Program-made: the position numbers and the translations under genes
DNA from: Jiangella alkaliphila
GTDB taxonomy: Bacteria > Actinomycetota > Actinomycetes > Jiangellales > Jiangellaceae
Length of the DNA: 64,000 nucleotides
NCBI RefSeq assembly: GCF_900105925.1
Contig: NZ_LT629791.1
Span: 6,976,001 to 7,040,000, forward strand
Reading direction: 5' to 3'
Shown: piece by piece, positions 1-64,000 of the stretch
Position numbering within the stretch: the stretch's first letter is position 1
Layout of the letters: each line of letters opens with the position of its first letter
Notes under the pieces: generated by a model
What the model was told of the DNA's origin: nothing
Database searches by the model: none
What the model saw: the letters and a program-made list of their open reading frames with translations, nothing else

Positions 1-1164
1 GGCATCGTCGGCGGCACCGGCCGGCTGCTCGACGCGATCGAGGAGTTTCGGTTCGACGACGACGCGCTCGCCCACCTCGAGCGCAACGGTGTCGTCGACG
101 GCGCCACGCTGGCCTGGTTGTCCGACTATCGGTTCACCGGCGACGTCTGGGGCTACGGCGAGGGTGAGGCGTACTTCCCGAACTCGCCGCTGCTCATCGT
201 CGAGGCGTCGTTCGCCGAGGCGGTCGTGCTCGAGACGCTCGCGCTGTCGGTGCTGAACTTCGACTCCGCCATCGCCACGGCGGCCTCGCGTATGACGACG
301 GCGGCCGGCGGGCGGCCGTGCATCGAGATGGGCTCGCGACGCACCCACGAACGGGCCGCCGTCGCCGCCGCGCGGGCCGCCTACATCGCCGGGTTCGCCA
401 CCACCAGCAACCTCGAGGCAGGTCGCACGTACGGCGTACCCACCCAGGGCACCAGCGCGCACTCGTTCACGTTGCTGCACGACACCGAGCGCGACGCGTT
501 CACCGCGCAGGTCGACTCCCTGGGCAAGGGCACGACCTTGCTGGTCGACACGTACGACGTGGAAGAGGCGGTGCGGCTGGGCGTCGAGGTCGCCGGGCCT
601 GAACTGGGCGCCGTCCGGCTCGACTCCGGCGACCTGCTGCCGCAGGCGAAGGAGGTCCGCGCGCTGCTGGACTCCCTCGGCGCCCGCGACACCCGCATCG
701 TCGTCACCAGCGACCTCGACGAGCACGCCATCGCCGCGCTGGCCGCCGCGCCCGTCGACGCGTACGGCGTCGGCACCCAGCTGGTCACCGGGGCCGGCTC
801 CCCGACGGCGGGCATGGTCTACAAGCTCGTGGCCCGGACCGGCGGCGACGGCACGCTGGCCTCCGTCGAGAAGAAGAGCGCCGGCAAGGTCAGCCACGGC
901 GGGCGCAAGTACGCGCTGCGCCGCCGCAACGTCCGCGGCGTCGCCGAGGCGGAGGTCATCGGGGTCGGACACGAGCCGGCCGACGACGGCGACGACCGCC
1001 CGCTGCTGGTGCCGCTCGTGCGCGACGGCGAGACCGTCGGCCGCGAGCCGCTGGCCGCCGCCCGCGAGCGGCACGAACGGGCCCGCGCCGAGCTGCCCCG
1101 CATCGCGCTGAAGCTGTCGCGCGGTGAGCCCGCCATCCCCACCCGCTGGGAGGACCGCCCATGA
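1..1164 (+). CDS. pncB: Nicotinate phosphoribosyltransferase, 5'-truncated by the window edge
   Basis: This enzyme converts nicotinate and PRPP to nicotinate mononucleotide in the cytoplasmic NAD salvage (Preiss-Handler) pathway. The reading frame is open from base 1, so the true start lies upstream; a TTG at 118 is internal. Family landmarks are the RFTGDVWGYGEGEAYFP segment, the MGSRRTHE motif, the substrate-binding SAHSF motif and the LDSGDL motif of the type II phosphoribosyltransferase barrel. About 387 codons are present, against roughly 430-450 for the family, so only the N-terminus is missing. The stop overlaps the start of the nicotinamidase gene (ATGA), which implies translational coupling: PncA makes the nicotinate that PncB uses. 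Confidence 0.95.
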   Translation, partial: GIVGGTGRLLDAIEEFRFDDDALAHLERNGVVDGATLAWLSDYRFTGDVWGYGEGEAYFPNSPLLIVEASFAEAVVLETLALSVLNFDSAIATAASRMTTAAGGRPCIEMGSRRTHERAAVAAARAAYIAGFATTSNLEAGRTYGVPTQGTSAHSFTLLHDTERDAFTAQVDSLGKGTTLLVDTYDVEEAVRLGVEVAGPELGAVRLDSGDLLPQAKEVRALLDSLGARDTRIVVTSDLDEHAIAALAAAPVDAYGVGTQLVTGAGSPTAGMVYKLVARTGGDGTLASVEKKSAGKVSHGGRKYALRRRNVRGVAEAEVIGVGHEPADDGDDRPLLVPLVRDGETVGREPLAAARERHERARAELPRIALKLSRGEPAIPTRWEDRP

Positions 1165-1754
1165 AGCGCGCACTCATCGTCGTCGACGTCCAGAACGACT
1201 TCTGCGAGGGCGGCAGCCTCGCCGTCGCGGGCGGCGCGGACGTCGCGTTCGGCATCGCCGAGGTGCTCAAGCGCTGGACCGACGGCGACGAAGGGGACCG
1301 CCGCTACGACTACGTCGTCGCCACCCGCGACCACCACATCGACCCCGGCGACCACTTCTCCGAGACCCCCGACTACGTCGACAGCTGGCCACCGCACTGC
1401 GTGGCCGGCACCGATGGCGTCGCGTTCCACCCGAACCTCGACCCGCAGCCGTTCGACGCGGTCTTCGACAAGGGCGAGTACCAGGCCGCCTACTCCGGCT
1501 TCGAGGGCAAGTCGCACGACGGTGTCGGGCTGGCCGACTGGCTGCGCGGCCACGAGGTCGGCTCCGTCGACGTCGTCGGCATCGCGACCGACCACTGCGT
1601 CCGCGCGACCGCCCTCGACGCCGCCGGGAACGGCATCGAGACGACGGTGCTGCTCGAGCTCACCGCCGGGGTCGCGGCCAGGACGACGTCGGCGGCGCTG
1701 GACACCATGCGCGCGGCCGGCATCCGGCTGGAAGGCGCTCCGATCGTCCGCTGA
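1161..1754 (+). CDS. pncA: Nicotinamidase (isochorismatase-like hydrolase)
   Basis: The protein deamidates nicotinamide to nicotinate, feeding the PncB enzyme encoded just upstream. It has 197 residues and the cysteine-hydrolase triad of the PncA family: Asp9 in VVDVQNDF, Lys104 in FDKGEY and Cys146 in ATDHCVRAT. A metal-binding TRDHH segment lies around residues 56-65. The ATG overlaps the pncB stop by four bases, so the two form one salvage operon. The length and catalytic residues fit PncA better than the shorter generic isochorismatases. Confidence 0.93.
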   Translation: MKRALIVVDVQNDFCEGGSLAVAGGADVAFGIAEVLKRWTDGDEGDRRYDYVVATRDHHIDPGDHFSETPDYVDSWPPHCVAGTDGVAFHPNLDPQPFDAVFDKGEYQAAYSGFEGKSHDGVGLADWLRGHEVGSVDVVGIATDHCVRATALDAAGNGIETTVLLELTAGVAARTTSAALDTMRAAGIRLEGAPIVR

Positions 1755-2129
1755 TCAGGCGGTACGCGCGGTGGCCGACGCCTCGCGGGCGTCCAGCAGC
1801 TCGTCCCAGTGCTCCGTGCCCCACGCGCACAGCGCCTCGATGACCGGCAGCATCGTCCGCCCGAGCGGCGTCAGCGCGTACTCGACGTGCCGCTCGGGGC
1901 CGGGCCGCTCGGTGCGCGCGACCAGGCCGTCGCGCTGCAGGTTCTTGAGCGACGCGGTGAGCGACTGGGCGCTGACGGTGCGCAGCGGGACGCGCAGCTC
2001 GGAGAACCGGCGCGGGCCGTGCTCGAGGCAGCGGATGACCATGCCGGCCCACTTGTCGGCGAACCGCAGCGGGATCAGCGTCGACGGGCAGACGGGGTCG
2101 AACATGTCGGGATCGAGCGGCGTCGGCAT
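1755..2129 (-). CDS. HxlR-family winged-helix regulator
   Basis: A 124-residue DNA-binding protein with one winged helix of the HxlR type (roughly residues 15-105). The N-terminus carries a cysteine (Cys14 in DPVCPSTL), the position used as a redox or electrophile sensor in several HxlR proteins. The helix-turn-helix SAQSLTASLKNLQRDGLV and the wing RHVEYALTPLGR are clear. It is transcribed divergently from the NAD(P)-binding protein at 2195, a pairing common for HxlR regulators. It probably controls that gene and itself from the 65-bp spacer. It converges on pncA with no spacer. Confidence 0.88.
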   Translation of the reverse strand: MPTPLDPDMFDPVCPSTLIPLRFADKWAGMVIRCLEHGPRRFSELRVPLRTVSAQSLTASLKNLQRDGLVARTERPGPERHVEYALTPLGRTMLPVIEALCAWGTEHWDELLDAREASATARTA

Positions 2130-2194
2130 GTCTCAACCGTACTGACCTGCGTGCTCATGCCGGGCTGACCAGGGCGCGGCCTAGCGTGCGCGGC

Positions 2195-2833
2195 ATGACG
2201 AGAATCGTGGTGTTCGGAGCCGGCGGACGGGCCGGGCGGGCGGTGCTGGCCGAGGCGGCCGGCCGGGGTTGGGACGTGACGGCGGTGGTGCGCGACCCCG
2301 CGCGACATGCCGACCTCGGCGGCGACGGGGTCGACCTGGCGGCCGGCGACGTGACCGAGGCTGACGCCGTCGCGACCCTGTCCGCCGGCCACGACGCGGC
2401 CGTGCACGCCGCCGCGAACCTCACCGTCCCGGCGGCCGAGTTCTTCCCCGCGGCCGCGTCGGCCCTGCTCGCTGGGGTGGCCGCCGCCGGCACGGGCCGG
2501 TTGGTGGCCGTCGGGCTGGCGTCGCAGCTGCCGGACGTGACGGGGACGCCGCTGCTCGAGACCCCCGGTTATCCGTCGGAGTACCGCGACTTCATGCTCG
2601 GCCACGGCGCCGGGCTGCACGTGTTCCGCACCGCTCGGACGGACGTCGACTGGCTGGTCGTCGCGCCGGCCGGCGACTTCGACCACGGCGGCAGGCCCGC
2701 CGGCGGGTACCGGATCGTCCCGGGCGACGCCGCCGCGCGGATCACCTACGCCGACCTCGCGGTGGCCGTCGCCGACGAGATCGAGCAGCCGCGGCACCAC
2801 CGGCTGCTGCTGGGCGTGGAGGCGCCTCGGTAG
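2195..2833 (+). CDS. NAD(P)-binding Rossmann-fold (NmrA/SDR-like) protein
   Basis: An atypical short-chain dehydrogenase-type protein of 212 residues. The N-terminus has the dinucleotide-binding signature VFGAGGRAGRAVL, followed by VRDPARHADL and a GDVTEADAV segment, as in NAD(P)H-binding proteins of the NmrA or YwnB type. No YxxxK catalytic pair is evident, so it may be a redox sensor or a reductase of unknown substrate. The start is taken at the ATG at 2195; a GTG at 2186 would add three residues. It is divergent from an HxlR regulator, suggesting induction by an electrophile or oxidant. Confidence 0.8.
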   Translation: MTRIVVFGAGGRAGRAVLAEAAGRGWDVTAVVRDPARHADLGGDGVDLAAGDVTEADAVATLSAGHDAAVHAAANLTVPAAEFFPAAASALLAGVAAAGTGRLVAVGLASQLPDVTGTPLLETPGYPSEYRDFMLGHGAGLHVFRTARTDVDWLVVAPAGDFDHGGRPAGGYRIVPGDAAARITYADLAVAVADEIEQPRHHRLLLGVEAPR

Positions 2834-2844
2834 GGTCGGCAGGC

Positions 2845-3420
2845 GTGATCCCCGCCGTGTGGATGGTCGCGGGCGCACCCGGCGCCGGCAAGACCACCGT
2901 CGCCCGCAAGCTGGCCGCGCTGCTCGATCCCGTCCCGGCGCTGCTCGACAAGGACACCGTCTACGCGTCGTTCGTGGCCGCGACGCTGGCGGCGAACGGG
3001 CGGCCGTTCGGCGAGCGCGAGGGCCCCTGGTACGACGAGCACGTCAAGGTGCACGAGTACGGCGGCCTCGCCGACACCGCCGCGGAGGTCCGGTCGGCCG
3101 GCTGCCCGGTGATCCTGGTCGGCCCGTTCACCGGCCAGACCCGCGATGCAGACCGCTGGGCCGCCTACGTCGACCGGCTCGGCGGCGATCCGGTGCACCT
3201 GCTCTGGGTGCGGTCGGACGGCGATACCTTGCGCTCGCGGATCACCGCCCGGGGGCACGACCGCGACGGCGAGAAGCTGGCGAACTTCGCCCGCTTCACC
3301 GCGGCCACCCTGCCGGACGTCCCGCCGCTCGCGCCGCACACCGAGATCGACAACCGCCGCGGCGCCCCGCCCTTGGACGACCAGCTGGCCGCGCTGTTGC
3401 CGTCGACCCCTTTGCAATGA
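2845..3420 (+). CDS. P-loop kinase / zeta-toxin-like ATPase
   Basis: A 191-residue nucleoside-triphosphate-binding protein of the AAA_33/zeta-toxin-like kinase group. The Walker A loop is GAPGAGKTT at residues 10-18. A DKDT motif follows the first strand, and an LLWVRSDGDTLRSRI segment resembles the lid of small-molecule kinases. The substrate is not recognisable. Translation starts at GTG 2845, 11 bases after the upstream gene, so the two may be cotranscribed. Its last five codons and its stop lie inside the left arm of a perfect 33-bp inverted repeat. Confidence 0.78.
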   Translation: MIPAVWMVAGAPGAGKTTVARKLAALLDPVPALLDKDTVYASFVAATLAANGRPFGEREGPWYDEHVKVHEYGGLADTAAEVRSAGCPVILVGPFTGQTRDADRWAAYVDRLGGDPVHLLWVRSDGDTLRSRITARGHDRDGEKLANFARFTAATLPDVPPLAPHTEIDNRRGAPPLDDQLAALLPSTPLQ

Positions 3421-3478
3421 GCACCTATACGCACCACCGGCGCAAGTGGTGCGTATAGGTGCTCATTGCAAAGGGGTC
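3405..3478. terminator. Perfect 33-bp inverted repeat between convergent genes
   Basis: The arms 3405-3437 and 3446-3478 are perfect reverse complements around an 8-nt loop. Each arm begins outside with GACCCCTTTGCAATGAGC. The left arm contains the last codons and TGA of the plus-strand kinase; the right arm reaches into the stop of the minus-strand HAD gene. A stem this long works in both directions, so a bidirectional terminator is likely. There is no T-tract. Its sequence differs from the ATGATCAT hairpin family found elsewhere in the window. Confidence 0.8.
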
Positions 3479-4259
3479 AGCGGAAGAGGCGCTCCAGGAC
3501 TTGGGCGACGCCGTCCTCGTCGTTCGAGGGGCAGCGGTGGGACGCGGCGGCGACGGCGTCGGGGTGGGCGTTGCGGACGGCGTACGACGTCCCCGCCCAG
3601 GTGAGCATCGGGACGTCGTTGGGCATGTCGCCGAACGCGACCACGTCGTGCGCGTCGACGCCGAGCGACCCGCACAACGCCGCCAGGGCGGACGCCTTCG
3701 AGACGCCGGCCCGGCTGACCTCCAGGACCGGCGCGTGGCCCGAGTACGTCGCCGCCGCGAGCGAGCCGACCACGGCCGCCGCTCGGGACACGAACTCGCG
3801 CGCGTCGAGGTCCGGGTGCGTGACCACCAGCTTCGACACCGGCTCGGCCAGCAGCTCCTCGAGCGAGGCGACGACGGTGCCGTCCGGCGTCGGCCAGGTA
3901 CCCCGGAAGGACGGCTCCTGCCCGAACGTCAGCCGCCGCTCGATGGCGAACGTCGCGCCGGGCACGCTGGCCCGGATCGCCCGCGCCACCTCGAGCGCGA
4001 CGTCGCCGGGGAGGCCGTGCTCCTCGATCACCTCGCGGCGGCGCACGTCGTAGACCAGGGCGCCGTTCGCGCAGATCGCCAGCCCGTGCGCTCCGACCTC
4101 CGCGGCCAGGACGTCGATCCAGCGCGGCGGCCGCCCGGACACGAACACGACGGTCGCGCCGGCGTCCTCGGCCCGGGCCAGCGCGGCCCGGGTCCGCGGC
4201 GACACCGTCCCGTCACTGTGCAGCAGGGTCCCGTCGAGGTCGGTGGCGACCACCTTCAC
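3477..4259 (-). CDS. HAD-superfamily hydrolase, Cof/IIB type
   Basis: A 260-residue phosphatase of HAD subfamily IIB. Motif I is TDLDGTLL with the nucleophile Asp7 and acid/base Asp9, motif II is VFVSGRPP, and motif IV is FGDMPNDVPML near the C-terminus. The cap between residues about 85 and 190 is the type-2B cap of sugar-phosphate and nucleotide phosphatases. The GTG start overlaps the response-regulator stop (GTGA), so it is cotranscribed with the two-component genes, although no functional link is obvious. The substrate is unknown. Confidence 0.85.
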   Translation of the reverse strand: MKVVATDLDGTLLHSDGTVSPRTRAALARAEDAGATVVFVSGRPPRWIDVLAAEVGAHGLAICANGALVYDVRRREVIEEHGLPGDVALEVARAIRASVPGATFAIERRLTFGQEPSFRGTWPTPDGTVVASLEELLAEPVSKLVVTHPDLDAREFVSRAAAVVGSLAAATYSGHAPVLEVSRAGVSKASALAALCGSLGVDAHDVVAFGDMPNDVPMLTWAGTSYAVRNAHPDAVAAASHRCPSNDEDGVAQVLERLFR

Positions 4260-4933
4260 GGCTGGGTGAGCCCGGACTGGACGGCGAAGACGACGAGCTG
4301 GGCGCGGTCGCGGGCGTGCAGCTTCACCATCGCGCGGCTGACGTGGGTGCGGACGGTCGCCGGGCTGACCACCAGCTCGGCGGCGATCTCGTCGTTGGAC
4401 CGGCCGGTCGCCACCCAGGCGACGATCTCGCGCTCGCGCTCGGTGAGCCGGTCCAGTTCGGGGTGCGGCGCGCTGGCGGGCACGTCACGGCCGCTGAACT
4501 GCTCGATGACGCGGCGGGTGACCGACGGCGAGAGCAGGCTGGCGCCGTCGGCGACCACCCGGATGGCGTGCAGCAGCTCGGCCGGCGGCGAGTCCTTGAG
4601 CACGAACCCGCTGGCCCCGCCCCGCAGCGCCTCGAACACGTACTCGTCCAGCTCGAACGTGGTCAGCACGATGACCTTGACGTCGGACAGGGCGGGGTCG
4701 GCGGTGATCTCGCGCAGCGCGGCCAGACCGTCGAGCACCGGCATGCGGATGTCCATCAGCACGACGTCGGGCTTGGTGCGGCGGACGAGGTCCAGCCCGG
4801 CGCGCCCGTCAGCGGCCTCGCCGGCCAGCTCGGTGTCGTCCTCCGTCTCGAGCAGCGTGGCCAGGCCCATGCGCACCAGCGCCTGGTCGTCGACGACGGC
4901 CACCCTGATGACACTGCTCACGTCTTCGGTCAT
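4256..4933 (-). CDS. NarL/FixJ-type response regulator
   Basis: A 225-residue two-component regulator. The receiver domain (about residues 8-125) has the acidic pair Asp15-Asp16, the phospho-acceptor Asp61 in LMDIRMP and the conserved lysine in VLKDS. The C-terminal LuxR-type helix-turn-helix (about 158-222) contains LTEREREIVAWVATGRSN. It overlaps the kinase gene upstream by four bases. With the kinase it faces a divergent ABC transporter operon, the usual layout of membrane-stress or antibiotic-efflux modules in actinomycetes. A candidate target is the inverted repeat at 6184-6210. Confidence 0.93.
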   Translation of the reverse strand: MTEDVSSVIRVAVVDDQALVRMGLATLLETEDDTELAGEAADGRAGLDLVRRTKPDVVLMDIRMPVLDGLAALREITADPALSDVKVIVLTTFELDEYVFEALRGGASGFVLKDSPPAELLHAIRVVADGASLLSPSVTRRVIEQFSGRDVPASAPHPELDRLTEREREIVAWVATGRSNDEIAAELVVSPATVRTHVSRAMVKLHARDRAQLVVFAVQSGLTQP

Positions 4934-6129
4934 GGTGTCGATCCTGACATGTCCGCCGCGCGGTCGGCGCCGGCGAGGGGCAGCCGGGCATGGACGGCGA
5001 ACCCGCCACCGCCGCGCGGACCCGCCTGCAGCCGGCCGCCGAGCGCCTCGGCCCGGGCCCGCATGCCGGCGATCCCGGTCCCGGATCCGTCGTCATCGCG
5101 CACCGGAGGCGCGGCCGCCCCGCCCACTCCGTTGTCGCTGACGTCCACCAGCAGCTCGTCGCCGGAGCGGCGGATCTGCACCTCGGCGCGGGTGGCGGCG
5201 GCGTGGCGCAACACGTTGGTCAGCGACTCCTGCACGATGCGGTAGGCCGCCACGTCGACGTCGGGCGGGAGATCGCCGCCGGACGCGCCGGACAGGTCGG
5301 ACACCACGTCGACGCCGCCGGCCCGGATGCGCTCCAGCAGGACGCCGACCTCGGCCAGCCCGGCGACCGGACGGCGCGGCGCGGCGTCGGTGACCGGGCT
5401 GCGCAGCAGCTGCAGCTCGGCCCGCAGGCCGTCGAGCGAGGACCGGCTGGTGTCGCGGATCGCCTCCAGGGCGCCCCGCACCTTCTCCGGGTTGCGGTCC
5501 AGGACGTGCAGGGCGACGCCGGCCTGCATCGCGATGACCGCCAGGCCGTGGCCGACGGAGTCGTGCAGCTCCTGCGCCATGCGCAGCCGCTCCTCGGACA
5601 CCGCACGGCGGGCCTGCTCCGCGCGGACGTCGGCCTGCGACTCGCGCCGGGTCTTCAGCGCCGCGCCGATGGCCAGCGGCGCGGCGAACGCGACCAGCGA
5701 GCCGATGGCGCCGAGGCTGGCGTCGCGCCAGAAGTCGCCGCCCTCGCCGAGCAGCCGGGACGCCGCCACGACAGCGATGAGCGCCCAGTAGCCGCCGACC
5801 CACTGCAGCGCCGTGCGCAGCGGCAGCAGGTGGCCGAGGGTGAAGCTGATCAGCAGGACGGTGAACATGATCGGCCCGTACGGGTAGTTCGCCGCGAGGT
5901 AGATCAGCACGGCCGCGCCACTCACCACGAGGACGGTGCGCGGGTACCGGCTGCGCACCACGAACGACAGCGCCGCCAGCACCACCAGCGCGTACGCGAC
6001 GGCATCGGCGTCGCGCCCGCCCTCGTCGCCGGCGCTGGCCCCGTGGGTACCGGCGACGCAGAACAACAGCAGGACCAGCGCGATGCCCACGTCGAGCAGC
6101 GACACCTTGAATCGAGCGAATCTTTCCAC
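4930..6129 (-). CDS. Sensor histidine kinase (HisKA_3/HATPase type)
   Basis: A 399-residue membrane kinase, partner of the NarL-type regulator. Hydrophobic helices occupy about residues 10-160. The dimerisation and phosphotransfer domain holds the phospho-accepting His189 in MAQELHDSVGHGLAVIA. The ATPase domain follows, with DNGVGG and SGTGIAGMRARAEALGG as the N and G boxes. No large extracellular sensor domain is present, so sensing is probably within the membrane. Translation begins at a GTG. The operon continues into the regulator and the HAD gene through four-base overlaps. Confidence 0.92.
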   Translation of the reverse strand: MERFARFKVSLLDVGIALVLLLFCVAGTHGASAGDEGGRDADAVAYALVVLAALSFVVRSRYPRTVLVVSGAAVLIYLAANYPYGPIMFTVLLISFTLGHLLPLRTALQWVGGYWALIAVVAASRLLGEGGDFWRDASLGAIGSLVAFAAPLAIGAALKTRRESQADVRAEQARRAVSEERLRMAQELHDSVGHGLAVIAMQAGVALHVLDRNPEKVRGALEAIRDTSRSSLDGLRAELQLLRSPVTDAAPRRPVAGLAEVGVLLERIRAGGVDVVSDLSGASGGDLPPDVDVAAYRIVQESLTNVLRHAAATRAEVQIRRSGDELLVDVSDNGVGGAAAPPVRDDDGSGTGIAGMRARAEALGGRLQAGPRGGGGFAVHARLPLAGADRAADMSGSTP

Positions 6130-6183
6130 GTCATCGACCTTAGGGCGACGGGCACGCGCGCGGCGTCGGCGGCGCGGCGTAAC

Positions 6184-6210
6184 CGGACTACGCGGATCTG
6201 CGTACGTCCG
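6184..6210. promoter_or_regulatory. Inverted repeat between two-component and ABC operons
   Basis: In the 134-bp divergent spacer, CGGACTACGC (6184-6193) and GCGTACGTCCG (6200-6210) form an imperfect palindrome around a 6-nt centre. The position, between the kinase promoter and the transporter start, suits binding by the LuxR-type response regulator. This is inferred from position and symmetry only. Confidence 0.45.
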
Positions 6211-6263
6211 ATGCCGCTCCTGGGCCGACGCGGGCGACGGCGTCTGCGCGGGAGCGTGGAGCC

Positions 6264-7169
6264 ATGACGAACACCATCGTGGTCACCGACCGGCTGACCA
6301 AGCGCTACGGCGACCGGCTCGCCGTCAGCGACGTGAGCCTCACCGTCCGGCGCGGTGAGGTGTACGGCTTCCTCGGACCGAACGGAGCCGGCAAGACGAC
6401 CACGCTGCGCATGCTGCTCGGCCTGGTCCGTCCCACCAGCGGGACCGCGATCGTGCTGGGCCACGCGCCTGGTGCGCCCGGCGCGACGGCCCGGGTCGGC
6501 GCGCTCGTCGAGGGCCCCGGCTTCTACCCCTACCTCTCCGGCCGCGACAACCTGCGCGTGATGGCCCGCTACCAGGGCGTCTCCGACCACGCCGTCGAGG
6601 ACGCGTTGACGCGGGTGGACCTGCGCGAGCGCGGCAGCGACGCCTTCAAGTCGTACTCGCTGGGCATGAAGCAGCGGCTCGGCGTCGCGTCGGCGCTGCT
6701 CGGCGAGCCCGACCTGCTGGTCCTGGACGAGCCGACGAACGGGCTGGACCCGGGCGGCATGGCCGACATGCGCAAGCTCGTCGTCGACCTCGCCGAGCAG
6801 GGCCAGACGGTGCTGCTGTCCAGCCACCTGCTGGCCGAGGTGCAGGAGATCTGCGACCGCGTCGGCGTCATCGCCCACGGCCGGCTGCTGGCCGAGAGCA
6901 CCGTCGCCGAGCTCCGCGGCGCCAGCACGCTGCTGGTCCGCGCGCACCCGGTGGAGCTGGCGCTGGCGGTGTCGATGGAGGTGGCCGGCGACGACGCCGT
7001 CCAGCTCACCGACGACGGCGTGCGGCTGGAGCTGCCCGAGGACCGGGCGCCCGACCTGGCCCGCGCGCTGGTCGCGGCCGGCGCCGACATCCACGAGATC
7101 CGCCCGAGTGAGCGGTCCCTGGAGGACGTGTTCTTCGAGATGACGACAGACCAGGAGGAGAACCGATGA
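6264..7169 (+). CDS. ABC transporter ATP-binding protein
   Basis: A 301-residue ATPase subunit of a DrrA/CcmA-type exporter. Walker A is GPNGAGKTT near residue 38, the signature loop is in YSLGMKQRLG and Walker B is LLVLDEPTNGLDPGG. The C-terminal region after residue 220 is the extension common in drug and bacitracin-type exporters. The stop overlaps the permease ATG. The operon is divergent from a two-component system, suggesting signal-dependent efflux or envelope-stress resistance. The exported compound cannot be read from sequence. Confidence 0.93.
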   Translation: MTNTIVVTDRLTKRYGDRLAVSDVSLTVRRGEVYGFLGPNGAGKTTTLRMLLGLVRPTSGTAIVLGHAPGAPGATARVGALVEGPGFYPYLSGRDNLRVMARYQGVSDHAVEDALTRVDLRERGSDAFKSYSLGMKQRLGVASALLGEPDLLVLDEPTNGLDPGGMADMRKLVVDLAEQGQTVLLSSHLLAEVQEICDRVGVIAHGRLLAESTVAELRGASTLLVRAHPVELALAVSMEVAGDDAVQLTDDGVRLELPEDRAPDLARALVAAGADIHEIRPSERSLEDVFFEMTTDQEENR

Positions 7170-8089
7170 GCACCGCGACGATGACCGAACGGCCCGCCGC
7201 CCGCGGCGAGACCCGGACCGTCCCGACCGTGCTCGGCGGCCTGCTCGCCAGCACCCGGGCCGAGCTGCTGCGGCTGCGCAAGTGGCCCGCCGTCTGGATC
7301 CTGCTGACGGTGTGGCTGCTGCTCAACCTCACCTTCGCCTACATCTTCAACTACGTCGCCTACGCGACCGGGTCGTCCGGCTTCTCCAACGAGGGCGTCT
7401 CGACGGAAAGCCTGCTGCCGGAGCTGCTGCCCGCGGCGATCCCGTCGGTCCTCACCGGCGGCATGCCGATGTTCGGCGGCGCGATCATGTTCATCCTCGG
7501 CGCGCTGGCGGCCGGCAGCGGGTTCGGCTGGGGCAGCTGGAAGACCGTGCTCACGCAGGGCCCGGGCCGGCTGTCCGCGTTCGGCGGGACGGTGGCCGCG
7601 GTCGGCATCGCGGTCGTCGGGGCGGTCGTGGCGACCGTGGCCCTGGACTTCGCGGCGTCGTCGCTGATCTCCGTCACCGAGGGCCAGAGCTTCGTCTGGC
7701 CGGAGTTCGGCGCGCTGGCCGAGTCGTTCGGCGGCGGGCTGCTGATCTTCGGGATGTGGGCGATGGCCGGCGTGCTGGTCGGCGTGCTGACCCGCAGCCC
7801 GGCGCTGGCGGTCGGCCTCGGGCTGGTGTGGTCGCTGGTGATCGAGAACCTGCTGCGCGGCGTCGGCAACCTGCTCAGCGGCCTCGAGTACGTGACCGAC
7901 GTGCTGCCGGGGACGGCGGCCGGGTCGCTGGCCGGCGCCCTGGGCGCGGGCACCGAGGGCGACCCCGACGGGGCGCCGGGCGTGCTCACCGTGCTCGACG
8001 GCCGGCCGGCGGCACTGCTGGTGGCCGCGTACCTGGTGGCCTTCGCCGTGGTGGGAGGGCTGCTGATGCGTCACCGCGACGTCGTCTGA
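7166..8089 (+). CDS. ABC transporter permease (ABC-2 like)
   Basis: A 307-residue integral membrane subunit paired with the ATPase upstream through an ATGA overlap. After a short cytosolic N-terminus, hydrophobic segments begin at about residue 35 (WPAVWILLTVWLLLNLTFAY), with further segments near 100-125, 140-165, 195-235 and 285-303. This fits the six-helix ABC-2 permease plan. A long extracellular loop lies around residues 65-95. A hairpin repeat follows 11 bases after the stop and probably ends the transcript. Confidence 0.88.
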   Translation: MSTATMTERPAARGETRTVPTVLGGLLASTRAELLRLRKWPAVWILLTVWLLLNLTFAYIFNYVAYATGSSGFSNEGVSTESLLPELLPAAIPSVLTGGMPMFGGAIMFILGALAAGSGFGWGSWKTVLTQGPGRLSAFGGTVAAVGIAVVGAVVATVALDFAASSLISVTEGQSFVWPEFGALAESFGGGLLIFGMWAMAGVLVGVLTRSPALAVGLGLVWSLVIENLLRGVGNLLSGLEYVTDVLPGTAAGSLAGALGAGTEGDPDGAPGVLTVLDGRPAALLVAAYLVAFAVVGGLLMRHRDVV

Positions 8090-8100
8090 TCCACGTACCC

Positions 8101-8167
8101 CCCCCCTCATGATCATGTTCCCTGGCGGCGTCATAGCGACCGCCAGGGAACATGATCATGAGGGGGG
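8101..8167. repeat. ATGATCAT-family hairpin repeat, subtype A
   Basis: Perfect 27-bp arms (8101-8127 and 8141-8167) surround a 13-nt loop. The arms contain CATGATCATGTTCCCT and end in a run of C/G. It lies between the ABC permease and the SARP gene, which point the same way, so it may terminate the first and insulate the second. It closely resembles the element at 48433-48481, including the loop (GCG...AGCGA), which marks both as copies of one dispersed repeat. Confidence 0.85.
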
Positions 8168-8208
8168 TGGTTACGCTACCGAGTCGCGGCGTTTCGGCGG
8201 GAGGTGCG

Positions 8209-11079
8209 ATGAAATACGGCGTCCTGGGCCCTCTGGTGGTCCACGACGACCTCGGCGGGACCGTCGCGGTCACGTCCGCCAAGCAGCGGCTGCTGCTGGC
8301 AGTCCTGCTGACCCGCCGCAACACCCTGGTGTCCGCCGATGCGCTGCTGGACGCGCTGTGGGGCGGGCGCCCGCCGCGGTCGGCGCGGGCGAACCTGCAG
8401 AGCTACGTCCACCGGCTGCGGCGGCTGCTCGGCGAGGACCGCATCGTGCACCAGCGCTCCGGCTACCAGCTGGAGGTGCGGCCCGGCGAGGCCGACGACG
8501 AGGAGTTCGAGCGGCTGGCCGGTGAGGGCCGGGCCGCCCGAGCGGCCGGCGACGTCGGGCGGGCGGCCGAGCTGTTGCACCGGGCGGCGACGCTCTGGCG
8601 CGGGCCGGACGCCTACGCCGGCGTCCCCGAGTCGGGGGCGGTCGAGCCGGAGGCGGCCCGGCTCGGCGAACTGCGGCTCGCGGTGACCGAGCTGCGCATC
8701 GACGCCGACCTCGAGCGCGGCCAGGACGACCTGCTGGTCGCGGAGCTGAGCGCCCTGGTCAACGCCTACCCGCTGCGCCAGCGGCTGTACCGCCAGCTCA
8801 TGCTCGCCCTGCACCGGTCCGGCCGCACGGGCGACGCGCTCGACGTCTATCGGCAGGCCCGCACGACGCTGGTCGAGGAGCTGGGCCTGGAGCCGGGGCC
8901 GGAGCTGCGCGACCTCGAGCAGGCCATCCTGACCGACGACCCCGCGCTCGCCGCGCCACCGCCGGCCACCCGCCCCGCGACCCGCCCCGCGGCCGAGCTG
9001 CCGCCCGCCGACGCGGCCTTCACCGGGCGGCGCGACGAGGTGCGGCGGGTCACCGCCTGGCTGACGGACGGCGCCGGGCGGCACGGCGCCGGCCGGCCGG
9101 CCGTCGTGGCGATCAGCGGACCCGGCGGCGTGGGCAAGTCCGCCCTCGCCCTGCGAGCGGCGCACACCGTCGCCGAGACGTTCCCCGACGGCCAGCTGTA
9201 CGTGAACCTGCGCGGCGCGACGCCCGGGGTCCGGCCGCTGCGGCCGCACGACGTGCTGGTCAGGCTGCTCGGCTCGCTCGGCGTCGACGAGCGGCAGGTC
9301 CCCGGCGACCCGTCCGCCGCCGCGGCGCTGTTCCGGAGCACCGTCGCCGGGCGGCGGCTGCTGATCGTGCTCGACGACGCTGACTCCGCCGCGCAGGTCC
9401 GTCCGCTGCTGCCCGGTCCGGGCGCGGGGCCGGCCCTGCTGGTCACCAGCCGCCGGGTGCTCGCGACCATCGCCGGCGCCCACCGGCTCGCGCTCGGGAC
9501 GCTGCCGCCGGACGAGGCGGTCGACCTGCTCGCGGCGCTGGCCGGCCCGGGGCGGGTGACGGCCGAGCCCGAGGCCGCCGCCGACGTCGTGACGCTCTGC
9601 GGCCTGCTCCCGCTGGCCGTCCGGGTGGCCGGGGCGCGGCTGCTGGCGCGGCCGGACTGGACGCTGTCGTCGCTGCGCGACCGGCTGGACGACGCGCAGC
9701 ACCGGCTCGACGAGCTGGAGCACGACGACCTCGCGGTGCGGGCCAGCTGCGACGTCGCGTTCGACGCGTTGCCCGAGGCGCCGGCGGCGGTCTTCACCAG
9801 CCTGGGCCTGGCCGGGTTCGCCGACTTCACCGTGCACACCGCGGCCGCGCTGGCGGGCCGTCCGCTGCCGGCGACCCGGCGGGCGCTGGACCAACTGGTC
9901 GAGGCCCAGCTGCTGATCGCGGCGCCGGACGACCGGTTCACGCTGCACGACCTCGTTCGCCTCTACGCGCGGGAGCGGGCCGAGCGCACGCTGACCCCGT
10001 CCGGCCGCGACGACGCACTGCGCCGGGCGCTGCACCACTACCTCGCCACCGCGCGCAACGCGTCGCGCATGAGCGTCGCCTGGTCCGACCGCCACGCATC
10101 CATCGGCCCGGCGACCACCGGGCCGGCCCGCGCCGGCGCCGACCCCGCCGGCCCCGCCGAGCTCCCCGACGGCGCCGCCATCTCGGCCTGGGTGCGGGCG
10201 GAGTCGGACAACATCGCCGCCGCCGCGATCCACGCCGCGGCGCTCGACGGCGACGGCCCGGCCATCCTGGCCGGCCTGGCCGCGGCCATGGCGCACCCGC
10301 TGCGCAGCCAGGACCGCTGGACCGACCTCGTCGCGATCGGCCGCCTCGCGCTCGCGACCCTCGGCGACGAGGCCGACGACGGCGCGGGCCACGCCCGCTG
10401 GCGCTCCAAGCTGCACCAGAGCCTCAGCGACGGCTACTTCATGCTGGACCGCCTGCCGGAGGCGCAGCACCACGGACTCGAGGCGGTCCGGGCCTCGCAC
10501 GAGGGCGGCGACCGCCACGGCGAGGCCGACGCCCGCAGCGCGCTCGGCTTCATCCTCCACCACCTGAACCGCACCGATGAGGCGTTCGTCCACTACCGCC
10601 GCGCGCTGCGGCTGCAGCGCGAGATCGCCGACCCCAAGGGCCAGGCACTCACCCTCACCCGGCTCGGCGTCGGCCACCATCGCAGCGGCCGGCTGGATGA
10701 GGCGATCGCCTGCCAGGAGCGGGCGCTGCGGCTGGACGACAGCCCGCACCTCACCGGCATCGCGTGGTTCCGGCTCGGCGACGCACACCTCGACGCCGGA
10801 CGGCCGGAGCGCGCCCTCGACTGCTTCGAGCGGGCCATCGAGGCGTTCCAGGCGTGCGGCTCCAGCGTCGACGAGGCGCTGGCCAGGTGGCTGCGCGGCG
10901 ACATCCTGCGGCTGCTCGGCCGCGACGGCGACGCCCGGCACAGCTGGAGCCGCTCGACCGACCTGCTGCGCGAGATGCGCAGCCTGACCAGCGACGAGGC
11001 CGGCGACCTGCTCGGCGCGCCGGTCCCGCGGATGCCGGCCGTCCTGCGCCGCGGCCGCGACGCACGCCACCCGGCCTGA
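8209..11079 (+). CDS. AfsR-like SARP transcriptional regulator with NB-ARC and TPR domains
   Basis: A 956-residue regulator built as in AfsR. An OmpR-type winged helix (about residues 15-90) is followed by a bacterial transcriptional activation domain (about 97-245), an NB-ARC ATPase with Walker A GPGGVGKSAL near residue 304 and LLIVLDDAD as Walker B, and C-terminal TPR repeats (about 725-930). SARP proteins activate secondary-metabolism or morphogenesis genes by binding direct repeats at the -35 region. The ATG at 8209 is chosen because GGGAGG lies six bases upstream; an in-frame start at 8152 would lie within the hairpin repeat. No biosynthetic cluster is next to it. The likely nearby target is the lipoprotein gene at 11181. 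Confidence 0.92.
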   Translation: MKYGVLGPLVVHDDLGGTVAVTSAKQRLLLAVLLTRRNTLVSADALLDALWGGRPPRSARANLQSYVHRLRRLLGEDRIVHQRSGYQLEVRPGEADDEEFERLAGEGRAARAAGDVGRAAELLHRAATLWRGPDAYAGVPESGAVEPEAARLGELRLAVTELRIDADLERGQDDLLVAELSALVNAYPLRQRLYRQLMLALHRSGRTGDALDVYRQARTTLVEELGLEPGPELRDLEQAILTDDPALAAPPPATRPATRPAAELPPADAAFTGRRDEVRRVTAWLTDGAGRHGAGRPAVVAISGPGGVGKSALALRAAHTVAETFPDGQLYVNLRGATPGVRPLRPHDVLVRLLGSLGVDERQVPGDPSAAAALFRSTVAGRRLLIVLDDADSAAQVRPLLPGPGAGPALLVTSRRVLATIAGAHRLALGTLPPDEAVDLLAALAGPGRVTAEPEAAADVVTLCGLLPLAVRVAGARLLARPDWTLSSLRDRLDDAQHRLDELEHDDLAVRASCDVAFDALPEAPAAVFTSLGLAGFADFTVHTAAALAGRPLPATRRALDQLVEAQLLIAAPDDRFTLHDLVRLYARERAERTLTPSGRDDALRRALHHYLATARNASRMSVAWSDRHASIGPATTGPARAGADPAGPAELPDGAAISAWVRAESDNIAAAAIHAAALDGDGPAILAGLAAAMAHPLRSQDRWTDLVAIGRLALATLGDEADDGAGHARWRSKLHQSLSDGYFMLDRLPEAQHHGLEAVRASHEGGDRHGEADARSALGFILHHLNRTDEAFVHYRRALRLQREIADPKGQALTLTRLGVGHHRSGRLDEAIACQERALRLDDSPHLTGIAWFRLGDAHLDAGRPERALDCFERAIEAFQACGSSVDEALARWLRGDILRLLGRDGDARHSWSRSTDLLREMRSLTSDEAGDLLGAPVPRMPAVLRRGRDARHPA

Positions 11080-11093
11080 CCACCGGTCAGTGG

Positions 11094-11112
11094 GCGTGTA
11101 GAGCGCGTGTAG
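11094..11112 (+). promoter_or_regulatory. Direct repeat with 11-bp period, SARP-type site
   Basis: Two identical octamers GCGTGTAG at 11094-11101 and 11105-11112 are separated by three bases, giving an 11-bp period. That spacing places both on the same face of the DNA and is the known pattern of SARP and OmpR-type sites. They lie directly after the SARP gene and about 70 bp before the lipoprotein start. Binding is inferred. Confidence 0.5.
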
Positions 11113-11180
11113 CGGCACCTGGGATCGTCTCGTCCGGTTCGCCCGAACCAGACCACACTGACGTACCGGAGATAGCGCGC

Positions 11181-11654
11181 GTGAATTCGACGATCCGATC
11201 CCGAGCCTTCGTCCCGTTGGCCGGCATAGCCCTGCTGTTCGCGACCGCCGCCTGCGGGTCCGACGACGATCCGCCGCCGCCGTCGGCGCCGGAGTCCGAC
11301 CTCGAGCTGACCATGACCGACCCGCCCGCGGACGCCGAGGAGGACACCGAGCCGGAGTCCTCCGGCGACGGCGACTACTGCGGGCTGCTCGAGACGATGG
11401 GTGACGACCTCCTCGCCGGCTCCTCGGCCACCGACCCCGACGCCGCCGCCGGGCTGGTCGAGACCTACCGCGAGATCGCCGCCGCGGCGCCGGACGACGT
11501 CGCCGCGGACTGGACCGCGATGGCCGACGCCATGCAGGCGATGGCCGACATCGACCCGGCCGACCCGGCGGCGCTCGAGCAGCTGGAAGACCTCGGCGAC
11601 CTCACCGCGATCAGCCAGCGGCTGGGCGAGAGCGTCCAGTCCGAGTGCGGCTGA
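11181..11654 (+). CDS. Small secreted lipoprotein
   Basis: A 157-residue protein of unknown function. It begins with a lipoprotein signal: basic residues, a hydrophobic stretch (FVPLAGIALLFATAACGS) and the lipobox cysteine in AAC. A Pro/Asp/Glu-rich linker follows, then a helical acidic domain with YCGLLETMGDDLL and a C-terminal SVQSECG, whose two cysteines could form a disulfide. The GTG at 11181 is the start that leaves an intact signal. Its place directly downstream of an AfsR-type gene, behind a SARP-like direct repeat, suggests control by that regulator, as afsS is controlled by AfsR. There is no sequence likeness to AfsS. Confidence 0.75.
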   Translation: MNSTIRSRAFVPLAGIALLFATAACGSDDDPPPPSAPESDLELTMTDPPADAEEDTEPESSGDGDYCGLLETMGDDLLAGSSATDPDAAAGLVETYREIAAAAPDDVAADWTAMADAMQAMADIDPADPAALEQLEDLGDLTAISQRLGESVQSECG

Positions 11655-11663
11655 GGACGAGCC

Positions 11664-11699
11664 GCGGCCGAGGTCACGCCGTCAAGTGACCTCGGCCGC
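11664..11699 (+). terminator. Hairpin after lipoprotein gene
   Basis: Perfect 14-bp arms GCGGCCGAGGTCAC (11664-11677) and GTGACCTCGGCCGC (11686-11699) enclose an 8-nt loop, starting nine bases after the lipoprotein stop. The stem is strong and lacks a T-tract, as usual for actinomycete terminators. Confidence 0.8.
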
Positions 11700-11702
11700 A
11701 TC

Positions 11703-11867
11703 AGGGTGTGTCTCCCGGGTCTCGGCCGTTGCGAGCGGCGTCCAGGTGGATGCCTCGCAAGGCCGAGGAAAGAGTCATAGCGGGAGGTTCTACGTCGACT
11801 GACGAGAACGCAGCGAGGCGCCGCCTGGGCGTCGCGCAGTAGGCCATGGACCCGGGAGACACACCCT
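11703..11867. mobile_element. MITE-like element with 19-bp terminal inverted repeats
   Basis: AGGGTGTGTCTCCCGGGTC at 11703-11721 is perfectly inverted at 11849-11867, bounding a 165-bp segment with no plausible gene. The interior is also structured: CTCGGCCGTTGCGAG near 11721 pairs imperfectly with CCTCGCAAGGCCGAG near 11752. The same 19-base end occurs alone at 37886-37904. Short size, long inverted ends and recurrence indicate a non-autonomous element related to an insertion sequence. No clear target duplication is visible. The right end adjoins and supplies the TAG stop of the gene at 11866-12351. Confidence 0.7.
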
Positions 11868-12351
11868 AGGGGAGCGGGCGGACGGGGGCCGCCCGCTCCC
11901 GGTTCCAGCGCGCGAGGTGCACCGCGTGCACGACCGCCAGCGCCAGCGTGAACAACGCGAGGGCCATCGAGCCGGCGCCACCGGCGCTGAGGTCCGGCGC
12001 CGGGTCGCCGACGCCGGGTTTGGTGGCGAGCATGAGGATGATCAGCAGGCTCACCACCCCGATGCCGATGGGCAGCGCGGACGACGGCGGCCGCGGCCGG
12101 AACGTCGCCACGAGACACAGCGCCATGAGCACCAGCGCCAGGATGATCCCGAGCACGGCCGGGTCGCCGTTGGCGTTCGAGGCGGTCTCCCACAGGTTGC
12201 CGAGCCGGCTGGCCACGCTGCCGGTCTCCGGGTCGACCTCCAGGTCGTCGAACATCGGCGTGAAGATCAGGCCGAGGCCGGCCACCGCGATGGGCCCGTA
12301 GAGGCGGGCGTAGCCGTCGAACACCCGGCCGTTGTCGTCGTCGCGCGTCAT
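11866..12351 (-). CDS. Hypothetical membrane protein
   Basis: A 161-residue protein with four predicted membrane segments: about residues 18-33, 64-84, 91-110 and 127-147. The soluble loop between the first two is acidic and Asn-rich. The family is not recognised. The ATG overlaps the stop of the large NHL-repeat gene upstream by four bases, so the two are translated as a pair and the membrane protein may be a partner of the NHL protein. Its TAG stop coincides with the outer end of the MITE-like element, so the original C-terminus may have been altered. Confidence 0.7.
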   Translation of the reverse strand: MTRDDDNGRVFDGYARLYGPIAVAGLGLIFTPMFDDLEVDPETGSVASRLGNLWETASNANGDPAVLGIILALVLMALCLVATFRPRPPSSALPIGIGVVSLLIILMLATKPGVGDPAPDLSAGGAGSMALALFTLALAVVHAVHLARWNRERAAPVRPLP

Positions 12352-15300
12352 GCGGTCGTGGTTCCTTCCGTTGCGGGGTCGGGTTCGCTCGCCGTGACGG
12401 CCGCCGCACGCGCCGCCCGGCGGCGCCGAACCAGCAGCACCGCCGCCGCGGCGGCGATCAGCACGCCCGCGCCGGCGCCGACGAGCCACCAGGGGAAGGA
12501 GCCGCTGGTGATCTCGGCGGGGCGGACGAGGGCGAGCACCTGGTCGGTCGCGGAGTCGACGAGGTAGAGGTCGCCACCCGGGCCGACCTCCAGGGCGGTG
12601 ATCGAGCGCTCCGTGTCGCCGTCCAGCTCCGTGTCGAGCACCGTGCTGATGGTGCCCTCGGCGTCGATGCGACGGACGCCGTCCCCCGTGGCCACGTAGA
12701 CGTCGCCCTCGGGGCCGACGGCGACGTCGGCCAGGCCCCACAGCTGTGCCCGCGTGGCCGGCCCGCCGTCGCCGTAGTCGTCGTCGACCACGACGTCGTC
12801 GCTGTCGGTGGTGCCGGCGAAGGTCCGGGCGTCCTGGCCCGGGGCCGCGGCAACGACCTGCCCGCTCCCCTCGTCGGCGACGTACACCGTGCCGTCCGCG
12901 CCGACGGCGAGGGCGGACGGGAGCGCGAGCGTGTCGGCGTCGAACCCCGGCACCGCCGCGATCAGGCCATCGGAGTCGACGCGGTAGACCAGCTCCCCGA
13001 TGTCCAGCAGGTACACCGTGCCGTCCGGCCCGACGGCCACGTCGCGCGGCTGCACCAACTGGGTGGTCGCCAGCGCGCCGTCGACCACCGGGTGCTCGCT
13101 GTACGCCCCGCCGGCGACGGTGACGAGCCGGCCGTCGGGGTAAATGCGCACCACGGAGTCGCCGAGAGCCGCGTAGACCTCGCCGCCGGGGCCGGTGGCC
13201 AGCCGCCGGATCGAGTCCAGCCGTGGGTCGGCGGCCGGCGCACCGGCCAGCTCGGTGCCCTCGAGCCGCCGAAGCCGCCCGACCTGTGGCTCGGCGACGA
13301 AGAGCGTGCCATCCGGCGCGACGGCGACGCTCATGTCGCCGGTCAGATCCGCCGCGTCGGCCGGTTCCGCGGCCACGACGTCGCGGAAGTCGGCCACCGT
13401 CTCGATGATGCCGTCGGCGCCGATGCGGCGGACGAGGTCGCCGCGGGTGCCGCCGAGCACCAGGCTGCCGTCGGGTGCGACGTCGACCGTCTCCGGCTCG
13501 TTCACACCGGCCTCGGCGGCCGGGCCCCCGTCGCCGGTGTCGTGCGGCGAGCCGGTGCCGGCGACGGTGGCGATGACGCCGTCGGCGCCGACCCGGCGGA
13601 TCCGGCTGTTGAAGGTGTCGGCGATGTAGAGCCCGTCGGGGCCGGCAGCGACGTCGAGCGGCGTGTTCAGCTCCGCGGCCCCGGCCGGCCCGCCGTCGCC
13701 GCCGAAGCCGCCTTCGCCGGAGCCGAAGTAGCTGACACCGGCCAGCGCGACCAGCGTCCCGTCGGGCCGGACCATGCGCACCCGCGGCACGCCGTTCTCG
13801 ACGACGTAGACGTTGCCGGCGGCGTCGACCTCGACCGCGACGGGCTCATCCAGGCTGGCTTCGACGGCTGGCTGGTCGTCGGCGTAGCGTTCGCCGCCGC
13901 CGGCCACCCGGGTCAGCAGGCCGTCCGGGCTGACCCGGCAGATCAAGTCTCGGCCGGGGTCGGCCAGGTAGAGGGTGCCGTCGGGGGCAATCGCCACGTC
14001 GGCAGGCAGGCCGAGCGCCGTCTCGGTGGCCGGCTCGCCCACGCACGTCGGGGGCGGCTCGTCGTCGGCGTTCTGGTCGGGGGCGGTGCCGGCGACCGTC
14101 GTGATGACGCCGTCGGTGCCGACCCGGCGGATCGTGGCGTTCGACGAGTCGGCGATGTAGAGGTTGCCCTCGGCGTCGACGTCCAGGCCGGCGGGTCCGT
14201 TCAGCTGCGCCTCGCCGGCCGGTCCGCCGTCGCCGCGGCGGCCGGCCTCGCCGGTGCCCGCGGCGACGGTCACGGTGCCGTCGGCGTCGACGCGGTGGAC
14301 GACGTGGCGGTGGCTGTCGGCGACATAGGTGACGCCGTCAGGGCCGGCCGCGACGCCCGAAGGGCCGGCCGCCGGGCCTGGCGGCGGCACCAGCTCCTCC
14401 AGCGCGGCGATGTCGGGGTCGGCCGCCACGCCGGCCACCGTCACCAGCTCGCCGGGGTCGCGGTCGCCCCAGAGCGACCCGGCCGGTGGCACCTGGTCGT
14501 CGCGCGCCGCGACGTCGTCCGGGAGCCGCCACACCCGCGAGCCGGCCGTGTAGTAGATCGCGCCGTCGGTCCCGGCGGCGACGTCCTCGACACTGGCCGG
14601 GAGCGGACCGGCGACCTCGATCGCGCCCTCGCGTAGCACGAGCAAGCGGCCGTTGGCCTCGTCGGTGACGTAGAGCTCGCCGCCGGGGCCGGCTGCCAAC
14701 CGGCGGCCGTCACGGGCGGGCGTGCCGTCCAGCCCCGACCCGGCGTCGATCAGCGCGAGGTCGGCGTCGGCGATGACGCCGAGGGTCCCGTCGGGAGCCA
14801 CGTGGTACACGTCACCGAACGGCTCGAGCGTGAAGAACACCGTGCCGGCGGTGTCGACGGCGATACTGGTGATCGGCGTGTCCATGGCCGCGTCCGTCGC
14901 CGGTCCGCCGACGGCCCCGTCGCCAACGAACACCTCGCCGCCGCCCGCGACCGTCGTGATGACGCCGTCGGTGCCGATGCGTCGGATCCGGCCGTTCATG
15001 GTGTCGGCCAGGTAGACGTTGCCGTCGGCGTCGACCGCGATGTCCGTGGGGTCGAAGATCTCCGCGTCGGCGGCGAGCCCCCCGTCGGCGTCGCCGGCCT
15101 CGATCGTGTCGTCGCCGGCACCGGCCAGCACGGTGACGGCGCCGTCGGGCGCGATGCGGCGGACGTCCTGGTTGGCGGCCAGGTACACGCTGCCGTCGGG
15201 GCCGACCGAGCTGGCGATCGGCGTGCTGCTGAGGCTCGAAGACCCCCCGCCCGGCGGCTCCGGTCCGTCGGTCTCGGGTGGGCGCTGGGCCCGGGCGCCG

Positions 15301-15584
15301 GCGACGGTGTCGATGACGCCGTCAATGCCGACGAACCGCAGCCGCTCGCTGTACCGGTCGGCGAGGTAGACCGTCCCGTCGGGCCCGACGGACAGCGTCA
15401 GCGAGGGGTGGAGTCGTGCTTCTGTCGCCGGTCCGCCGTCACCGGAGTAGCCGATCTCCCCCGTGCCGGCGACCAGGACGACCTCGCCGGGCAGCGGCTC
15501 GGGTGGCGTCGTCGAGGCCTGCGCCGCGGCCGGCGCCAGTCCGGATGTGAGCAGCAGACCTGGTAGTAGCGCTCCGAGCAGCAA
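12348..15584 (-). CDS. Secreted, membrane-anchored NHL-repeat (beta-propeller) protein
   Basis: A 1,078-residue extracellular protein. An N-terminal signal (LLGALLPGLLLTSGLAPAAAQA) is followed by about 20 repeats of roughly 45-55 residues with the NHL pattern GPDGTVYLAD...RIRRVGTDGVITTVAG, and by Gly-Asp-Gly-Gly-Pro-Ala motifs. This predicts several six-bladed beta-propellers, generally protein- or ligand-binding scaffolds. Near the C-terminus a transmembrane helix (WWLVGAGAGVLIAAAAAVLLV) and an Arg-rich stop-transfer tail anchor it to the cell. The TTG at 15584 has GGAGGGG six bases upstream and is the best start. It is coupled to the small membrane protein gene downstream. No catalytic motif was found. 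Confidence 0.85.
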   Translation of the reverse strand: MLLGALLPGLLLTSGLAPAAAQASTTPPEPLPGEVVLVAGTGEIGYSGDGGPATEARLHPSLTLSVGPDGTVYLADRYSERLRFVGIDGVIDTVAGARAQRPPETDGPEPPGGGSSSLSSTPIASSVGPDGSVYLAANQDVRRIAPDGAVTVLAGAGDDTIEAGDADGGLAADAEIFDPTDIAVDADGNVYLADTMNGRIRRIGTDGVITTVAGGGEVFVGDGAVGGPATDAAMDTPITSIAVDTAGTVFFTLEPFGDVYHVAPDGTLGVIADADLALIDAGSGLDGTPARDGRRLAAGPGGELYVTDEANGRLLVLREGAIEVAGPLPASVEDVAAGTDGAIYYTAGSRVWRLPDDVAARDDQVPPAGSLWGDRDPGELVTVAGVAADPDIAALEELVPPPGPAAGPSGVAAGPDGVTYVADSHRHVVHRVDADGTVTVAAGTGEAGRRGDGGPAGEAQLNGPAGLDVDAEGNLYIADSSNATIRRVGTDGVITTVAGTAPDQNADDEPPPTCVGEPATETALGLPADVAIAPDGTLYLADPGRDLICRVSPDGLLTRVAGGGERYADDQPAVEASLDEPVAVEVDAAGNVYVVENGVPRVRMVRPDGTLVALAGVSYFGSGEGGFGGDGGPAGAAELNTPLDVAAGPDGLYIADTFNSRIRRVGADGVIATVAGTGSPHDTGDGGPAAEAGVNEPETVDVAPDGSLVLGGTRGDLVRRIGADGIIETVADFRDVVAAEPADAADLTGDMSVAVAPDGTLFVAEPQVGRLRRLEGTELAGAPAADPRLDSIRRLATGPGGEVYAALGDSVVRIYPDGRLVTVAGGAYSEHPVVDGALATTQLVQPRDVAVGPDGTVYLLDIGELVYRVDSDGLIAAVPGFDADTLALPSALAVGADGTVYVADEGSGQVVAAAPGQDARTFAGTTDSDDVVVDDDYGDGGPATRAQLWGLADVAVGPEGDVYVATGDGVRRIDAEGTISTVLDTELDGDTERSITALEVGPGGDLYLVDSATDQVLALVRPAEITSGSFPWWLVGAGAGVLIAAAAAVLLVRRRRAARAAAVTASEPDPATEGTTTA

Positions 15585-15678
15585 CGGCGTCCCCTCCGGT
15601 CGGTCCTTACCGCCGGAGAGCGTGGCAGACGCTACTTTCTGTTCACTTTCACGGATGCGTCACGGCAGGTCAGCCCCG

Positions 15679-16689
15679 TCACTCGCGCGGGCTGATCTCC
15701 ATCTCGATGGCCATCTCCATCTCCAGCGTCTGCTCGGTGGAGCCGTCGTCGACCGCCATCTCGATGGACGTGTTCGTGTCGCTGCTGCCGGAGATGGCGA
15801 CCGGGAAGCTCAGCCGGCCCGCGCTGGTGCCGGTGCCCGTGCCGCTCGCCTCGATCAGCTCGGCCGTGGCGCCGCCCTGCTCGATGGTGGTGGGCTCGGC
15901 CCGCTGCGCCACGTCGGCGCTCAGCTCGTAGGCGTCGCCGTCGAACGACGTGAGGGTGTAGCTGAAGGTGTTGCAGAAGGTGAAGCCCTGCGAGTCGACC
16001 GCCGTGGCGACGTCCCAGGTGGCGCCGATGCCGACCGGCTCGGTGGGCAGCGGCACGGTGAGGTTGGCCAGCTGGCTCTCGAACTGCTGCATGGTCGGGG
16101 CGATCGTGGGGTCGACGCTGGCGGTGTCGATCTTCCCCTCGACGAAGGCGCCGCTGCGCGTGGTGGTGACGGTGCCGGTGATGCCGATCATGGAGTCGAG
16201 GATGGCCTGCATCGACGCGTCGCCGCCCTCGACCTCGACCCGGTCGTACTCCACCGTCATGGTGATCTCGTCGTCGGTGACGGCGTCGACGGTCACCACC
16301 ATGCCCATGATCATCGGCGGCGCCGGCATGGTGGGCGAGTCCTGGCCGTCGACGCTGGCCGTGGTGGTCGTGACCATGCGCATGTCGACGGCGGCGGCGT
16401 CGCCGGCCGTGGGCGACAGCTCCATCAGCGCCCGCGGCTCGTCGCCGGGGTCGCTGACGACGGCCTCCGGCGCGCCGTCGGTGCAGGCGACGTCGGACAC
16501 CGGCTCCTCGGCCGGCTCCTCGGCCGGCTCGTCGGCGGGCTCGCCCGAGTCGTCGGAGGCGGGCTCGCCCGAGTCGGCGGCGGACGGCGCGGCGGTGTCG
16601 TCCGCCGAGCCGCCGCCGGAGTCGTCGCCGCACCCGGCGAGGACGAGCAGGACGGCGGCCAGGGGCAGACAGCCGGTGATGCGGCGCAC
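15679..16689 (-). CDS. Secreted lipoprotein of unknown function
   Basis: A 336-residue protein. It has a lipoprotein signal peptide (CLPLAAVLLVLAGCGDD), then a Ser/Glu/Pro/Asp-rich linker with repeated EPA(D/E)E units, then a beta-rich domain from about residue 85. The domain pattern (MEMAIEMEI strands, IDTASVDPTIAPTMQQFESQL, CNTFSYTL) resembles DUF6263-type actinobacterial lipoproteins, but that match is from memory and tentative. The GTG at 16689 is preceded by GAGGAG at a six-base spacing. It lies 94 bp upstream of the NHL-repeat gene, with the same orientation. Confidence 0.75.
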   Translation of the reverse strand: MRRITGCLPLAAVLLVLAGCGDDSGGGSADDTAAPSAADSGEPASDDSGEPADEPAEEPAEEPVSDVACTDGAPEAVVSDPGDEPRALMELSPTAGDAAAVDMRMVTTTTASVDGQDSPTMPAPPMIMGMVVTVDAVTDDEITMTVEYDRVEVEGGDASMQAILDSMIGITGTVTTTRSGAFVEGKIDTASVDPTIAPTMQQFESQLANLTVPLPTEPVGIGATWDVATAVDSQGFTFCNTFSYTLTSFDGDAYELSADVAQRAEPTTIEQGGATAELIEASGTGTGTSAGRLSFPVAISGSSDTNTSIEMAVDDGSTEQTLEMEMAIEMEISPRE

Positions 16690-16782
16690 AGCGACTCCTC
16701 GGGACGGTTCGGGCTGATCGTCCCGAACTCTAGCGGCCGCCGGTGACAACCAGCATCACCACAATCCAACGCCGGACATCCG

Positions 16783-19700
16783 TCAGTAGCGCAGGGTCTC
16801 CAGGTAGGCGCGGCTGTCGCAGGCCGACGAGATGCCGTTCGGCCGGGGCTGGTCGTTCTCGGTGAAGTAGTAGTCGACGCCGGCCAGCGTGCTGTGGGCG
16901 AAGATCCGGGCGAAGTCGATCGTGCCCTCACCGACGTCGGCGAACGAGCCGTCGGCGGCCCGGTCCTTCACGTGCAGCAGCGAGAACCGGCCCGGGTACT
17001 GCTGGATGAGGCCGACCGGGTCGACGCCGCCGTCCACGGCCCAGTAGAGGTCCAGCTCCATGTCGACGAGGTTCGGGTCGGTCTCCCGGACCAGCACGTC
17101 GTACAGGCGCACCCCGTCCTCGAACCGGAACTCGAAGTCGTGGTTGTGGTAGGCGAGCGTGATGCCCTCCTCCTTGGCCCGGGCACCCTGCTCGTTGAGG
17201 ACGTCGGCGACCCTGGAGTAGTCCTCGGCGTCCCAGCCGGCCGAGCCGGAGATGCGCACGTACCTCGCGCCCAGGTCCTTCGCGGTCTGGATCACGCCTT
17301 CGATGTCGTTCTCGATCTGGCCCAGGTCCAGGCCGACGGACGGCGCCTGCATTCCGGCCGCGTCGATCAGTGCGCCGAGCTGCGCGCCGGTGTAGCCGTA
17401 AAGGCCGCCGGAGGGCTCCATGTTCAGGTAGCCGCAGGTGGCCAGCGCCGCGAGCGTCGCCTCGGTGTTGGGCGCCGGCATGGTCGCCCGCACGGTGAAC
17501 CCGACGACACCGATCTTGTCGGCGGGCACCTGGCGGTCGCCGTCGAGCTCGACGGCCTTGCCGATCTCGGAGCCGGCCGCCGCCCGGACGATGGAGGCCC
17601 GCTCGCGGTGGGAGAGGACGCCGTCGCCGACCAGGCCGGACGTGATGCCCTCGACGGTGCGGACGAAGTCGCCGTGGTTCGTGAACGGCTGCTCGTGCTC
17701 GATCAGGTCCATGATCGTGCAGCCGTCGCCGGAGTCGCGGTTGGGGACGCCGGAGTCCGAGCCCTCGCCGAACCAGACCGGGACGTCGGTGCTGTAGCCG
17801 CCGAAGCAACGGTCGCGGGGCTCGGTCACGTCCTCGCCGCCGACGTAGTCGATGCGGTAGATGCCCGAGCCGTCGTTGTGGTCGCCGCGGCCGACGCCCG
17901 AGCCGCCGCCGAAGTCGATGGTGTAGAGCGACCCGTCCGGGCCGAACTCGGCGTCGAACGGCGAGTTCCACGTCAGGCCCGGCAGGAACGAGTTGATCGA
18001 CTGCACGTCGCCGGGCTCGGCGGGCGTGAACCGGTCGCTGGGCGCCGCCTCCGCCATGAGGCTGATGGTCTTGTACCACTCCGCCCCGTACTCGAAGACG
18101 AACCACTTGTCGTCGTAGTACTCGGGGAACTTCGTGTCGGAGTCGAGGTCCTCGTCGTAGTCGTACACCGGCCCGGTCATCGGTGCGCCGCCGCCGGAGA
18201 TCTCCGGGAACAGCGCGGAGTGCTCACCGCTCTTGCCGTACCAGACCAGCGGCTCCTGGGCCGGTGGCAACTGCGTGAGGCCGGTGTTGTTCGGCGAGTC
18301 GTTGACCGGGCTGGCGCAGTCGAACGCCGCACCTGACACGCCGGTGGCGAAGTCGAAGTCGATGAACGGGGTGTTCGGGCCGACGCAGTACGGCCAGCCG
18401 TAGTTGCCGGCTTCGACGATGCGGTTCTGCTCGACCAGACCGGCCGGGCCGCGCAGCGGATTCGGGGTGCTCGCGTCGGGACCGTAGTCGGCCACCAGCA
18501 GCGCGTCGTTGGCGTCGTCGTAGCTGATGGTGAACGGGTTGCGGAAGCCCATCGCGTAGATCTCCGGGCGGGTCTTCCCGCCGCCGTCCTCCGCGCCGGT
18601 GAACAGGTTGCCCTCGGGGATCGTGTAGCCGCCGTCATCCTCCGGGTGGATTCTGATGATCTTGCCACGCAGGTCGTTCGTGTTCGCCGCCGTCCCCTGG
18701 GCGTCCGCGGCCCGCCGGCCCGCGCGCTCGTCGATCGGCGTGAAGCCGTTCTGCGCGAACGGGTCGGTGTTGTCACCGGTGGCGATGAACAGGTTGCCGT
18801 CGGCGTCCATGTCCATCGAGCCGGCCATGTGGACGTTCGCCAGCAGCTCGTTGCGCCAGATCGGGAACTCCAGGACCACCTCTTCGCTGTCCATGTCCAG
18901 CGTGTCGCCCACGAGCGTGAACCGCGACAGCCGATATACCGGCTCGGCCGGCGGCACCGTGTACAGCAGGTACACCCAGCCGTTCGCGGCGAAGTCCTCG
19001 TCGATCGCGACGCCGGTGAGCCCGTCGGCGGTGCGCGTGGTCGGCAGGCTCAGCTGCAGGTCGCCGGCCAGCGTGGTGGTGGCGTCGTCACCGTCCTGGT
19101 GGATCAGCTTGATCTGCCCGGTGCGCTGGATGTACATGACCCGGCCGTCGGGGAGCGGCGCGATCGAGTACGGGTCGGCCAGGTTCGTGTCGTCCTCGAG
19201 CTGGACCCGGTCGAAGCTGTCCCACTCCGTCGCGCCGCAGTCGCCCGGCGCGACACCGGCGGCCCATTCGATGCCGCCCAGGATGTGCTCGAGGAACAGC
19301 GGCTCGTCGAACGACTCCGCGTGGTGGCCGCTGGCGGTGTACCAGGACCGCCCGCCGTCGTAGACCTGGCACCAGGAGTGCGCGTGCTCCGGTCCCCCGG
19401 TCAGGCCCTGGGGGTTGTCGGTGGTGCGGATCTCGGTGAGGACGTGGACGTCACCGTTGGGCGAGGCCTGCCAGTTGTACCACTCCTCGTTGCGCTCCCA
19501 CAGCTGCGGCAGCCCGGCCGTGGACGGGTGGGCGCCGTCGAGTACCTCGATGCGGCCGGGCCGCGGTGCCGGGTGGTTCTGGAACTTGGCGCCGACCAGC
19601 CCGGCGTACCAGTCCCAGTCCCGCTCGGTGCCGGTGGCCGAGTGCCAGCCGACGAAGCCGCCGCCGCCGTTGACGTAGCGCTGGAACGCCGCCCGCTGAT

Positions 19701-20082
19701 CGGCGTCCAGCAGGTTGCCCCGCTCGGGCGTCGAGTTCGTGTTGTTGAAGATGACGACGTCGAACGGCCGGAGCCCCTTGTCGGAGAAGACCTCGGCGTC
19801 GTCGGTGACCGTGACGTCGAAGTCGTGCTCCGCGCCGAGTTCCTCCACCGCCTCGATGCCGGCCGGGATCGAGTCGTGGTAGAAGTTCGAGACGCCCGAG
19901 AAGACCAGGACGTCGAACCGTGCCGTGTCGGCCGGTTCCGGAGCCGGCGCCGTCCGCGCCGGTTCGGCCTGGGCCGGTCCGGCCATCAGGAACGGCAGCA
20001 GCGCCAACGCCATGACCAGCGCGGCGAGTCGCCGGGAAGGCCTAGTCGTGAGCAGGATTCGCGGGTCGAAATACCGTGCCAC
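16783..20082 (-). CDS. Exported ThuA / PQQ-type sugar dehydrogenase / xylose-isomerase-like fusion
   Basis: A 1,099-residue secreted protein with several modules. After a signal peptide ending near PAQA come a ThuA-like domain (about residues 54-270; DVVIFNNTNS and FVGWHSATG), a glucose/sorbosone dehydrogenase beta-propeller (about 300-720; GLTGVAIDEDF, IHPEDDGG, DYGPD) and a linker module (about 776-840; GVPNRDSGDG...PFTNHGDFV). A sugar-phosphate isomerase-type TIM barrel (about 850-1099; LAYHNHDFEF, LHVKDRA, GEGTIDF) ends the protein. ThuA and the TIM-barrel family act on sugars or keto-sugars, so periplasmic oxidation and isomerisation of a glycan-derived sugar is plausible. The GTG at 20082 follows GGGAGG at six bases. 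Two LacI-type operators precede it. Confidence 0.85.
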   Translation of the reverse strand: MARYFDPRILLTTRPSRRLAALVMALALLPFLMAGPAQAEPARTAPAPEPADTARFDVLVFSGVSNFYHDSIPAGIEAVEELGAEHDFDVTVTDDAEVFSDKGLRPFDVVIFNNTNSTPERGNLLDADQRAAFQRYVNGGGGFVGWHSATGTERDWDWYAGLVGAKFQNHPAPRPGRIEVLDGAHPSTAGLPQLWERNEEWYNWQASPNGDVHVLTEIRTTDNPQGLTGGPEHAHSWCQVYDGGRSWYTASGHHAESFDEPLFLEHILGGIEWAAGVAPGDCGATEWDSFDRVQLEDDTNLADPYSIAPLPDGRVMYIQRTGQIKLIHQDGDDATTTLAGDLQLSLPTTRTADGLTGVAIDEDFAANGWVYLLYTVPPAEPVYRLSRFTLVGDTLDMDSEEVVLEFPIWRNELLANVHMAGSMDMDADGNLFIATGDNTDPFAQNGFTPIDERAGRRAADAQGTAANTNDLRGKIIRIHPEDDGGYTIPEGNLFTGAEDGGGKTRPEIYAMGFRNPFTISYDDANDALLVADYGPDASTPNPLRGPAGLVEQNRIVEAGNYGWPYCVGPNTPFIDFDFATGVSGAAFDCASPVNDSPNNTGLTQLPPAQEPLVWYGKSGEHSALFPEISGGGAPMTGPVYDYDEDLDSDTKFPEYYDDKWFVFEYGAEWYKTISLMAEAAPSDRFTPAEPGDVQSINSFLPGLTWNSPFDAEFGPDGSLYTIDFGGGSGVGRGDHNDGSGIYRIDYVGGEDVTEPRDRCFGGYSTDVPVWFGEGSDSGVPNRDSGDGCTIMDLIEHEQPFTNHGDFVRTVEGITSGLVGDGVLSHRERASIVRAAAGSEIGKAVELDGDRQVPADKIGVVGFTVRATMPAPNTEATLAALATCGYLNMEPSGGLYGYTGAQLGALIDAAGMQAPSVGLDLGQIENDIEGVIQTAKDLGARYVRISGSAGWDAEDYSRVADVLNEQGARAKEEGITLAYHNHDFEFRFEDGVRLYDVLVRETDPNLVDMELDLYWAVDGGVDPVGLIQQYPGRFSLLHVKDRAADGSFADVGEGTIDFARIFAHSTLAGVDYYFTENDQPRPNGISSACDSRAYLETLRY

Positions 20083-20123
20083 GATCGTCCTCCCAGGTAC
20101 GCAACACTGCGGACAGTCCCCCT

Positions 20124-20151
20124 GGCAAACGCTTTCCGGCAAGCGCTTTCC
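20124..20151 (-). promoter_or_regulatory. Two abutting LacI-family operators
   Basis: On the minus strand the near-palindromes GGAAAGCGCTTGCC (20138-20151) and GGAAAGCGTTTGCC (20124-20137) stand side by side, 42 bp before the GTG of the fusion gene. Both have the central CG and flanking GAAAGCG...CTTTC pattern bound by LacI/CcpA-type regulators of sugar utilisation. Sugar-responsive repression is likely. No LacI-family gene lies in the window. Confidence 0.75.
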
Positions 20152-20217
20152 CGACCATAGGCTTGCGAAAGGCTGATCGTCAAGAGGCAGAAGTCCGAGC
20201 GACGCCGCGGCGTACCG

Positions 20218-21420
20218 TCAACCCGTCGGGCCGCGGCCGCTCCAACTCCACGCGTACGCGCCGTCGTCGCTCTGCTGGCCGGCCTCGCCGATCTCCAGCG
20301 GCCGGAAGGTGTCGACCATGACCGCCAGCTCGTCGAAGTAGTCCTTGCCCAGCGCCCGCTCGATCGCGGCCGGCTGCGGGCCGTGCGAGTGGCCGCCCGG
20401 GTGCAGCGTGATCGAGCCCTGCCCGATGCCGGAGCCCTTGCGCGCCTCGTAGTCGCCGCCGCAGTAGAACATGACCTCGTCGGAGTCGACGTTGGAGTGG
20501 AAGTACGGCACCGGCACGGCCAGCGGGTGGTAGTCGACCTTGCGCGGCACGAAGTTGCAGATGACGAAGTTGTAGCCCTCGAACACCTGGTGCACCGGCG
20601 GCGGCTGGTGGATGCGCCCGGTGATCGGCTCGAAGTCGTCGACGTTGAACGTGTACGGGTACAGGCAGCCGTCCCAGCCGACCACGTCGAACGGGTGCGT
20701 CGGATAGGTCACGATGCTGCCGACCAGCCCGGACGGGCCGTGGCCGCGGTGCTTCGTGTACACGTCGACGTCGGTACCCTCGGTGACGAACGGCTCGGCC
20801 GGCGCGGTGAGGTCGCGCTCGCAGTACGGCGCGTGCTCGAGGAACTGGCCGAACCGCGACAGGTACCGCTTCGGCGGCGTGATGTGCGAGTTCGCCTCGA
20901 CGACGTACGCGCGCAGCGGGCCGTCGCCGGTCGGGACCCAGCGGTGCACCGTCGCCCGCGGGATGATCGCGTAGTCGCCCTTGCGCACGTGCAGCAGGCC
21001 GAACATCGTCTCCAGCGTCGCCTCGCCGTCCTCGACGTACACGCACTCGTCGCCGATCGCGTTGCGGTACAGCGGCGACGACTCGCCGGCCGCGACGTAG
21101 GCGATGCGGACGTCGCCGTTGCCGAGCAGCAGCCGGCGGCCGGTGACGACGTCGAACGCCTTCCAGTCCTTGCCCGGGAAGAGGTCGTGCGGCTTGAGGT
21201 GCATCGGCTTGAGCGGGTGGTTGGCGACGGTGCGCGCATCGGGCAGCTCCCAGATGCGGGAGTCGACGATCGCCGACGGCACGCCCTCGTGGTACAGCAG
21301 CGACGAGTCGGAGGAGAAGCCCTCCTCGCCCATCAGCTCCTCGTAGTAGAGGCCGCCGTCGGGCCGGCGGAACTGGGTGTGCCGCTTCGGCGGGACCTGA
21401 CCGATGCTGCGGTAGAACAT
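20218..21420 (-). CDS. hmgA: Homogentisate 1,2-dioxygenase
   Basis: The 400-residue cupin enzyme opens the ring of homogentisate with O2 to maleylacetoacetate in tyrosine and phenylalanine catabolism. It shows the family features: an N-terminal YYEELMGEEGF, the central DEC(V)YVEDGEATLET and GDYAIIPRATVHRW strands, and the C-terminal metal-binding region with VPYFHSNVDSDEVMFY and LHPGGHSHGPQP, where the histidine and glutamate ligands lie. The ATG at 21420 has GACGGAG just upstream; longer in-frame extensions run over the divergent fah operon and are not real. hppD, the preceding step, is at 32117-33325. Confidence 0.93.
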   Translation of the reverse strand: MFYRSIGQVPPKRHTQFRRPDGGLYYEELMGEEGFSSDSSLLYHEGVPSAIVDSRIWELPDARTVANHPLKPMHLKPHDLFPGKDWKAFDVVTGRRLLLGNGDVRIAYVAAGESSPLYRNAIGDECVYVEDGEATLETMFGLLHVRKGDYAIIPRATVHRWVPTGDGPLRAYVVEANSHITPPKRYLSRFGQFLEHAPYCERDLTAPAEPFVTEGTDVDVYTKHRGHGPSGLVGSIVTYPTHPFDVVGWDGCLYPYTFNVDDFEPITGRIHQPPPVHQVFEGYNFVICNFVPRKVDYHPLAVPVPYFHSNVDSDEVMFYCGGDYEARKGSGIGQGSITLHPGGHSHGPQPAAIERALGKDYFDELAVMVDTFRPLEIGEAGQQSDDGAYAWSWSGRGPTG

Positions 21421-21525
21421 CTCCGTCACCTTCTCGACGTTGTTCGCATATCGGACGGACTTGCCCGTATATCGACCAGGGTCGAGGATGGCTCCGACGG
21501 GTGTCAAGGGAGGACGAGGTCGGCG

Positions 21526-22367
21526 ATGACGATTCCACCGATGTTCGAGCGGCTGGTCGACGACGCCGCCGTGTTCCCGCCCGGCTCCCTGCCGCTGGCC
21601 GAGGCCGTCCCGGCGCACTCGGAGCACCTGGCGGCGTGGTACTCCGCACTGGTCGGGCCGCTGCTGTGCCGGGCGTCGGAGCTGGAGTCGCTGGCGTCGC
21701 TGACGCGCGAGTCGCCCACGCCCGTCGGAGTGGCGGTCGTCGTCGACACCGGGACGGCCGGCGTGCTGGCCGCCGCCGACGCCGTCGCACACGAGTCGCA
21801 GCTGGTGCTGCGCGGGGTCGAGGTGCCGCTGCGCGGGTCGCCGCTGGGTGAGAACGCGCGGCGGACGGTGGCCGCGCTCGACGCCGCGCTCGGCGGCCCC
21901 GACGACGAGGAGCCGGCCTACGTCGAGGTGCCGCGGTCGCCCGGGTGGGAGGACGCCCTGGACGTCATCGCCGACGCCGGGTACCGGGCCAAGCTGCGCA
22001 CCGGCGGGGCCACCGCCGACGCCCTGCCGTCCGACGACGAGGTGGCGGCGTTCGTCGTCGGCTGCCTCGACCGCGGCATCCCGTTCAAGTTCACCGCCGG
22101 GCTGCACCACGCCGTCCGCCGGCCGGGCGAGCACGGCTTCCTGAACCTGCTGCTCGCGGTGGGCCGTGCCGTGGCGGGCGCGCCGGCCGCGGAGGTCGCC
22201 GCGACCCTGTCGATCGACGACGGCGCCCTGCTCGCGGCCGGTGTCGCCGAGCTGCCGGCCGCGTCGGTGCGGCGCTGGTTCGCGTCGTACGGGTCGTGCA
22301 GCATCGCCGAGCCGCTGGCCGAGCTGATCGCCCTCGGGCTGGTCGCCGAACCCGGGCGGGTCGCGCG

Positions 22368-22371
<4 letters not shown>
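21526..22371 (+). CDS. Unknown protein coupled to fumarylacetoacetase
   Basis: A 281-residue soluble protein whose family I do not recognise. It has an alternating beta/alpha pattern with clear core strands and loops: AYVEVPRSPGWEDALDVI, AKLRTGG, FVVGCLDRGIPFKFTAG and LHHAVRRP. A TIM-barrel or related fold is possible. There is no signal peptide or membrane helix. The gene is divergent from hmgA, and its stop overlaps the fahA start (GTGA), so it is strictly coupled to tyrosine catabolism. That makes it a candidate accessory factor, or a non-classical enzyme for the isomerisation between HmgA and FahA, for which no gene is otherwise seen here. The function is unproven. Confidence 0.75.
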
Positions 22372-23574
<1,203 letters not shown>

Positions 23575-23582
<8 letters not shown>

Positions 23583-23820
23583 TCATCAAAGAAACGGGGC
23601 GCCAGGGAGCCTGTTGCTTTTTGAAAGATGAGAACGATGTTCATCCACGGGGCAACTTGGCCGCTGCAAAGGCGCTGGTCAGCGAGGTGGGCTTTCGCCA
23701 TTTGATCAAGGGCCCTCCACTTGGGCCTATTTTCAGCCCGTTTTCGCGTTGTTCCCCCCACCTCGCCTGGACGGAGCCTCATTCAGCAACAGGCTCCAGG
23801 ACGCCCCGAACGCTGGATGA
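23575..23820. repeat. ATGATCAT-family hairpin repeat, subtype B, interrupted copy 1
   Basis: The left arm CCCCATGATCATCAAAG (23575-23591) and the first loop segment up to CCAGG (23606) match copy 2 at 24818 almost base for base. The rest of the loop (ACGCCCCGAAC) and a degraded right arm resume at 23801-23820, after a 190-bp insertion. The left arm carries the fahA stop codon. Without the insertion it would be a stem-loop of about 60 nt. Confidence 0.75.
23607..23796. mobile_element. 190-bp MITE-like insertion in the loop of hairpin copy 1
   Basis: The segment begins GAGCCTGTTGCT and ends with the exact inverse AGCAACAGGCTC. It is flanked by CAGG on both sides (23603-23606 and 23797-23800), which looks like a 4-bp target duplication. 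The surrounding hairpin sequence is continuous once the segment is removed. Read on the minus strand, it encodes a short basic/hydrophobic peptide ending ...MNIVLIFQKATGS, possibly the tail of a transposase, so it may be an internally deleted insertion sequence. Together with the following spacer it accounts for the roughly 300 bp before the AbiEi-like gene. Confidence 0.7.
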
Positions 23821-23887
23821 CCCGAGTTATCCACAGGTAGCAAACTGCCTCTGGCGAAACAGCCGCGGCCGACGCAGGCTGGTCGGC

Positions 23888-24868
23888 GTGGACTTCGACG
23901 ACCTCCTCGCCGCTCAGCGCGGTGTGGTCAGCCGTGCCCAGGCGCTGGCCGCGGGGTTCACGGTCGATCGGATCAAGTGGCTAGTCCGGTCCCTGCGCTG
24001 GCAACAGGTGCACGCACATACCTTCGCGACGTTCACCGGATCAGTTCCTTACGAGGCCCAGGTGTGGGCGGCGATCCTGCGCGCCGGCCCCGGTGCCGTC
24101 GCCAGCCACCGCACCGCCGCCCACCTCGACGGGCTGTGCGACGACCCCGGCCCGGTCATCCACGTGACCATCCCGGCCGACCGGTACGTCGGCGGCAAGA
24201 TCGACGGCGTCCGCGTCCACTACGCCCACCGGCTGCCGCGGACCCGCCACCCGGCCGCGACACCACCACGCACCCGGGTCGACGAGACCGTCCTCGACCT
24301 CGTCGACGTCGCCACCCACCCACGCGACGCCGAGACCTGGGTCACCGCCGCCTGCCAACGCCGCCTCACCACCCCCGAACGACTCGCCGACGCCCTCGGC
24401 CGGCGCAAGAAGATCCGCTGGCGACCCATGATCGAAGCCATGCTCGCCGACGTCGCCGACGGCGCCCAGTCACCACTGGAACTGCGCCACCTGCGCCGGG
24501 TCGAACGCGCCCACGGCCTGCCCACCGGCCGCCGCCAACGCCGCAGCGCCGGCCACCGGGTCATCTGGATCGACGTGGACTACCCCGAGCACCACCTGCG
24601 GGTGGAGCTGGACGGCCGGGTCGGCCACGCCGGCGAAGGCCGCTTCCGCGACCACCACCGCGACAACCACGCCACCGTCGACGGCCACGCCACCCTCCGC
24701 TACGGCCACGCCGACATCTTCGGCAACCCCTGCACCGTCGCCGCCGAACACGCCCGCGTCCTACGAACCCGCGGCTGGACCGGACGCCCCCGGTCCTGCG
24801 GTCCGTCCTGCCCAGTGCCCATGATCATCAAAGAAACAGGGCGCCAGGACGCAATGCCGTTAAGTTAG
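23888..24868 (+). CDS. AbiEi-antitoxin-like / DUF559-type nuclease-like protein
   Basis: A protein of about 326 residues. The N-terminal winged-helix region (about residues 1-90; RGVVSRAQALAAGFTVDRIKWL...GAVASHRTAAHL) is the type found in AbiEi-family antitoxins. The C-terminal part (about 225-310; IWIDVDYPEHHLRVELDG, RFRDHHRDNHATVDG, RYGHADIFG) resembles the DUF559/Vsr-like endonuclease fold. Many actinobacteria carry such stand-alone proteins; no toxin partner is adjacent. The GTG at 23888 starts the conserved region. The C-terminus reads through a hairpin repeat and now ends in the inverted repeat of an IS; without the IS it would stop at a TGA in the hairpin, with a tail RQDAPKL. Confidence 0.72.
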   Translation: MDFDDLLAAQRGVVSRAQALAAGFTVDRIKWLVRSLRWQQVHAHTFATFTGSVPYEAQVWAAILRAGPGAVASHRTAAHLDGLCDDPGPVIHVTIPADRYVGGKIDGVRVHYAHRLPRTRHPAATPPRTRVDETVLDLVDVATHPRDAETWVTAACQRRLTTPERLADALGRRKKIRWRPMIEAMLADVADGAQSPLELRHLRRVERAHGLPTGRRQRRSAGHRVIWIDVDYPEHHLRVELDGRVGHAGEGRFRDHHRDNHATVDGHATLRYGHADIFGNPCTVAAEHARVLRTRGWTGRPRSCGPSCPVPMIIKETGRQDAMPLS

Positions 24869-24913
24869 GGCGGTTTGTGCTGGTCAGCGGCGTGTCGGTG
24901 GGGTTCGTGGGCA

Positions 24914-24966
24914 GGGCCCTCCGTTAGAACGGTGATTGTCGAAGATCATCGTCTGCCGGAGGGCCC
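24914..24966 (+). promoter_or_regulatory. Hairpin masking the transposase ribosome-binding site
   Basis: GGGCCCTCCG (24914-24923) is perfectly complementary to CGGAGGGCCC (24957-24966), which contains the GGAGGG ribosome-binding site directly before the GTG start at 24968. A transcript entering from outside would include both arms and hide the site. This is a known device in IS10/IS50-type elements for preventing transposase expression by read-through. A promoter between the arms would escape it. Confidence 0.7.
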
Positions 24967-24967
24967 T

Positions 24968-26376
24968 GTGAGTTCTGAGTCTGCCACGTGGCGATCGGGC
25001 GAGGTGAGTCTGGGCGCACTGGAAAGTGATCTTTGTCCGGAGCTGCTGGACGAGGTGATCGAGCAGGCCGGTGTGCGCGAGCAGCGGCGGCGGCTGTTGC
25101 CGGCCCGGACGGTGATGGTCTTCGTGCTCGGGTTATGCGTGTTCTGCGGCGCCGACTCGCATTCCCCGCCGGGATACCGCATGGTGATGTGCTGGCTGAC
25201 CAGCACGTTCGGGTACCTGCGGGGGCTGGTCGTGCCGAGCGCGTCGGCGCTGTGCCAGGCCCGCAAACGCCTGGGCGTCACGCCGCTGCGGCTGCTGTTC
25301 GACCGGGTCCGAGGCCCACGCGCGGCGCCCGACGCGGCGGGAGCGTGGCTGTTCGGGCGGCGGCTGGTCGCCTTCGACGGCACCGCCCTGGACCTGGCCG
25401 ACACCGCGGCCAACGTGGCCGCGTTCGGCCACATCGGCACGCCCTCGGGGTTCGCACAGGTGCGGCTGGTCGCGCTGATCGAATGCGCCACCCACGCGAT
25501 CATCGACGCGGTGTTCGACGCGTGCCGGCACAGCGAGCAGGAACTGACCCAGCGGCTGATCGGTGCGATGCGTCCGGGGATGCTGGTGCTCGCCGACCGC
25601 AACTTCGGTCACCGGTTGTTCGCCCAGATCGCCACCAGCACCGGCGCGGACCTGATCTGGCGGATCAAGGGCAACGCCGACTTCCCCGCCATGAAGATCC
25701 TCGACGACGGCTCCTACCTGTCAGTGATCACCGCGCAACGCTACAAGAAGCGCTGGCGCACCGCCGCCCGGCGGGGCTGGCCGGAGCCTCCGATGCCCGG
25801 CACCCGGTGCGTATCGTCGACTACCGAGTCACCACCCACGTCGGCGATACCGTCACCATCAGCGATATCAGGCTCGTCACCACCCTGCTCGACCCGGCCG
25901 AGGCGCCCGCCCGAGCCGTCGCCGAGGCCTACCACCAGCGGTGGGAATCGGAGAACAGCTACCAGGAACTCAAGACCCGACTGCGTGGCGCCGGGTTCAT
26001 CCTGCGCTCGAAGTCACCCGACCTCGTCGATCAGGAGATCTACGCCCTGCTCGTCACCTACCAAGCCCTCTGCACCCTGAGAACCGACGCCGCGGACACC
26101 GTCGGCGTGGACCCGCGCCGGATCTCCTTCACCATCACCATCCGCGTCACCCGAGACACCATCACCGCCGGCCGACTCGACCAGAACACGCGCGTCCTGG
26201 CCATCGCCGCCATCAGCAGCGACCTCAACCCGCCACGACGAGCCCGCGTCACGCAGCGCGTCAAGAAACCACCCCGGAACACCTTCAAAGCCAAACGACG
26301 AGACCAGACCCGCCCACCCAGCCACGCCACCCACAAGATCAAAGTTCGCCGGGCCAGCAAAACCGCCCTAACTTAA
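24968..26376 (+). pseudogene. Frameshifted IS4-family transposase
   Basis: The protein has the N-terminal IS4 domain (LLDEVIEQAGVREQRRRLLPART) and a DDE catalytic core. The first Asp is in LVAFDGTALDLADT, the second in LVLADRNFGH, and the Glu lies in the YREK signature YHQRWESENSYQELK. Reading begins at GTG 24968, but the frame changes by -1 near 25780-25800, after KKRWRTAARRGW, and continues in the other frame from about HPVRIVDYRV to the TAA at 26374. No slippery heptamer is visible there, so this looks like an inactivating single-base deletion and not programmed frameshifting. Confidence 0.85.
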
Positions 26377-26426
26377 CGGCATTGCGCCAGGACGCACCGA
26401 AACTTTGATGATCATGGGGGACGGGG

Positions 26427-27353
26427 TCAGGCGTGGCCGGCGTGCTCGTGTTCGGAGTGGCCCTCCGGCTCGATCTGGAACGTGCTGTGCTCGATGTCGA
26501 AGTGACCGGCCAGGCAGGCGTGCAGGCCGTCGAGGACGGAGTCGGCGCCGCAGCCGGGCTCGGCAGCCTCCGCGATGACGACGTGCGCGGACAGCACGGG
26601 CACGCCGCTGGTGATCGTCCATGCGTGCAGGTCGTGCACGTCGACGACGCCGGGAATCTCGAGGATGTGGCGGCGGACGTCCTCGAGGTCGACGCCCTTG
26701 GGGGTGGCCTCGAGGAGGACGTGGAGCACGTCGCGCAGCAGCAGCCATGCACGCGGCAGGATCAGCACGCCGATGAGCATCGACGCCACCGCGTCGGCGC
26801 GGACCCAGCCGGTCGTCATGATCACCACGGCCGCCACGACGACGGCGAGCGAGCCCAGCGTGTCGCCGACCACCTCGAGGTAAGCGCCGCGCACGTTCAG
26901 GCTCGCGCGCTGGCCGGACCGCAGGAGCAGCAGCGCGCCGGCGTTCGCGAGCAGGCCGACGACGGCGACGGCCAGCATGATGCCGGTCTCGATCTCGCCG
27001 GGGTCGCCGAGCCGCCGGACGCCTCCGACGATCGCGAGCACGCCGATCACGCCGACGACGACGCCGTTGGTCAGCGCCGCCAGGATCTCCGCCCGCTGCC
27101 AGCCGAACGTCCGCGCCGTGTTCGCCGGCTTGGTCGCGATGGCGGTGGCCAGCAGCGCCAGCGCGACGCCCAGCCCGTCGGCCAGCATGTGCCCGGCGTC
27201 GGCCAGCAGCGCCAGCGACCCGGACCACAGCGCGCCGGCGACCTCGACCGCCAGCACCACGCCGATGATGACCAGCACCCATTGCATGCGCCGCCGGTAC
27301 GCGTACGACGCGGTGGCGCCCTGCGGCAGTCCGTGCCCGTGCCCGGCACCCAT
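26427..27353 (-). CDS. CDF-family metal cation exporter
   Basis: A 308-residue inner-membrane antiporter of the CzcD/ZitB type. It has six transmembrane helices between about residues 22 and 215. The metal-site motifs are LADAGHMLAD in helix 2 and EVVGDTLGS in helix 5. A cytoplasmic C-terminal domain (about 220-290) has a metal-binding-type His/Asp pattern (VHDLHAWTI, HVVIAEA), and the tail is His-rich. An ArsR-type sensor gene lies immediately upstream and shares one base with the start codon, so zinc- or cobalt-induced efflux is the likely role. Confidence 0.93.
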   Translation of the reverse strand: MGAGHGHGLPQGATASYAYRRRMQWVLVIIGVVLAVEVAGALWSGSLALLADAGHMLADGLGVALALLATAIATKPANTARTFGWQRAEILAALTNGVVVGVIGVLAIVGGVRRLGDPGEIETGIMLAVAVVGLLANAGALLLLRSGQRASLNVRGAYLEVVGDTLGSLAVVVAAVVIMTTGWVRADAVASMLIGVLILPRAWLLLRDVLHVLLEATPKGVDLEDVRRHILEIPGVVDVHDLHAWTITSGVPVLSAHVVIAEAAEPGCGADSVLDGLHACLAGHFDIEHSTFQIEPEGHSEHEHAGHA

Positions 27354-27763
27354 CAGTGCACCTGCCCCGGTCTGGTCGCGGGCGCGTCGGCGTCGGGCCG
27401 GGCCCGGTGCCCGTCGGCGTGCGGGCCGTGCCCCGTGCCGCCGGCCACGCCGTCCGGCCGCAAGCGCGACGGCGACCCGGCCGCCGCGAGGACGTCCTCA
27501 GCGGCGGCCAGCATCGCCCACAGCTCGGGCCGGACCAGTGCGTAGAACGTCGACCGGCCGTGCGGGTGCGGCTCGACCAGCCCGGCGGTGCGCAGGCTGG
27601 CCAGGTGACCCGAGACCGTCGACTGGGCCAGGCCGAGCTCGGCGGTGAGGTCCACCACCCGCCGCTCGCCGTGGCCGAGCAACCGCACGATCTCCAGCCG
27701 CGCGGGGTCGGCGAGGCTGTGGAACAGCCGCACCGCCGCCGCGTCGACTGACGTCTTATTCAT
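27353..27763 (-). CDS. ArsR/SmtB-family metal-responsive repressor
   Basis: A 136-residue winged-helix repressor. The fold runs from about residue 8 to 90, with recognition helix LAQSTVSGHLASLRTAGLV and wing PHGRSTFYAL. The C-terminal tail is His/Asp-rich (HGPHADGHRARPDADAP) and could bind metal. It starts best at the ATG at 27763; an in-frame start eight codons upstream would run through the palindromic operator. It heads the operon with the CDF exporter and probably represses both until Zn(II) or a similar ion binds. Confidence 0.9.
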   Translation of the reverse strand: MNKTSVDAAAVRLFHSLADPARLEIVRLLGHGERRVVDLTAELGLAQSTVSGHLASLRTAGLVEPHPHGRSTFYALVRPELWAMLAAAEDVLAAAGSPSRLRPDGVAGGTGHGPHADGHRARPDADAPATRPGQVH

Positions 27764-27782
27764 CGTCACACGACGATGATAA
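27756..27782 (-). promoter_or_regulatory. ArsR-type operator over the repressor start codon
   Basis: Read on the plus strand, TTATTCATCGTC and GACGATGATAA are inverted around a 4-nt centre, one base offset aside. The size and AT-rich ends fit the 12-2-12 type sites of SmtB/CzrA repressors. The palindrome covers the ATG of the repressor gene, so binding would block its own expression. Confidence 0.65.
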
Positions 27783-27803
27783 CGCAAACCGCCGATGAAC
27801 CGC

Positions 27804-29225
27804 TCAGGGAACAGCCGGCTTGCCCGCCGTCCACACCCAGACGTCGAAGAACTCCTCCAGGTCCTGGCCGGACAGCTCCTCGGCCAGCGCCTGGAAGTCG
27901 TCCGTCGTCGCCGCCGAGTCCTTGTACCGAGCCGGCCACTCCCGCGAGAGCGCGCCGAACGCGTCCTCGCCGATCTCCAGCCGCAGCGCGTACAGCGTCG
28001 CCGCGCCCCGGTCGTAGACGGCGCCGGCGAACAGCCCGAGCGGACCCGGATCGGCGATCACCGTCTGCCAGAACGAGCTGGTCGCGGGTATCGCCATGAC
28101 GTCGGCGAAGTTCTCCGCCGCGGTGGTGCGGCCGTCGTGCTCGGACCACAGCCACTCGGCGTAGCTCGCCCAGCCCTCGTTCAGCCAGATGTCCTGCCAG
28201 CGAGCGGGACTCACGGAGTTGCCGAGCCACTGGTGCGCCAGCTCGTGCGCGACGGTGCCCTCCGACGCGTTCCGGGAGTAGATCGGCCGGGTCTGCGTCT
28301 CCAGCGCGTAGCCGACGCTGTCGTCGTCGACGATGGCGCCGTACGACGAGAACGGGTACGGCCCGAACTCGGTCTCGAAGAGCGCGATCATCTCGGCGGT
28401 CTGCGCGAGGCCGGCCGACGCCGCCGGCGCGAGGTCGCGGTCGATCGCGTCGATCAGCGGCAGCCCGCCCGGGGTCGTCGTCTGGCGCAGCTCGTAGTTG
28501 CCGACCGACGCCGTCACCAGGTAGCTGGCCATCGGCTCGCGCGACGCCCACTCCCACGTCGTCCAGCCGCCCGCCGTCGCGGACCCGACGAGGTCGCCGT
28601 TGCCGACCGCGACCAGCCCCGCCGGCACGGCGACGGCGACCTCGTAGGTGGCCTTGTCCGTCGGGTGGTCGCTGACCGGGAACCACGTCATCGAGCCGTC
28701 CGGCTCGCTCGCCACCATGGCGCCGTCGCGGGTCGTCACCCAGCCGTAGAGCGCTCCCTCGATGTCGACCGGCCGCCCGGTCGCGCCCCCGTACGTCACG
28801 ACGACGTCCACGGCCTTGCCGCGCGGCAGGATCGTCTTCGGGGTGACGATCAGCTCGTCGCCCTCGCGGGTGAACTCCGCCGGCCGGTTCTTGACGATGA
28901 CCGACTCGACGTCGAGGCCGCGCAGGTCCAGGTTGAAGCTGGTCAGATGCCGCGTCGGCACGATCGTGACGGTCGCGACGGCGTCAAGCCGCCCGGTCAG
29001 CGGTGCGGGCGCCGGCGCCGGCGGCTGGTAGCGCACGTCGAGGTCGTAGTGCACGGCGTCATAGCCGCTGTTCCCGGCGAACGGGAAGTAGGCGTCGCCG
29101 GCGCCCGACCCACCCGGCGCCGGCCTGGACGACTGCCCCTGCGCCGCTCCCGCTGGGACGACGGCGGCTGCCAGCAGCCCTACGGCGATCGCCGCGACGA
29201 CGCCGGACCTGACACGAGATCTCAT
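27804..29225 (-). CDS. Secreted M1-family metallopeptidase
   Basis: A 473-residue zinc aminopeptidase-like enzyme of family M1. A signal peptide (GVVAAIAVGLLAAAVVPAGAA) directs export. An N-terminal beta-sandwich precedes the catalytic domain, where VAHELAHQWLGNS (about residue 327) supplies the HExxH zinc site and LNEGWASYAEW the third ligand. The exopeptidase GxMEN motif is replaced by SYGAIVDDDSV, so substrate recognition may differ from typical aminopeptidases. The protein is shorter than full M1 enzymes, lacking the C-terminal HEAT-like domain. The ATG at 29225 follows GGGGGAG. Confidence 0.9.
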   Translation of the reverse strand: MRSRVRSGVVAAIAVGLLAAAVVPAGAAQGQSSRPAPGGSGAGDAYFPFAGNSGYDAVHYDLDVRYQPPAPAPAPLTGRLDAVATVTIVPTRHLTSFNLDLRGLDVESVIVKNRPAEFTREGDELIVTPKTILPRGKAVDVVVTYGGATGRPVDIEGALYGWVTTRDGAMVASEPDGSMTWFPVSDHPTDKATYEVAVAVPAGLVAVGNGDLVGSATAGGWTTWEWASREPMASYLVTASVGNYELRQTTTPGGLPLIDAIDRDLAPAASAGLAQTAEMIALFETEFGPYPFSSYGAIVDDDSVGYALETQTRPIYSRNASEGTVAHELAHQWLGNSVSPARWQDIWLNEGWASYAEWLWSEHDGRTTAAENFADVMAIPATSSFWQTVIADPGPLGLFAGAVYDRGAATLYALRLEIGEDAFGALSREWPARYKDSAATTDDFQALAEELSGQDLEEFFDVWVWTAGKPAVP

Positions 29226-29325
29226 CGAAGACGCTCCCCCTGGCTGGACGACGTGTGATCACCGCAGCCTGCCGGACATCGGGGCAAAAGGGAACGCCCC
29301 CGCCGAGGACATAGGGTGGGGGTTC

Positions 29326-31542
29326 GTGAGTGTGCGCGCGCGTGTCGCGGGGTTCCTCGGTGTCCGGCCGCTCGTTCCTGACGGCGCAGCGCGGCGGACG
29401 GTGGCGCGCGCGGCGAAGGGCGTGCCGGCGTTGGCGTCCGTCCCCGACGACGAGCTGCCCGAGCGACTGCGCGCCGACGGCGACCCCGCGGCAGGCCTCG
29501 CCCTCGTGCGCGAGATCGGGCGGCGGGCGATCGGCGAGCGCGCCCACGACAACCAGCTGCTCGCCGTCCTGGGCCTGCTCGACGGCCGGATCGTGCAGCT
29601 CGACACCGGTGAGGGCAAGACGCTGGTCGGCGCGCTCGCCGCCGTGCTGTCCAGCGCCCGCGGGCTGCACGTCACCGTCCTGGCCGCCAACGACTACCTG
29701 GCCCGCCGCGACGCCACCTGGATGCGGCCGCTGTACGACGCGGCCGGGGTGGACGTGGCCTGGGTCGACGCCGCGTCCGGCGCCGAGGACCGGCGGGCCG
29801 CCTATGCCGCCGACGTCACCTATGTCGCGGCGAGCGAGTTGGGCTTCGACACGCTGCGCGACCGCCTGGTCCACGACGAGGCCGAGCGGGTCCGCGACCG
29901 GCGCGAGGTCGTCATCGTCGACGAGGCCGACTCGGTGCTCATCGACCAGGCCCGGCTGCCGCTCGTCCTCGCCGGCGCCGTCGACGACGCCGAGCCCGAC
30001 ACCACGATGGCGGCGCTGGTCGCCTCGATGAAGCCGGGCACCCACTACGCGGTGAGCGCCGACGGCTACGGCGTCACCTTCACCCCGGCGGGCGAGGAGC
30101 TGATCGAGCGGACCTTCGGCGTCGACCTGTACTCCGAGTCCGACGGCGGCGGCACCCTCACGCGGGCCAACCTGGCCGTCCACGCCGAAGCGCTGCTGAC
30201 CCGCGACGTCGACTACCTGGTCCGCGACGGCGCCGTCCAGCTCGTCGACGCCGCCAAGGGCCGGGTCGCCAGTCTGCAGCGGTGGCCCGACGGGCTGCAG
30301 GCGGCCGTCGAGGCGAAGGAGGGGCTGACGCCCAGCCAGGCCGGCGAGGTCCTCGACTCCATCACGGCGCCGGAGCTGGTGCAGGAGTTCGGCCTGCTCT
30401 GCGGCATGACCGGCACGGCGGCGACGGCGGTCGAGCAGTTCGACCGGATGTACCGCCGCCGGGTCGAGGTGATCCCGCCGAACGTCCCGTGCGTCCGTAC
30501 CGACGAGCCGCTCGCCCTCTACGCCACGCGTGCGGACAAGCTGCGGGCGATCGTCGAGCGCATCGCGGCCGCGCACGCGGCCGGGCGGCCGGTCCTCGCC
30601 GGCACGCCCAGCGTCGCCGATAGCGAGGAGCTGGCCGCCCTCCTCACCGCGGCCGACGTCGCGTGCGTCGTGCTGAACGCGAAGAACGACGAGGCCGAGG
30701 CGCCGATCATCGCCGAGGCCGGGCGCCGCGGAGCGGTCACCGTCTCGACCCAGCTGGCCGGCCGCGGCGTCGACATCAGGCTGGGCGGCACCGACGGGGC
30801 CGCGCGGGCCGACGTCGCCGAGCTGGGCGGGCTGCTGGTCATCGGGACCGAGCCCCATGCGGCGGCGCGGCTGGACGACCAGCTGCGCGGGCGGGCCGGA
30901 CGCCAGGGCGACCCCGGCGGCTCGGCGTTCTTCGCCAGCCTCGAGGACGACCTGATCGCGCGGCACGCCCGCATCCGCCCCTCCGCCGACGCCGACGGCC
31001 GCGTCGCCACCGCCGGCGGCCGCGCGCAGGCCGAGCACGCGCAGCGGGTGGCCGAGGGCACGGCGCTGCGGATCTACGCCAACACCCAGGAGTACGCCGT
31101 CGTGCCGCGCCGCCAGCGCGAACACGTCCTGGCCCGCCGCGAGGAACTGCTCGCCGAGCCCGAGCCCGAACGCGGCGTGCGGCTGTACTTCCTCGACCGC
31201 GCGTGGGCGGACCACCTGGCCCATCTGGCGCAGGTGCGCGACGCCACGCCGCTGCGCTCGCTGTCCGGCAAGGCGCCGGTCGTGGAGTTCAACGCCGAGG
31301 CCGTCCAGGCGTTCGAAGGGTTGCTCTCCGGCGCCGACGACGACGCCGACGAGTTCCTGGCCGCCCACCCCGGCCTCACCGACGCCGCCGAGCTCGGCCT
31401 CGGCCGTCCGTCCGCGACCTGGACCTACGTCGTCCGCGACGACCCCTTCGGCGCGCCGCTCGAACGCTTCCTCCGCGGCATCACCCAGCGCATGCTCGGC
31501 CGCCCCGACCCCGACGAGCGCCCGGCTGTCGGTCCCGGCTGA
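29326..31542 (+). CDS. secA2: Accessory Sec translocase ATPase, SecA2-like
   Basis: A 738-residue SecA homologue. It has the DTGEGKT Walker A near residues 92-99, the DEAD-box VIVDEADSVLID near 195-206, the preprotein cross-linking domain, TGTAATAVEQF, and the second motor domain with TQLAGRGVDI and QLRGRAGRQGDPG. The canonical SecA is about 900 residues and ends in a zinc-binding tail. Both the tail and part of the wing/scaffold are missing here, as in accessory SecA2 proteins of actinobacteria. No SecY2 or substrate gene is adjacent. GTG 29326 follows a G-rich site. The symbol reflects class, not proven orthology. Confidence 0.85.
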   Translation: MSVRARVAGFLGVRPLVPDGAARRTVARAAKGVPALASVPDDELPERLRADGDPAAGLALVREIGRRAIGERAHDNQLLAVLGLLDGRIVQLDTGEGKTLVGALAAVLSSARGLHVTVLAANDYLARRDATWMRPLYDAAGVDVAWVDAASGAEDRRAAYAADVTYVAASELGFDTLRDRLVHDEAERVRDRREVVIVDEADSVLIDQARLPLVLAGAVDDAEPDTTMAALVASMKPGTHYAVSADGYGVTFTPAGEELIERTFGVDLYSESDGGGTLTRANLAVHAEALLTRDVDYLVRDGAVQLVDAAKGRVASLQRWPDGLQAAVEAKEGLTPSQAGEVLDSITAPELVQEFGLLCGMTGTAATAVEQFDRMYRRRVEVIPPNVPCVRTDEPLALYATRADKLRAIVERIAAAHAAGRPVLAGTPSVADSEELAALLTAADVACVVLNAKNDEAEAPIIAEAGRRGAVTVSTQLAGRGVDIRLGGTDGAARADVAELGGLLVIGTEPHAAARLDDQLRGRAGRQGDPGGSAFFASLEDDLIARHARIRPSADADGRVATAGGRAQAEHAQRVAEGTALRIYANTQEYAVVPRRQREHVLARREELLAEPEPERGVRLYFLDRAWADHLAHLAQVRDATPLRSLSGKAPVVEFNAEAVQAFEGLLSGADDDADEFLAAHPGLTDAAELGLGRPSATWTYVVRDDPFGAPLERFLRGITQRMLGRPDPDERPAVGPG

Positions 31543-31554
31543 CAGACTGAGTCG

Positions 31555-35385
<3,831 letters not shown>

Positions 35386-35534
35386 CGATCCCTCCCGGCT
35401 GGTCCGCCTGTCGGCACGGTACCCGTCCGGAAGCGGTCTGTACCTGTCGGCGTCGTCACACTGGACATCACACCTGGTCACATCGAACGTCGCGGCGCTG
35501 CCGACTTGCCCTGCCCCCCGGGTGTCGGGGTTGA

Positions 35535-36041
35535 ATGTCTCCGATGTCCAGTCGAGCTTCGGGCGGCGCGCTCGCCGCCTGCCTCATCATCGCCGCCATC
35601 GCCGGCTTCGGCGGTGGGGCCTACTTCGGCTCGCAAGCCGACGGCAGCACGCCGTCCGGGTCCGAGACGTCCGGCTCTGACGGCACCACCCCCGTCGGCG
35701 AGACGCCGGGCGACGGCGAGAGCCCGGCCGAGTCCGAGACCCCCGCCGGCGACGGCGCGCTCACGCTGACCGCCGGGCAGACCGAGGTCAGCTCCGGCGG
35801 CCAGATCGACCTCAGCGGCGCCATCGACCCGCCCGAAGAGGGCGTCCAGCTGCGGCTCGAACGCAGCGTCGACGGCGGCGAATGGGAGACGTTCCCGCTC
35901 AACAACCAGCCCGTCACCAACGCCGACGGCGCCTTCAGCACCTACGCCTCCACCGGCCAGGAGGGCACCAACACGTTCCGCCTCGTCCGTGAGGACGACG
36001 ACACGGTCGTGTCCAACGAAGTCCAGGTCACGGTCGGCTGA
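35535..36041 (+). CDS. Membrane-anchored Ig-like domain protein, short paralogue
   Basis: A 168-residue protein with one N-terminal membrane anchor (GGALAACLIIAAIAGFGGGAYFGS), a Ser/Thr/Gly/Glu-rich linker of about 50 residues and a C-terminal beta-sandwich-like domain (about residues 75-168; LTLTAGQTEVSSGGQIDLSG, FRLVREDDDTVVSNEV). The same anchor plus domain reappears as the C-terminal third of the next protein, so the two genes arose by duplication. It is probably an extracellular domain of a cell-surface protein. A second ATG at 35544 is possible. The function is unknown. Confidence 0.75.
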   Translation: MSPMSSRASGGALAACLIIAAIAGFGGGAYFGSQADGSTPSGSETSGSDGTTPVGETPGDGESPAESETPAGDGALTLTAGQTEVSSGGQIDLSGAIDPPEEGVQLRLERSVDGGEWETFPLNNQPVTNADGAFSTYASTGQEGTNTFRLVREDDDTVVSNEVQVTVG

Positions 36042-36078
36042 GGCGGAGCGTCGGTGACGGATGCTTCAATAGGCGACG

Positions 36079-37887
36079 ATGTCCCGACCAGCCTCAGGCG
36101 ATGCGCGTGCCGCCAAGCACGCCGCCGGCGGCCGCCGCCCGGCGGGCCGCGGTACCGGCGACGGCGCGGACGGGCGGTCCGACTCGGTGGACGACGGCGC
36201 CGGCGCCTCGGCTGACGACGACCTCGGCATCGCCTCCTGGCTGGAGTCTTCGACCGTCGCGCCCGACGAGACCGGGCCGCTGCTGTCCCCGCTGGGCGGC
36301 GGTTCGGCCGCTCCTGGCGACGACCTCGGCGGGCCGCTCTGGCCCGGCGCCGAGCCTGACCGGGATGCTGGGCGCGGTTCTGGATCCGGTTCCGGGTCCG
36401 GCCGCGCTTCCAAGCACAGCCGCCCGATTGCTCCGCCGCCCGATGCTGCGTCGCCGCCCGGCCGGCGGTCCCGCTCCGGTCCGGTCGAGACGGCCGCCGC
36501 AGAGGCCGGTGCGTCCCCGAGCGCCGCGCCACAGCCGGGGCGGCGGTCCCGTACCGGGCGCATCGACGTGCCCGAGTCCGGCGCACGGACGCCCGAGGCG
36601 GCGACCGAGGCCGCCCCGCAGCCCAGCCACCGGTCCGGCTCGAGCCGGACCACCGCCCCCGAGGCCGGCGAGTCGGCGGGCGCCGCGCCGCAGTCCGGCC
36701 GGCGGTCCCGCTCCGGTCCCGTCGAGACGGCCGCCCCCGAGGCCGGTGCGTCCCCGAGTGCCGCGCCACAGCCTGGCCGGCGGTCCCGCACCGGGCGCAT
36801 CGACGTCCCCGAGCCCGGCGGCACACGGACGCCCGATGCGGCGACCGAGGCCGCGCCTCAACACGGCCGCGGGTCCACGTCCGGCCGCCCCGACGCCGGG
36901 CAACGGCAGGGGCGACGGCCGACGTCGGGGCACGCCAGGATCGATGAGAACGACCCGCTCGGAGCCGGAGCCGGACCCGAACCGGATCAGCCCGCCGGCC
37001 CCACCGTCCGTGCGGCCGCCGCTGCGACCCCTGACCCCGACGCCCACACCGCGTTCTGGGCCGACTTCAACCCGGACGAGGCCGACGAAGCCGCGTCGAA
37101 CAAACCGTCGGCGCGGGGCGGATCGAGGTCCGCCGGCGGCCGTCGCGCCGGCAGCCGCCGGGCCGCGTCCGACCCCAGCCCCGCCACGGCCGCCGCGGCC
37201 GCGACCGCCAAAGCACCCGAGACCGCGGTCTACGAGCCCGGCCCCGGCTTCGCCGCCGCGTTCGGCCCTGGGGCACCCGAGGCCCGGCACGCGCCTTCGA
37301 CCTCCGCCGACGACGACATCGACGACCGCGAAGCGGACCGGAGCCCCGGGACGGACCGGACCGGCCGCACCGGACGCCCGACCACCCGCACCGCGCCTCG
37401 TCGCACCGGCGGCGGACCACCGCCGGGCCAGGCGACCGCCGGGGCGCTGGCGACCTGCCTCGTCGTCGCCGCGGTGATCGGGTTCGCCGCGGGCGGCTGG
37501 TTCGGCTCCCGCGCCGACGACGACGGCGAGCCGGGCGACGCGCGCAGCTCCGACCCCGGCACGTCGGCGCCGGGCGAACCGGTCCCCGAGGAGGGCCTGA
37601 CGCTCAGCGCCGACCCGGTCGAGGTCGCCCCGAACGACCTGATCGCGCTGGCCGGCTCGCTCGCGCCGGTCGAGGGTGGCATCGAGGTGTCACTGCAGCA
37701 CAAGGTCGGCGACGGCGAGTGGCAGGACTACCCGGCCAGCCGGCCCATCACGCTGACCACCCGCGACGACGGCACGTTCAGCGGCTCCGTCGCCACCGAC
37801 GCGCCCGGCCCGAACCTGTTCCGCGTCGTCAACGTCGACGACGCGGAGATGGTCTCGAACGAGATCGAGGTCATCGTCGAGGGCTAG
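36079..37887 (+). CDS. Membrane-anchored Ig-like domain protein with long Pro/Ala/Arg-rich cytoplasmic region
   Basis: A 602-residue protein. Residues 1 to about 450 are low-complexity, rich in Ala, Pro, Gly, Ser and Arg, and contain two near-identical 39-residue repeats beginning RRSRSGPVETAA and ending TGRIDVPE. A single transmembrane helix (ALATCLVVAAVIGFAAGGWFGS, about 455-476) separates this from an extracellular beta-domain (about 505-602; LTLSADPVEVAPNDLIALAG, NLFRVVNVDDAEMVSNEI). The latter is homologous to the protein encoded just upstream. A charged, disordered cytoplasmic tail could bind DNA or wall-assembly proteins, but this is speculation. The TAG stop lies in a MITE-type end sequence. 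Confidence 0.78.
   Translation: MSRPASGDARAAKHAAGGRRPAGRGTGDGADGRSDSVDDGAGASADDDLGIASWLESSTVAPDETGPLLSPLGGGSAAPGDDLGGPLWPGAEPDRDAGRGSGSGSGSGRASKHSRPIAPPPDAASPPGRRSRSGPVETAAAEAGASPSAAPQPGRRSRTGRIDVPESGARTPEAATEAAPQPSHRSGSSRTTAPEAGESAGAAPQSGRRSRSGPVETAAPEAGASPSAAPQPGRRSRTGRIDVPEPGGTRTPDAATEAAPQHGRGSTSGRPDAGQRQGRRPTSGHARIDENDPLGAGAGPEPDQPAGPTVRAAAAATPDPDAHTAFWADFNPDEADEAASNKPSARGGSRSAGGRRAGSRRAASDPSPATAAAAATAKAPETAVYEPGPGFAAAFGPGAPEARHAPSTSADDDIDDREADRSPGTDRTGRTGRPTTRTAPRRTGGGPPPGQATAGALATCLVVAAVIGFAAGGWFGSRADDDGEPGDARSSDPGTSAPGEPVPEEGLTLSADPVEVAPNDLIALAGSLAPVEGGIEVSLQHKVGDGEWQDYPASRPITLTTRDDGTFSGSVATDAPGPNLFRVVNVDDAEMVSNEIEVIVEG
36461..36815 (+). repeat. Duplicated ~118-bp segment inside the coding region
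   Basis: The segments about 36461-36578 and 36698-36815 are nearly identical and 237 bp apart, in frame. They encode the two copies of the RRSRSGPVETAA...RRSRTGRIDVPE unit. A third partial unit with the RSG pattern lies between them. The spacing, a multiple of three, fits expansion by recombination or slippage within the gene. Confidence 0.85.
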
Positions 37888-37904
37888 GGTGTGTCTCCCG
37901 GGTC
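37886..37904. repeat. Solo copy of the MITE end sequence
   Basis: AGGGTGTGTCTCCCGGGTC here is identical to the 19-bp terminal repeat of the element at 11703-11867, with no partner repeat nearby. It forms the whole spacer between convergent genes: the TAG of the upstream gene overlaps its left end and the stop of the IclR gene its right end. It may be a remnant of an element or a sequence the element captured. Confidence 0.7.
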
Positions 37905-38544
37905 AGCCGAGCCGAGCCCGCAGCTGGGCAGCCGCCGCGACGACCCGCGGCCCGACGGTGGCGTCCGGCAGCGCCCCGAGCGCGATGACGCCGACGCTGG
38001 CCTCGACGCCGGGCACGCCGAGCACGGGCGCGGCGATGCCGCTGGCGCCGGTCTGCAGCTCGCCGGTCGTGCTGACGAAGTCGCGCGAACCCTCCCGCCC
38101 GGCGAGGACGGCCCGGCCGGCGGCGCCGCGTTCCAGCGGGTGACGCGAGCCGACGCGATAGGCGACGTGGTAGTCGGTGCGGGTCGGCTCGACCACGGCG
38201 ACGGCCAGCGCCTCGGCGCCGTCGGCGATGGTCAGGTGGGCCGTCGCGCCGACGTCCTCGGCCAGCGCCCGCAGCACCGGCTGCGCCACCTGACGCAGCG
38301 ACGGCTGCACGCTGCCGGCCAGCGTCAATACCCCGAACCCGACGCTGAACCGGCCGCCGGCGACCCGGCGCACCAGGCCGTGCTGCTCCAGCGTCGCGAG
38401 CAGCCGGTAGACGATGGTGCGGTTGACGCCCAGGACGCTCGACGCCTCGGCGACGGTGAGCCCCTCGCTCGATCCGGACAGGACCTCGAGCAGACGAAGG
38501 CCGCGATCGAGCGTCTGCGAGATCTCCACCACGGCGACAACCAT
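37903..38544 (-). CDS. IclR-family transcriptional regulator
   Basis: A 213-residue regulator, a little shorter than the usual 240-260. The N-terminal winged helix (about residues 8-65; TLDRGLRLLEVL, LTVAEASSVLGVNRTIVYRLLATLEQHGLV) is followed by the IclR effector domain (about 80-205; AHLTIADGAEALAVAV, HPLERGAAGRAVLAG). Divergent placement next to dhaKLM suggests it controls the dihydroxyacetone kinase operon, possibly through the inverted repeat at 38593-38620. Confidence 0.9.
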   Translation of the reverse strand: MVVAVVEISQTLDRGLRLLEVLSGSSEGLTVAEASSVLGVNRTIVYRLLATLEQHGLVRRVAGGRFSVGFGVLTLAGSVQPSLRQVAQPVLRALAEDVGATAHLTIADGAEALAVAVVEPTRTDYHVAYRVGSRHPLERGAAGRAVLAGREGSRDFVSTTGELQTGASGIAAPVLGVPGVEASVGVIALGALPDATVGPRVVAAAAQLRARLG

Positions 38545-38592
38545 AGAGGTTCCCCGGAGCCAGGTCCGGGGGGCGGTTTCGCGCGTACTGTG

Positions 38593-38620
38593 TCACGCAG
38601 ATGACAATCCCGCTGCGTGA
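38593..38620. promoter_or_regulatory. Inverted repeat before dhaK
   Basis: TCACGCAG (38593-38600) and CTGCGTGA (38613-38620) are perfect inverted octamers 12 bases apart, in the spacer between the IclR gene and dhaK. The position suits an IclR operator. The assignment rests on symmetry and position. Confidence 0.55.
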
Positions 38621-38642
38621 GCACGGAAAGGTCGGTCCGTCG

Positions 38643-39635
38643 ATGAAGAAGCTGATCAACTCCCCCGACTCGGTCATCGCCGACGCGCTGCGCGGCATGG
38701 CCGCCGCCCATCCGTCCCTCGCCGTCGACCTGGAGAACCGGGTCATCTCACGGGCGAGCGGCGCGACCCAGGGCAAGGTGGGACTGGTCTCCGGTGGGGG
38801 CTCCGGACACGAACCGCTGCATGGCGGCTACGTCGGCTACGGGATGCTCGACGCCGCGGCTCCGGGCGAGGTCTACACGTCGCCCGTGCCCGACCAGATC
38901 CTCGCCGCCACGCGGGCCGCCGACAGCGGCTCGGGCGTGCTGCACATCGTCAAGAACTACACAGGCGACGTGCTCAACTTCCGCATGGCGGCCGAGCTGG
39001 CCGAGGACGAGGACGTCCGCGTCGTCAGCGTCGTCACCAACGACGACGCCGCCGTCGAGGACTCCACCTACACCGCCGGCCGCCGCGGCGTCGGCGGCAC
39101 CGTGTTCGTCGAGAAGATCGCCGGCGCCGCCGCCGAGGAGGGCGCCGACCTCGACGCCGTCGCGCGCATCGCCACCCACGTCAACGAGGTGACCCGGTCG
39201 TTCGCCATCGCGCTGCACGCCGGCACCGTCCCGGCGGCCGGGAAGCCGGGCTTCGAGCTGGCCGAGACCGAGGTCGAGCTGGGCGTCGGCATCCACGGCG
39301 AGCCGGGCCGCGAGCGCGGCGCGATGGCGCCGGTGCACGACCTCGTCGGCTACGCGCTCGACGTCATCCACGCCGACCGGCCGGTCGCCGGCGACGTGCT
39401 GGTCATGCTCAACGGCCAGGGCGCCAGCCCGCTGATCGAGCTGTACGGCGCGTTCGCCGAGGCCGTCGCCTGGATCGAGGGCCACGGCGCCCGGGTCGCG
39501 CGCAGCCTGGTCGGCAACTACATCACCAGCCTCGACCAGCAGGGCTTCTCCATCTCCGTCCTGTCGCTCGACGACGAGCTGGTGCGGCTGTGGGACGCGC
39601 CCGTCGAGACGCCCGCGCTGCGCTGGGGACGGTGA
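38643..39635 (+). CDS. dhaK: Dihydroxyacetone kinase, DhaK subunit
   Basis: A 330-residue subunit that binds dihydroxyacetone covalently. The substrate-binding histidine is His218 in VGIHGEPG, and the GSGHEPLHGGYVG loop near residue 53 belongs to the binding pocket. With DhaL (ATP/ADP carrier) and DhaM (PTS phospho-donor) it phosphorylates dihydroxyacetone to DHAP in the cytoplasm. The ATG at 38643 is preferred because the family begins MKKLIN; an ATG at 38601 would add 14 residues. It starts a compact dhaKLM operon. Confidence 0.95.
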   Translation: MKKLINSPDSVIADALRGMAAAHPSLAVDLENRVISRASGATQGKVGLVSGGGSGHEPLHGGYVGYGMLDAAAPGEVYTSPVPDQILAATRAADSGSGVLHIVKNYTGDVLNFRMAAELAEDEDVRVVSVVTNDDAAVEDSTYTAGRRGVGGTVFVEKIAGAAAEEGADLDAVARIATHVNEVTRSFAIALHAGTVPAAGKPGFELAETEVELGVGIHGEPGRERGAMAPVHDLVGYALDVIHADRPVAGDVLVMLNGQGASPLIELYGAFAEAVAWIEGHGARVARSLVGNYITSLDQQGFSISVLSLDDELVRLWDAPVETPALRWGR

Positions 39636-39637
39636 GC

Positions 39638-40267
39638 ATGGCGTTCGACGCACAGACGGCGACGGCCTGGGTCGGCGCGGCCGAGGTCGCCGTCAAGGCG
39701 AACGAGTCCCGGCTGACCGACCTCGACGCCGCCATCGGCGACGGCGACCACGGCGCCAACCTCGCCCGCGGGCTGGCCGCCGCCGTCGTCGCCATCGCCG
39801 ACAAGCAACCGTCCACCCCCGGTGACGTGCTGGTCACGGCCGGTCGCGGCATCGTCGCCAAGACCGGCGGCGCGTCCGGCCCGCTATATGGCACCGCGCT
39901 GCGCCGGGCCGGCAAGGCGCTGGGCGATGCTTCCTCCGTCGAGGCCGCCGAGGTGGGTGAAGCGCTGGAGGCCGCGCTGACGGCGATCAAGGAGCTGGGC
40001 GGCGCGAACGACGGCGACAAGACGATGGTCGACGCGCTCACGCCGGCCGTTGCCGCGTTCCAGGCCGTCGCCGCCGACGGCGGGACCGTCGGTGCGGCGG
40101 CCGCCGCCGCTGCCGAGGCCGCCGAGACCGGGCTCGCCGCGACCGTCCCCATGCAGGCGCGCAAGGGCCGGGCCAGCTACCTCGGCGCGCGCAGCATCGG
40201 CCACGAGGACCCCGGCGCCGCGTCGACGGCGCTGATCCTGCGGGCGCTCGCGGAGGTCACCGCGTGA
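39638..40267 (+). CDS. dhaL: Dihydroxyacetone kinase, DhaL subunit
   Basis: A 209-residue helical barrel protein that holds ADP as a cofactor, receives phosphate from DhaM and passes it to dihydroxyacetone on DhaK. The Mg-ADP-binding aspartates lie in DLDAAIGDGDHGAN (Asp30, Asp35, Asp37), and GGASGPLYGT and GDKTMVDAL are the other nucleotide-site motifs. The presence of a separate DhaM gene shows that phosphate comes from PEP through the PTS, not from ATP. The gene begins two bases after the dhaK stop; a GTG two codons upstream is an alternative start. Confidence 0.95.
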   Translation: MAFDAQTATAWVGAAEVAVKANESRLTDLDAAIGDGDHGANLARGLAAAVVAIADKQPSTPGDVLVTAGRGIVAKTGGASGPLYGTALRRAGKALGDASSVEAAEVGEALEAALTAIKELGGANDGDKTMVDALTPAVAAFQAVAADGGTVGAAAAAAAEAAETGLAATVPMQARKGRASYLGARSIGHEDPGAASTALILRALAEVTA

Positions 40268-40662
40268 CGGTCGGCATCGTGCTGGTCTCGCACAGTCCCG
40301 CGGTCGCCGGTTCCGTCGCCGAACTGGCGTCGGAGCTGGCCGGGCCCTCGGTCGCCATCCGGCCCGCGGGCGGCACCGACGACGGCCGGTTCGGCACCAG
40401 CATCGAGCTGATCGCCGCCGCCGTCTCCGCCGCCGACAGCGGCGACGGCGTCTGCGTGATCATGGACATGGGCAGTTCCGTGCTGACGTCGAAGACGCTG
40501 CTGGAGGACTGGGAAGACGAGGACGGCGGCCCGGTCGTCCGGCTCGCCGACGCCCCGTTCACCGAGGGCGCGGTGGCGGCGGCGGTGCTCGCCTCCACCG
40601 GCCAGGACCTCGACACCGTCGTCAGCTCCGCCGAGCAGGCCTGGTCGATGCGCAAGCTCTGA
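40264..40662 (+). CDS. dhaM: PTS-dependent dihydroxyacetone kinase phosphotransferase DhaM (EIIA-only)
   Basis: A 132-residue protein of the mannose-type EIIA fold. The phosphorylated histidine is His10 in IVLVSHSPAVAG, and MDMGSSVLTSKTLLE is the second conserved loop. Enteric DhaM also carries HPr and EI-like domains. Here only the EIIA domain exists, so general HPr from elsewhere must donate phosphate. The GTG start overlaps the dhaL stop. A hairpin repeat follows within 10 bases. Confidence 0.93.
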   Translation: MTVGIVLVSHSPAVAGSVAELASELAGPSVAIRPAGGTDDGRFGTSIELIAAAVSAADSGDGVCVIMDMGSSVLTSKTLLEDWEDEDGGPVVRLADAPFTEGAVAAAVLASTGQDLDTVVSSAEQAWSMRKL

Positions 40663-40670
40663 CCACCCCG

Positions 40671-40730
40671 CCCCATGATCATCAACCTTTTGTGCTGTCC
40701 TGACGACGCAAAAGGTCGATGATCATGGGG
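40671..40730. repeat. ATGATCAT-family hairpin repeat, subtype B
   Basis: The arms 40671-40692 and 40709-40730 are 22 bp long with one A/C mismatch, around a 16-nt loop. The outer part CCCCATGATCATC is the same as in the copies at 23575 and 24818; the inner part (ACCTTTTG) differs. It follows dhaM directly, so it probably ends the dha transcript before the GH127 gene. Confidence 0.85.
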
Positions 40731-40818
40731 CGGAGTCACTCTTGACCGGCGCTCCGCCCGCGGTGCACTATTTCACACATCACAGTTCACATCCGTCCAT
40801 GGCGGACTCAGCACCCTG

Positions 40819-40834
40819 TTGTTAACGCTCACAA
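40819..40834 (+). promoter_or_regulatory. LacI-family operator before the GH127 gene
   Basis: TTGTTAACGCTCACAA is an imperfect 16-bp palindrome with a central CG, lying a few bases before the GAGGAGGG ribosome-binding site. Similar sites are bound by LacI-type regulators of plant-polysaccharide genes in actinomycetes. Repression by blocking transcription or initiation is likely. Confidence 0.6.
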
Positions 40835-40846
40835 TGAGGAGGGCGA

Positions 40847-43756
40847 ATGAGCAGGAGATTCTCCCGGCGGGACGCGCTGCGTCTGGGGGCGATGGCCGCG
40901 GCCGCGCCGGCCGCCGCATCGGCCGTCGCCACCGCGGTCGCACCAGCACACGCAGCCGGCCCGGCCACCGCGGCCATCCCCGGCGGCGCACCCCGGCCCG
41001 GTTGGACGTCCGACGCGTGGGAGGTCCAGCCGTTCGCGCTGAACCAGGTCACGCTGGGCGACGGCGTCTACAAGGAGAAGCGCGACCGGATGCTCGACTA
41101 CGCCCGCAACTACCCGGGCACCGGCGACGTCCTGGCGGGGCCGGACCGGATGCTGCACCTGTTCCGGGCCAACGCCGGCCTCCCCGCGCCGGGTACCTGG
41201 CCGGGCGGCTGGGACACGCCGAACCACCTGCTCCGCGGCCACTTCTCCGGCCACTGGATGACGATGCTGGCGCAGTGCTGGGCGGCCACCGGCGAGGAGC
41301 TCTTCCTGACGAAGCTGGACTACCTCGTCGCGGAGCTGGCGAAGGTCCAGGACGCGCTCGACCAGCGCGACTTCGGCCGCGTCGCCGGCCGGTTCGGCAA
41401 GGCCGTCAGGCTCAGCGACCCGCACCCGAACCAGTTCGTCACGCTCCCGCCCGACCTGAACGCCGGCCTCACAGACGCCACGTTCGCCGCATGGGTGAAC
41501 CCGGCCGCGAACCAGACGAACGCCCGCATCCTCACCCTCGCTGCCAGCAGCCGCGCCTACCTGGCCCTCACCGCGCGCGTCTCGAACGAGGTCGGCCCCC
41601 GGTTCGCGATCACGGTCGACGGGGCCAACGCCGAGCAGCGCGTCGACTCGCCCGTCCAGCTCGCCCTGAACACCTGGAACCACGTCGCCGTCACCCTCCA
41701 GGGCGGCACCGCGAGGCTCTACGTCAACGGTACCGAGGCCGCCGTCAACACCGGGCTCACCCTCACCCCCGCCGCCGTCGGCGCGACGACGAGCAACTGG
41801 ATCGGCCGCTCCACCAGCAACGACCACGCCCTGCTCAACGCCGCCGTCGACGACGTCCAGCTGCACGGCCGCGCGCTGACCCCCGCGGAGATCCAGGCGC
41901 TGACGACCGGATCCGTCGACGCCACCGCGCTGCGGGCCCGCTGGACCTTCGACGACGAGGGCGAGAGCGCGCCGGACGCGTCCGGGAACGGCCGGCACGC
42001 CACCATCGTCGGCACCGGCTACCCCGGCTACCTGGCCGCGTTCCCGGAGGGCCAGTTCATCCGGATCGAGCCGCCGATGGTGCAGCCGAACAGCGGCCCG
42101 AACGCCGTCTGGGCGGTCTGGTACACCCATCACAAGATCATGCGCGGCCTGCTCAACGCCTACGACCTCACCGGCAACGAGGACGCGCTGCCGATCCTGT
42201 TCCGCATGGGCGAGTGGGTGCACAACCGGCTCGGCCACCTCACGCCCGAGGGCCGCGACCGGATGTGGAACACCTACAGCGCGGGCGAGGCCGGGTCGAT
42301 GAACGAGGTCATGGCCGAGCTCGCGTCGCACACGACGGATTCCGCACAGCGCGAGCGGTTCCTCGAGACCGCCAAGATGTTCACCTTCAGCACCCTGTTC
42401 AACGCCACGATCGACCAGGACGACCAGCTGAACGGGCGGCACGCGAACCAGTACATGGCGCCGAACATCGGCTACCTGCGCATCTTCGAGCACACCGGCG
42501 AGGAGCAGTACCACACGGCCGCCCGCAACTTCTGGGGCATGGTGGTGCCGCACCGCACGTTCAGCAACGGCGGCGCCGGACGCAGCGAGCACTTCCGCGC
42601 CCGCGGCGACATCACGTCCGGGTTCACGTCGGGCAGCGACCCGCGGCACGCCGAGACCTGCTGCGCCTACAACATGCTCCGCCTCACGCGGAACCTGTTC
42701 TTCCACGAGCCCGAGCCGGCCTTCATGGACTTCTACGAGAAGGCGCTGCACAACCAGATCCTCAGCTCGCGCCGCGACGTCGACAGCGTCACCGCCACTG
42801 AGGTGACGTACCACCAGAACATGTGGCCTGGGCGGTCGCGGCGCATCGGCAACACCGTCGAGTACAGCCGGTACGGCGGCAACGGCAGCTGCTGCAACGG
42901 CACCGGCGTCGAGAGCCACACGAAGTACCAGGAGACGGTGTTCTTCCGCTCCGCCGACGCCGGCGCGCTCTACCTGAACCTGTTCGTCCAGGCCACGCTG
43001 ACCTGGCCGGAGCGCGGCTTCGTCATCGCACAGGAGACCGCGTTCCCGGCGGCCGGCTCGACCCGTCTGCGCATCCAGGCCGGCAGCGGCCCGCTCGACC
43101 TCAAGCTGCGCGTCCCCGGCTGGGCGAAGCAGGGCTACACAGTCGCCGTCAACGGCCGGGACCAGCACGTCGACGCGACGCCGACGTCGTACGTCACCGT
43201 CAGCCGCAACTGGCAGGCCGGCGACGTCGTCGACATCACCATGCCGCTGAGCTTCTGGGTCGACAAGGCGCTCAACGACAAGTCGGTGCAGTCGATCATG
43301 TATGGGCCGACGCTGATGGTCGTGCGCGACGCGACGCCGAGCTACCGCGAGCTGACGTTCTTCCCGCAGCTCGGGCTGGACGGCGACCTGGCGGCGGCGA
43401 TCGAGCCGACCGACGCGTCGATGCACTTCACGACGCACGGCCTGCTGCTGGCGCCGTACTACGTCGCCGACGCGGTACCCGGCCAGTTCAACAGCTTCCA
43501 CCCGTACGTGAAGCGGGTCGAGCCCGAGGTGGTGTTCCGGTCGCAGCGGACCGGCGTGCCGAACGACGCGATCCGCGACCAGCAGGGCGAGACGTTCCTC
43601 GACCGCGTCTGGGACGCCGCGCCGTTCGCGAACCACGGCGACCTCGTCCGTCAGGTGGAGGCCGTCTCCCAGGAGTGGGCCGACGCCGGCCGGCACACCC
43701 GGCGGCAGCGGCAGGACATCATCGTCGCGGCCGCGAGGGCGACGTCCGAGCTGTAA
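40847..43756 (+). CDS. Exported GH127 beta-L-arabinofuranosidase-like enzyme with inserted LamG domain
   Basis: A 969-residue protein with a Tat-type signal (SRRDALRLGAMAAAAPAAASA). The GH127 (DUF1680) catalytic barrel is split: its start (about residues 55-185; HLLRGHFSGHWMTMLAQCWAATG) and the main part (about 395-850) flank a LamG/concanavalin-like domain (about 186-395; FAAWVNP, WNHVAVTLQGGTARLYVNG). The zinc-cysteine residues typical of GH127 are in AETCCAYN (near 602) and SCCNGTG (near 680). A C-terminal module of about 65 residues (GVPNDAIRD...PFANHGDLVRQVE) also occurs in the fusion protein at 16783. The role is removal of arabinofuranose from plant glycans outside the cell. The ATG follows GAGGAGGG. 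Confidence 0.9.
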   Translation: MSRRFSRRDALRLGAMAAAAPAAASAVATAVAPAHAAGPATAAIPGGAPRPGWTSDAWEVQPFALNQVTLGDGVYKEKRDRMLDYARNYPGTGDVLAGPDRMLHLFRANAGLPAPGTWPGGWDTPNHLLRGHFSGHWMTMLAQCWAATGEELFLTKLDYLVAELAKVQDALDQRDFGRVAGRFGKAVRLSDPHPNQFVTLPPDLNAGLTDATFAAWVNPAANQTNARILTLAASSRAYLALTARVSNEVGPRFAITVDGANAEQRVDSPVQLALNTWNHVAVTLQGGTARLYVNGTEAAVNTGLTLTPAAVGATTSNWIGRSTSNDHALLNAAVDDVQLHGRALTPAEIQALTTGSVDATALRARWTFDDEGESAPDASGNGRHATIVGTGYPGYLAAFPEGQFIRIEPPMVQPNSGPNAVWAVWYTHHKIMRGLLNAYDLTGNEDALPILFRMGEWVHNRLGHLTPEGRDRMWNTYSAGEAGSMNEVMAELASHTTDSAQRERFLETAKMFTFSTLFNATIDQDDQLNGRHANQYMAPNIGYLRIFEHTGEEQYHTAARNFWGMVVPHRTFSNGGAGRSEHFRARGDITSGFTSGSDPRHAETCCAYNMLRLTRNLFFHEPEPAFMDFYEKALHNQILSSRRDVDSVTATEVTYHQNMWPGRSRRIGNTVEYSRYGGNGSCCNGTGVESHTKYQETVFFRSADAGALYLNLFVQATLTWPERGFVIAQETAFPAAGSTRLRIQAGSGPLDLKLRVPGWAKQGYTVAVNGRDQHVDATPTSYVTVSRNWQAGDVVDITMPLSFWVDKALNDKSVQSIMYGPTLMVVRDATPSYRELTFFPQLGLDGDLAAAIEPTDASMHFTTHGLLLAPYYVADAVPGQFNSFHPYVKRVEPEVVFRSQRTGVPNDAIRDQQGETFLDRVWDAAPFANHGDLVRQVEAVSQEWADAGRHTRRQRQDIIVAAARATSEL

Positions 43757-43766
43757 CCACAAGACG

Positions 43767-43811
43767 GCGGGTGGATCACCGGCGGCCCCAGAACCCCGGT
43801 GATCCACCCGC
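43767..43811. terminator. Bidirectional hairpin between GH127 gene and aceA
   Basis: Perfect 16-bp arms GCGGGTGGATCACCGG (43767-43782) and CCGGTGATCCACCCGC (43796-43811) enclose 13 bases. The convergent genes end 10 bases away on each side, so one stem can terminate both. Confidence 0.88.
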
Positions 43812-43820
43812 AGCCATCGG

Positions 43821-45110
43821 TCAGAACTGCTCCTCCTCGGTCGACCCCTTGAGGGCCAGGGTGTCGCTGTCGGGGTTGAGCGCCGTCGACACCAGGTCGA
43901 AGTAGCCGGTGCCGACCTCGCGCTGGTGCTTCGTCGCCGTGTAGCCCAGGTGCTCGGCGGCGAACTCGCGCTGCTGCAGGTCGACGTACGCGGTCATCGC
44001 GCTCTCGGCGTAGCGGCGGGCGAGGTCGAACATGCCGTAGTTGAGCTGGTGGAACCCGGCCAGCGTGATGAACTGGAACCGGTAGCCCAGGTCGGCGAGG
44101 TCGCGCTGGAAGGTCTCGATCTCGGCGTCGTCGAGATGCGCCTTCCAGTTGAACGACGGCGAGCAGTTGTACGCCAGCATCTTGTCCGGGTACTGCTCGC
44201 GCACAGTCTCGGCCACCTTGCGGGCCAGGGCGAGGTCCGGGGTGCCGGTCTCGACCCACAGCAGGTCGGCGTACGGCGCGTAGGCCAGCGCGCGGGCCAG
44301 CACCGGCTCGACGCCGGAGCGGGTCCGGTAGAACCCCTCGGCGGTCCGCTCGCCGGTGAGGAACGGCTGGTCGATCGGGTCGACGTCGCTGGTGATCAGC
44401 TCCGCGGCCAGCGAGTCGGTGCGCGCGACGATGATCGTCGGGACGCCGGCGACGTCGGCCGCGAGCCGGGCCGCGTTGAGCGTGCGGATGTGCTGCGACG
44501 TCGGCACCAGGACCTTGCCGCCGAGGTGGCCACACTTCTTCTCCGAGGCCAGCTGGTCCTCGTAGTGGACGCCCGCCGCGCCGGCCGCGATCAGCGCCTT
44601 GGCCAGCTCGTACGCGTTCAACGGCCCGCCGAACCCGGCCTCGGCGTCGGCGACGATCGGCGCCAGCCAGTCGAACCCGGGGTCGGCGCCCTCGGCGTAG
44701 GTGATCTCGTCGGCGCGCAGCAGCGCGTTGTTGATGCGGCGGACGACGGTCGGCACCGAGTTGACCGGGTAGAGGCTCTGGTCCGGGTAGGTGTTGCCGG
44801 ACGTGTTGCCGTCGGCCGCGACCTGCCAGCCGGACAGGTAGATCGCCTTGAGTCCGGCCCGGACCATCTGCACCGCCTGGTTGCCGGTGATCGCGCCCAG
44901 CGCGGCCACGTGCTCGGGCTGGTGCAGCAGCTCCCACAGCCGCTCGGCGCCGCGGCGGGCCAGCGTGTGCTCCTCGCGGACGCTGCCGCGCAGCCGCACG
45001 ACGTCCTCGGCGGAGTAGGTGCGGCGCACGCCGGACCAGCGGGGGTCGCTCGCCCACTGTTCGGCGAGGGCGGCGGCCTCGGTGGTCCGGCGGTCCAGGG
45101 TCGTCGTCAT
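43821..45110 (-). CDS. aceA: Isocitrate lyase
   Basis: The 429-residue enzyme cleaves isocitrate to glyoxylate and succinate, allowing growth on acetate and fatty acids through the glyoxylate shunt. The catalytic cysteine is Cys193 in the KKCGHLGGK signature. [20 protein letters not shown] and [11 protein letters not shown] are further active-site segments. The short form without the large insertion is the actinobacterial/proteobacterial type. The ATG at 45110 follows GGGAG. The gene is divergent from a RamB-like regulator, as in corynebacteria and mycobacteria, where RamB controls aceA. Confidence 0.96.
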
Positions 45111-45123
45111 GCTCACTCCCGTG

Positions 45124-45205
45124 TTCGGTGAATTGCTGACGTCCTCCACCGTGCGGCGGCCTCACCACCTCCATCCACCGCTAGAGTGGGTGAAGATTCA
45201 CCGAA
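45124..45205. promoter_or_regulatory. Shared motif in the aceA-ramB spacer
   Basis: TTCGGTGAAT (45124-45133) and its exact inverse ATTCACCGAA (45196-45205) stand on either side of the divergent spacer, each close to one gene. A GTGAA..TTCAC palindrome overlaps the second site. Such paired sites suit a regulator that controls both aceA and itself. It is not the AAAGTTTGCAAA-type site described for corynebacterial RamB. Confidence 0.55.
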
Positions 45206-45225
45206 TTTCACTGAATAGGAACTTC

Positions 45226-46668
45226 ATGGCCGATCTCGACCTCGTCACCCTGGGCCGCCGCATCCGGCACGCCCGCAAGGCCGCCGGGCTCACGCTCGGC
45301 GCGCTCGCGACCGCCGTCGACCGCGCGCCGTCGCTGCTCTCGCAGATCGAGAACGGACGGCGCGAGCCGCGGCTGACGCTGCTGCAGGCCATCGCGACGG
45401 CGCTGGGCGTCGACGTCGCCGACCTGATGAAGCCGGAGCCGCCGTCGCACCGCGCGGCGTTGGAGATCGCGCTCGAGCACGCGCAGGCCGACCCGTTGTA
45501 CTCGTCGCTCGGGCTGCCGCACGTGACGGCCGGCCCCACCATGCCGGCGGAGGTGCTCGAGTCGCTGGTCGGGCTGCACGGCGAGCTGCGCCGTCGAGCC
45601 ACCGAGCAGGCCGCGACCCCCGAGGAGGCCCGCCGGGCCAACGCCGAGCTGCGCCGGCAGATGCGCGACCGCGGCAACTACTTCGCCGAGACCGAGCAGG
45701 TCGCGGCCGGCATCTCCCGCGCGGTCGGGCACGACGGCGGCCCGCTCACCGAGCGCGGCGTCGGCGAGCTGACCACGCACCTCGGCTTCACCCTGCATCG
45801 GGTCGCCGACCTGCCGCGCGCCACCCGCTCCATCACCGACCTCGAGGACCGGCGCATCTACCTGCCCGCGTCGGGGCGCGGCGGGCACGACCCGCGGACC
45901 ATCGTGCTGCAGACGCTCGGCCATTTCGCGCTGGGCCATCGCGAGCCGGCCGACTACGCCGACTTCCTGCGCCAGCGGGTCGAGACCAACTACTTCGCCG
46001 CGGCGCTGCTGATGCCCGAGGCGGCCGCCGCCGACTTCCTGCAGCGGGCGAAGGCCCGGCGCGAGCTGGCCATCGACGACCTGCGCGACGTGTTCGCCGT
46101 CTCCTACGAGACCGCCGCGCACCGGTTCACCAACCTCGCCACCCACCACCTCGGGCTGCCGGTGCACTTCATGCGGGTCGGCGAGGACGGCGTCATCTAC
46201 AAGGCCTACGAGAACGACGACGTCACGTTCCCCGCCGACGTCACCGGCGCCATCGAGGGCCAGCTGGTCTGCCGGTTCTGGGCGTCGCGGGCGGTGTTCG
46301 CCGCGCCCGACCGCTACGCCACCCACCACCAGTACACCGACATGGGCCGCGGCACGTACTGGTGCACCACGCACGTCGAGAGCACGCCCGAGGGCGACTT
46401 CGCCATCGACGTCGGCGTGCCGTACGCCCACTCGAAGTGGTTCCAGGGCCGCGAGACCACCGTCCGGGCCACGTCGGGCTGCCCCGACCCGTCCTGCTGC
46501 CGCCGCCCGCCGGCCGCGCTGGCCGGCCGCTGGAGCAGCCGGGCCTGGCCCAGCGCGCGGGTCCACTCGCACCTCCTGGCAGCATTGCCTCCAGGCACCT
46601 TTCCGGGGGTGGACGACACCGACGTCTACACCTTCCTGGAGCGACACTCCGGAGCCGGATCCGATTAA
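45226..46668 (+). CDS. ramB: RamB-like acetate/short-chain fatty acyl regulator
   Basis: A 480-residue regulator. An XRE-type helix-turn-helix (about residues 8-62; LGALATAVDRAPSLLSQIENGRREPRLTLLQ) precedes a coiled region, an ImmA/IrrE-like (DUF955) domain (about 200-300) in which the HExxH motif reads LGHFALGHRE, and a DUF2083 region. The latter has a cysteine cluster (CPDPSCCRRPP). This architecture is that of RamB and related regulators of glyoxylate-cycle and methylcitrate genes. ATG 45226 follows AGGA. The divergent position relative to aceA supports the name. The symbol is by architecture and context. Confidence 0.88.
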   Translation: MADLDLVTLGRRIRHARKAAGLTLGALATAVDRAPSLLSQIENGRREPRLTLLQAIATALGVDVADLMKPEPPSHRAALEIALEHAQADPLYSSLGLPHVTAGPTMPAEVLESLVGLHGELRRRATEQAATPEEARRANAELRRQMRDRGNYFAETEQVAAGISRAVGHDGGPLTERGVGELTTHLGFTLHRVADLPRATRSITDLEDRRIYLPASGRGGHDPRTIVLQTLGHFALGHREPADYADFLRQRVETNYFAAALLMPEAAAADFLQRAKARRELAIDDLRDVFAVSYETAAHRFTNLATHHLGLPVHFMRVGEDGVIYKAYENDDVTFPADVTGAIEGQLVCRFWASRAVFAAPDRYATHHQYTDMGRGTYWCTTHVESTPEGDFAIDVGVPYAHSKWFQGRETTVRATSGCPDPSCCRRPPAALAGRWSSRAWPSARVHSHLLAALPPGTFPGVDDTDVYTFLERHSGAGSD

Positions 46669-46728
46669 CCGGACATTCTTCCGGAATCTGGTGACAGACC
46701 CACAAACTGTCGGTAGGTTCTGCTGTTA

Positions 46729-46879
46729 CTCGGCCGGTGCGATCCACCGGCCCGAGGAGGGTCATGCAATACCGAGGGGCGATGGGGGCCGAAGGTCCCC
46801 CTGAGGCCTCGGTCCAGGGCTGATGTCGACTGGAGAGAGCTCGTGATCGTTGCATGACCCGACTCTTGAACAATGTTCA
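46729..46879 (+). ncRNA. Candidate structured leader RNA upstream of amidase gene
   Basis: A strong hairpin (CTCGGCCGGTG / CACCGGCCCGAG, 46729-46756, one bulge) is followed by a domain closed by the perfect 11-bp helix GGGTCATGCAA (46759-46769) and TTGCATGACCC (46850-46860). Inside are nested helices ACCGAGG/CCTCGGT and GGGGGCC-GAA-GGTCCCC, and a smaller CCAG/CTGG stem. The palindrome TGAACAATGTTCA (46867-46879) lies just before the ribosome-binding site. The multi-branched plan and place ahead of a peptidoglycan hydrolase suggest a riboswitch or protein-binding leader. It does not match a class I can recognise. It fills most of the 232-bp spacer between ramB and the amidase gene. Confidence 0.5.
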
Positions 46880-46900
46880 GGGCGACAGAGGGGATCCGCA

Positions 46901-48421
46901 GTGACGAGTCAACCCAGCCGACGCGCCGTCCTGGCGCTCGGCGCCGCCATCGTCGTGACGCCCGTGGTCACGACCGCCGCCAACGCCGCAGGCAGCCCCG
47001 TCCGGCCGGTCACGAACCTCGCCGGCGCGTTCGCCGCGGCGGCCCGCCGGCACAGCGTCCCGCGCGACCTGCTGGTCGCGCTCTCCTACACCGTCACCCG
47101 CATCGACGACCACGCCGGCCAACCCAGCCAGGCCGGCGGCTACGGCGTCATGCACCTGATCAGCAACCCGTCCACCGACACGCTGGGCACGGCCGCCGCA
47201 CTCACCGGCCACGGCCTGGACGCACTCAAGACCGACGTCGCGGCCAACGTCGACGGCGCCGCCGCCCTGCTGCGCTCGCTGGCCGACGAGGCCGGGCTGA
47301 CCGCCGCCGGGCGCCGCCGCATCGACGCCTGGTACGAGCCGGTCGCCCGCTACTCCGGGTACGCCGACCCCTCGGTCGCCCGGCTCGAGGCCGACACCGT
47401 CTACGAGACGCTGGAGCGCGGCCTGGCGCTGCAGTCGCACGGCGAGACCTACACCGTCGCCGCCCGCCCGGTCGCCCCCGAGCACGGCTCGTTCGCCACC
47501 GTCCCCACGCTCGACCAGCGGTTCTCCGTCAAGAGCGACGACTACGGCCCGGCCCGCTGGGTGGCCGCCAACTCCGGCAACTACCGCGTCGCCAACCGGC
47601 CGAGTGACTACGCGATCGATCGGGTTGTCATCCACACCGTGCAGGGCTCGTACGCCGGCTGCATCTCGTGGTTCCAGAACCCGAGCGCGAACGTCTCCGC
47701 CCACTACGTCATCCGCTCGTCCGACGGCGAGGTGACGCAGATGGTGCGCAACAAGGACGTCGCCTGGCACGTCGGCAACACCAACAACCGGTCCATCGGC
47801 ATCGAGCACGAGGGCTGGGTCAACGACCCCGCCTGGTACACCGAGGCCATGTACCGCTCGTCGGCCGCGCTGACCCGCCACGTCTGCGACCGCTACGGCA
47901 TCCCGCGCACCCGCACCAACATCATCGCGCACAGCGAGGCCCCCGGCGCCACACACACCGACCCCGGCCCGAACTGGGACTGGAACCGGTACATGGGCTA
48001 CGTCAACGGCGGCACCCCGCCGTCGTTCAGCGTCATTGTCGACAACGGTGGCGCGTTCACCGCCAGCGCCAACTGGGTGACGGCGTCGGCGCCCGGCCAG
48101 TACGGCAGCAACCACCGGCACGTGCAGCCGGTGCTGGCCAGCGACGCGGCCTGGTTCAGCGCGAACATCCCGTCGGCCGCCAACTACCTGGTCGAGGTCT
48201 GGTACCCGCAGGACCCGGCGAACAACTCCCGCACGCCGTACATCGTCGCCACCCCGAGCGGCAACCAGACGGTCTACGTCGACCAGCGCAGCAACGGCGG
48301 CCTGTGGGTCTCCATCGGGACGTTCGCGCTGGCCGCCGGCAGCCGGCCGGTGGTCGGCGTCAGCCGCTGGACGTCGACGGCCGGCTCCATCGAGGCAGAC
48401 GCCGTCCGCATCTCTCGTTAG
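46901..48421 (+). CDS. Exported N-acetylmuramoyl-L-alanine amidase with golvesin-type C-terminal domain
   Basis: A 506-residue exported enzyme. The signal peptide has a Tat-like SRRAVLALGAAIVV. A helical N-terminal domain (about residues 40-185; AAAARRHSVPRDLLVALSYTVTRID) resembles a lysozyme-like or substrate-guiding region. An amidase_2 domain (about 240-365) has the zinc histidines in VVIHTVQGSY and AHSEAPGATHTDPG. The C-terminal region (about 380-506; NGGAFTASANWV, YLVEVWYPQDPANNSRTPYIV, QTVYVDQRSNGG) matches the golvesin C-terminal-like carbohydrate-binding domain. It cuts the bond between peptidoglycan sugar and stem peptide. GTG 46901 follows GAGGGG. Confidence 0.9.
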   Translation: MTSQPSRRAVLALGAAIVVTPVVTTAANAAGSPVRPVTNLAGAFAAAARRHSVPRDLLVALSYTVTRIDDHAGQPSQAGGYGVMHLISNPSTDTLGTAAALTGHGLDALKTDVAANVDGAAALLRSLADEAGLTAAGRRRIDAWYEPVARYSGYADPSVARLEADTVYETLERGLALQSHGETYTVAARPVAPEHGSFATVPTLDQRFSVKSDDYGPARWVAANSGNYRVANRPSDYAIDRVVIHTVQGSYAGCISWFQNPSANVSAHYVIRSSDGEVTQMVRNKDVAWHVGNTNNRSIGIEHEGWVNDPAWYTEAMYRSSAALTRHVCDRYGIPRTRTNIIAHSEAPGATHTDPGPNWDWNRYMGYVNGGTPPSFSVIVDNGGAFTASANWVTASAPGQYGSNHRHVQPVLASDAAWFSANIPSAANYLVEVWYPQDPANNSRTPYIVATPSGNQTVYVDQRSNGGLWVSIGTFALAAGSRPVVGVSRWTSTAGSIEADAVRISR

Positions 48422-48432
48422 CCGTTCCACCT

Positions 48433-48481
48433 TGATCATGTTCTCTCGCGGCGCCTCAGCGACCGCGAGGGAACATGATCA
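48433..48481. repeat. ATGATCAT-family hairpin repeat, subtype A
   Basis: The arms 48433-48451 and 48463-48481 are 19 bp long with one T/G wobble, around an 11-nt loop. The sequence TGATCATGTTC(T/C)CTCGCGG and the loop GCGCCTCAGCGA match the element at 8101-8167 closely. It lies between the convergent amidase and helicase genes. Confidence 0.85.
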
Positions 48482-48499
48482 TGAGCGTGTGCCGAGCCG

Positions 48500-50275
48500 T
48501 CAGCCGCGGGCGATGGCCCAGGCGCGGATGGTGTCGATGCGCTCCTGGATCTCGGCCGCGGTGGCGAGCGCCGCCGGCGGGCCGCCGCAGGTCTTGCGCA
48601 GCTCGGTGTGGATGACGCCGTGCGGCTTGCCGGTGCGGTGGTTCCAGGCGCCGACCAGCCCGTTAAGCTCGCGCCGGAGCACCGAGATCTGTTCGAACAT
48701 CGCGGGGTCGCGCCCGCCGGCCGCCTGCGTGCCGTCACCCTCGCTCGACGGGGTGGCGGCGCGGGCGGCTTGCTGCTCGGCCTGCCGGCGGCGCAGCAGC
48801 GTGGTGACCTGGTCGGGCTCGAGCAGGCCGGGGATGCCGAGGTAGTCGGCCTCCTCGGCGGAGCCGGCCCGGGCCTGGGTGCCGAACTCGCCGCCGTCGT
48901 AGAGGACGCGGTCGAAGGAGGCGTCCGAGCCGAGCGCCTCGAACGGGCCGAGGTCGTCGGTGCCGGTCTCCTTCTTCTGCGCCGCTTGCATGAGGGCTTC
49001 CTCGGCGGCGAGCGGGTCGTCGTCGGCGCCGGGCGGCTTGCCGAGGACGTGGTCGCGCGAGACCTCCATCTCGCCCGCGTACGAGAGCAGCGACGGCACC
49101 GTCGGCAAGAAGATCGACGCGGTCTCGCCGCGCTTGCGGACGCGCACGAAGCGGCCGATCGCCTGGGCGAAGTACAGCGGCGTCTGGGTGGCCGTGGCGT
49201 AGACGCCGACCGCCAGCCGGGGGACGTCGACACCCTCGGAGACCATGCGGACGGCGACCATCCAGCGGCTGTCGCCGTCGCTGAACTCGGCGATCTTCTT
49301 CGACGCCTTGGGCTCGTCGGACAGCACGACGGTGGGCGACTCGCCGCAGACGCGCTTGAGCAGCGACGCGTACGCGCGGGCGGACTCCTGGTCGGTGGAG
49401 ATGACCAGGCCGCCGGCGTCGGGCACGTGCCGGCGCACCTCGGTGAGCCGGGTGTCGGCGGCCTGCAGCACCGACGGGATCCAGTCGCCGTGCGGGTCGA
49501 GCGCCGTGCGCCAGGCCTGCGCGGTGATGTCCTTGGTCAGCGGGTCGCCGAGCCGCGCCGCGACCTCGTCGCCGGCCCGCGTCCGCCAGCGCATCTCGCC
49601 GGAGTAGGCGAGGAACAGCACCGGCCGGACGACGCCGTCCTTGAGCGCCTCGGCGTAGCCGTAGGAATGGTCGGCGACGCTGCGCGGGATGCCCTGGACG
49701 TCGGGCGCGTAGGTGACGAACGGGATCGGGTTGATGTCGGAGCGGAACGGGGTGCCGGTCAGCGCCAGCCGCCGGGCGGCCGGCTCGAACGCCTCGCGCG
49801 TGGCCTCGCCCCACGACATGGAGTCGCCGGCGTGGTGCACCTCGTCGAGGATGACCAGGCTGCGGCGGTTCTCGCAGCGGGCGCGGTGCAGCATGGGGTG
49901 CGCGGCCACACCGGCGTAGGTGACGGCGACGCCGGTGAAGTCGCGGCTGGTGCGGGCCGTGCGGCCGCTGAACGCGGGGTCGACGGTGATGCCGACCTTG
50001 TCGGCGGCCTCGGCCCACTGCCGCTTCAGGTGCTCGGTGGGCGCGACGATGGTGAGCTGGTGGACGACCTTGCGGGCCAGCAGCTCGGCGGCGATGCGCA
50101 GCGCGAACGTCGTCTTGCCCGCGCCGGGCGTGGCCACGGCGAGGTAGTCGCGCGGCTCACGCGTCATGTAGTCCTCGAGCGCCGCTGCCTGCCAAGCGCG
50201 CAGGCGCCCCGCGGTTCCCCACGGGGCACGATCGGGATAGGCAGGTGGCAGGTGCTCAGCGGCCGAAGTGCTCAC
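48500..50275 (-). CDS. DEAD/DEAH-box (XPB-like superfamily 2) helicase
   Basis: A 591-residue superfamily 2 ATPase. Motif I is ATPGAGKTTFAL near residue 48, motif II LVILDEVHHAGD, motif III ALTGTPFRSD, and motif VI QAIGRFVRVRKRG in the second RecA-like domain. The C-terminal 200 residues are charged and helical (FEQISVLRRELNGLVGAWNHRTG), a tail seen in actinobacterial orthologues. It is close to an MFS gene and a DUF3039 gene, an arrangement I recall as recurrent in actinobacteria. A role in DNA repair or transcription-coupled processes is inferred from XPB similarity only. Translation starts at a GTG. Confidence 0.88.
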   Translation of the reverse strand: MSTSAAEHLPPAYPDRAPWGTAGRLRAWQAAALEDYMTREPRDYLAVATPGAGKTTFALRIAAELLARKVVHQLTIVAPTEHLKRQWAEAADKVGITVDPAFSGRTARTSRDFTGVAVTYAGVAAHPMLHRARCENRRSLVILDEVHHAGDSMSWGEATREAFEPAARRLALTGTPFRSDINPIPFVTYAPDVQGIPRSVADHSYGYAEALKDGVVRPVLFLAYSGEMRWRTRAGDEVAARLGDPLTKDITAQAWRTALDPHGDWIPSVLQAADTRLTEVRRHVPDAGGLVISTDQESARAYASLLKRVCGESPTVVLSDEPKASKKIAEFSDGDSRWMVAVRMVSEGVDVPRLAVGVYATATQTPLYFAQAIGRFVRVRKRGETASIFLPTVPSLLSYAGEMEVSRDHVLGKPPGADDDPLAAEEALMQAAQKKETGTDDLGPFEALGSDASFDRVLYDGGEFGTQARAGSAEEADYLGIPGLLEPDQVTTLLRRRQAEQQAARAATPSSEGDGTQAAGGRDPAMFEQISVLRRELNGLVGAWNHRTGKPHGVIHTELRKTCGGPPAALATAAEIQERIDTIRAWAIARG

Positions 50276-50381
50276 ACATCTCCCGTGACGTCGACGTCAG
50301 ACTTCCGGTCCGCCGGCGGCACTGCCGACACCCATGGATCGACCCTAACCTCCGGGACCGACAGCCCGCGGCCGGACGCGC

Positions 50382-51830
50382 TCACGCCGTCGGCTCGGCC
50401 GCGGGGCCGGGTGGCGGCGGGCCGGCGGTCATGCCGGTCGAGGCGGCGTCGGACGGCGTGCGGATGCGGCCGGCCGCCCATGCGCCGAACAGCGCCAGAC
50501 CGGCCATGACCGCGATGATCACCAGGTACACCCAGTCCTCGACGGTGGCCTCGGCGATCGACTCCGCGTGCCCGGTGCCGAAGATCGTGCCGGCCAGCCC
50601 CACGAACGTCGCCGTGAACAGCGCGTCGCTGACCTGCAGCGCCGCCGAGTTCGCGCCGTGCTCCTCGACCGGCGACAGCTGGAACAGCAGCACGCTCATG
50701 CTGGCCGTCCCGATGCCCATGCCGAACGCGCCGACCACCCAGCCGATCATCACGACGTACGGCGGCACGGCGTCGATCAGCGCCAGCGACACGCTGCAGA
50801 TGGCGATCGCGACGAACAGCCCGCCGGCGCGCACCAGCAGGTAGCGCGGCGCGACGGTGCGGGTGCGGCCCTGGTACCAGGAGCCGGCCGCCCAGCCCAG
50901 CGCGCCGCCCGTCAACGACAACCCGGCCAGCGTCGACGACAGCCCGCGCTCGGAGACCAGCAGCAGCGGCAGGAACGTCTCGGTGCCGAAGAACGCGCCC
51001 GCGTAGATGCCCCGCAGCGCGACGACGGTGGGCAGCCCGCGGCGGAGTGCGATGGTGCCCGGCGGCAGCAGCCTCGGCACGCTCCGCACCATCAGCGCCA
51101 GCGCGACGACGGCGACGCCCAGCCCGAGGAGGTCGGCGCGCGAGCCGGCGTACTGCAGCAGGCCGACGCCGAGGGCGGCGGCCGCGGCGAACCGCTTCCG
51201 CCCGGCCCGTCGCGGCGCACCGCCCGGCGGCGGCCCGTCGACCGCCTTGGCCGAGGGCAGCGCCAGGAAGACCGGGATCAGCACCAGCGGCGCGATGCCC
51301 AGGAACACCCACCGCCACGACAGCTCGTCCGTCAGCAGCCCCGCCAGCAGCGGCCCGACGATCGACGGGACCACCCAGGCGGCCGCCATGCCGGCGAAGA
51401 TCTTCGGCCGCAGCCGCTCCGGATAGGCCCGCCCGACCACCACGTACAACGCGACGATGACCAGCCCGCCGCCGAGGCCCTGGATCGCCCGTCCGGCCAG
51501 GAACGGCCACATCGACTGCGCCGACCCGGCCAGCAGCAGGCCCACCGTGAACGACGCCGTGCCGAGAATCAGTGGCAGCCGCGGACCGGTGCGGTCGCAC
51601 AGCTCACCCGAGACGACCATGGCGAACAGGCTGGTGGTGAAGAACGCCGAGAACGCGAACGCGTACAGGGCCATGCCGTCGAGCTCGGGCACCGCCGTGG
51701 GCATCGCCGTCGCGACCGCCATCGACTCGAACGCGACGAACACCACCGCCGAGACGATGCCGACCGACAGCCGCCGGTACCTCGGGCCGAGGATCCCCTG
51801 TGCCGCCTCGTCGCCCGACCGCTCCGTCAC
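50382..51830 (-). CDS. MFS drug-exporter-like transporter
   Basis: A 482-residue major facilitator protein with about 12-14 transmembrane helices. The first half carries the DHA-type signature GELCDRTGPRLPLILG between helices 2 and 3, and GRAIQGLGGGLVIVALY, near the antiporter motif C region. A GTG at 51830 is used, since the longer ORF would extend into the divergent DUF3039 gene. The substrate is unknown. There is no local regulator. Confidence 0.85.
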   Translation of the reverse strand: MTERSGDEAAQGILGPRYRRLSVGIVSAVVFVAFESMAVATAMPTAVPELDGMALYAFAFSAFFTTSLFAMVVSGELCDRTGPRLPLILGTASFTVGLLLAGSAQSMWPFLAGRAIQGLGGGLVIVALYVVVGRAYPERLRPKIFAGMAAAWVVPSIVGPLLAGLLTDELSWRWVFLGIAPLVLIPVFLALPSAKAVDGPPPGGAPRRAGRKRFAAAAALGVGLLQYAGSRADLLGLGVAVVALALMVRSVPRLLPPGTIALRRGLPTVVALRGIYAGAFFGTETFLPLLLVSERGLSSTLAGLSLTGGALGWAAGSWYQGRTRTVAPRYLLVRAGGLFVAIAICSVSLALIDAVPPYVVMIGWVVGAFGMGIGTASMSVLLFQLSPVEEHGANSAALQVSDALFTATFVGLAGTIFGTGHAESIAEATVEDWVYLVIIAVMAGLALFGAWAAGRIRTPSDAASTGMTAGPPPPGPAAEPTA

Positions 51831-51894
51831 GAGCGAATCATAGCGACGCTGCCGACATGGTCTGATCGACTGCCCAGTCCGTAGACTGGGCGCC

Positions 51895-52155
51895 GTGAGC
51901 ACTCAGCTGACCCCCGGCACCGAGACCATCGAGGACCGCCGCACCCAGCCGACCAGCGGCGACGGCGACCACGAGCGGTTCTCGCACTACGTGCCCAAGG
52001 ACAAGCTCACCGAAGCCATGATCAACGGCACCCCCGTCATCGCCCTGTGCGGCAAGGTGTGGGTGCCCAGTCGCGACCCCCAGAAGTACCCGGTCTGCCC
52101 GCAGTGCAAGGAGATCTGGGAGTCGATGAAGCCCGGCGGCGGCGAGAAATCCTGA
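51895..52155 (+). CDS. DUF3039 protein
   Basis: A small 86-residue protein of the actinobacterial DUF3039 family. A disordered N-terminus is followed by a conserved core: HYVPKDKLTEAMINGTPVIALCGKVWVPSRDP and VCPQCKEIWE. The three cysteines (C...CPQC) plus a nearby His suggest a zinc ribbon. Its function is not established. It is divergent from the MFS gene and near the XPB-like helicase. Confidence 0.9.
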   Translation: MSTQLTPGTETIEDRRTQPTSGDGDHERFSHYVPKDKLTEAMINGTPVIALCGKVWVPSRDPQKYPVCPQCKEIWESMKPGGGEKS

Positions 52156-52235
52156 CCCTCCTGTCACATTCGGGTCGCCAGAAGCACCCATAGGGGGTGT
52201 GAGAGCGACAACGACGACGGCGTCCGGGTCCGGCC

Positions 52236-53336
52236 GTGCCTGAGCGGCCCATCCGTGCGGCCGTCCAGGCCCTGACGTCCCTCCGCGCCGCCGCCGGCGC
52301 GGAGTTCGACGACCTGCGCGCGGCCACGGCCGGACGGGTGGACGTCGTCGGGCGGGCGGCTGCCGGTGCGCCGAACGGGCCGGCCGGGCCGAATGTGGCG
52401 GCCGTTCGGGCCGTGGCGCGGTCGCTGACCGAGCTGGCGGACCTCGCGCGGCCGATGGCGGCCGTCGTCGACGAGGCGGCCGAGTCGGCGCTCCGGGCGG
52501 TCGACGCCGAGGTGGCCCGGCTGCTGGCGTTGCTCCACGACACCCCACAGACGGGCCGCCGGCCACCACTCCTCGCACCCACCCCACCGGTGGCCGGTGG
52601 TCCCGCCCCAGCTCCGGCGCCGTTGCTCCCAGCGCCGGCGCCGGAGCCCGAGCTCACCCACGGCGTCCACTACGCCGAGCACCCGCTCACGCTGCCGGCG
52701 TCCGTCGGCCCCGAGTTCGTCCGGCAGGGCGGCATCAGCGACTGCCACCTCGTCGCGGCCCTGGCCACGGTGGCCGACCGCGCGCCGTGGCTGCTGCCGG
52801 CCGTGTCCGCCGGCGACGGCACTGTGATGGTCGACGTGCCGGGACGGCGGTACCGGCTGCGCCCGACGCTCCCGGTCGACGACGGCAGCGGCGAGCTCGC
52901 GTACGCCCACTCCCCCGACGGCTCGACGCTGGCGCCGTACGTCGAGAAGGCGTTCGCCGTCTACGGCGGCGGCTACGCCCAGCTCGGCCGCGGCGGCCTG
53001 CCGGTCGAGGCGCTGTACTGGCTCACCGGGCGGCCGAGCTACCTGCTGCGGGTCGCGAACGCCGGCGACGACATCGTGGCCGGGCTGGTCGAGTCCGGGC
53101 AGCCGGCGGTCGCCTGCAGCCGTCCCCTCGACGACGACCGGTTCGGGGTGGCCGCCGCGCTGCGGTACCAGCTCGCCCCGGTCGCCCACGCCTACGCCGT
53201 CCGCGGCCTCGACCCCGACGACCAGGTCCTGCTGCACAACCCCTGGGGCCGGCGCCACCCGCGGCCGGTCCCGCTCGACGTGTTCTGCCAGCTGTTCACC
53301 CGCATCGACTGGTGCGAGTCCGATGACGACGACTGA
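52236..53336 (+). CDS. Calpain-like (C2-type) cysteine protease
   Basis: A 366-residue protein. The N-terminal half is an alpha-helical, Ala/Arg/Pro-rich segment (residues 1-145) ending in a Pro-rich linker. The C-terminal half resembles the calpain core: Gln-less GGISDCHLVAALATVAD with Cys170 as nucleophile, VAHAYAV with His318, and LLHNPWG with Asn335, giving the Cys-His-Asn triad. There is no signal peptide or calcium-binding domain. Intracellular processing of a specific target is plausible. The gene is translationally linked to a small gene through a 14-bp overlap, and both converge on a NACHT-HEAT gene. Translation starts at GTG 52236. Confidence 0.8.
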   Translation: MPERPIRAAVQALTSLRAAAGAEFDDLRAATAGRVDVVGRAAAGAPNGPAGPNVAAVRAVARSLTELADLARPMAAVVDEAAESALRAVDAEVARLLALLHDTPQTGRRPPLLAPTPPVAGGPAPAPAPLLPAPAPEPELTHGVHYAEHPLTLPASVGPEFVRQGGISDCHLVAALATVADRAPWLLPAVSAGDGTVMVDVPGRRYRLRPTLPVDDGSGELAYAHSPDGSTLAPYVEKAFAVYGGGYAQLGRGGLPVEALYWLTGRPSYLLRVANAGDDIVAGLVESGQPAVACSRPLDDDRFGVAAALRYQLAPVAHAYAVRGLDPDDQVLLHNPWGRRHPRPVPLDVFCQLFTRIDWCESDDDD

Positions 53337-53619
53337 CCCCGGCGCCGCGACGGTGCGGGTCCGGCTCGGCTACCCCGTGCCGGCCGGCGCCGCCTCCGTC
53401 ACCGTCCTCGCGGTCGACGCACCCCTCATCTGCCTCGGCGTCGACGAGCCCGGCGGCCACGAGACCGCCGCCTGGTACGCGCCCGGCAACGTCCTCATGG
53501 CCGGCGGGGTCCGCTGGCGGGTGCTGAGCACCAGCCAACCGCCCCACCTCGCCCCCGACGCCCCTCCCGGCGCCGCCGGCGACCACACCGTCGCCGTCCT
53601 CGAACGCCTCGCGCCGTGA
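53323..53619 (+). CDS. Small beta-rich hypothetical protein
   Basis: A 98-residue protein predicted to be mostly beta-strand (VRVRLGYPVPAGAASVTVLAV, ICLGVDEPGGHETAAWYAPGNVL, VRWRVLSTSQPPH). The pattern of a reported dimension followed by an aspartate-rich loop resembles DUF6406-like proteins, but this is uncertain. The ATG lies inside the 3' end of the protease gene, so translation is coupled and a protein partner or inhibitor of the protease is a reasonable idea. It ends 14 bases from the convergent NACHT gene. Confidence 0.6.
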   Translation: MTTTDPGAATVRVRLGYPVPAGAASVTVLAVDAPLICLGVDEPGGHETAAWYAPGNVLMAGGVRWRVLSTSQPPHLAPDAPPGAAGDHTVAVLERLAP

Positions 53620-53633
53620 CCGGCCGCTCTACG

Positions 53634-56600
53634 TCACGACGCCGTCCCGACCGCTTCGGTCAGCTCGGCCAGCACACGATGCACGTCGGCCCGTTGCCCG
53701 GCAGGCACATGAGCGTAGGCCTTGGTGGTGAGGTCGACGAGTGGCTCGAAGGCCGCGACCTTGGTGACGAAGGGTGCGGACTCGAGCACGGCGCAGACCG
53801 CCGCCAGCCGGCCACCCAGCTGCTCCGGGGACCAGAAGCCGTCCCGATCGCGCAGGATCCGCTCGGCCTCCCATGACAGCTCGGTGCGGGTCAGCTGATC
53901 CAGCAGCACGCCGCAGAACTCGTCGTCGTCCAGGCACCCACTCAGTGCTACCAGAGCCGCACTGCGCACGTCTTTCGCCGGATGGTCGCGCAACAGCCCG
54001 AGCATCGTCCGGCACGTCGACGCGTCCGCCGCGACCGCCAGTGCCTCGGCTGCGCCCCGCCGCACGTTGTCGTGCGGACTACTCCGGATCCGTGCGGCCA
54101 TCGCCGCCAGGACGTCCTCGTACTCGGCGACACCCGTCAGCGCGTCGAGTGCCTCTCGGCGGACGAGTGGGTCCTCGTCGTCGAGCGCGCCGACGTACTT
54201 CGCCCGCACGTCGGCGCGTTCCAGGTCATCTGTCGCCAGCCGCATGGCGTGACGGCGAACCTTGGCGTCCGCGTCGGCGCCGAGCAACGCCGCCACGGCG
54301 TCGCCAACAACGGAGAGCGACCCCGCCTCGGCCATCAACCGGGCGGCCGGCAGCCACTCCCGCGCATCGCCGCCGCTGAGCAGCCGGATCAGCAGGACCC
54401 GCTCCTGTCGCGGCTCCAGGTTCAAGGTTCCGGTGAGCGCCCGGGCCGCTGCCATCCGCACATCGAGATCCGGGTCGTCTCGCACCCGCTCCTCGAATGC
54501 CGCCTGGTACTCGGCGGGCTCCGCCACTCGGCCGAGCGCTCGCACCGCCACGAACCGGACCTCTGGATCGTCGCTGTGGAGGAGGACGAGCAGACGGGCC
54601 TGCGCCTCGGCGGAGACGAGAATGTCGCCGAGCACACTGTCGACCCTCACCCGCACGATTGCTCCGGTGTCCGCCAGCTTCTCCACGAACAGCGCATGGA
54701 CGTCCTCGTGATCGACCGCACCGGCCAGCGCCGCCAGCGCGCCGTCGACCGGCCACACGGACGCATCGGTCCGCGCCACCTCGATGAGCGTCTGCCGCAC
54801 CAGTTCGTCGTCGATCGCGCCCGCCAGCGCTCCGGCTGAGGTTCCGCGGACCAGCGGGTCGACATCGCTCCGCGCAGCCCGGCAGAGGGCGCCGACCAGG
54901 TCCGGACGGCCTGCGGCTACCGGCGCCATGGCTCGAGCCACCGCTGTCCGGGTCGGCGCGTCCGGGTGGCCGTCCAGTTGAGTCACCATTGCGCGGCGCA
55001 CCGACTGCTGATCGCACGCCCGCGATAAACCGTCGATCGCGGCGTCCCGGACCAGGCGGTCCCGGTCGGTCAGGCACCGCAGCAGCGCTTCCCGGACGTC
55101 ATCGTGATCCACCGCGCCCGCGAGGGCCCGCACGATCTCGGCCCGCGACATCTGGTCGTCGGTCGCGAGGGCGGTGAGCAGCGCCGCACGCACGTCCGGG
55201 TGATCGGCGACACCGCCCAGCGCCTCGATCACGTCCGACGGGGTCCAGCGGCCGGTGTCGTCGAGCACGGCCAGCAGGGCGCGGCGCACGGAGTCACGCC
55301 GGGCGGCACCCGCAAGCGCCACAGCCAGATGGCTCTGGCCGACGCGAGCCGAGTCGAGCCGGTCGAGGACCGGCCTCAGTGCGGCCTCGCTGACAACGGG
55401 GGCCAGCACGCCCAGGGCTGCCACCGCCGGCTCCGAGAGTCCGGGCTTGACCTGGTCGGCCAGCAACCGGGCGATGATCTCGTCGACCTGGCCGGCCAGC
55501 GCGGGGACCGCGGCGTCGGGTCGCTCCGCCACGATCCGGGCGGCCGTGCGCAGGCCGAGGTGCAACGCGTCGGCGGGCAGGCCGAGCAGGTGGTCCAGCA
55601 GCGGCCGGACGTCGTGGAGCTGGCCGCCGAGCATCGGGATGACCTCGACCCAGTCGCGATCGAACCAAAGGTGCCGATCGACCGCGGCCAGCCAGTCGTC
55701 CTGGCCGCGCTCCTTCAGCTCACGGGCCACGAGGTACTCACCGATGGTCCGGTGCACGAAACGGTAGGGCGAACCGGCGTCGACCTCACCTCCGACCCGG
55801 GTCAGCAGGCCGGACTCCACTGCCAGCATCTGGACGACCGCACCGGCGTCGGCCGCGGTCTCGGGCCGGCTGCCGAGCACGTCCTCCATCTCCCGAACGC
55901 TCATCGTGTCGGCCCAGCCGCCGTCTCGCGTGGCGAAGTGGACGGCCAGGACACCGCTGAGCCGCTGGTAGCGCTCCACCTCCTGATCGTCCCGGCCGCC
56001 GGTCGCCGGCCTGGCTCGATCGCGGCGCAGGTACTGGTCGGTGATCCGCTCGAAGAGCTGCCAGCGCACCGACGGCAGCTCTTCGCCGTCGGCGGCCAGC
56101 GCACACAGCAACGACAACAGCAGCGGGTTGCGGGCCATCTCCGCCGAGGCCGGCTGGGCCAGCCGCGCGCGCAGCCGACCCTCCGCCTCCACGGGCAACC
56201 GCCAGCCGGCCACCGTCGCCTCGACGTCGTCCGGGTCGAACGGCCGCAGCTCGACCTCCGCCAGGGGCCGAGCCAGCGGCGGCGCGACGTAGCCGGCCAG
56301 CCTGCTCGTGATCACGCAGCGCTGGCCACCCGTTCCGTCGGCGGCCGGAGCGAGCATCCCGGCGAGCAGGTCGCGGACCCGGTTCTGGTCGTCGCCCTGC
56401 CGCAGCTCGTCCCAGGAGTCCAGCAGGATCACGGCGGAGCCGGAGTCGACCTGGTCGGCCAGCCAGTGGCGCAGACTCGGCGCCAGCCGGTGCCGCCTGC
56501 CGAGCACCTGGGCCAACGCCTCCCCGATCCTATCGCCGTCGGCCCGGGCCAGCTCGTCGCAGCGGGCCATGACCGGCAGCGCGAGATCGGCCGGCACGTC

Positions 56601-57476
56601 CGCCTCGGTCAGGGTCTCGAGGGCGGCGTTCGCCAGGCGCCGCGTCTCGGCGCGGATCAGCCACGACTTCCCCATGCCGGGATCGCCCAGGACGACGATG
56701 CGCGGCTCGGCGTGCACGACCTCGGGCCAGGGCAGCGTCGGCGCGAGATTGTGGTCACCGGGCTGCTCGTACATGGTCGCGTCCACAGCAGTGTTCTCGC
56801 CGTCGGCCCGGCGCCGGACGGCGGAGGCGCGCCGCACCTGGGTCCGGACCGATACCGGCCGGGTCAGCTCGGTGACGTCGTGATGGCGGTGGAGGTGCCG
56901 GGGCAGGACCTGCGGATCCTCAGTCGCCGCGACGATGCCGCGCAGCAACCGCTCGACGTCGGCGCGCAGCTCGGCGCCTGAGAGCTCGGGCAATCGGTCC
57001 GGCCGCGTGTTGGTGACCAGTACCGACAGCAGCTGCATGGTCAATCGGCTCTGCAGGTCAGCGGCGCGCATGACCTCGTCGACGAGGACGTCGGGGAGGA
57101 TCTGGACGAAGCGGTCGACGTCGATGTCGGCCCGGAGCGCGTCGAGGTCGGCGTCGCCGGCGGTGATCGCCGCGCGCAGGTGCTCGTCGAGGCCGGCCCG
57201 CGCACGCTCGTCACCGAACGAATCCAGCGACGAGGTCAGGATCCGCGCCGCGTCGCCACGGAAGGCCTCGGCGAGGTCGCGGGCCAGCCGCTTACGGTCG
57301 ATGGTCGCGCCCGGCCGCACCGTGGCGTCGATCCCGCGTTCCAGGGTCCTCTCGACCACCTCGCGCAGCCGACCGGCATCGGTGTCGCGGCGCAGCCTGG
57401 CCCAAGCCTTGCCGGCGCCTGAGGCGACGATCGTCGCTGCCAGCTCGGACAGGACGGCGATGGTCACCGGATCCAT
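53634..57476 (-). CDS. NACHT-domain STAND NTPase with C-terminal HEAT repeats
   Basis: A 1,280-residue signal-transduction ATPase. Residues 1-235 are a helical N-terminal domain of the type found before bacterial NACHTs. The NACHT has Walker A GDPGMGKS (264-271), Walker B VILLDSWDEL (349-358), CVITSRLAGYV as sensor 1 and a C-terminal winged-helix/lid region (about 450-640; RNPLLLSLLCALAADG, HRTIGEYLVAREL). From about residue 660 to 1,260 are HEAT-like repeats (for instance DDEDPLVRREALDALTGVA, HPAKDVRSAALVAL), the likely sensor. Such proteins belong to the bacterial NACHT class, several members of which defend against phage. No separate effector domain is recognised, so the N-terminal domain may hold the activity. 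It is a solitary gene. Confidence 0.88.
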   Translation of the reverse strand: MDPVTIAVLSELAATIVASGAGKAWARLRRDTDAGRLREVVERTLERGIDATVRPGATIDRKRLARDLAEAFRGDAARILTSSLDSFGDERARAGLDEHLRAAITAGDADLDALRADIDVDRFVQILPDVLVDEVMRAADLQSRLTMQLLSVLVTNTRPDRLPELSGAELRADVERLLRGIVAATEDPQVLPRHLHRHHDVTELTRPVSVRTQVRRASAVRRRADGENTAVDATMYEQPGDHNLAPTLPWPEVVHAEPRIVVLGDPGMGKSWLIRAETRRLANAALETLTEADVPADLALPVMARCDELARADGDRIGEALAQVLGRRHRLAPSLRHWLADQVDSGSAVILLDSWDELRQGDDQNRVRDLLAGMLAPAADGTGGQRCVITSRLAGYVAPPLARPLAEVELRPFDPDDVEATVAGWRLPVEAEGRLRARLAQPASAEMARNPLLLSLLCALAADGEELPSVRWQLFERITDQYLRRDRARPATGGRDDQEVERYQRLSGVLAVHFATRDGGWADTMSVREMEDVLGSRPETAADAGAVVQMLAVESGLLTRVGGEVDAGSPYRFVHRTIGEYLVARELKERGQDDWLAAVDRHLWFDRDWVEVIPMLGGQLHDVRPLLDHLLGLPADALHLGLRTAARIVAERPDAAVPALAGQVDEIIARLLADQVKPGLSEPAVAALGVLAPVVSEAALRPVLDRLDSARVGQSHLAVALAGAARRDSVRRALLAVLDDTGRWTPSDVIEALGGVADHPDVRAALLTALATDDQMSRAEIVRALAGAVDHDDVREALLRCLTDRDRLVRDAAIDGLSRACDQQSVRRAMVTQLDGHPDAPTRTAVARAMAPVAAGRPDLVGALCRAARSDVDPLVRGTSAGALAGAIDDELVRQTLIEVARTDASVWPVDGALAALAGAVDHEDVHALFVEKLADTGAIVRVRVDSVLGDILVSAEAQARLLVLLHSDDPEVRFVAVRALGRVAEPAEYQAAFEERVRDDPDLDVRMAAARALTGTLNLEPRQERVLLIRLLSGGDAREWLPAARLMAEAGSLSVVGDAVAALLGADADAKVRRHAMRLATDDLERADVRAKYVGALDDEDPLVRREALDALTGVAEYEDVLAAMAARIRSSPHDNVRRGAAEALAVAADASTCRTMLGLLRDHPAKDVRSAALVALSGCLDDDEFCGVLLDQLTRTELSWEAERILRDRDGFWSPEQLGGRLAAVCAVLESAPFVTKVAAFEPLVDLTTKAYAHVPAGQRADVHRVLAELTEAVGTAS

Positions 57477-57539
57477 ACGACCTCCAGGCGTCGCGGCGCG
57501 ATCAACTGACGAGGGGCGGACAGACTACCGAGAGGCTGC

Positions 57540-58112
57540 TCAGTTCATCGAGGGGTCGGCGGGGAAGGTGGCCATCAGGGCCAGCCGGCCGCCCTGGCGG
57601 CGCAGGACGACGGGCCAGAGGTCCTGGGCGTCGGTGCGGAAGGCGTCGCCCGGCTCGGAGTCGACGACGAACCAGGAGCCCTCCTCGATCTCGCCCTCCA
57701 GCTGGTCCGGCGCCCAGCCGGCGTACCCGGCGAAGACCCGCATGGCCGTCACCGCGGGCTCGATGATCTCGGCCGGCGTGTCCAGGTCGACGACGCCGAG
57801 GCGGCCGCGGACCCGGCGAATGCCGAGCGGCTCGTCGTTGCCGCCGACGGCGACCAGCCCGAGCGCGCTGTCGAGGCTGACCGGGCCGCCCTGGAACACG
57901 ACGCCGGGCTCGGACACCACGGTCATCCAGCGGGGCAGGACGTCGCCCACCATGACCTCGGTCGGCTTGTTGACCATGACACCGAGCGCGCCGTCACCGT
58001 CGTGCGAGAGCATGAGGATGACGGCGCGGTCGAACGTCGAGCCGCGCAGCGAGGGCGCCGCGACGAGCAGTTTCCCGGTCAGCGCCACAGTGTTCATGCC
58101 CACGTGTTCCAT
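57540..58112 (-). CDS. YqgE/AlgH-family protein
   Basis: A 190-residue protein of the YqgE/AlgH (DUF179) family, function unresolved. Characteristic motifs are LTGKLLVAAPSL, FDRAVILMLSHDGDGALGVMVNKPT, VFQGGPVSLDSALGLV, FAGYAGWAPDQLEGEI and WFVV. The ATG at 58112 is used, but a second ATG at 58097 (MNTVALTGKL) may be the true start. It is 40 bp from the malic enzyme gene, in the same direction. Confidence 0.9.
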   Translation of the reverse strand: MEHVGMNTVALTGKLLVAAPSLRGSTFDRAVILMLSHDGDGALGVMVNKPTEVMVGDVLPRWMTVVSEPGVVFQGGPVSLDSALGLVAVGGNDEPLGIRRVRGRLGVVDLDTPAEIIEPAVTAMRVFAGYAGWAPDQLEGEIEEGSWFVVDSEPGDAFRTDAQDLWPVVLRRQGGRLALMATFPADPSMN

Positions 58113-58152
58113 CGTGCCCGGTCGGCCCCGCCCGCGTCACCGAGGCGGCGCA

Positions 58153-59586
<1,434 letters not shown>

Positions 59587-59798
59587 GGTGACCCTTCTTG
59601 GCGAGATGTGAGCAGGACCACCGTAGATGATTCCGCACCCTCCGGGCAGGGGCGGGCGGCTTGCCCCAACAACCCTTACTCCGGGGCGGCGACGGGGTAA
59701 GGGGTCGCCGCCGCACGGGTGTGCGCAGACGCCCGATGCCGCGGGTGCGCCCTCAGCACGACTCTCGGGAGTACGAGATCCACCCGAGGGAGGCCATC

Positions 59799-60014
59799 AT
59801 GATCGACAGCATCCGCGCCGAGATCGACTACCGGCAGGACCGGGTGCGGCGCGACGTCGCGGGCGCCCGGGGCGACACCGCGACAGACAAGGCCGAGGAC
59901 CGCCCGGCAGGCCGCCGGGGCGACGAGCGTCGCTCCGGCCGGTCCACCGGAGGGCGGGTCGAGCCGGCCCGGCCGGCCGTCCCTCGTCAGCGGGCGCACA
60001 GCGGCGTCCGCTGA
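59799..60014 (+). CDS. Small basic hypothetical protein
   Basis: A 71-residue Arg-rich protein (MIDSIRAEIDYRQDRVRRD... then a low-complexity Arg/Gly/Pro tail). The GAGGGAGG ribosome-binding site six bases before the ATG is one of the best in the window, which supports real translation. The N-terminal helix with alternating acidic and basic residues could be a dimerisation or RNA-binding segment. The family is not recognised. It lies 11 bases before the large LuxR-type regulator and may be its leader gene. Confidence 0.6.
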   Translation: MIDSIRAEIDYRQDRVRRDVAGARGDTATDKAEDRPAGRRGDERRSGRSTGGRVEPARPAVPRQRAHSGVR

Positions 60015-60025
60015 CGAGGCGCGAA

Positions 60026-63007
60026 ATGCTCAACGCGTTGTCAGAGGGGTATGCAAGCATCGGTCTCGTGCCCCGACTCGGAACCGGCGTCCCGTTCACC
60101 GCACGCAGCACCGAGTTCGCTCAGCTGCGTACGGCGCTCGACCGCGCCCGCGGGGGCACCGGCACCGCGGTGCTGGTCTCCGGCGACGCCGGCGTGGGCA
60201 AGAGCCGGCTGCTGACGGAGTTCACCGCCGAGGCCGAGGCCGCCGGCGTCCACGTGCTGCTGGGCCGCTGCGTCAGCGTCGGCGAGGCCGGGCTGCCGTA
60301 CCTGCCGTTCAAGGAGGTCGTCGAGCAGCTGCGCCGGCTGCGCCCCGACCTCGTCGACGCCCGGCCGGCGCTGTCGGGCCTGATCGGGCGCACCGCCTCC
60401 ACCGCGTCGCGGTCGGGTGAGGAGAACGACCTCGGGCAGTTGCAGCTGTTCGACGCCATGTTCACGGTGCTGGCCGAGCTGAGCGACGACGCGCCGGTGG
60501 TGCTCGCCATCGAGGACCTGCACTGGAGCGACGCGTCCAGCCGCGACCTGCTGTCGTTCCTGATCTCGCGGCTGTCCGGCCAGCGGCTGCTGGTGGTCGC
60601 CACGTACCGCTCCGACGACCTCCACCGCCAGCACCCGCTACGGCCGCTGCTCGCCGAGCTGGTCCGGCTGCCGGCCGTCGAGCGGCTCGACCTCGCCCCC
60701 TTCGCCCCGGCCGACGCGCTCGCGTTCGTCGAGTCGCTGGCCGACGGCGGCACCGACGCCGAGCTGCTGGCCGACGTCGCGGCTCGGTCCGAGGGCAACG
60801 CGTTCTTCGCCGAAGAGCTGGTCGCGGCCAGCGCCACCGGCTCGGCCGCCGGCATCCCCACCGCGCTGGCCGACGTGCTGCTGGCGCGGGTCGAGACGCT
60901 CAGCCAGGCCGCGCAGCGCGTCGCCGGCGCCATCTCCGTCACCGGGCGGCGCCACGTCCGGCACGCCGCGGTCCGCACCGTCGTCGACCTCCCCGACGAC
61001 GAGCTCGACGCCGCGCTGCGCGAGGCGCTGCAGCACCACATCCTCGTCACCGACGACCAGGGCGGCTACACGTTCCGGCACGCGCTGCTGCGCGAGGCCG
61101 TCTACGCCGACCTGCTGCCGGGTGAGCGGGTCAGGCTGCACGCCGCCTACGCGCGCCGCATCGTCGAGCTGAAGCAGGACGAGCTGTCCGGCGCGCTCGC
61201 CTACCACAGCCTGCGCAGCAACGACCTCCCCGCGGCGCTGGCCGCGTCGGTGAAGGCGGCCGACGACGCCATGCGCGTGGGCGCGCTCGCGGCCGAGCTG
61301 CGCCACGTCGAGCAGGCACTCGAGCTGTGGCCCGCGGTCGACGACGCCAAGGCCCACGCCGGCATCGACGAGCTGGCGCTCACCCGCAAGGCGGCCTACG
61401 TCGCCGGCGCGGCCGGGCACCCGGAGCGGGCGCTCGCCTACGCCCAGGCGGCCCTCGTCCTGGGCGACCACGACCCCGACCCCGTCACCCGCGCCGACGT
61501 CCGCCGCCAGCTCACCGAGACGCTGCTGGCCACCAACCGCTGGACCGAGGCCGGGCAGACCATCGACGACGCCTGGGCGCTGGTCGAGCCCGAGCCGCCC
61601 AGCCGCACCCGCGCCTGGGTGCTGGCGCTGCGGGCCCGCACCCGGGTCGGCACCGAGGCGGAGCTGTCGCGCTCGTCCGCCGAGCAGGCCATCGCCGACG
61701 CCCGGGCCAGCGGCAGCGTCAGCGCCGAGTCCGACGCACTCATCACGCTCGCCTTCGACGACCTTCGCTCCGGCGCCGTCGAGGACGCCTGCGCGCTGTT
61801 CGAGCAGGCCAGGCAGAACGCCATCCGGGTCGGTGCGGCCAACGTCGAGCTGCGGGCCTCCTTCAATCTCGTCACCACCCGGTACGAGCAGGGGCTGCTC
61901 GACGACGCCGTCGCCATCGCCGACGCCGGTGTCGCACGCGCCGTCGAGCTGGGCGTCACCTGGAGCATGTACGGCCTGGAACTGCGCTGGCTGGGTGCCA
62001 TGGTCCACTACGCGCACGGCAGCTGGGACGAAGCGCTCGCGGGCGCCAGCCCGCCCGGCGAACAGGTCTCCGACACCATCACCGCGCTGCTCGCGGCGTC
62101 GGCGGCCATCATCAAGGTCGGCCGGGGCCGGTTCGCCGAGGCGCAGCGCGACCTCGCGCGCATCCGGCAGGAGTGGCACCGCGACAGCCAGATCGCCCAG
62201 CTGTCCGGCGTCGCGGGCATCGAGATGGCCGGCTGGCAGGGCCGCCACGACGACGCCGTCCGGTTCGCCGACGAGGCCATCGCCTCCATGCGCAAGGGCG
62301 ACGACGACCGCTGGCCACTGGGCAGCATCCGGCTGGCGGTGCTGGCGCTCGGCTCGCTGGCCGACGTCGCGCGCCGGGCCCGGCTCGAGCACCACGCCGA
62401 GGCCGAGGCGGCCGCCGTCGCCGAAGGACAGCGGTTCGGCGAGCTCGCCCGGCTCACCGCCCAGCGCGGCATCCCCCGCACCGACCAGCTCGGCCCCGAG
62501 GGCCTGGCCTGGCTGGCCCGCCTCGACGCCGAGGAGTCCCGGCTGGCCGGCGGCACCGACCCCGCTCCGTGGCGCGCGGTCGTCGAGGCGTTCGGCTACG
62601 GCGAGGTCTACCCCGTCGCGCTGGGCCGCTGGCGGCTGGCCGAGGCGCTCATCGCGACCGGCGACCGCGACGCCGCCACCGCCGAGCTGGCCGCCGCGCT
62701 CGAGACCGCCGACCGGCTGGGCGCCGAGCCGCTGGCCGCCGGCGTCCGCGACCTCGCCCGGCGCGCCCACCTCGCGCTGCCCGGCGCCGCGTTGCCGGCC
62801 AGCGGGCTACTGACGCCGCGCGAACTGGCCGTGCTCGAGCTGGTGGCCCGCGGCTACACCAACCGCAAGGTCGGCGAAGAGCTGTTCATCAGCGAGAAGA
62901 CGGTCAGCGTGCACCTGTCGCGGGTCATGACGAAGCTCGGCGCCGCCAGCCGCACCGAGGCCGTCTCGATCGCGCACCAGCGCGGCCTGCTCGCCGACGC
63001 CGGCTGA
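60026..63007 (+). CDS. LuxR-type STAND regulator (LAL-like) with AAA ATPase and TPR domains
   Basis: A 993-residue regulator of the large ATP-binding LuxR class. The AAA_16 ATPase (about residues 15-260) has Walker A VSGDAGVGKSRLLTEF near 52 and Walker B VVLAIEDLHWSD. The middle (about 350-880) is helical and TPR-like (ELRHVEQALELWPAV, YAQAALVLGD). The C-terminal LuxR helix-turn-helix (about 925-985) contains LTPRELAVLELVARGYTNRKVGEELFIS and KTVSVHLSRVMTKL. Such proteins activate carbohydrate or antibiotic genes on binding a ligand such as maltotriose. The target is unknown. ATG 60026 follows GAGG at six bases. Confidence 0.9.
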   Translation: MLNALSEGYASIGLVPRLGTGVPFTARSTEFAQLRTALDRARGGTGTAVLVSGDAGVGKSRLLTEFTAEAEAAGVHVLLGRCVSVGEAGLPYLPFKEVVEQLRRLRPDLVDARPALSGLIGRTASTASRSGEENDLGQLQLFDAMFTVLAELSDDAPVVLAIEDLHWSDASSRDLLSFLISRLSGQRLLVVATYRSDDLHRQHPLRPLLAELVRLPAVERLDLAPFAPADALAFVESLADGGTDAELLADVAARSEGNAFFAEELVAASATGSAAGIPTALADVLLARVETLSQAAQRVAGAISVTGRRHVRHAAVRTVVDLPDDELDAALREALQHHILVTDDQGGYTFRHALLREAVYADLLPGERVRLHAAYARRIVELKQDELSGALAYHSLRSNDLPAALAASVKAADDAMRVGALAAELRHVEQALELWPAVDDAKAHAGIDELALTRKAAYVAGAAGHPERALAYAQAALVLGDHDPDPVTRADVRRQLTETLLATNRWTEAGQTIDDAWALVEPEPPSRTRAWVLALRARTRVGTEAELSRSSAEQAIADARASGSVSAESDALITLAFDDLRSGAVEDACALFEQARQNAIRVGAANVELRASFNLVTTRYEQGLLDDAVAIADAGVARAVELGVTWSMYGLELRWLGAMVHYAHGSWDEALAGASPPGEQVSDTITALLAASAAIIKVGRGRFAEAQRDLARIRQEWHRDSQIAQLSGVAGIEMAGWQGRHDDAVRFADEAIASMRKGDDDRWPLGSIRLAVLALGSLADVARRARLEHHAEAEAAAVAEGQRFGELARLTAQRGIPRTDQLGPEGLAWLARLDAEESRLAGGTDPAPWRAVVEAFGYGEVYPVALGRWRLAEALIATGDRDAATAELAAALETADRLGAEPLAAGVRDLARRAHLALPGAALPASGLLTPRELAVLELVARGYTNRKVGEELFISEKTVSVHLSRVMTKLGAASRTEAVSIAHQRGLLADAG

Positions 63008-63014
63008 GCGACCG

Positions 63015-63536
63015 TCACACGGCGGCCTCGTCGCGCCGGGCGAGGATCGCGTCGACCGTCTGCTCCGGCGTCAGGTCCGACGTGTCCAGCCACAGGCCCA
63101 GGCGCGGCGTCTCGGTGCGCAGCGACGTGTCGAGGTCGGCCACCGTCCAGGCGCCGTAGCCGGTCTTGCCCCGGCCGGCCTCCCGTGCCGCGACGGCGTC
63201 CGGGCTCGGCGCCAGCACGACGACGTGCAGCGGCCTGGTGCGCACCAGCTGTACGTACTCCGCGAGCACCGGGCCGATCACGACGTCCTGCACGACGGCG
63301 GTGAACCCGGCGGCCGCGTACTCGTCGGCGACGCCGGCCGCGATGCGGTAGCGCAGCCGCAGCTGCGCCATCCCCTCCTCGCTACCGGGGACGGGTTCGG
63401 CCCGGCCGGACACGATCGCCCGGCGGAAGGTGTCGCCGCGCACGTGCGCCGCCTTCGGCAGCCGTTCGGCCAGAGCTTGGGCGACGGTCGACTTGCCGGC
63501 CGCCATGATGCCGGTGATCAGGTAGACGCTGGACAC
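63015..63536 (-). CDS. P-loop kinase (zeta/chloramphenicol-phosphotransferase-like)
   Basis: A 173-residue AAA_33-type ATPase. The Walker A loop is GIMAAGKSTVAQ at residues 9-20, and the DTFRRAI segment after the first strand is the substrate-binding type of small-molecule kinases. The segment VVVLAPSPDAVAAREAGRGKTGYG is the lid. Members of this group phosphorylate various antibiotics, sugars or nucleosides; the substrate is open. Translation starts at a GTG. It converges on the LuxR-type gene with a seven-base spacer. A second, unrelated P-loop kinase of this type is at 2845-3420. Confidence 0.85.
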   Translation of the reverse strand: MSSVYLITGIMAAGKSTVAQALAERLPKAAHVRGDTFRRAIVSGRAEPVPGSEEGMAQLRLRYRIAAGVADEYAAAGFTAVVQDVVIGPVLAEYVQLVRTRPLHVVVLAPSPDAVAAREAGRGKTGYGAWTVADLDTSLRTETPRLGLWLDTSDLTPEQTVDAILARRDEAAV

Positions 63537-64000
63537 GGGCGGCCACTCTGCCAGGCCCGCGCCCGCCCGTCACCGGGATTTCGCCCACCCGGACGAGCCT
63601 GGCCGTGCGCCGGCGGCGTGCGGACGTTCGCCGTCCCCCTGCTGCCCACTTTCTTAGCCGCGCACCCGCGCCTCAAGCGGACTATGGGGCGCTTCGCGCC
63701 GGCGACGACCGCTTGACCCGCGGGTCCGCGGTCTAAGTGCGGGCAGCTATCAGGGGACGGGGAAGAACCGGGCACACCTCGATCTCGGTAAGCAGTCGTC
63801 TCGGCCGCCGGATACTCAAAGAACCGACCGATACTCGAATTTCCGGCGAGTGGAGCCCAGATCAGGCCCGCATCCACCGGAAATTCGAGTATCCGCCAGT
63901 TTCACCAGCACGACGGTGTGACCTCACCCGTCACCGATACACCTCACCCGCCGAAAGACCGCACCCCGCACCGATCCGGCCACCATCCGGTCCACACACG
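63537..64000. other. Intergenic end region with hairpins, no convincing gene
   Basis: No ORF here has a recognisable product or a good ribosome-binding site; a minus-strand ORF (63518-63877) is of low quality. Two inverted repeats stand out. The first is GACCGC..GACCC..GGGTC..GCGGTC at 63707-63733, a compact terminator-like stem. The second is a perfect 17-bp pair at 63830-63846 and 63877-63893 (GATACTCGAATTTCCGG and its inverse) around 30 bases. CGGATACTC at 63809-63817 repeats its outer part. They may be regulatory sites for a gene beyond the window, or a small mobile repeat. Confidence 0.5.

Follow-up and report, generated by a model that had tools for sequence, protein, structure and literature searches.

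A mobile structured repeat of the Jiangellaceae in the 5' leader of a Jiangella alkaliphila amidase gene

The stretch of 64,000 nucleotides of Jiangella alkaliphila DNA analysed here (the window) contains, at 46729–46879, a strongly folding region ahead of a peptidoglycan amidase gene, and the question that it raises is whether this structure is a regulatory RNA belonging to that gene. The region is flanked by a regulator gene with HTH and M78 domains and, on the plus strand at 46901–48421, by a gene with a GTG start that encodes an N-acetylmuramoyl-L-alanine amidase with Amidase_2 (Pfam PF01510, 7.5e-34) and Golvesin_C (PF25275, 5.9e-39) domains. The N-terminus of the amidase, MTSQPSRRAVLAL, looks like a Tat signal. 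The regulator, which we take to be RamB-like from its domain make-up (HTH and Peptidase_M78), is divergent from an isocitrate lyase gene on the minus strand, the pair occupying 43821–46668. On the other side, between the amidase gene and the next, convergent gene, lies a near-perfect hairpin of about 20 bp at 48432–48485 (TTGATCATGTTCTCTCGCGG...CCGCGAGGGAACATGATCATG) that may act as a terminator or represent a further repeat. The explanation that best accounts for the locus as a whole, with a probability that we put at about 0.82, is that a small non-coding mobile element of the Jiangellaceae was inserted in the amidase leader, where it would act as a portable leader, and that it would be mobilised in single-stranded form.

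That the predicted 5' leader would be structured, as originally proposed, is borne out both by its folding energy and by the compensatory changes among copies described below. The segment 46650–46900 has a minimum free energy (MFE) of −118.7 kcal/mol compared with −97.9 ± 4.9 kcal/mol for shuffled sequences (z −4.2, with 0/200 shuffles as low), and positions 46750–46869 folded alone give a z of −3.3. A strict sigma-70 promoter scan of the leader returned no match. Direct reading of the sequence, together with conservation among relatives, suggests a promoter GTGACA-N17-TAGGTT at 46691–46719 on the plus strand, with TAGGTT present in 11/11 relatives and GTGACA in 10/11, and a putative transcription start near 46726. 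The strong hairpin that had been proposed to precede the multibranched structure is present at 46732–46752 on the plus strand, with 8 bp, but it is native to the leader and predates the multibranched part. It occurs in the otherwise empty leaders of nine of the 11 relatives, being missing from L018 and L020, and it shows paired changes in relatives, such as GGTG/CACC to GGCG/CGCC (T-A to C-G). The 13-nt palindrome TGAACAATGTTCA ahead of the ribosome-binding site is also where it was said to be (46867–46879), but it is most likely coincidental, because it lies across the right-hand boundary of the insertion (46876/46877) and the other copies of the element with which it was compared do not have it. 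Its absence from other copies also led us to reject it as an operator.

The multibranched part of the leader is inserted DNA, found at this site in this lineage only. Alignment of the filled leader with the empty leaders of relatives places 125 bp (46752–46876 on the plus strand, with ends certain to about 4 nt) into CCACCGGC / GGGCGACAG, and the query pieces that flank it map next to each other, or almost so, in the relatives. The orthologous leader is empty in 11/11 other Jiangella genomes, each of which gave one empty-site match across the junction, and the junction sequence has diverged in G003 and G006. The inserted element belongs to subfamily S1 of a structured repeat of Jiangella, whose covariance model matches the window copy at 46756–46869 with 120.7 bits. 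Since the amidase leader lacks the element in every one of these relatives, we regard it as a mobile-element insertion and not as a regulator that evolved for the amidase gene, and the idea of an amidase-specific regulatory RNA is set aside. The S1 copy appears to have entered a leader that was long to begin with, some 25 nt downstream of the putative transcription start and 24 nt upstream of the GTG.

BLAST of 46725–46895 against its own genome recovered the query locus itself plus 15 others at E < 1e-6, and a covariance model (R1) built from ten copies gave 63 matches in this genome at E ≤ 1, the weakest of which (E 0.001–0.02) may not be true copies. A match in the window itself at 14958–15041 (E 0.047) was taken as chance, its conserved core being missing. 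At E ≤ 0.01, the model matched 62 times in G000, 56 in G007, 46 in G002, 30 in G011, 20 in G001, 12 in G006, nine in G003, six in G005, two in G008, once in G010 and never in G004 and G009, so that the 11 other Jiangella genomes range from 0 to 56 copies. Outside Jiangella, two further genera of the Jiangellaceae contributed eight copies from four genomes (G018 with one, G019 with four, G020 with two and G021 with one), and six other Jiangellaceae genomes outside Jiangella had no model match at E ≤ 0.01; a match is thus present in 14 of 22 Jiangellaceae genomes. A class-wide search of 393 genomes at E ≤ 1e-4, whose stricter filters may miss weak copies, gave 13 genomes with matches, all of them Jiangellaceae. 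Scanning of a contig collection of 84,980 species with an exact pattern recovered five stretches, only from Jiangella anatolica, J. rhizosphaerae and J. aurantiaca; the exact-pattern scan of viral contigs, with a pattern narrow enough to find only those five stretches in genomes, recovered none, and neither a phage collection nor a plasmid collection gave a match to the element.

For analysis of the family we used 85 copies, comprising the 63 of the own genome and 22 of the 182 counted in other Jiangella; these are not independent, as some are orthologous or tandem. Subfamilies S1–S5 were set by regular expressions, with S1 as a catch-all that contains some divergent copies, and L067, L082, L090, L099, L102 and L104–L106 are probably not true S1. 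Three head-to-tail pairs in the own genome (L071, L072 and L095) have a period of 123–125 nt, equal to the length of the element. Further head-to-tail tandems of this period occur at G002:C356:3898-4137 and G003:C1:3737328-3737565.

Copies of the family keep the fold of a three-way junction, and the 11-bp closing helix and nested internal helices of the original prediction are all present. In the window copy, on the plus strand, the closing helix P1 pairs 46759–46769 with 46850–46860, and its arms form part of a 16-nt inverted repeat (46754–46769 and 46850–46865, 88%). P2, at 46771–46813, contains the inner hairpin P3 (46784–46790 with 46794–46800, closed by a GAA loop), and is followed at 46814–46833 by P4, a small hairpin of the form CCAG-GGC ... 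GTC-GA-CTGG that varies among copies and is the weakest helix. The covariation check that had been proposed for this leader was carried out on the element copies. An alignment of 15 copies made with MAFFT only has two-sided changes in 13 of 30 predicted pairs. In an alignment of 52 copies, fitted to the covariance model and hence to a model that favours standard pairs, two-sided changes affect 21/35 pairs (0/500 shuffles as high), distributed as 10/11 in P1, 5/9 in P2 and 3/8 in P3. Overall, 92.9% of cells in this alignment are paired, as against 31–46% when partners are slid by 1–3 columns; the proportion is 97.3% for P2, 99.8% for P3 and 73.4% for P4. Mismatch cells in P1–P3 comprise 135 G.U and seven A.C on the sense strand, while P4 shows no such strand asymmetry (G.U 26, A.C 29). 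The sense strand also has the lower MFE in 85/85 copies, with a mean difference of −11.9 kcal/mol compared with −0.28 (sd 8.4) for 300 random 115-mers. The excess of G.U over A.C and the better fold of the sense strand in every copy argue for a constraint that acts on one strand and is RNA-like, as recognition of inverted repeats in double-stranded DNA would not yield strand-asymmetric covariation that includes internal helices. Preservation of the fold might serve mobility rather than the host gene.

Insertion is not peculiar to the amidase site. Joined-flank searches in five copy-poor genomes covered 28 (18 + 10) of 30 loci, with L069 and L074 left out, and gave empty-site matches for ten sites filed as S1 (the window included, and L043 being a remnant), one S2, two S4 and no S5 site, and for 12 of the 17 S3 copies queried. 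The inserts are mostly 118–138 bp in size. In G005, the L039 site is filled by an orthologous copy, and the L043 site (L133) holds an apparent decayed remnant, reduced to a short tail-like piece. Signs of target-site duplication are inconsistent, the slack at the junctions being 6 nt at L041, 5 nt at L044 and 0 at L039, L073 and the window. The L073 junction is clean, reading GCGGCC/ATG in the relative and GCGGCC-(124 bp)-ATG when filled; an empty orthologue of L073 is present in G008.

The copies mostly precede the next gene in the sense orientation, in many cases immediately ahead of the start codon, as judged with a simple and crude codon-usage gene finder that leaves several starts uncertain. 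The next gene is in sense for 69/85 copies (p 5e-9 if copies are independent), and among the 16 that are not in sense with it some S1 and S4 copies are antisense to their neighbors. By group, the sense orientation holds for 30/42 S1, 8/8 S2, 20/20 S3, 7/11 S4 and 4/4 S5 copies, giving 32/32 for S2, S3 and S5 together. A role as leader is therefore weaker for S4 and for S1, the group of the window copy. In four S2 copies (L053, L064, L112 and L074), the frame of the upstream gene appears to cross the whole element and to end at the TGA of the element's tail (CTGATGTC), shortly before the next gene (by a few nucleotides), an arrangement in which translation coupling is possible. In the S4-like L087 and L090, the element adjoins a reversed −10-like CCTA(G/A) of a divergent, leaderless-looking gene, and S4 may prefer the other side of leaderless-type promoters.

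The downstream genes offer no basis for the proposed link to cell-wall turnover. Of the 51 references made to downstream proteins, 31 (the window's and 30 others) were scanned with Pfam. These include citrate synthase, NuoH, a MoxR ATPase, a prolyl oligopeptidase, a luciferase-like monooxygenase, a response regulator, a DinG-like helicase, a phosphoketolase, pantoate ligase, GntR and LysR regulators, a cobalamin adenosyltransferase and two 2-hydroxyacid dehydrogenases, with two proteins lacking a Pfam match, and no function is common to the 31. The lack of a c-di-AMP riboswitch signature, remarked on originally, agrees with Rfam, which gave no match at gathering score in the 64 kb, to that or to any other riboswitch class. 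At E ≤ 10, 361 bases of the leader matched only L31-Firmicutes (14.6 bits against a cut-off of 33.3), and in 12 loci with further copies no copy was matched, two weak matches lying elsewhere in L077. The thought that portions of the element distantly resemble glycine-riboswitch motifs was dropped, as Rfam gave nothing.

Subfamily S3 occupies a more definite position than the others. The motif TANNNT ends 5–12 nt before the element in 16/20 S3 copies (background 0.004 per window), and in 1/42 S1, 0/8 S2, 0/11 S4 and 0/4 S5 copies. The four S3 exceptions are one copy that comes second in a tandem pair and three that immediately follow an apparent upstream stop codon. Three S3 copies are operon-internal rather than at a transcript 5' end, and 17/20 carry AGG or GGAG in their tail. 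Orthologous empty sequences were compared for 12 of the 20 copies, the eight left out including L085, L086 and L088, for which joined-flank matches are listed. At ten of these 12 sites, TANNNT-N5..8-RTG is present in every one of the 37 empty orthologous sequences, and at the two operon-internal sites in 0/9; the total of 37/46 compares with 36/6000 random 55-mers and with 0/46 at S1, 0/5 at S2 and 0/8 at S4 empty sites. Location of TANNNT some 12 bp ahead of the start codon is described as a mark of leaderless genes in bacteria, notably in actinobacteria, where leaderless initiation is common (PMC3160421). The target genes were therefore probably leaderless before insertion, and S3 has repeatedly supplied them with a complete leader, in most cases with a Shine-Dalgarno sequence, that separates the promoter from the start codon.

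Taken together, these data are consistent with the following course of events. A non-coding element of about 125 bp inserted into a 5' leader that the amidase gene already possessed and, when transcribed, would form a folded 5' leader there, as it would for whichever gene received it. The closing stem would end shortly before the start region and leave the Shine-Dalgarno region free, most S3 tails apparently bringing their own. As a portable leader, the element could alter translation initiation and mRNA stability of the recipient gene. Movement would proceed via a single-stranded form, RNA or ssDNA, with an enzyme supplied in trans; we think a single-stranded intermediate most likely because the fold belongs to one strand and the copies are biased towards the sense orientation. 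A bolder proposal, that this is a family of mobile 5' leaders inserting in sense at the 5' ends of genes, with S3 going precisely between the −10 box and a leaderless start codon and so converting leaderless mRNAs into leadered ones with a Shine-Dalgarno sequence, and traveling by an RNA or ssDNA route that dispenses with the known repeat-moving enzymes, is put forward tentatively, as less likely than not.

Among the other explanations, an ordinary DNA MITE, moved through terminal inverted repeats by the DDE transposase of some IS and with the RNA fold as a by-product, is unlikely but has several points in its favor: the 16-nt inverted repeat lies near the ends of the element, the slack at L041 and L044 is compatible with target duplication, and size and dispersal resemble those of ERIC and RUP. 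The inserted DNA, however, extends about 15 nt beyond the 3' repeat arm, L039, L073 and the window show no duplication, and double-stranded recognition does not explain the asymmetric covariation of the internal helices. Nor was a parent IS seen with the arm TTGCATRACCCGA, a single 13-mer: in an exact search of four genomes, 21/21 matches (in G000, G007 and G002) fell inside copies, and G011 had none. We consider it improbable that the element is RNA-mobilised, a retroelement entering through mRNA 5' ends. Its sense orientation and one-strand folding would suit such a route, as would S3 insertion where presumed leaderless mRNAs begin, with no target duplication at the cleanest site, but the reverse transcriptase domain RVT_1 (PF00078) is absent from the five copy-richest genomes (G000, G007, G002, G011 and G001) and occurs, among the 22 Jiangellaceae genomes, in G006, G012 and G015 only; moreover, some S1 and S4 copies are antisense to their neighbors and three S3 copies are internal to operons. 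Still less probable is transport in the form of ssDNA by a Y1 transposase, after the manner of REP/RAYT, with a 5' GGAG foot, a hairpin and strand specificity as its marks. NGAG at the foot of the stem starts 68/85 copies, the fold is strand-specific and the cleanest junction is free of duplication, but the Y1 transposase domain (PF01797) was found in 0/22 Jiangellaceae genomes with a control positive in 5/14, and on this ground the REP/RAYT explanation was rejected. A search with PF04986 (Y2/IS91) was also empty, and its control likewise gave no match. Finally, control of the amidase gene by a riboswitch or attenuator that senses a metabolite or the wall can be dismissed as very improbable, for although a covarying structured RNA is located in the leader, the orthologous leaders are empty, functionally unrelated genes are preceded by the same element, and the single Rfam match is at chance level.

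The mobile element that we favor has its closest likeness in the ERIC/IRU/RU-1 repeats, which are described as dispersed sequences of about 127 bp with a palindromic closing stem, transcribed with their neighbors and reported to have an orientation-dependent effect on mRNA (PMC2229807). ERIC is enterobacterial, from another phylum, and the likeness drawn here is one of features; the Jiangella element differs in its branched three-way junction, in its strand-specific covariation and in the placement of S3 between a promoter and a leaderless-type start codon. Correia/NEMIS, RUP, CIR and RPE are likewise non-autonomous repeats of about 100–200 bp with structured transcripts, but most have TA termini, which the window copy lacks, and RUP has a matching IS (IS630-Spn1), whereas no partner was found for the Jiangella element with the one arm tested. 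REP/BIME elements with RAYT share strand-specific hairpins and the GGAG-like motif at the foot, and differ from the branched element of about 125 nt described here, which occurs in a family where no Y1 transposase was found in any of 22 genomes. Riboswitch and attenuator leaders, such as the ydaO c-di-AMP riboswitch, resemble it as structured 5' leader RNAs, some tandem pairs included (compare L071, L072 and L095), but the Jiangella element is mobile, has no regulon common to the 31 scanned proteins and has no Rfam match. With 63 matches, mobility, empty sites, a conserved fold and a predicted structured transcript, the element can be classed with the ERIC-like repeats in the broad sense, as a mobile, lineage-specific element with RNA structure; what sets it apart is that the fold belongs to one strand and that copies are placed in leaders. 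In the open-licence literature we found no small repeat that combines strand-specific RNA covariation with such exact placement of the insert, after the promoter and ahead of the start codon, and to our knowledge none has been described. That small repeats jump into bacterial transcripts is already known. If the S3 pattern is true, it would add to these systems a one-step switch from leaderless to leadered translation that has been repeated in closely related species, and its natural pairs of filled and empty sites would make the evolution and the cost of leaderless initiation directly testable.
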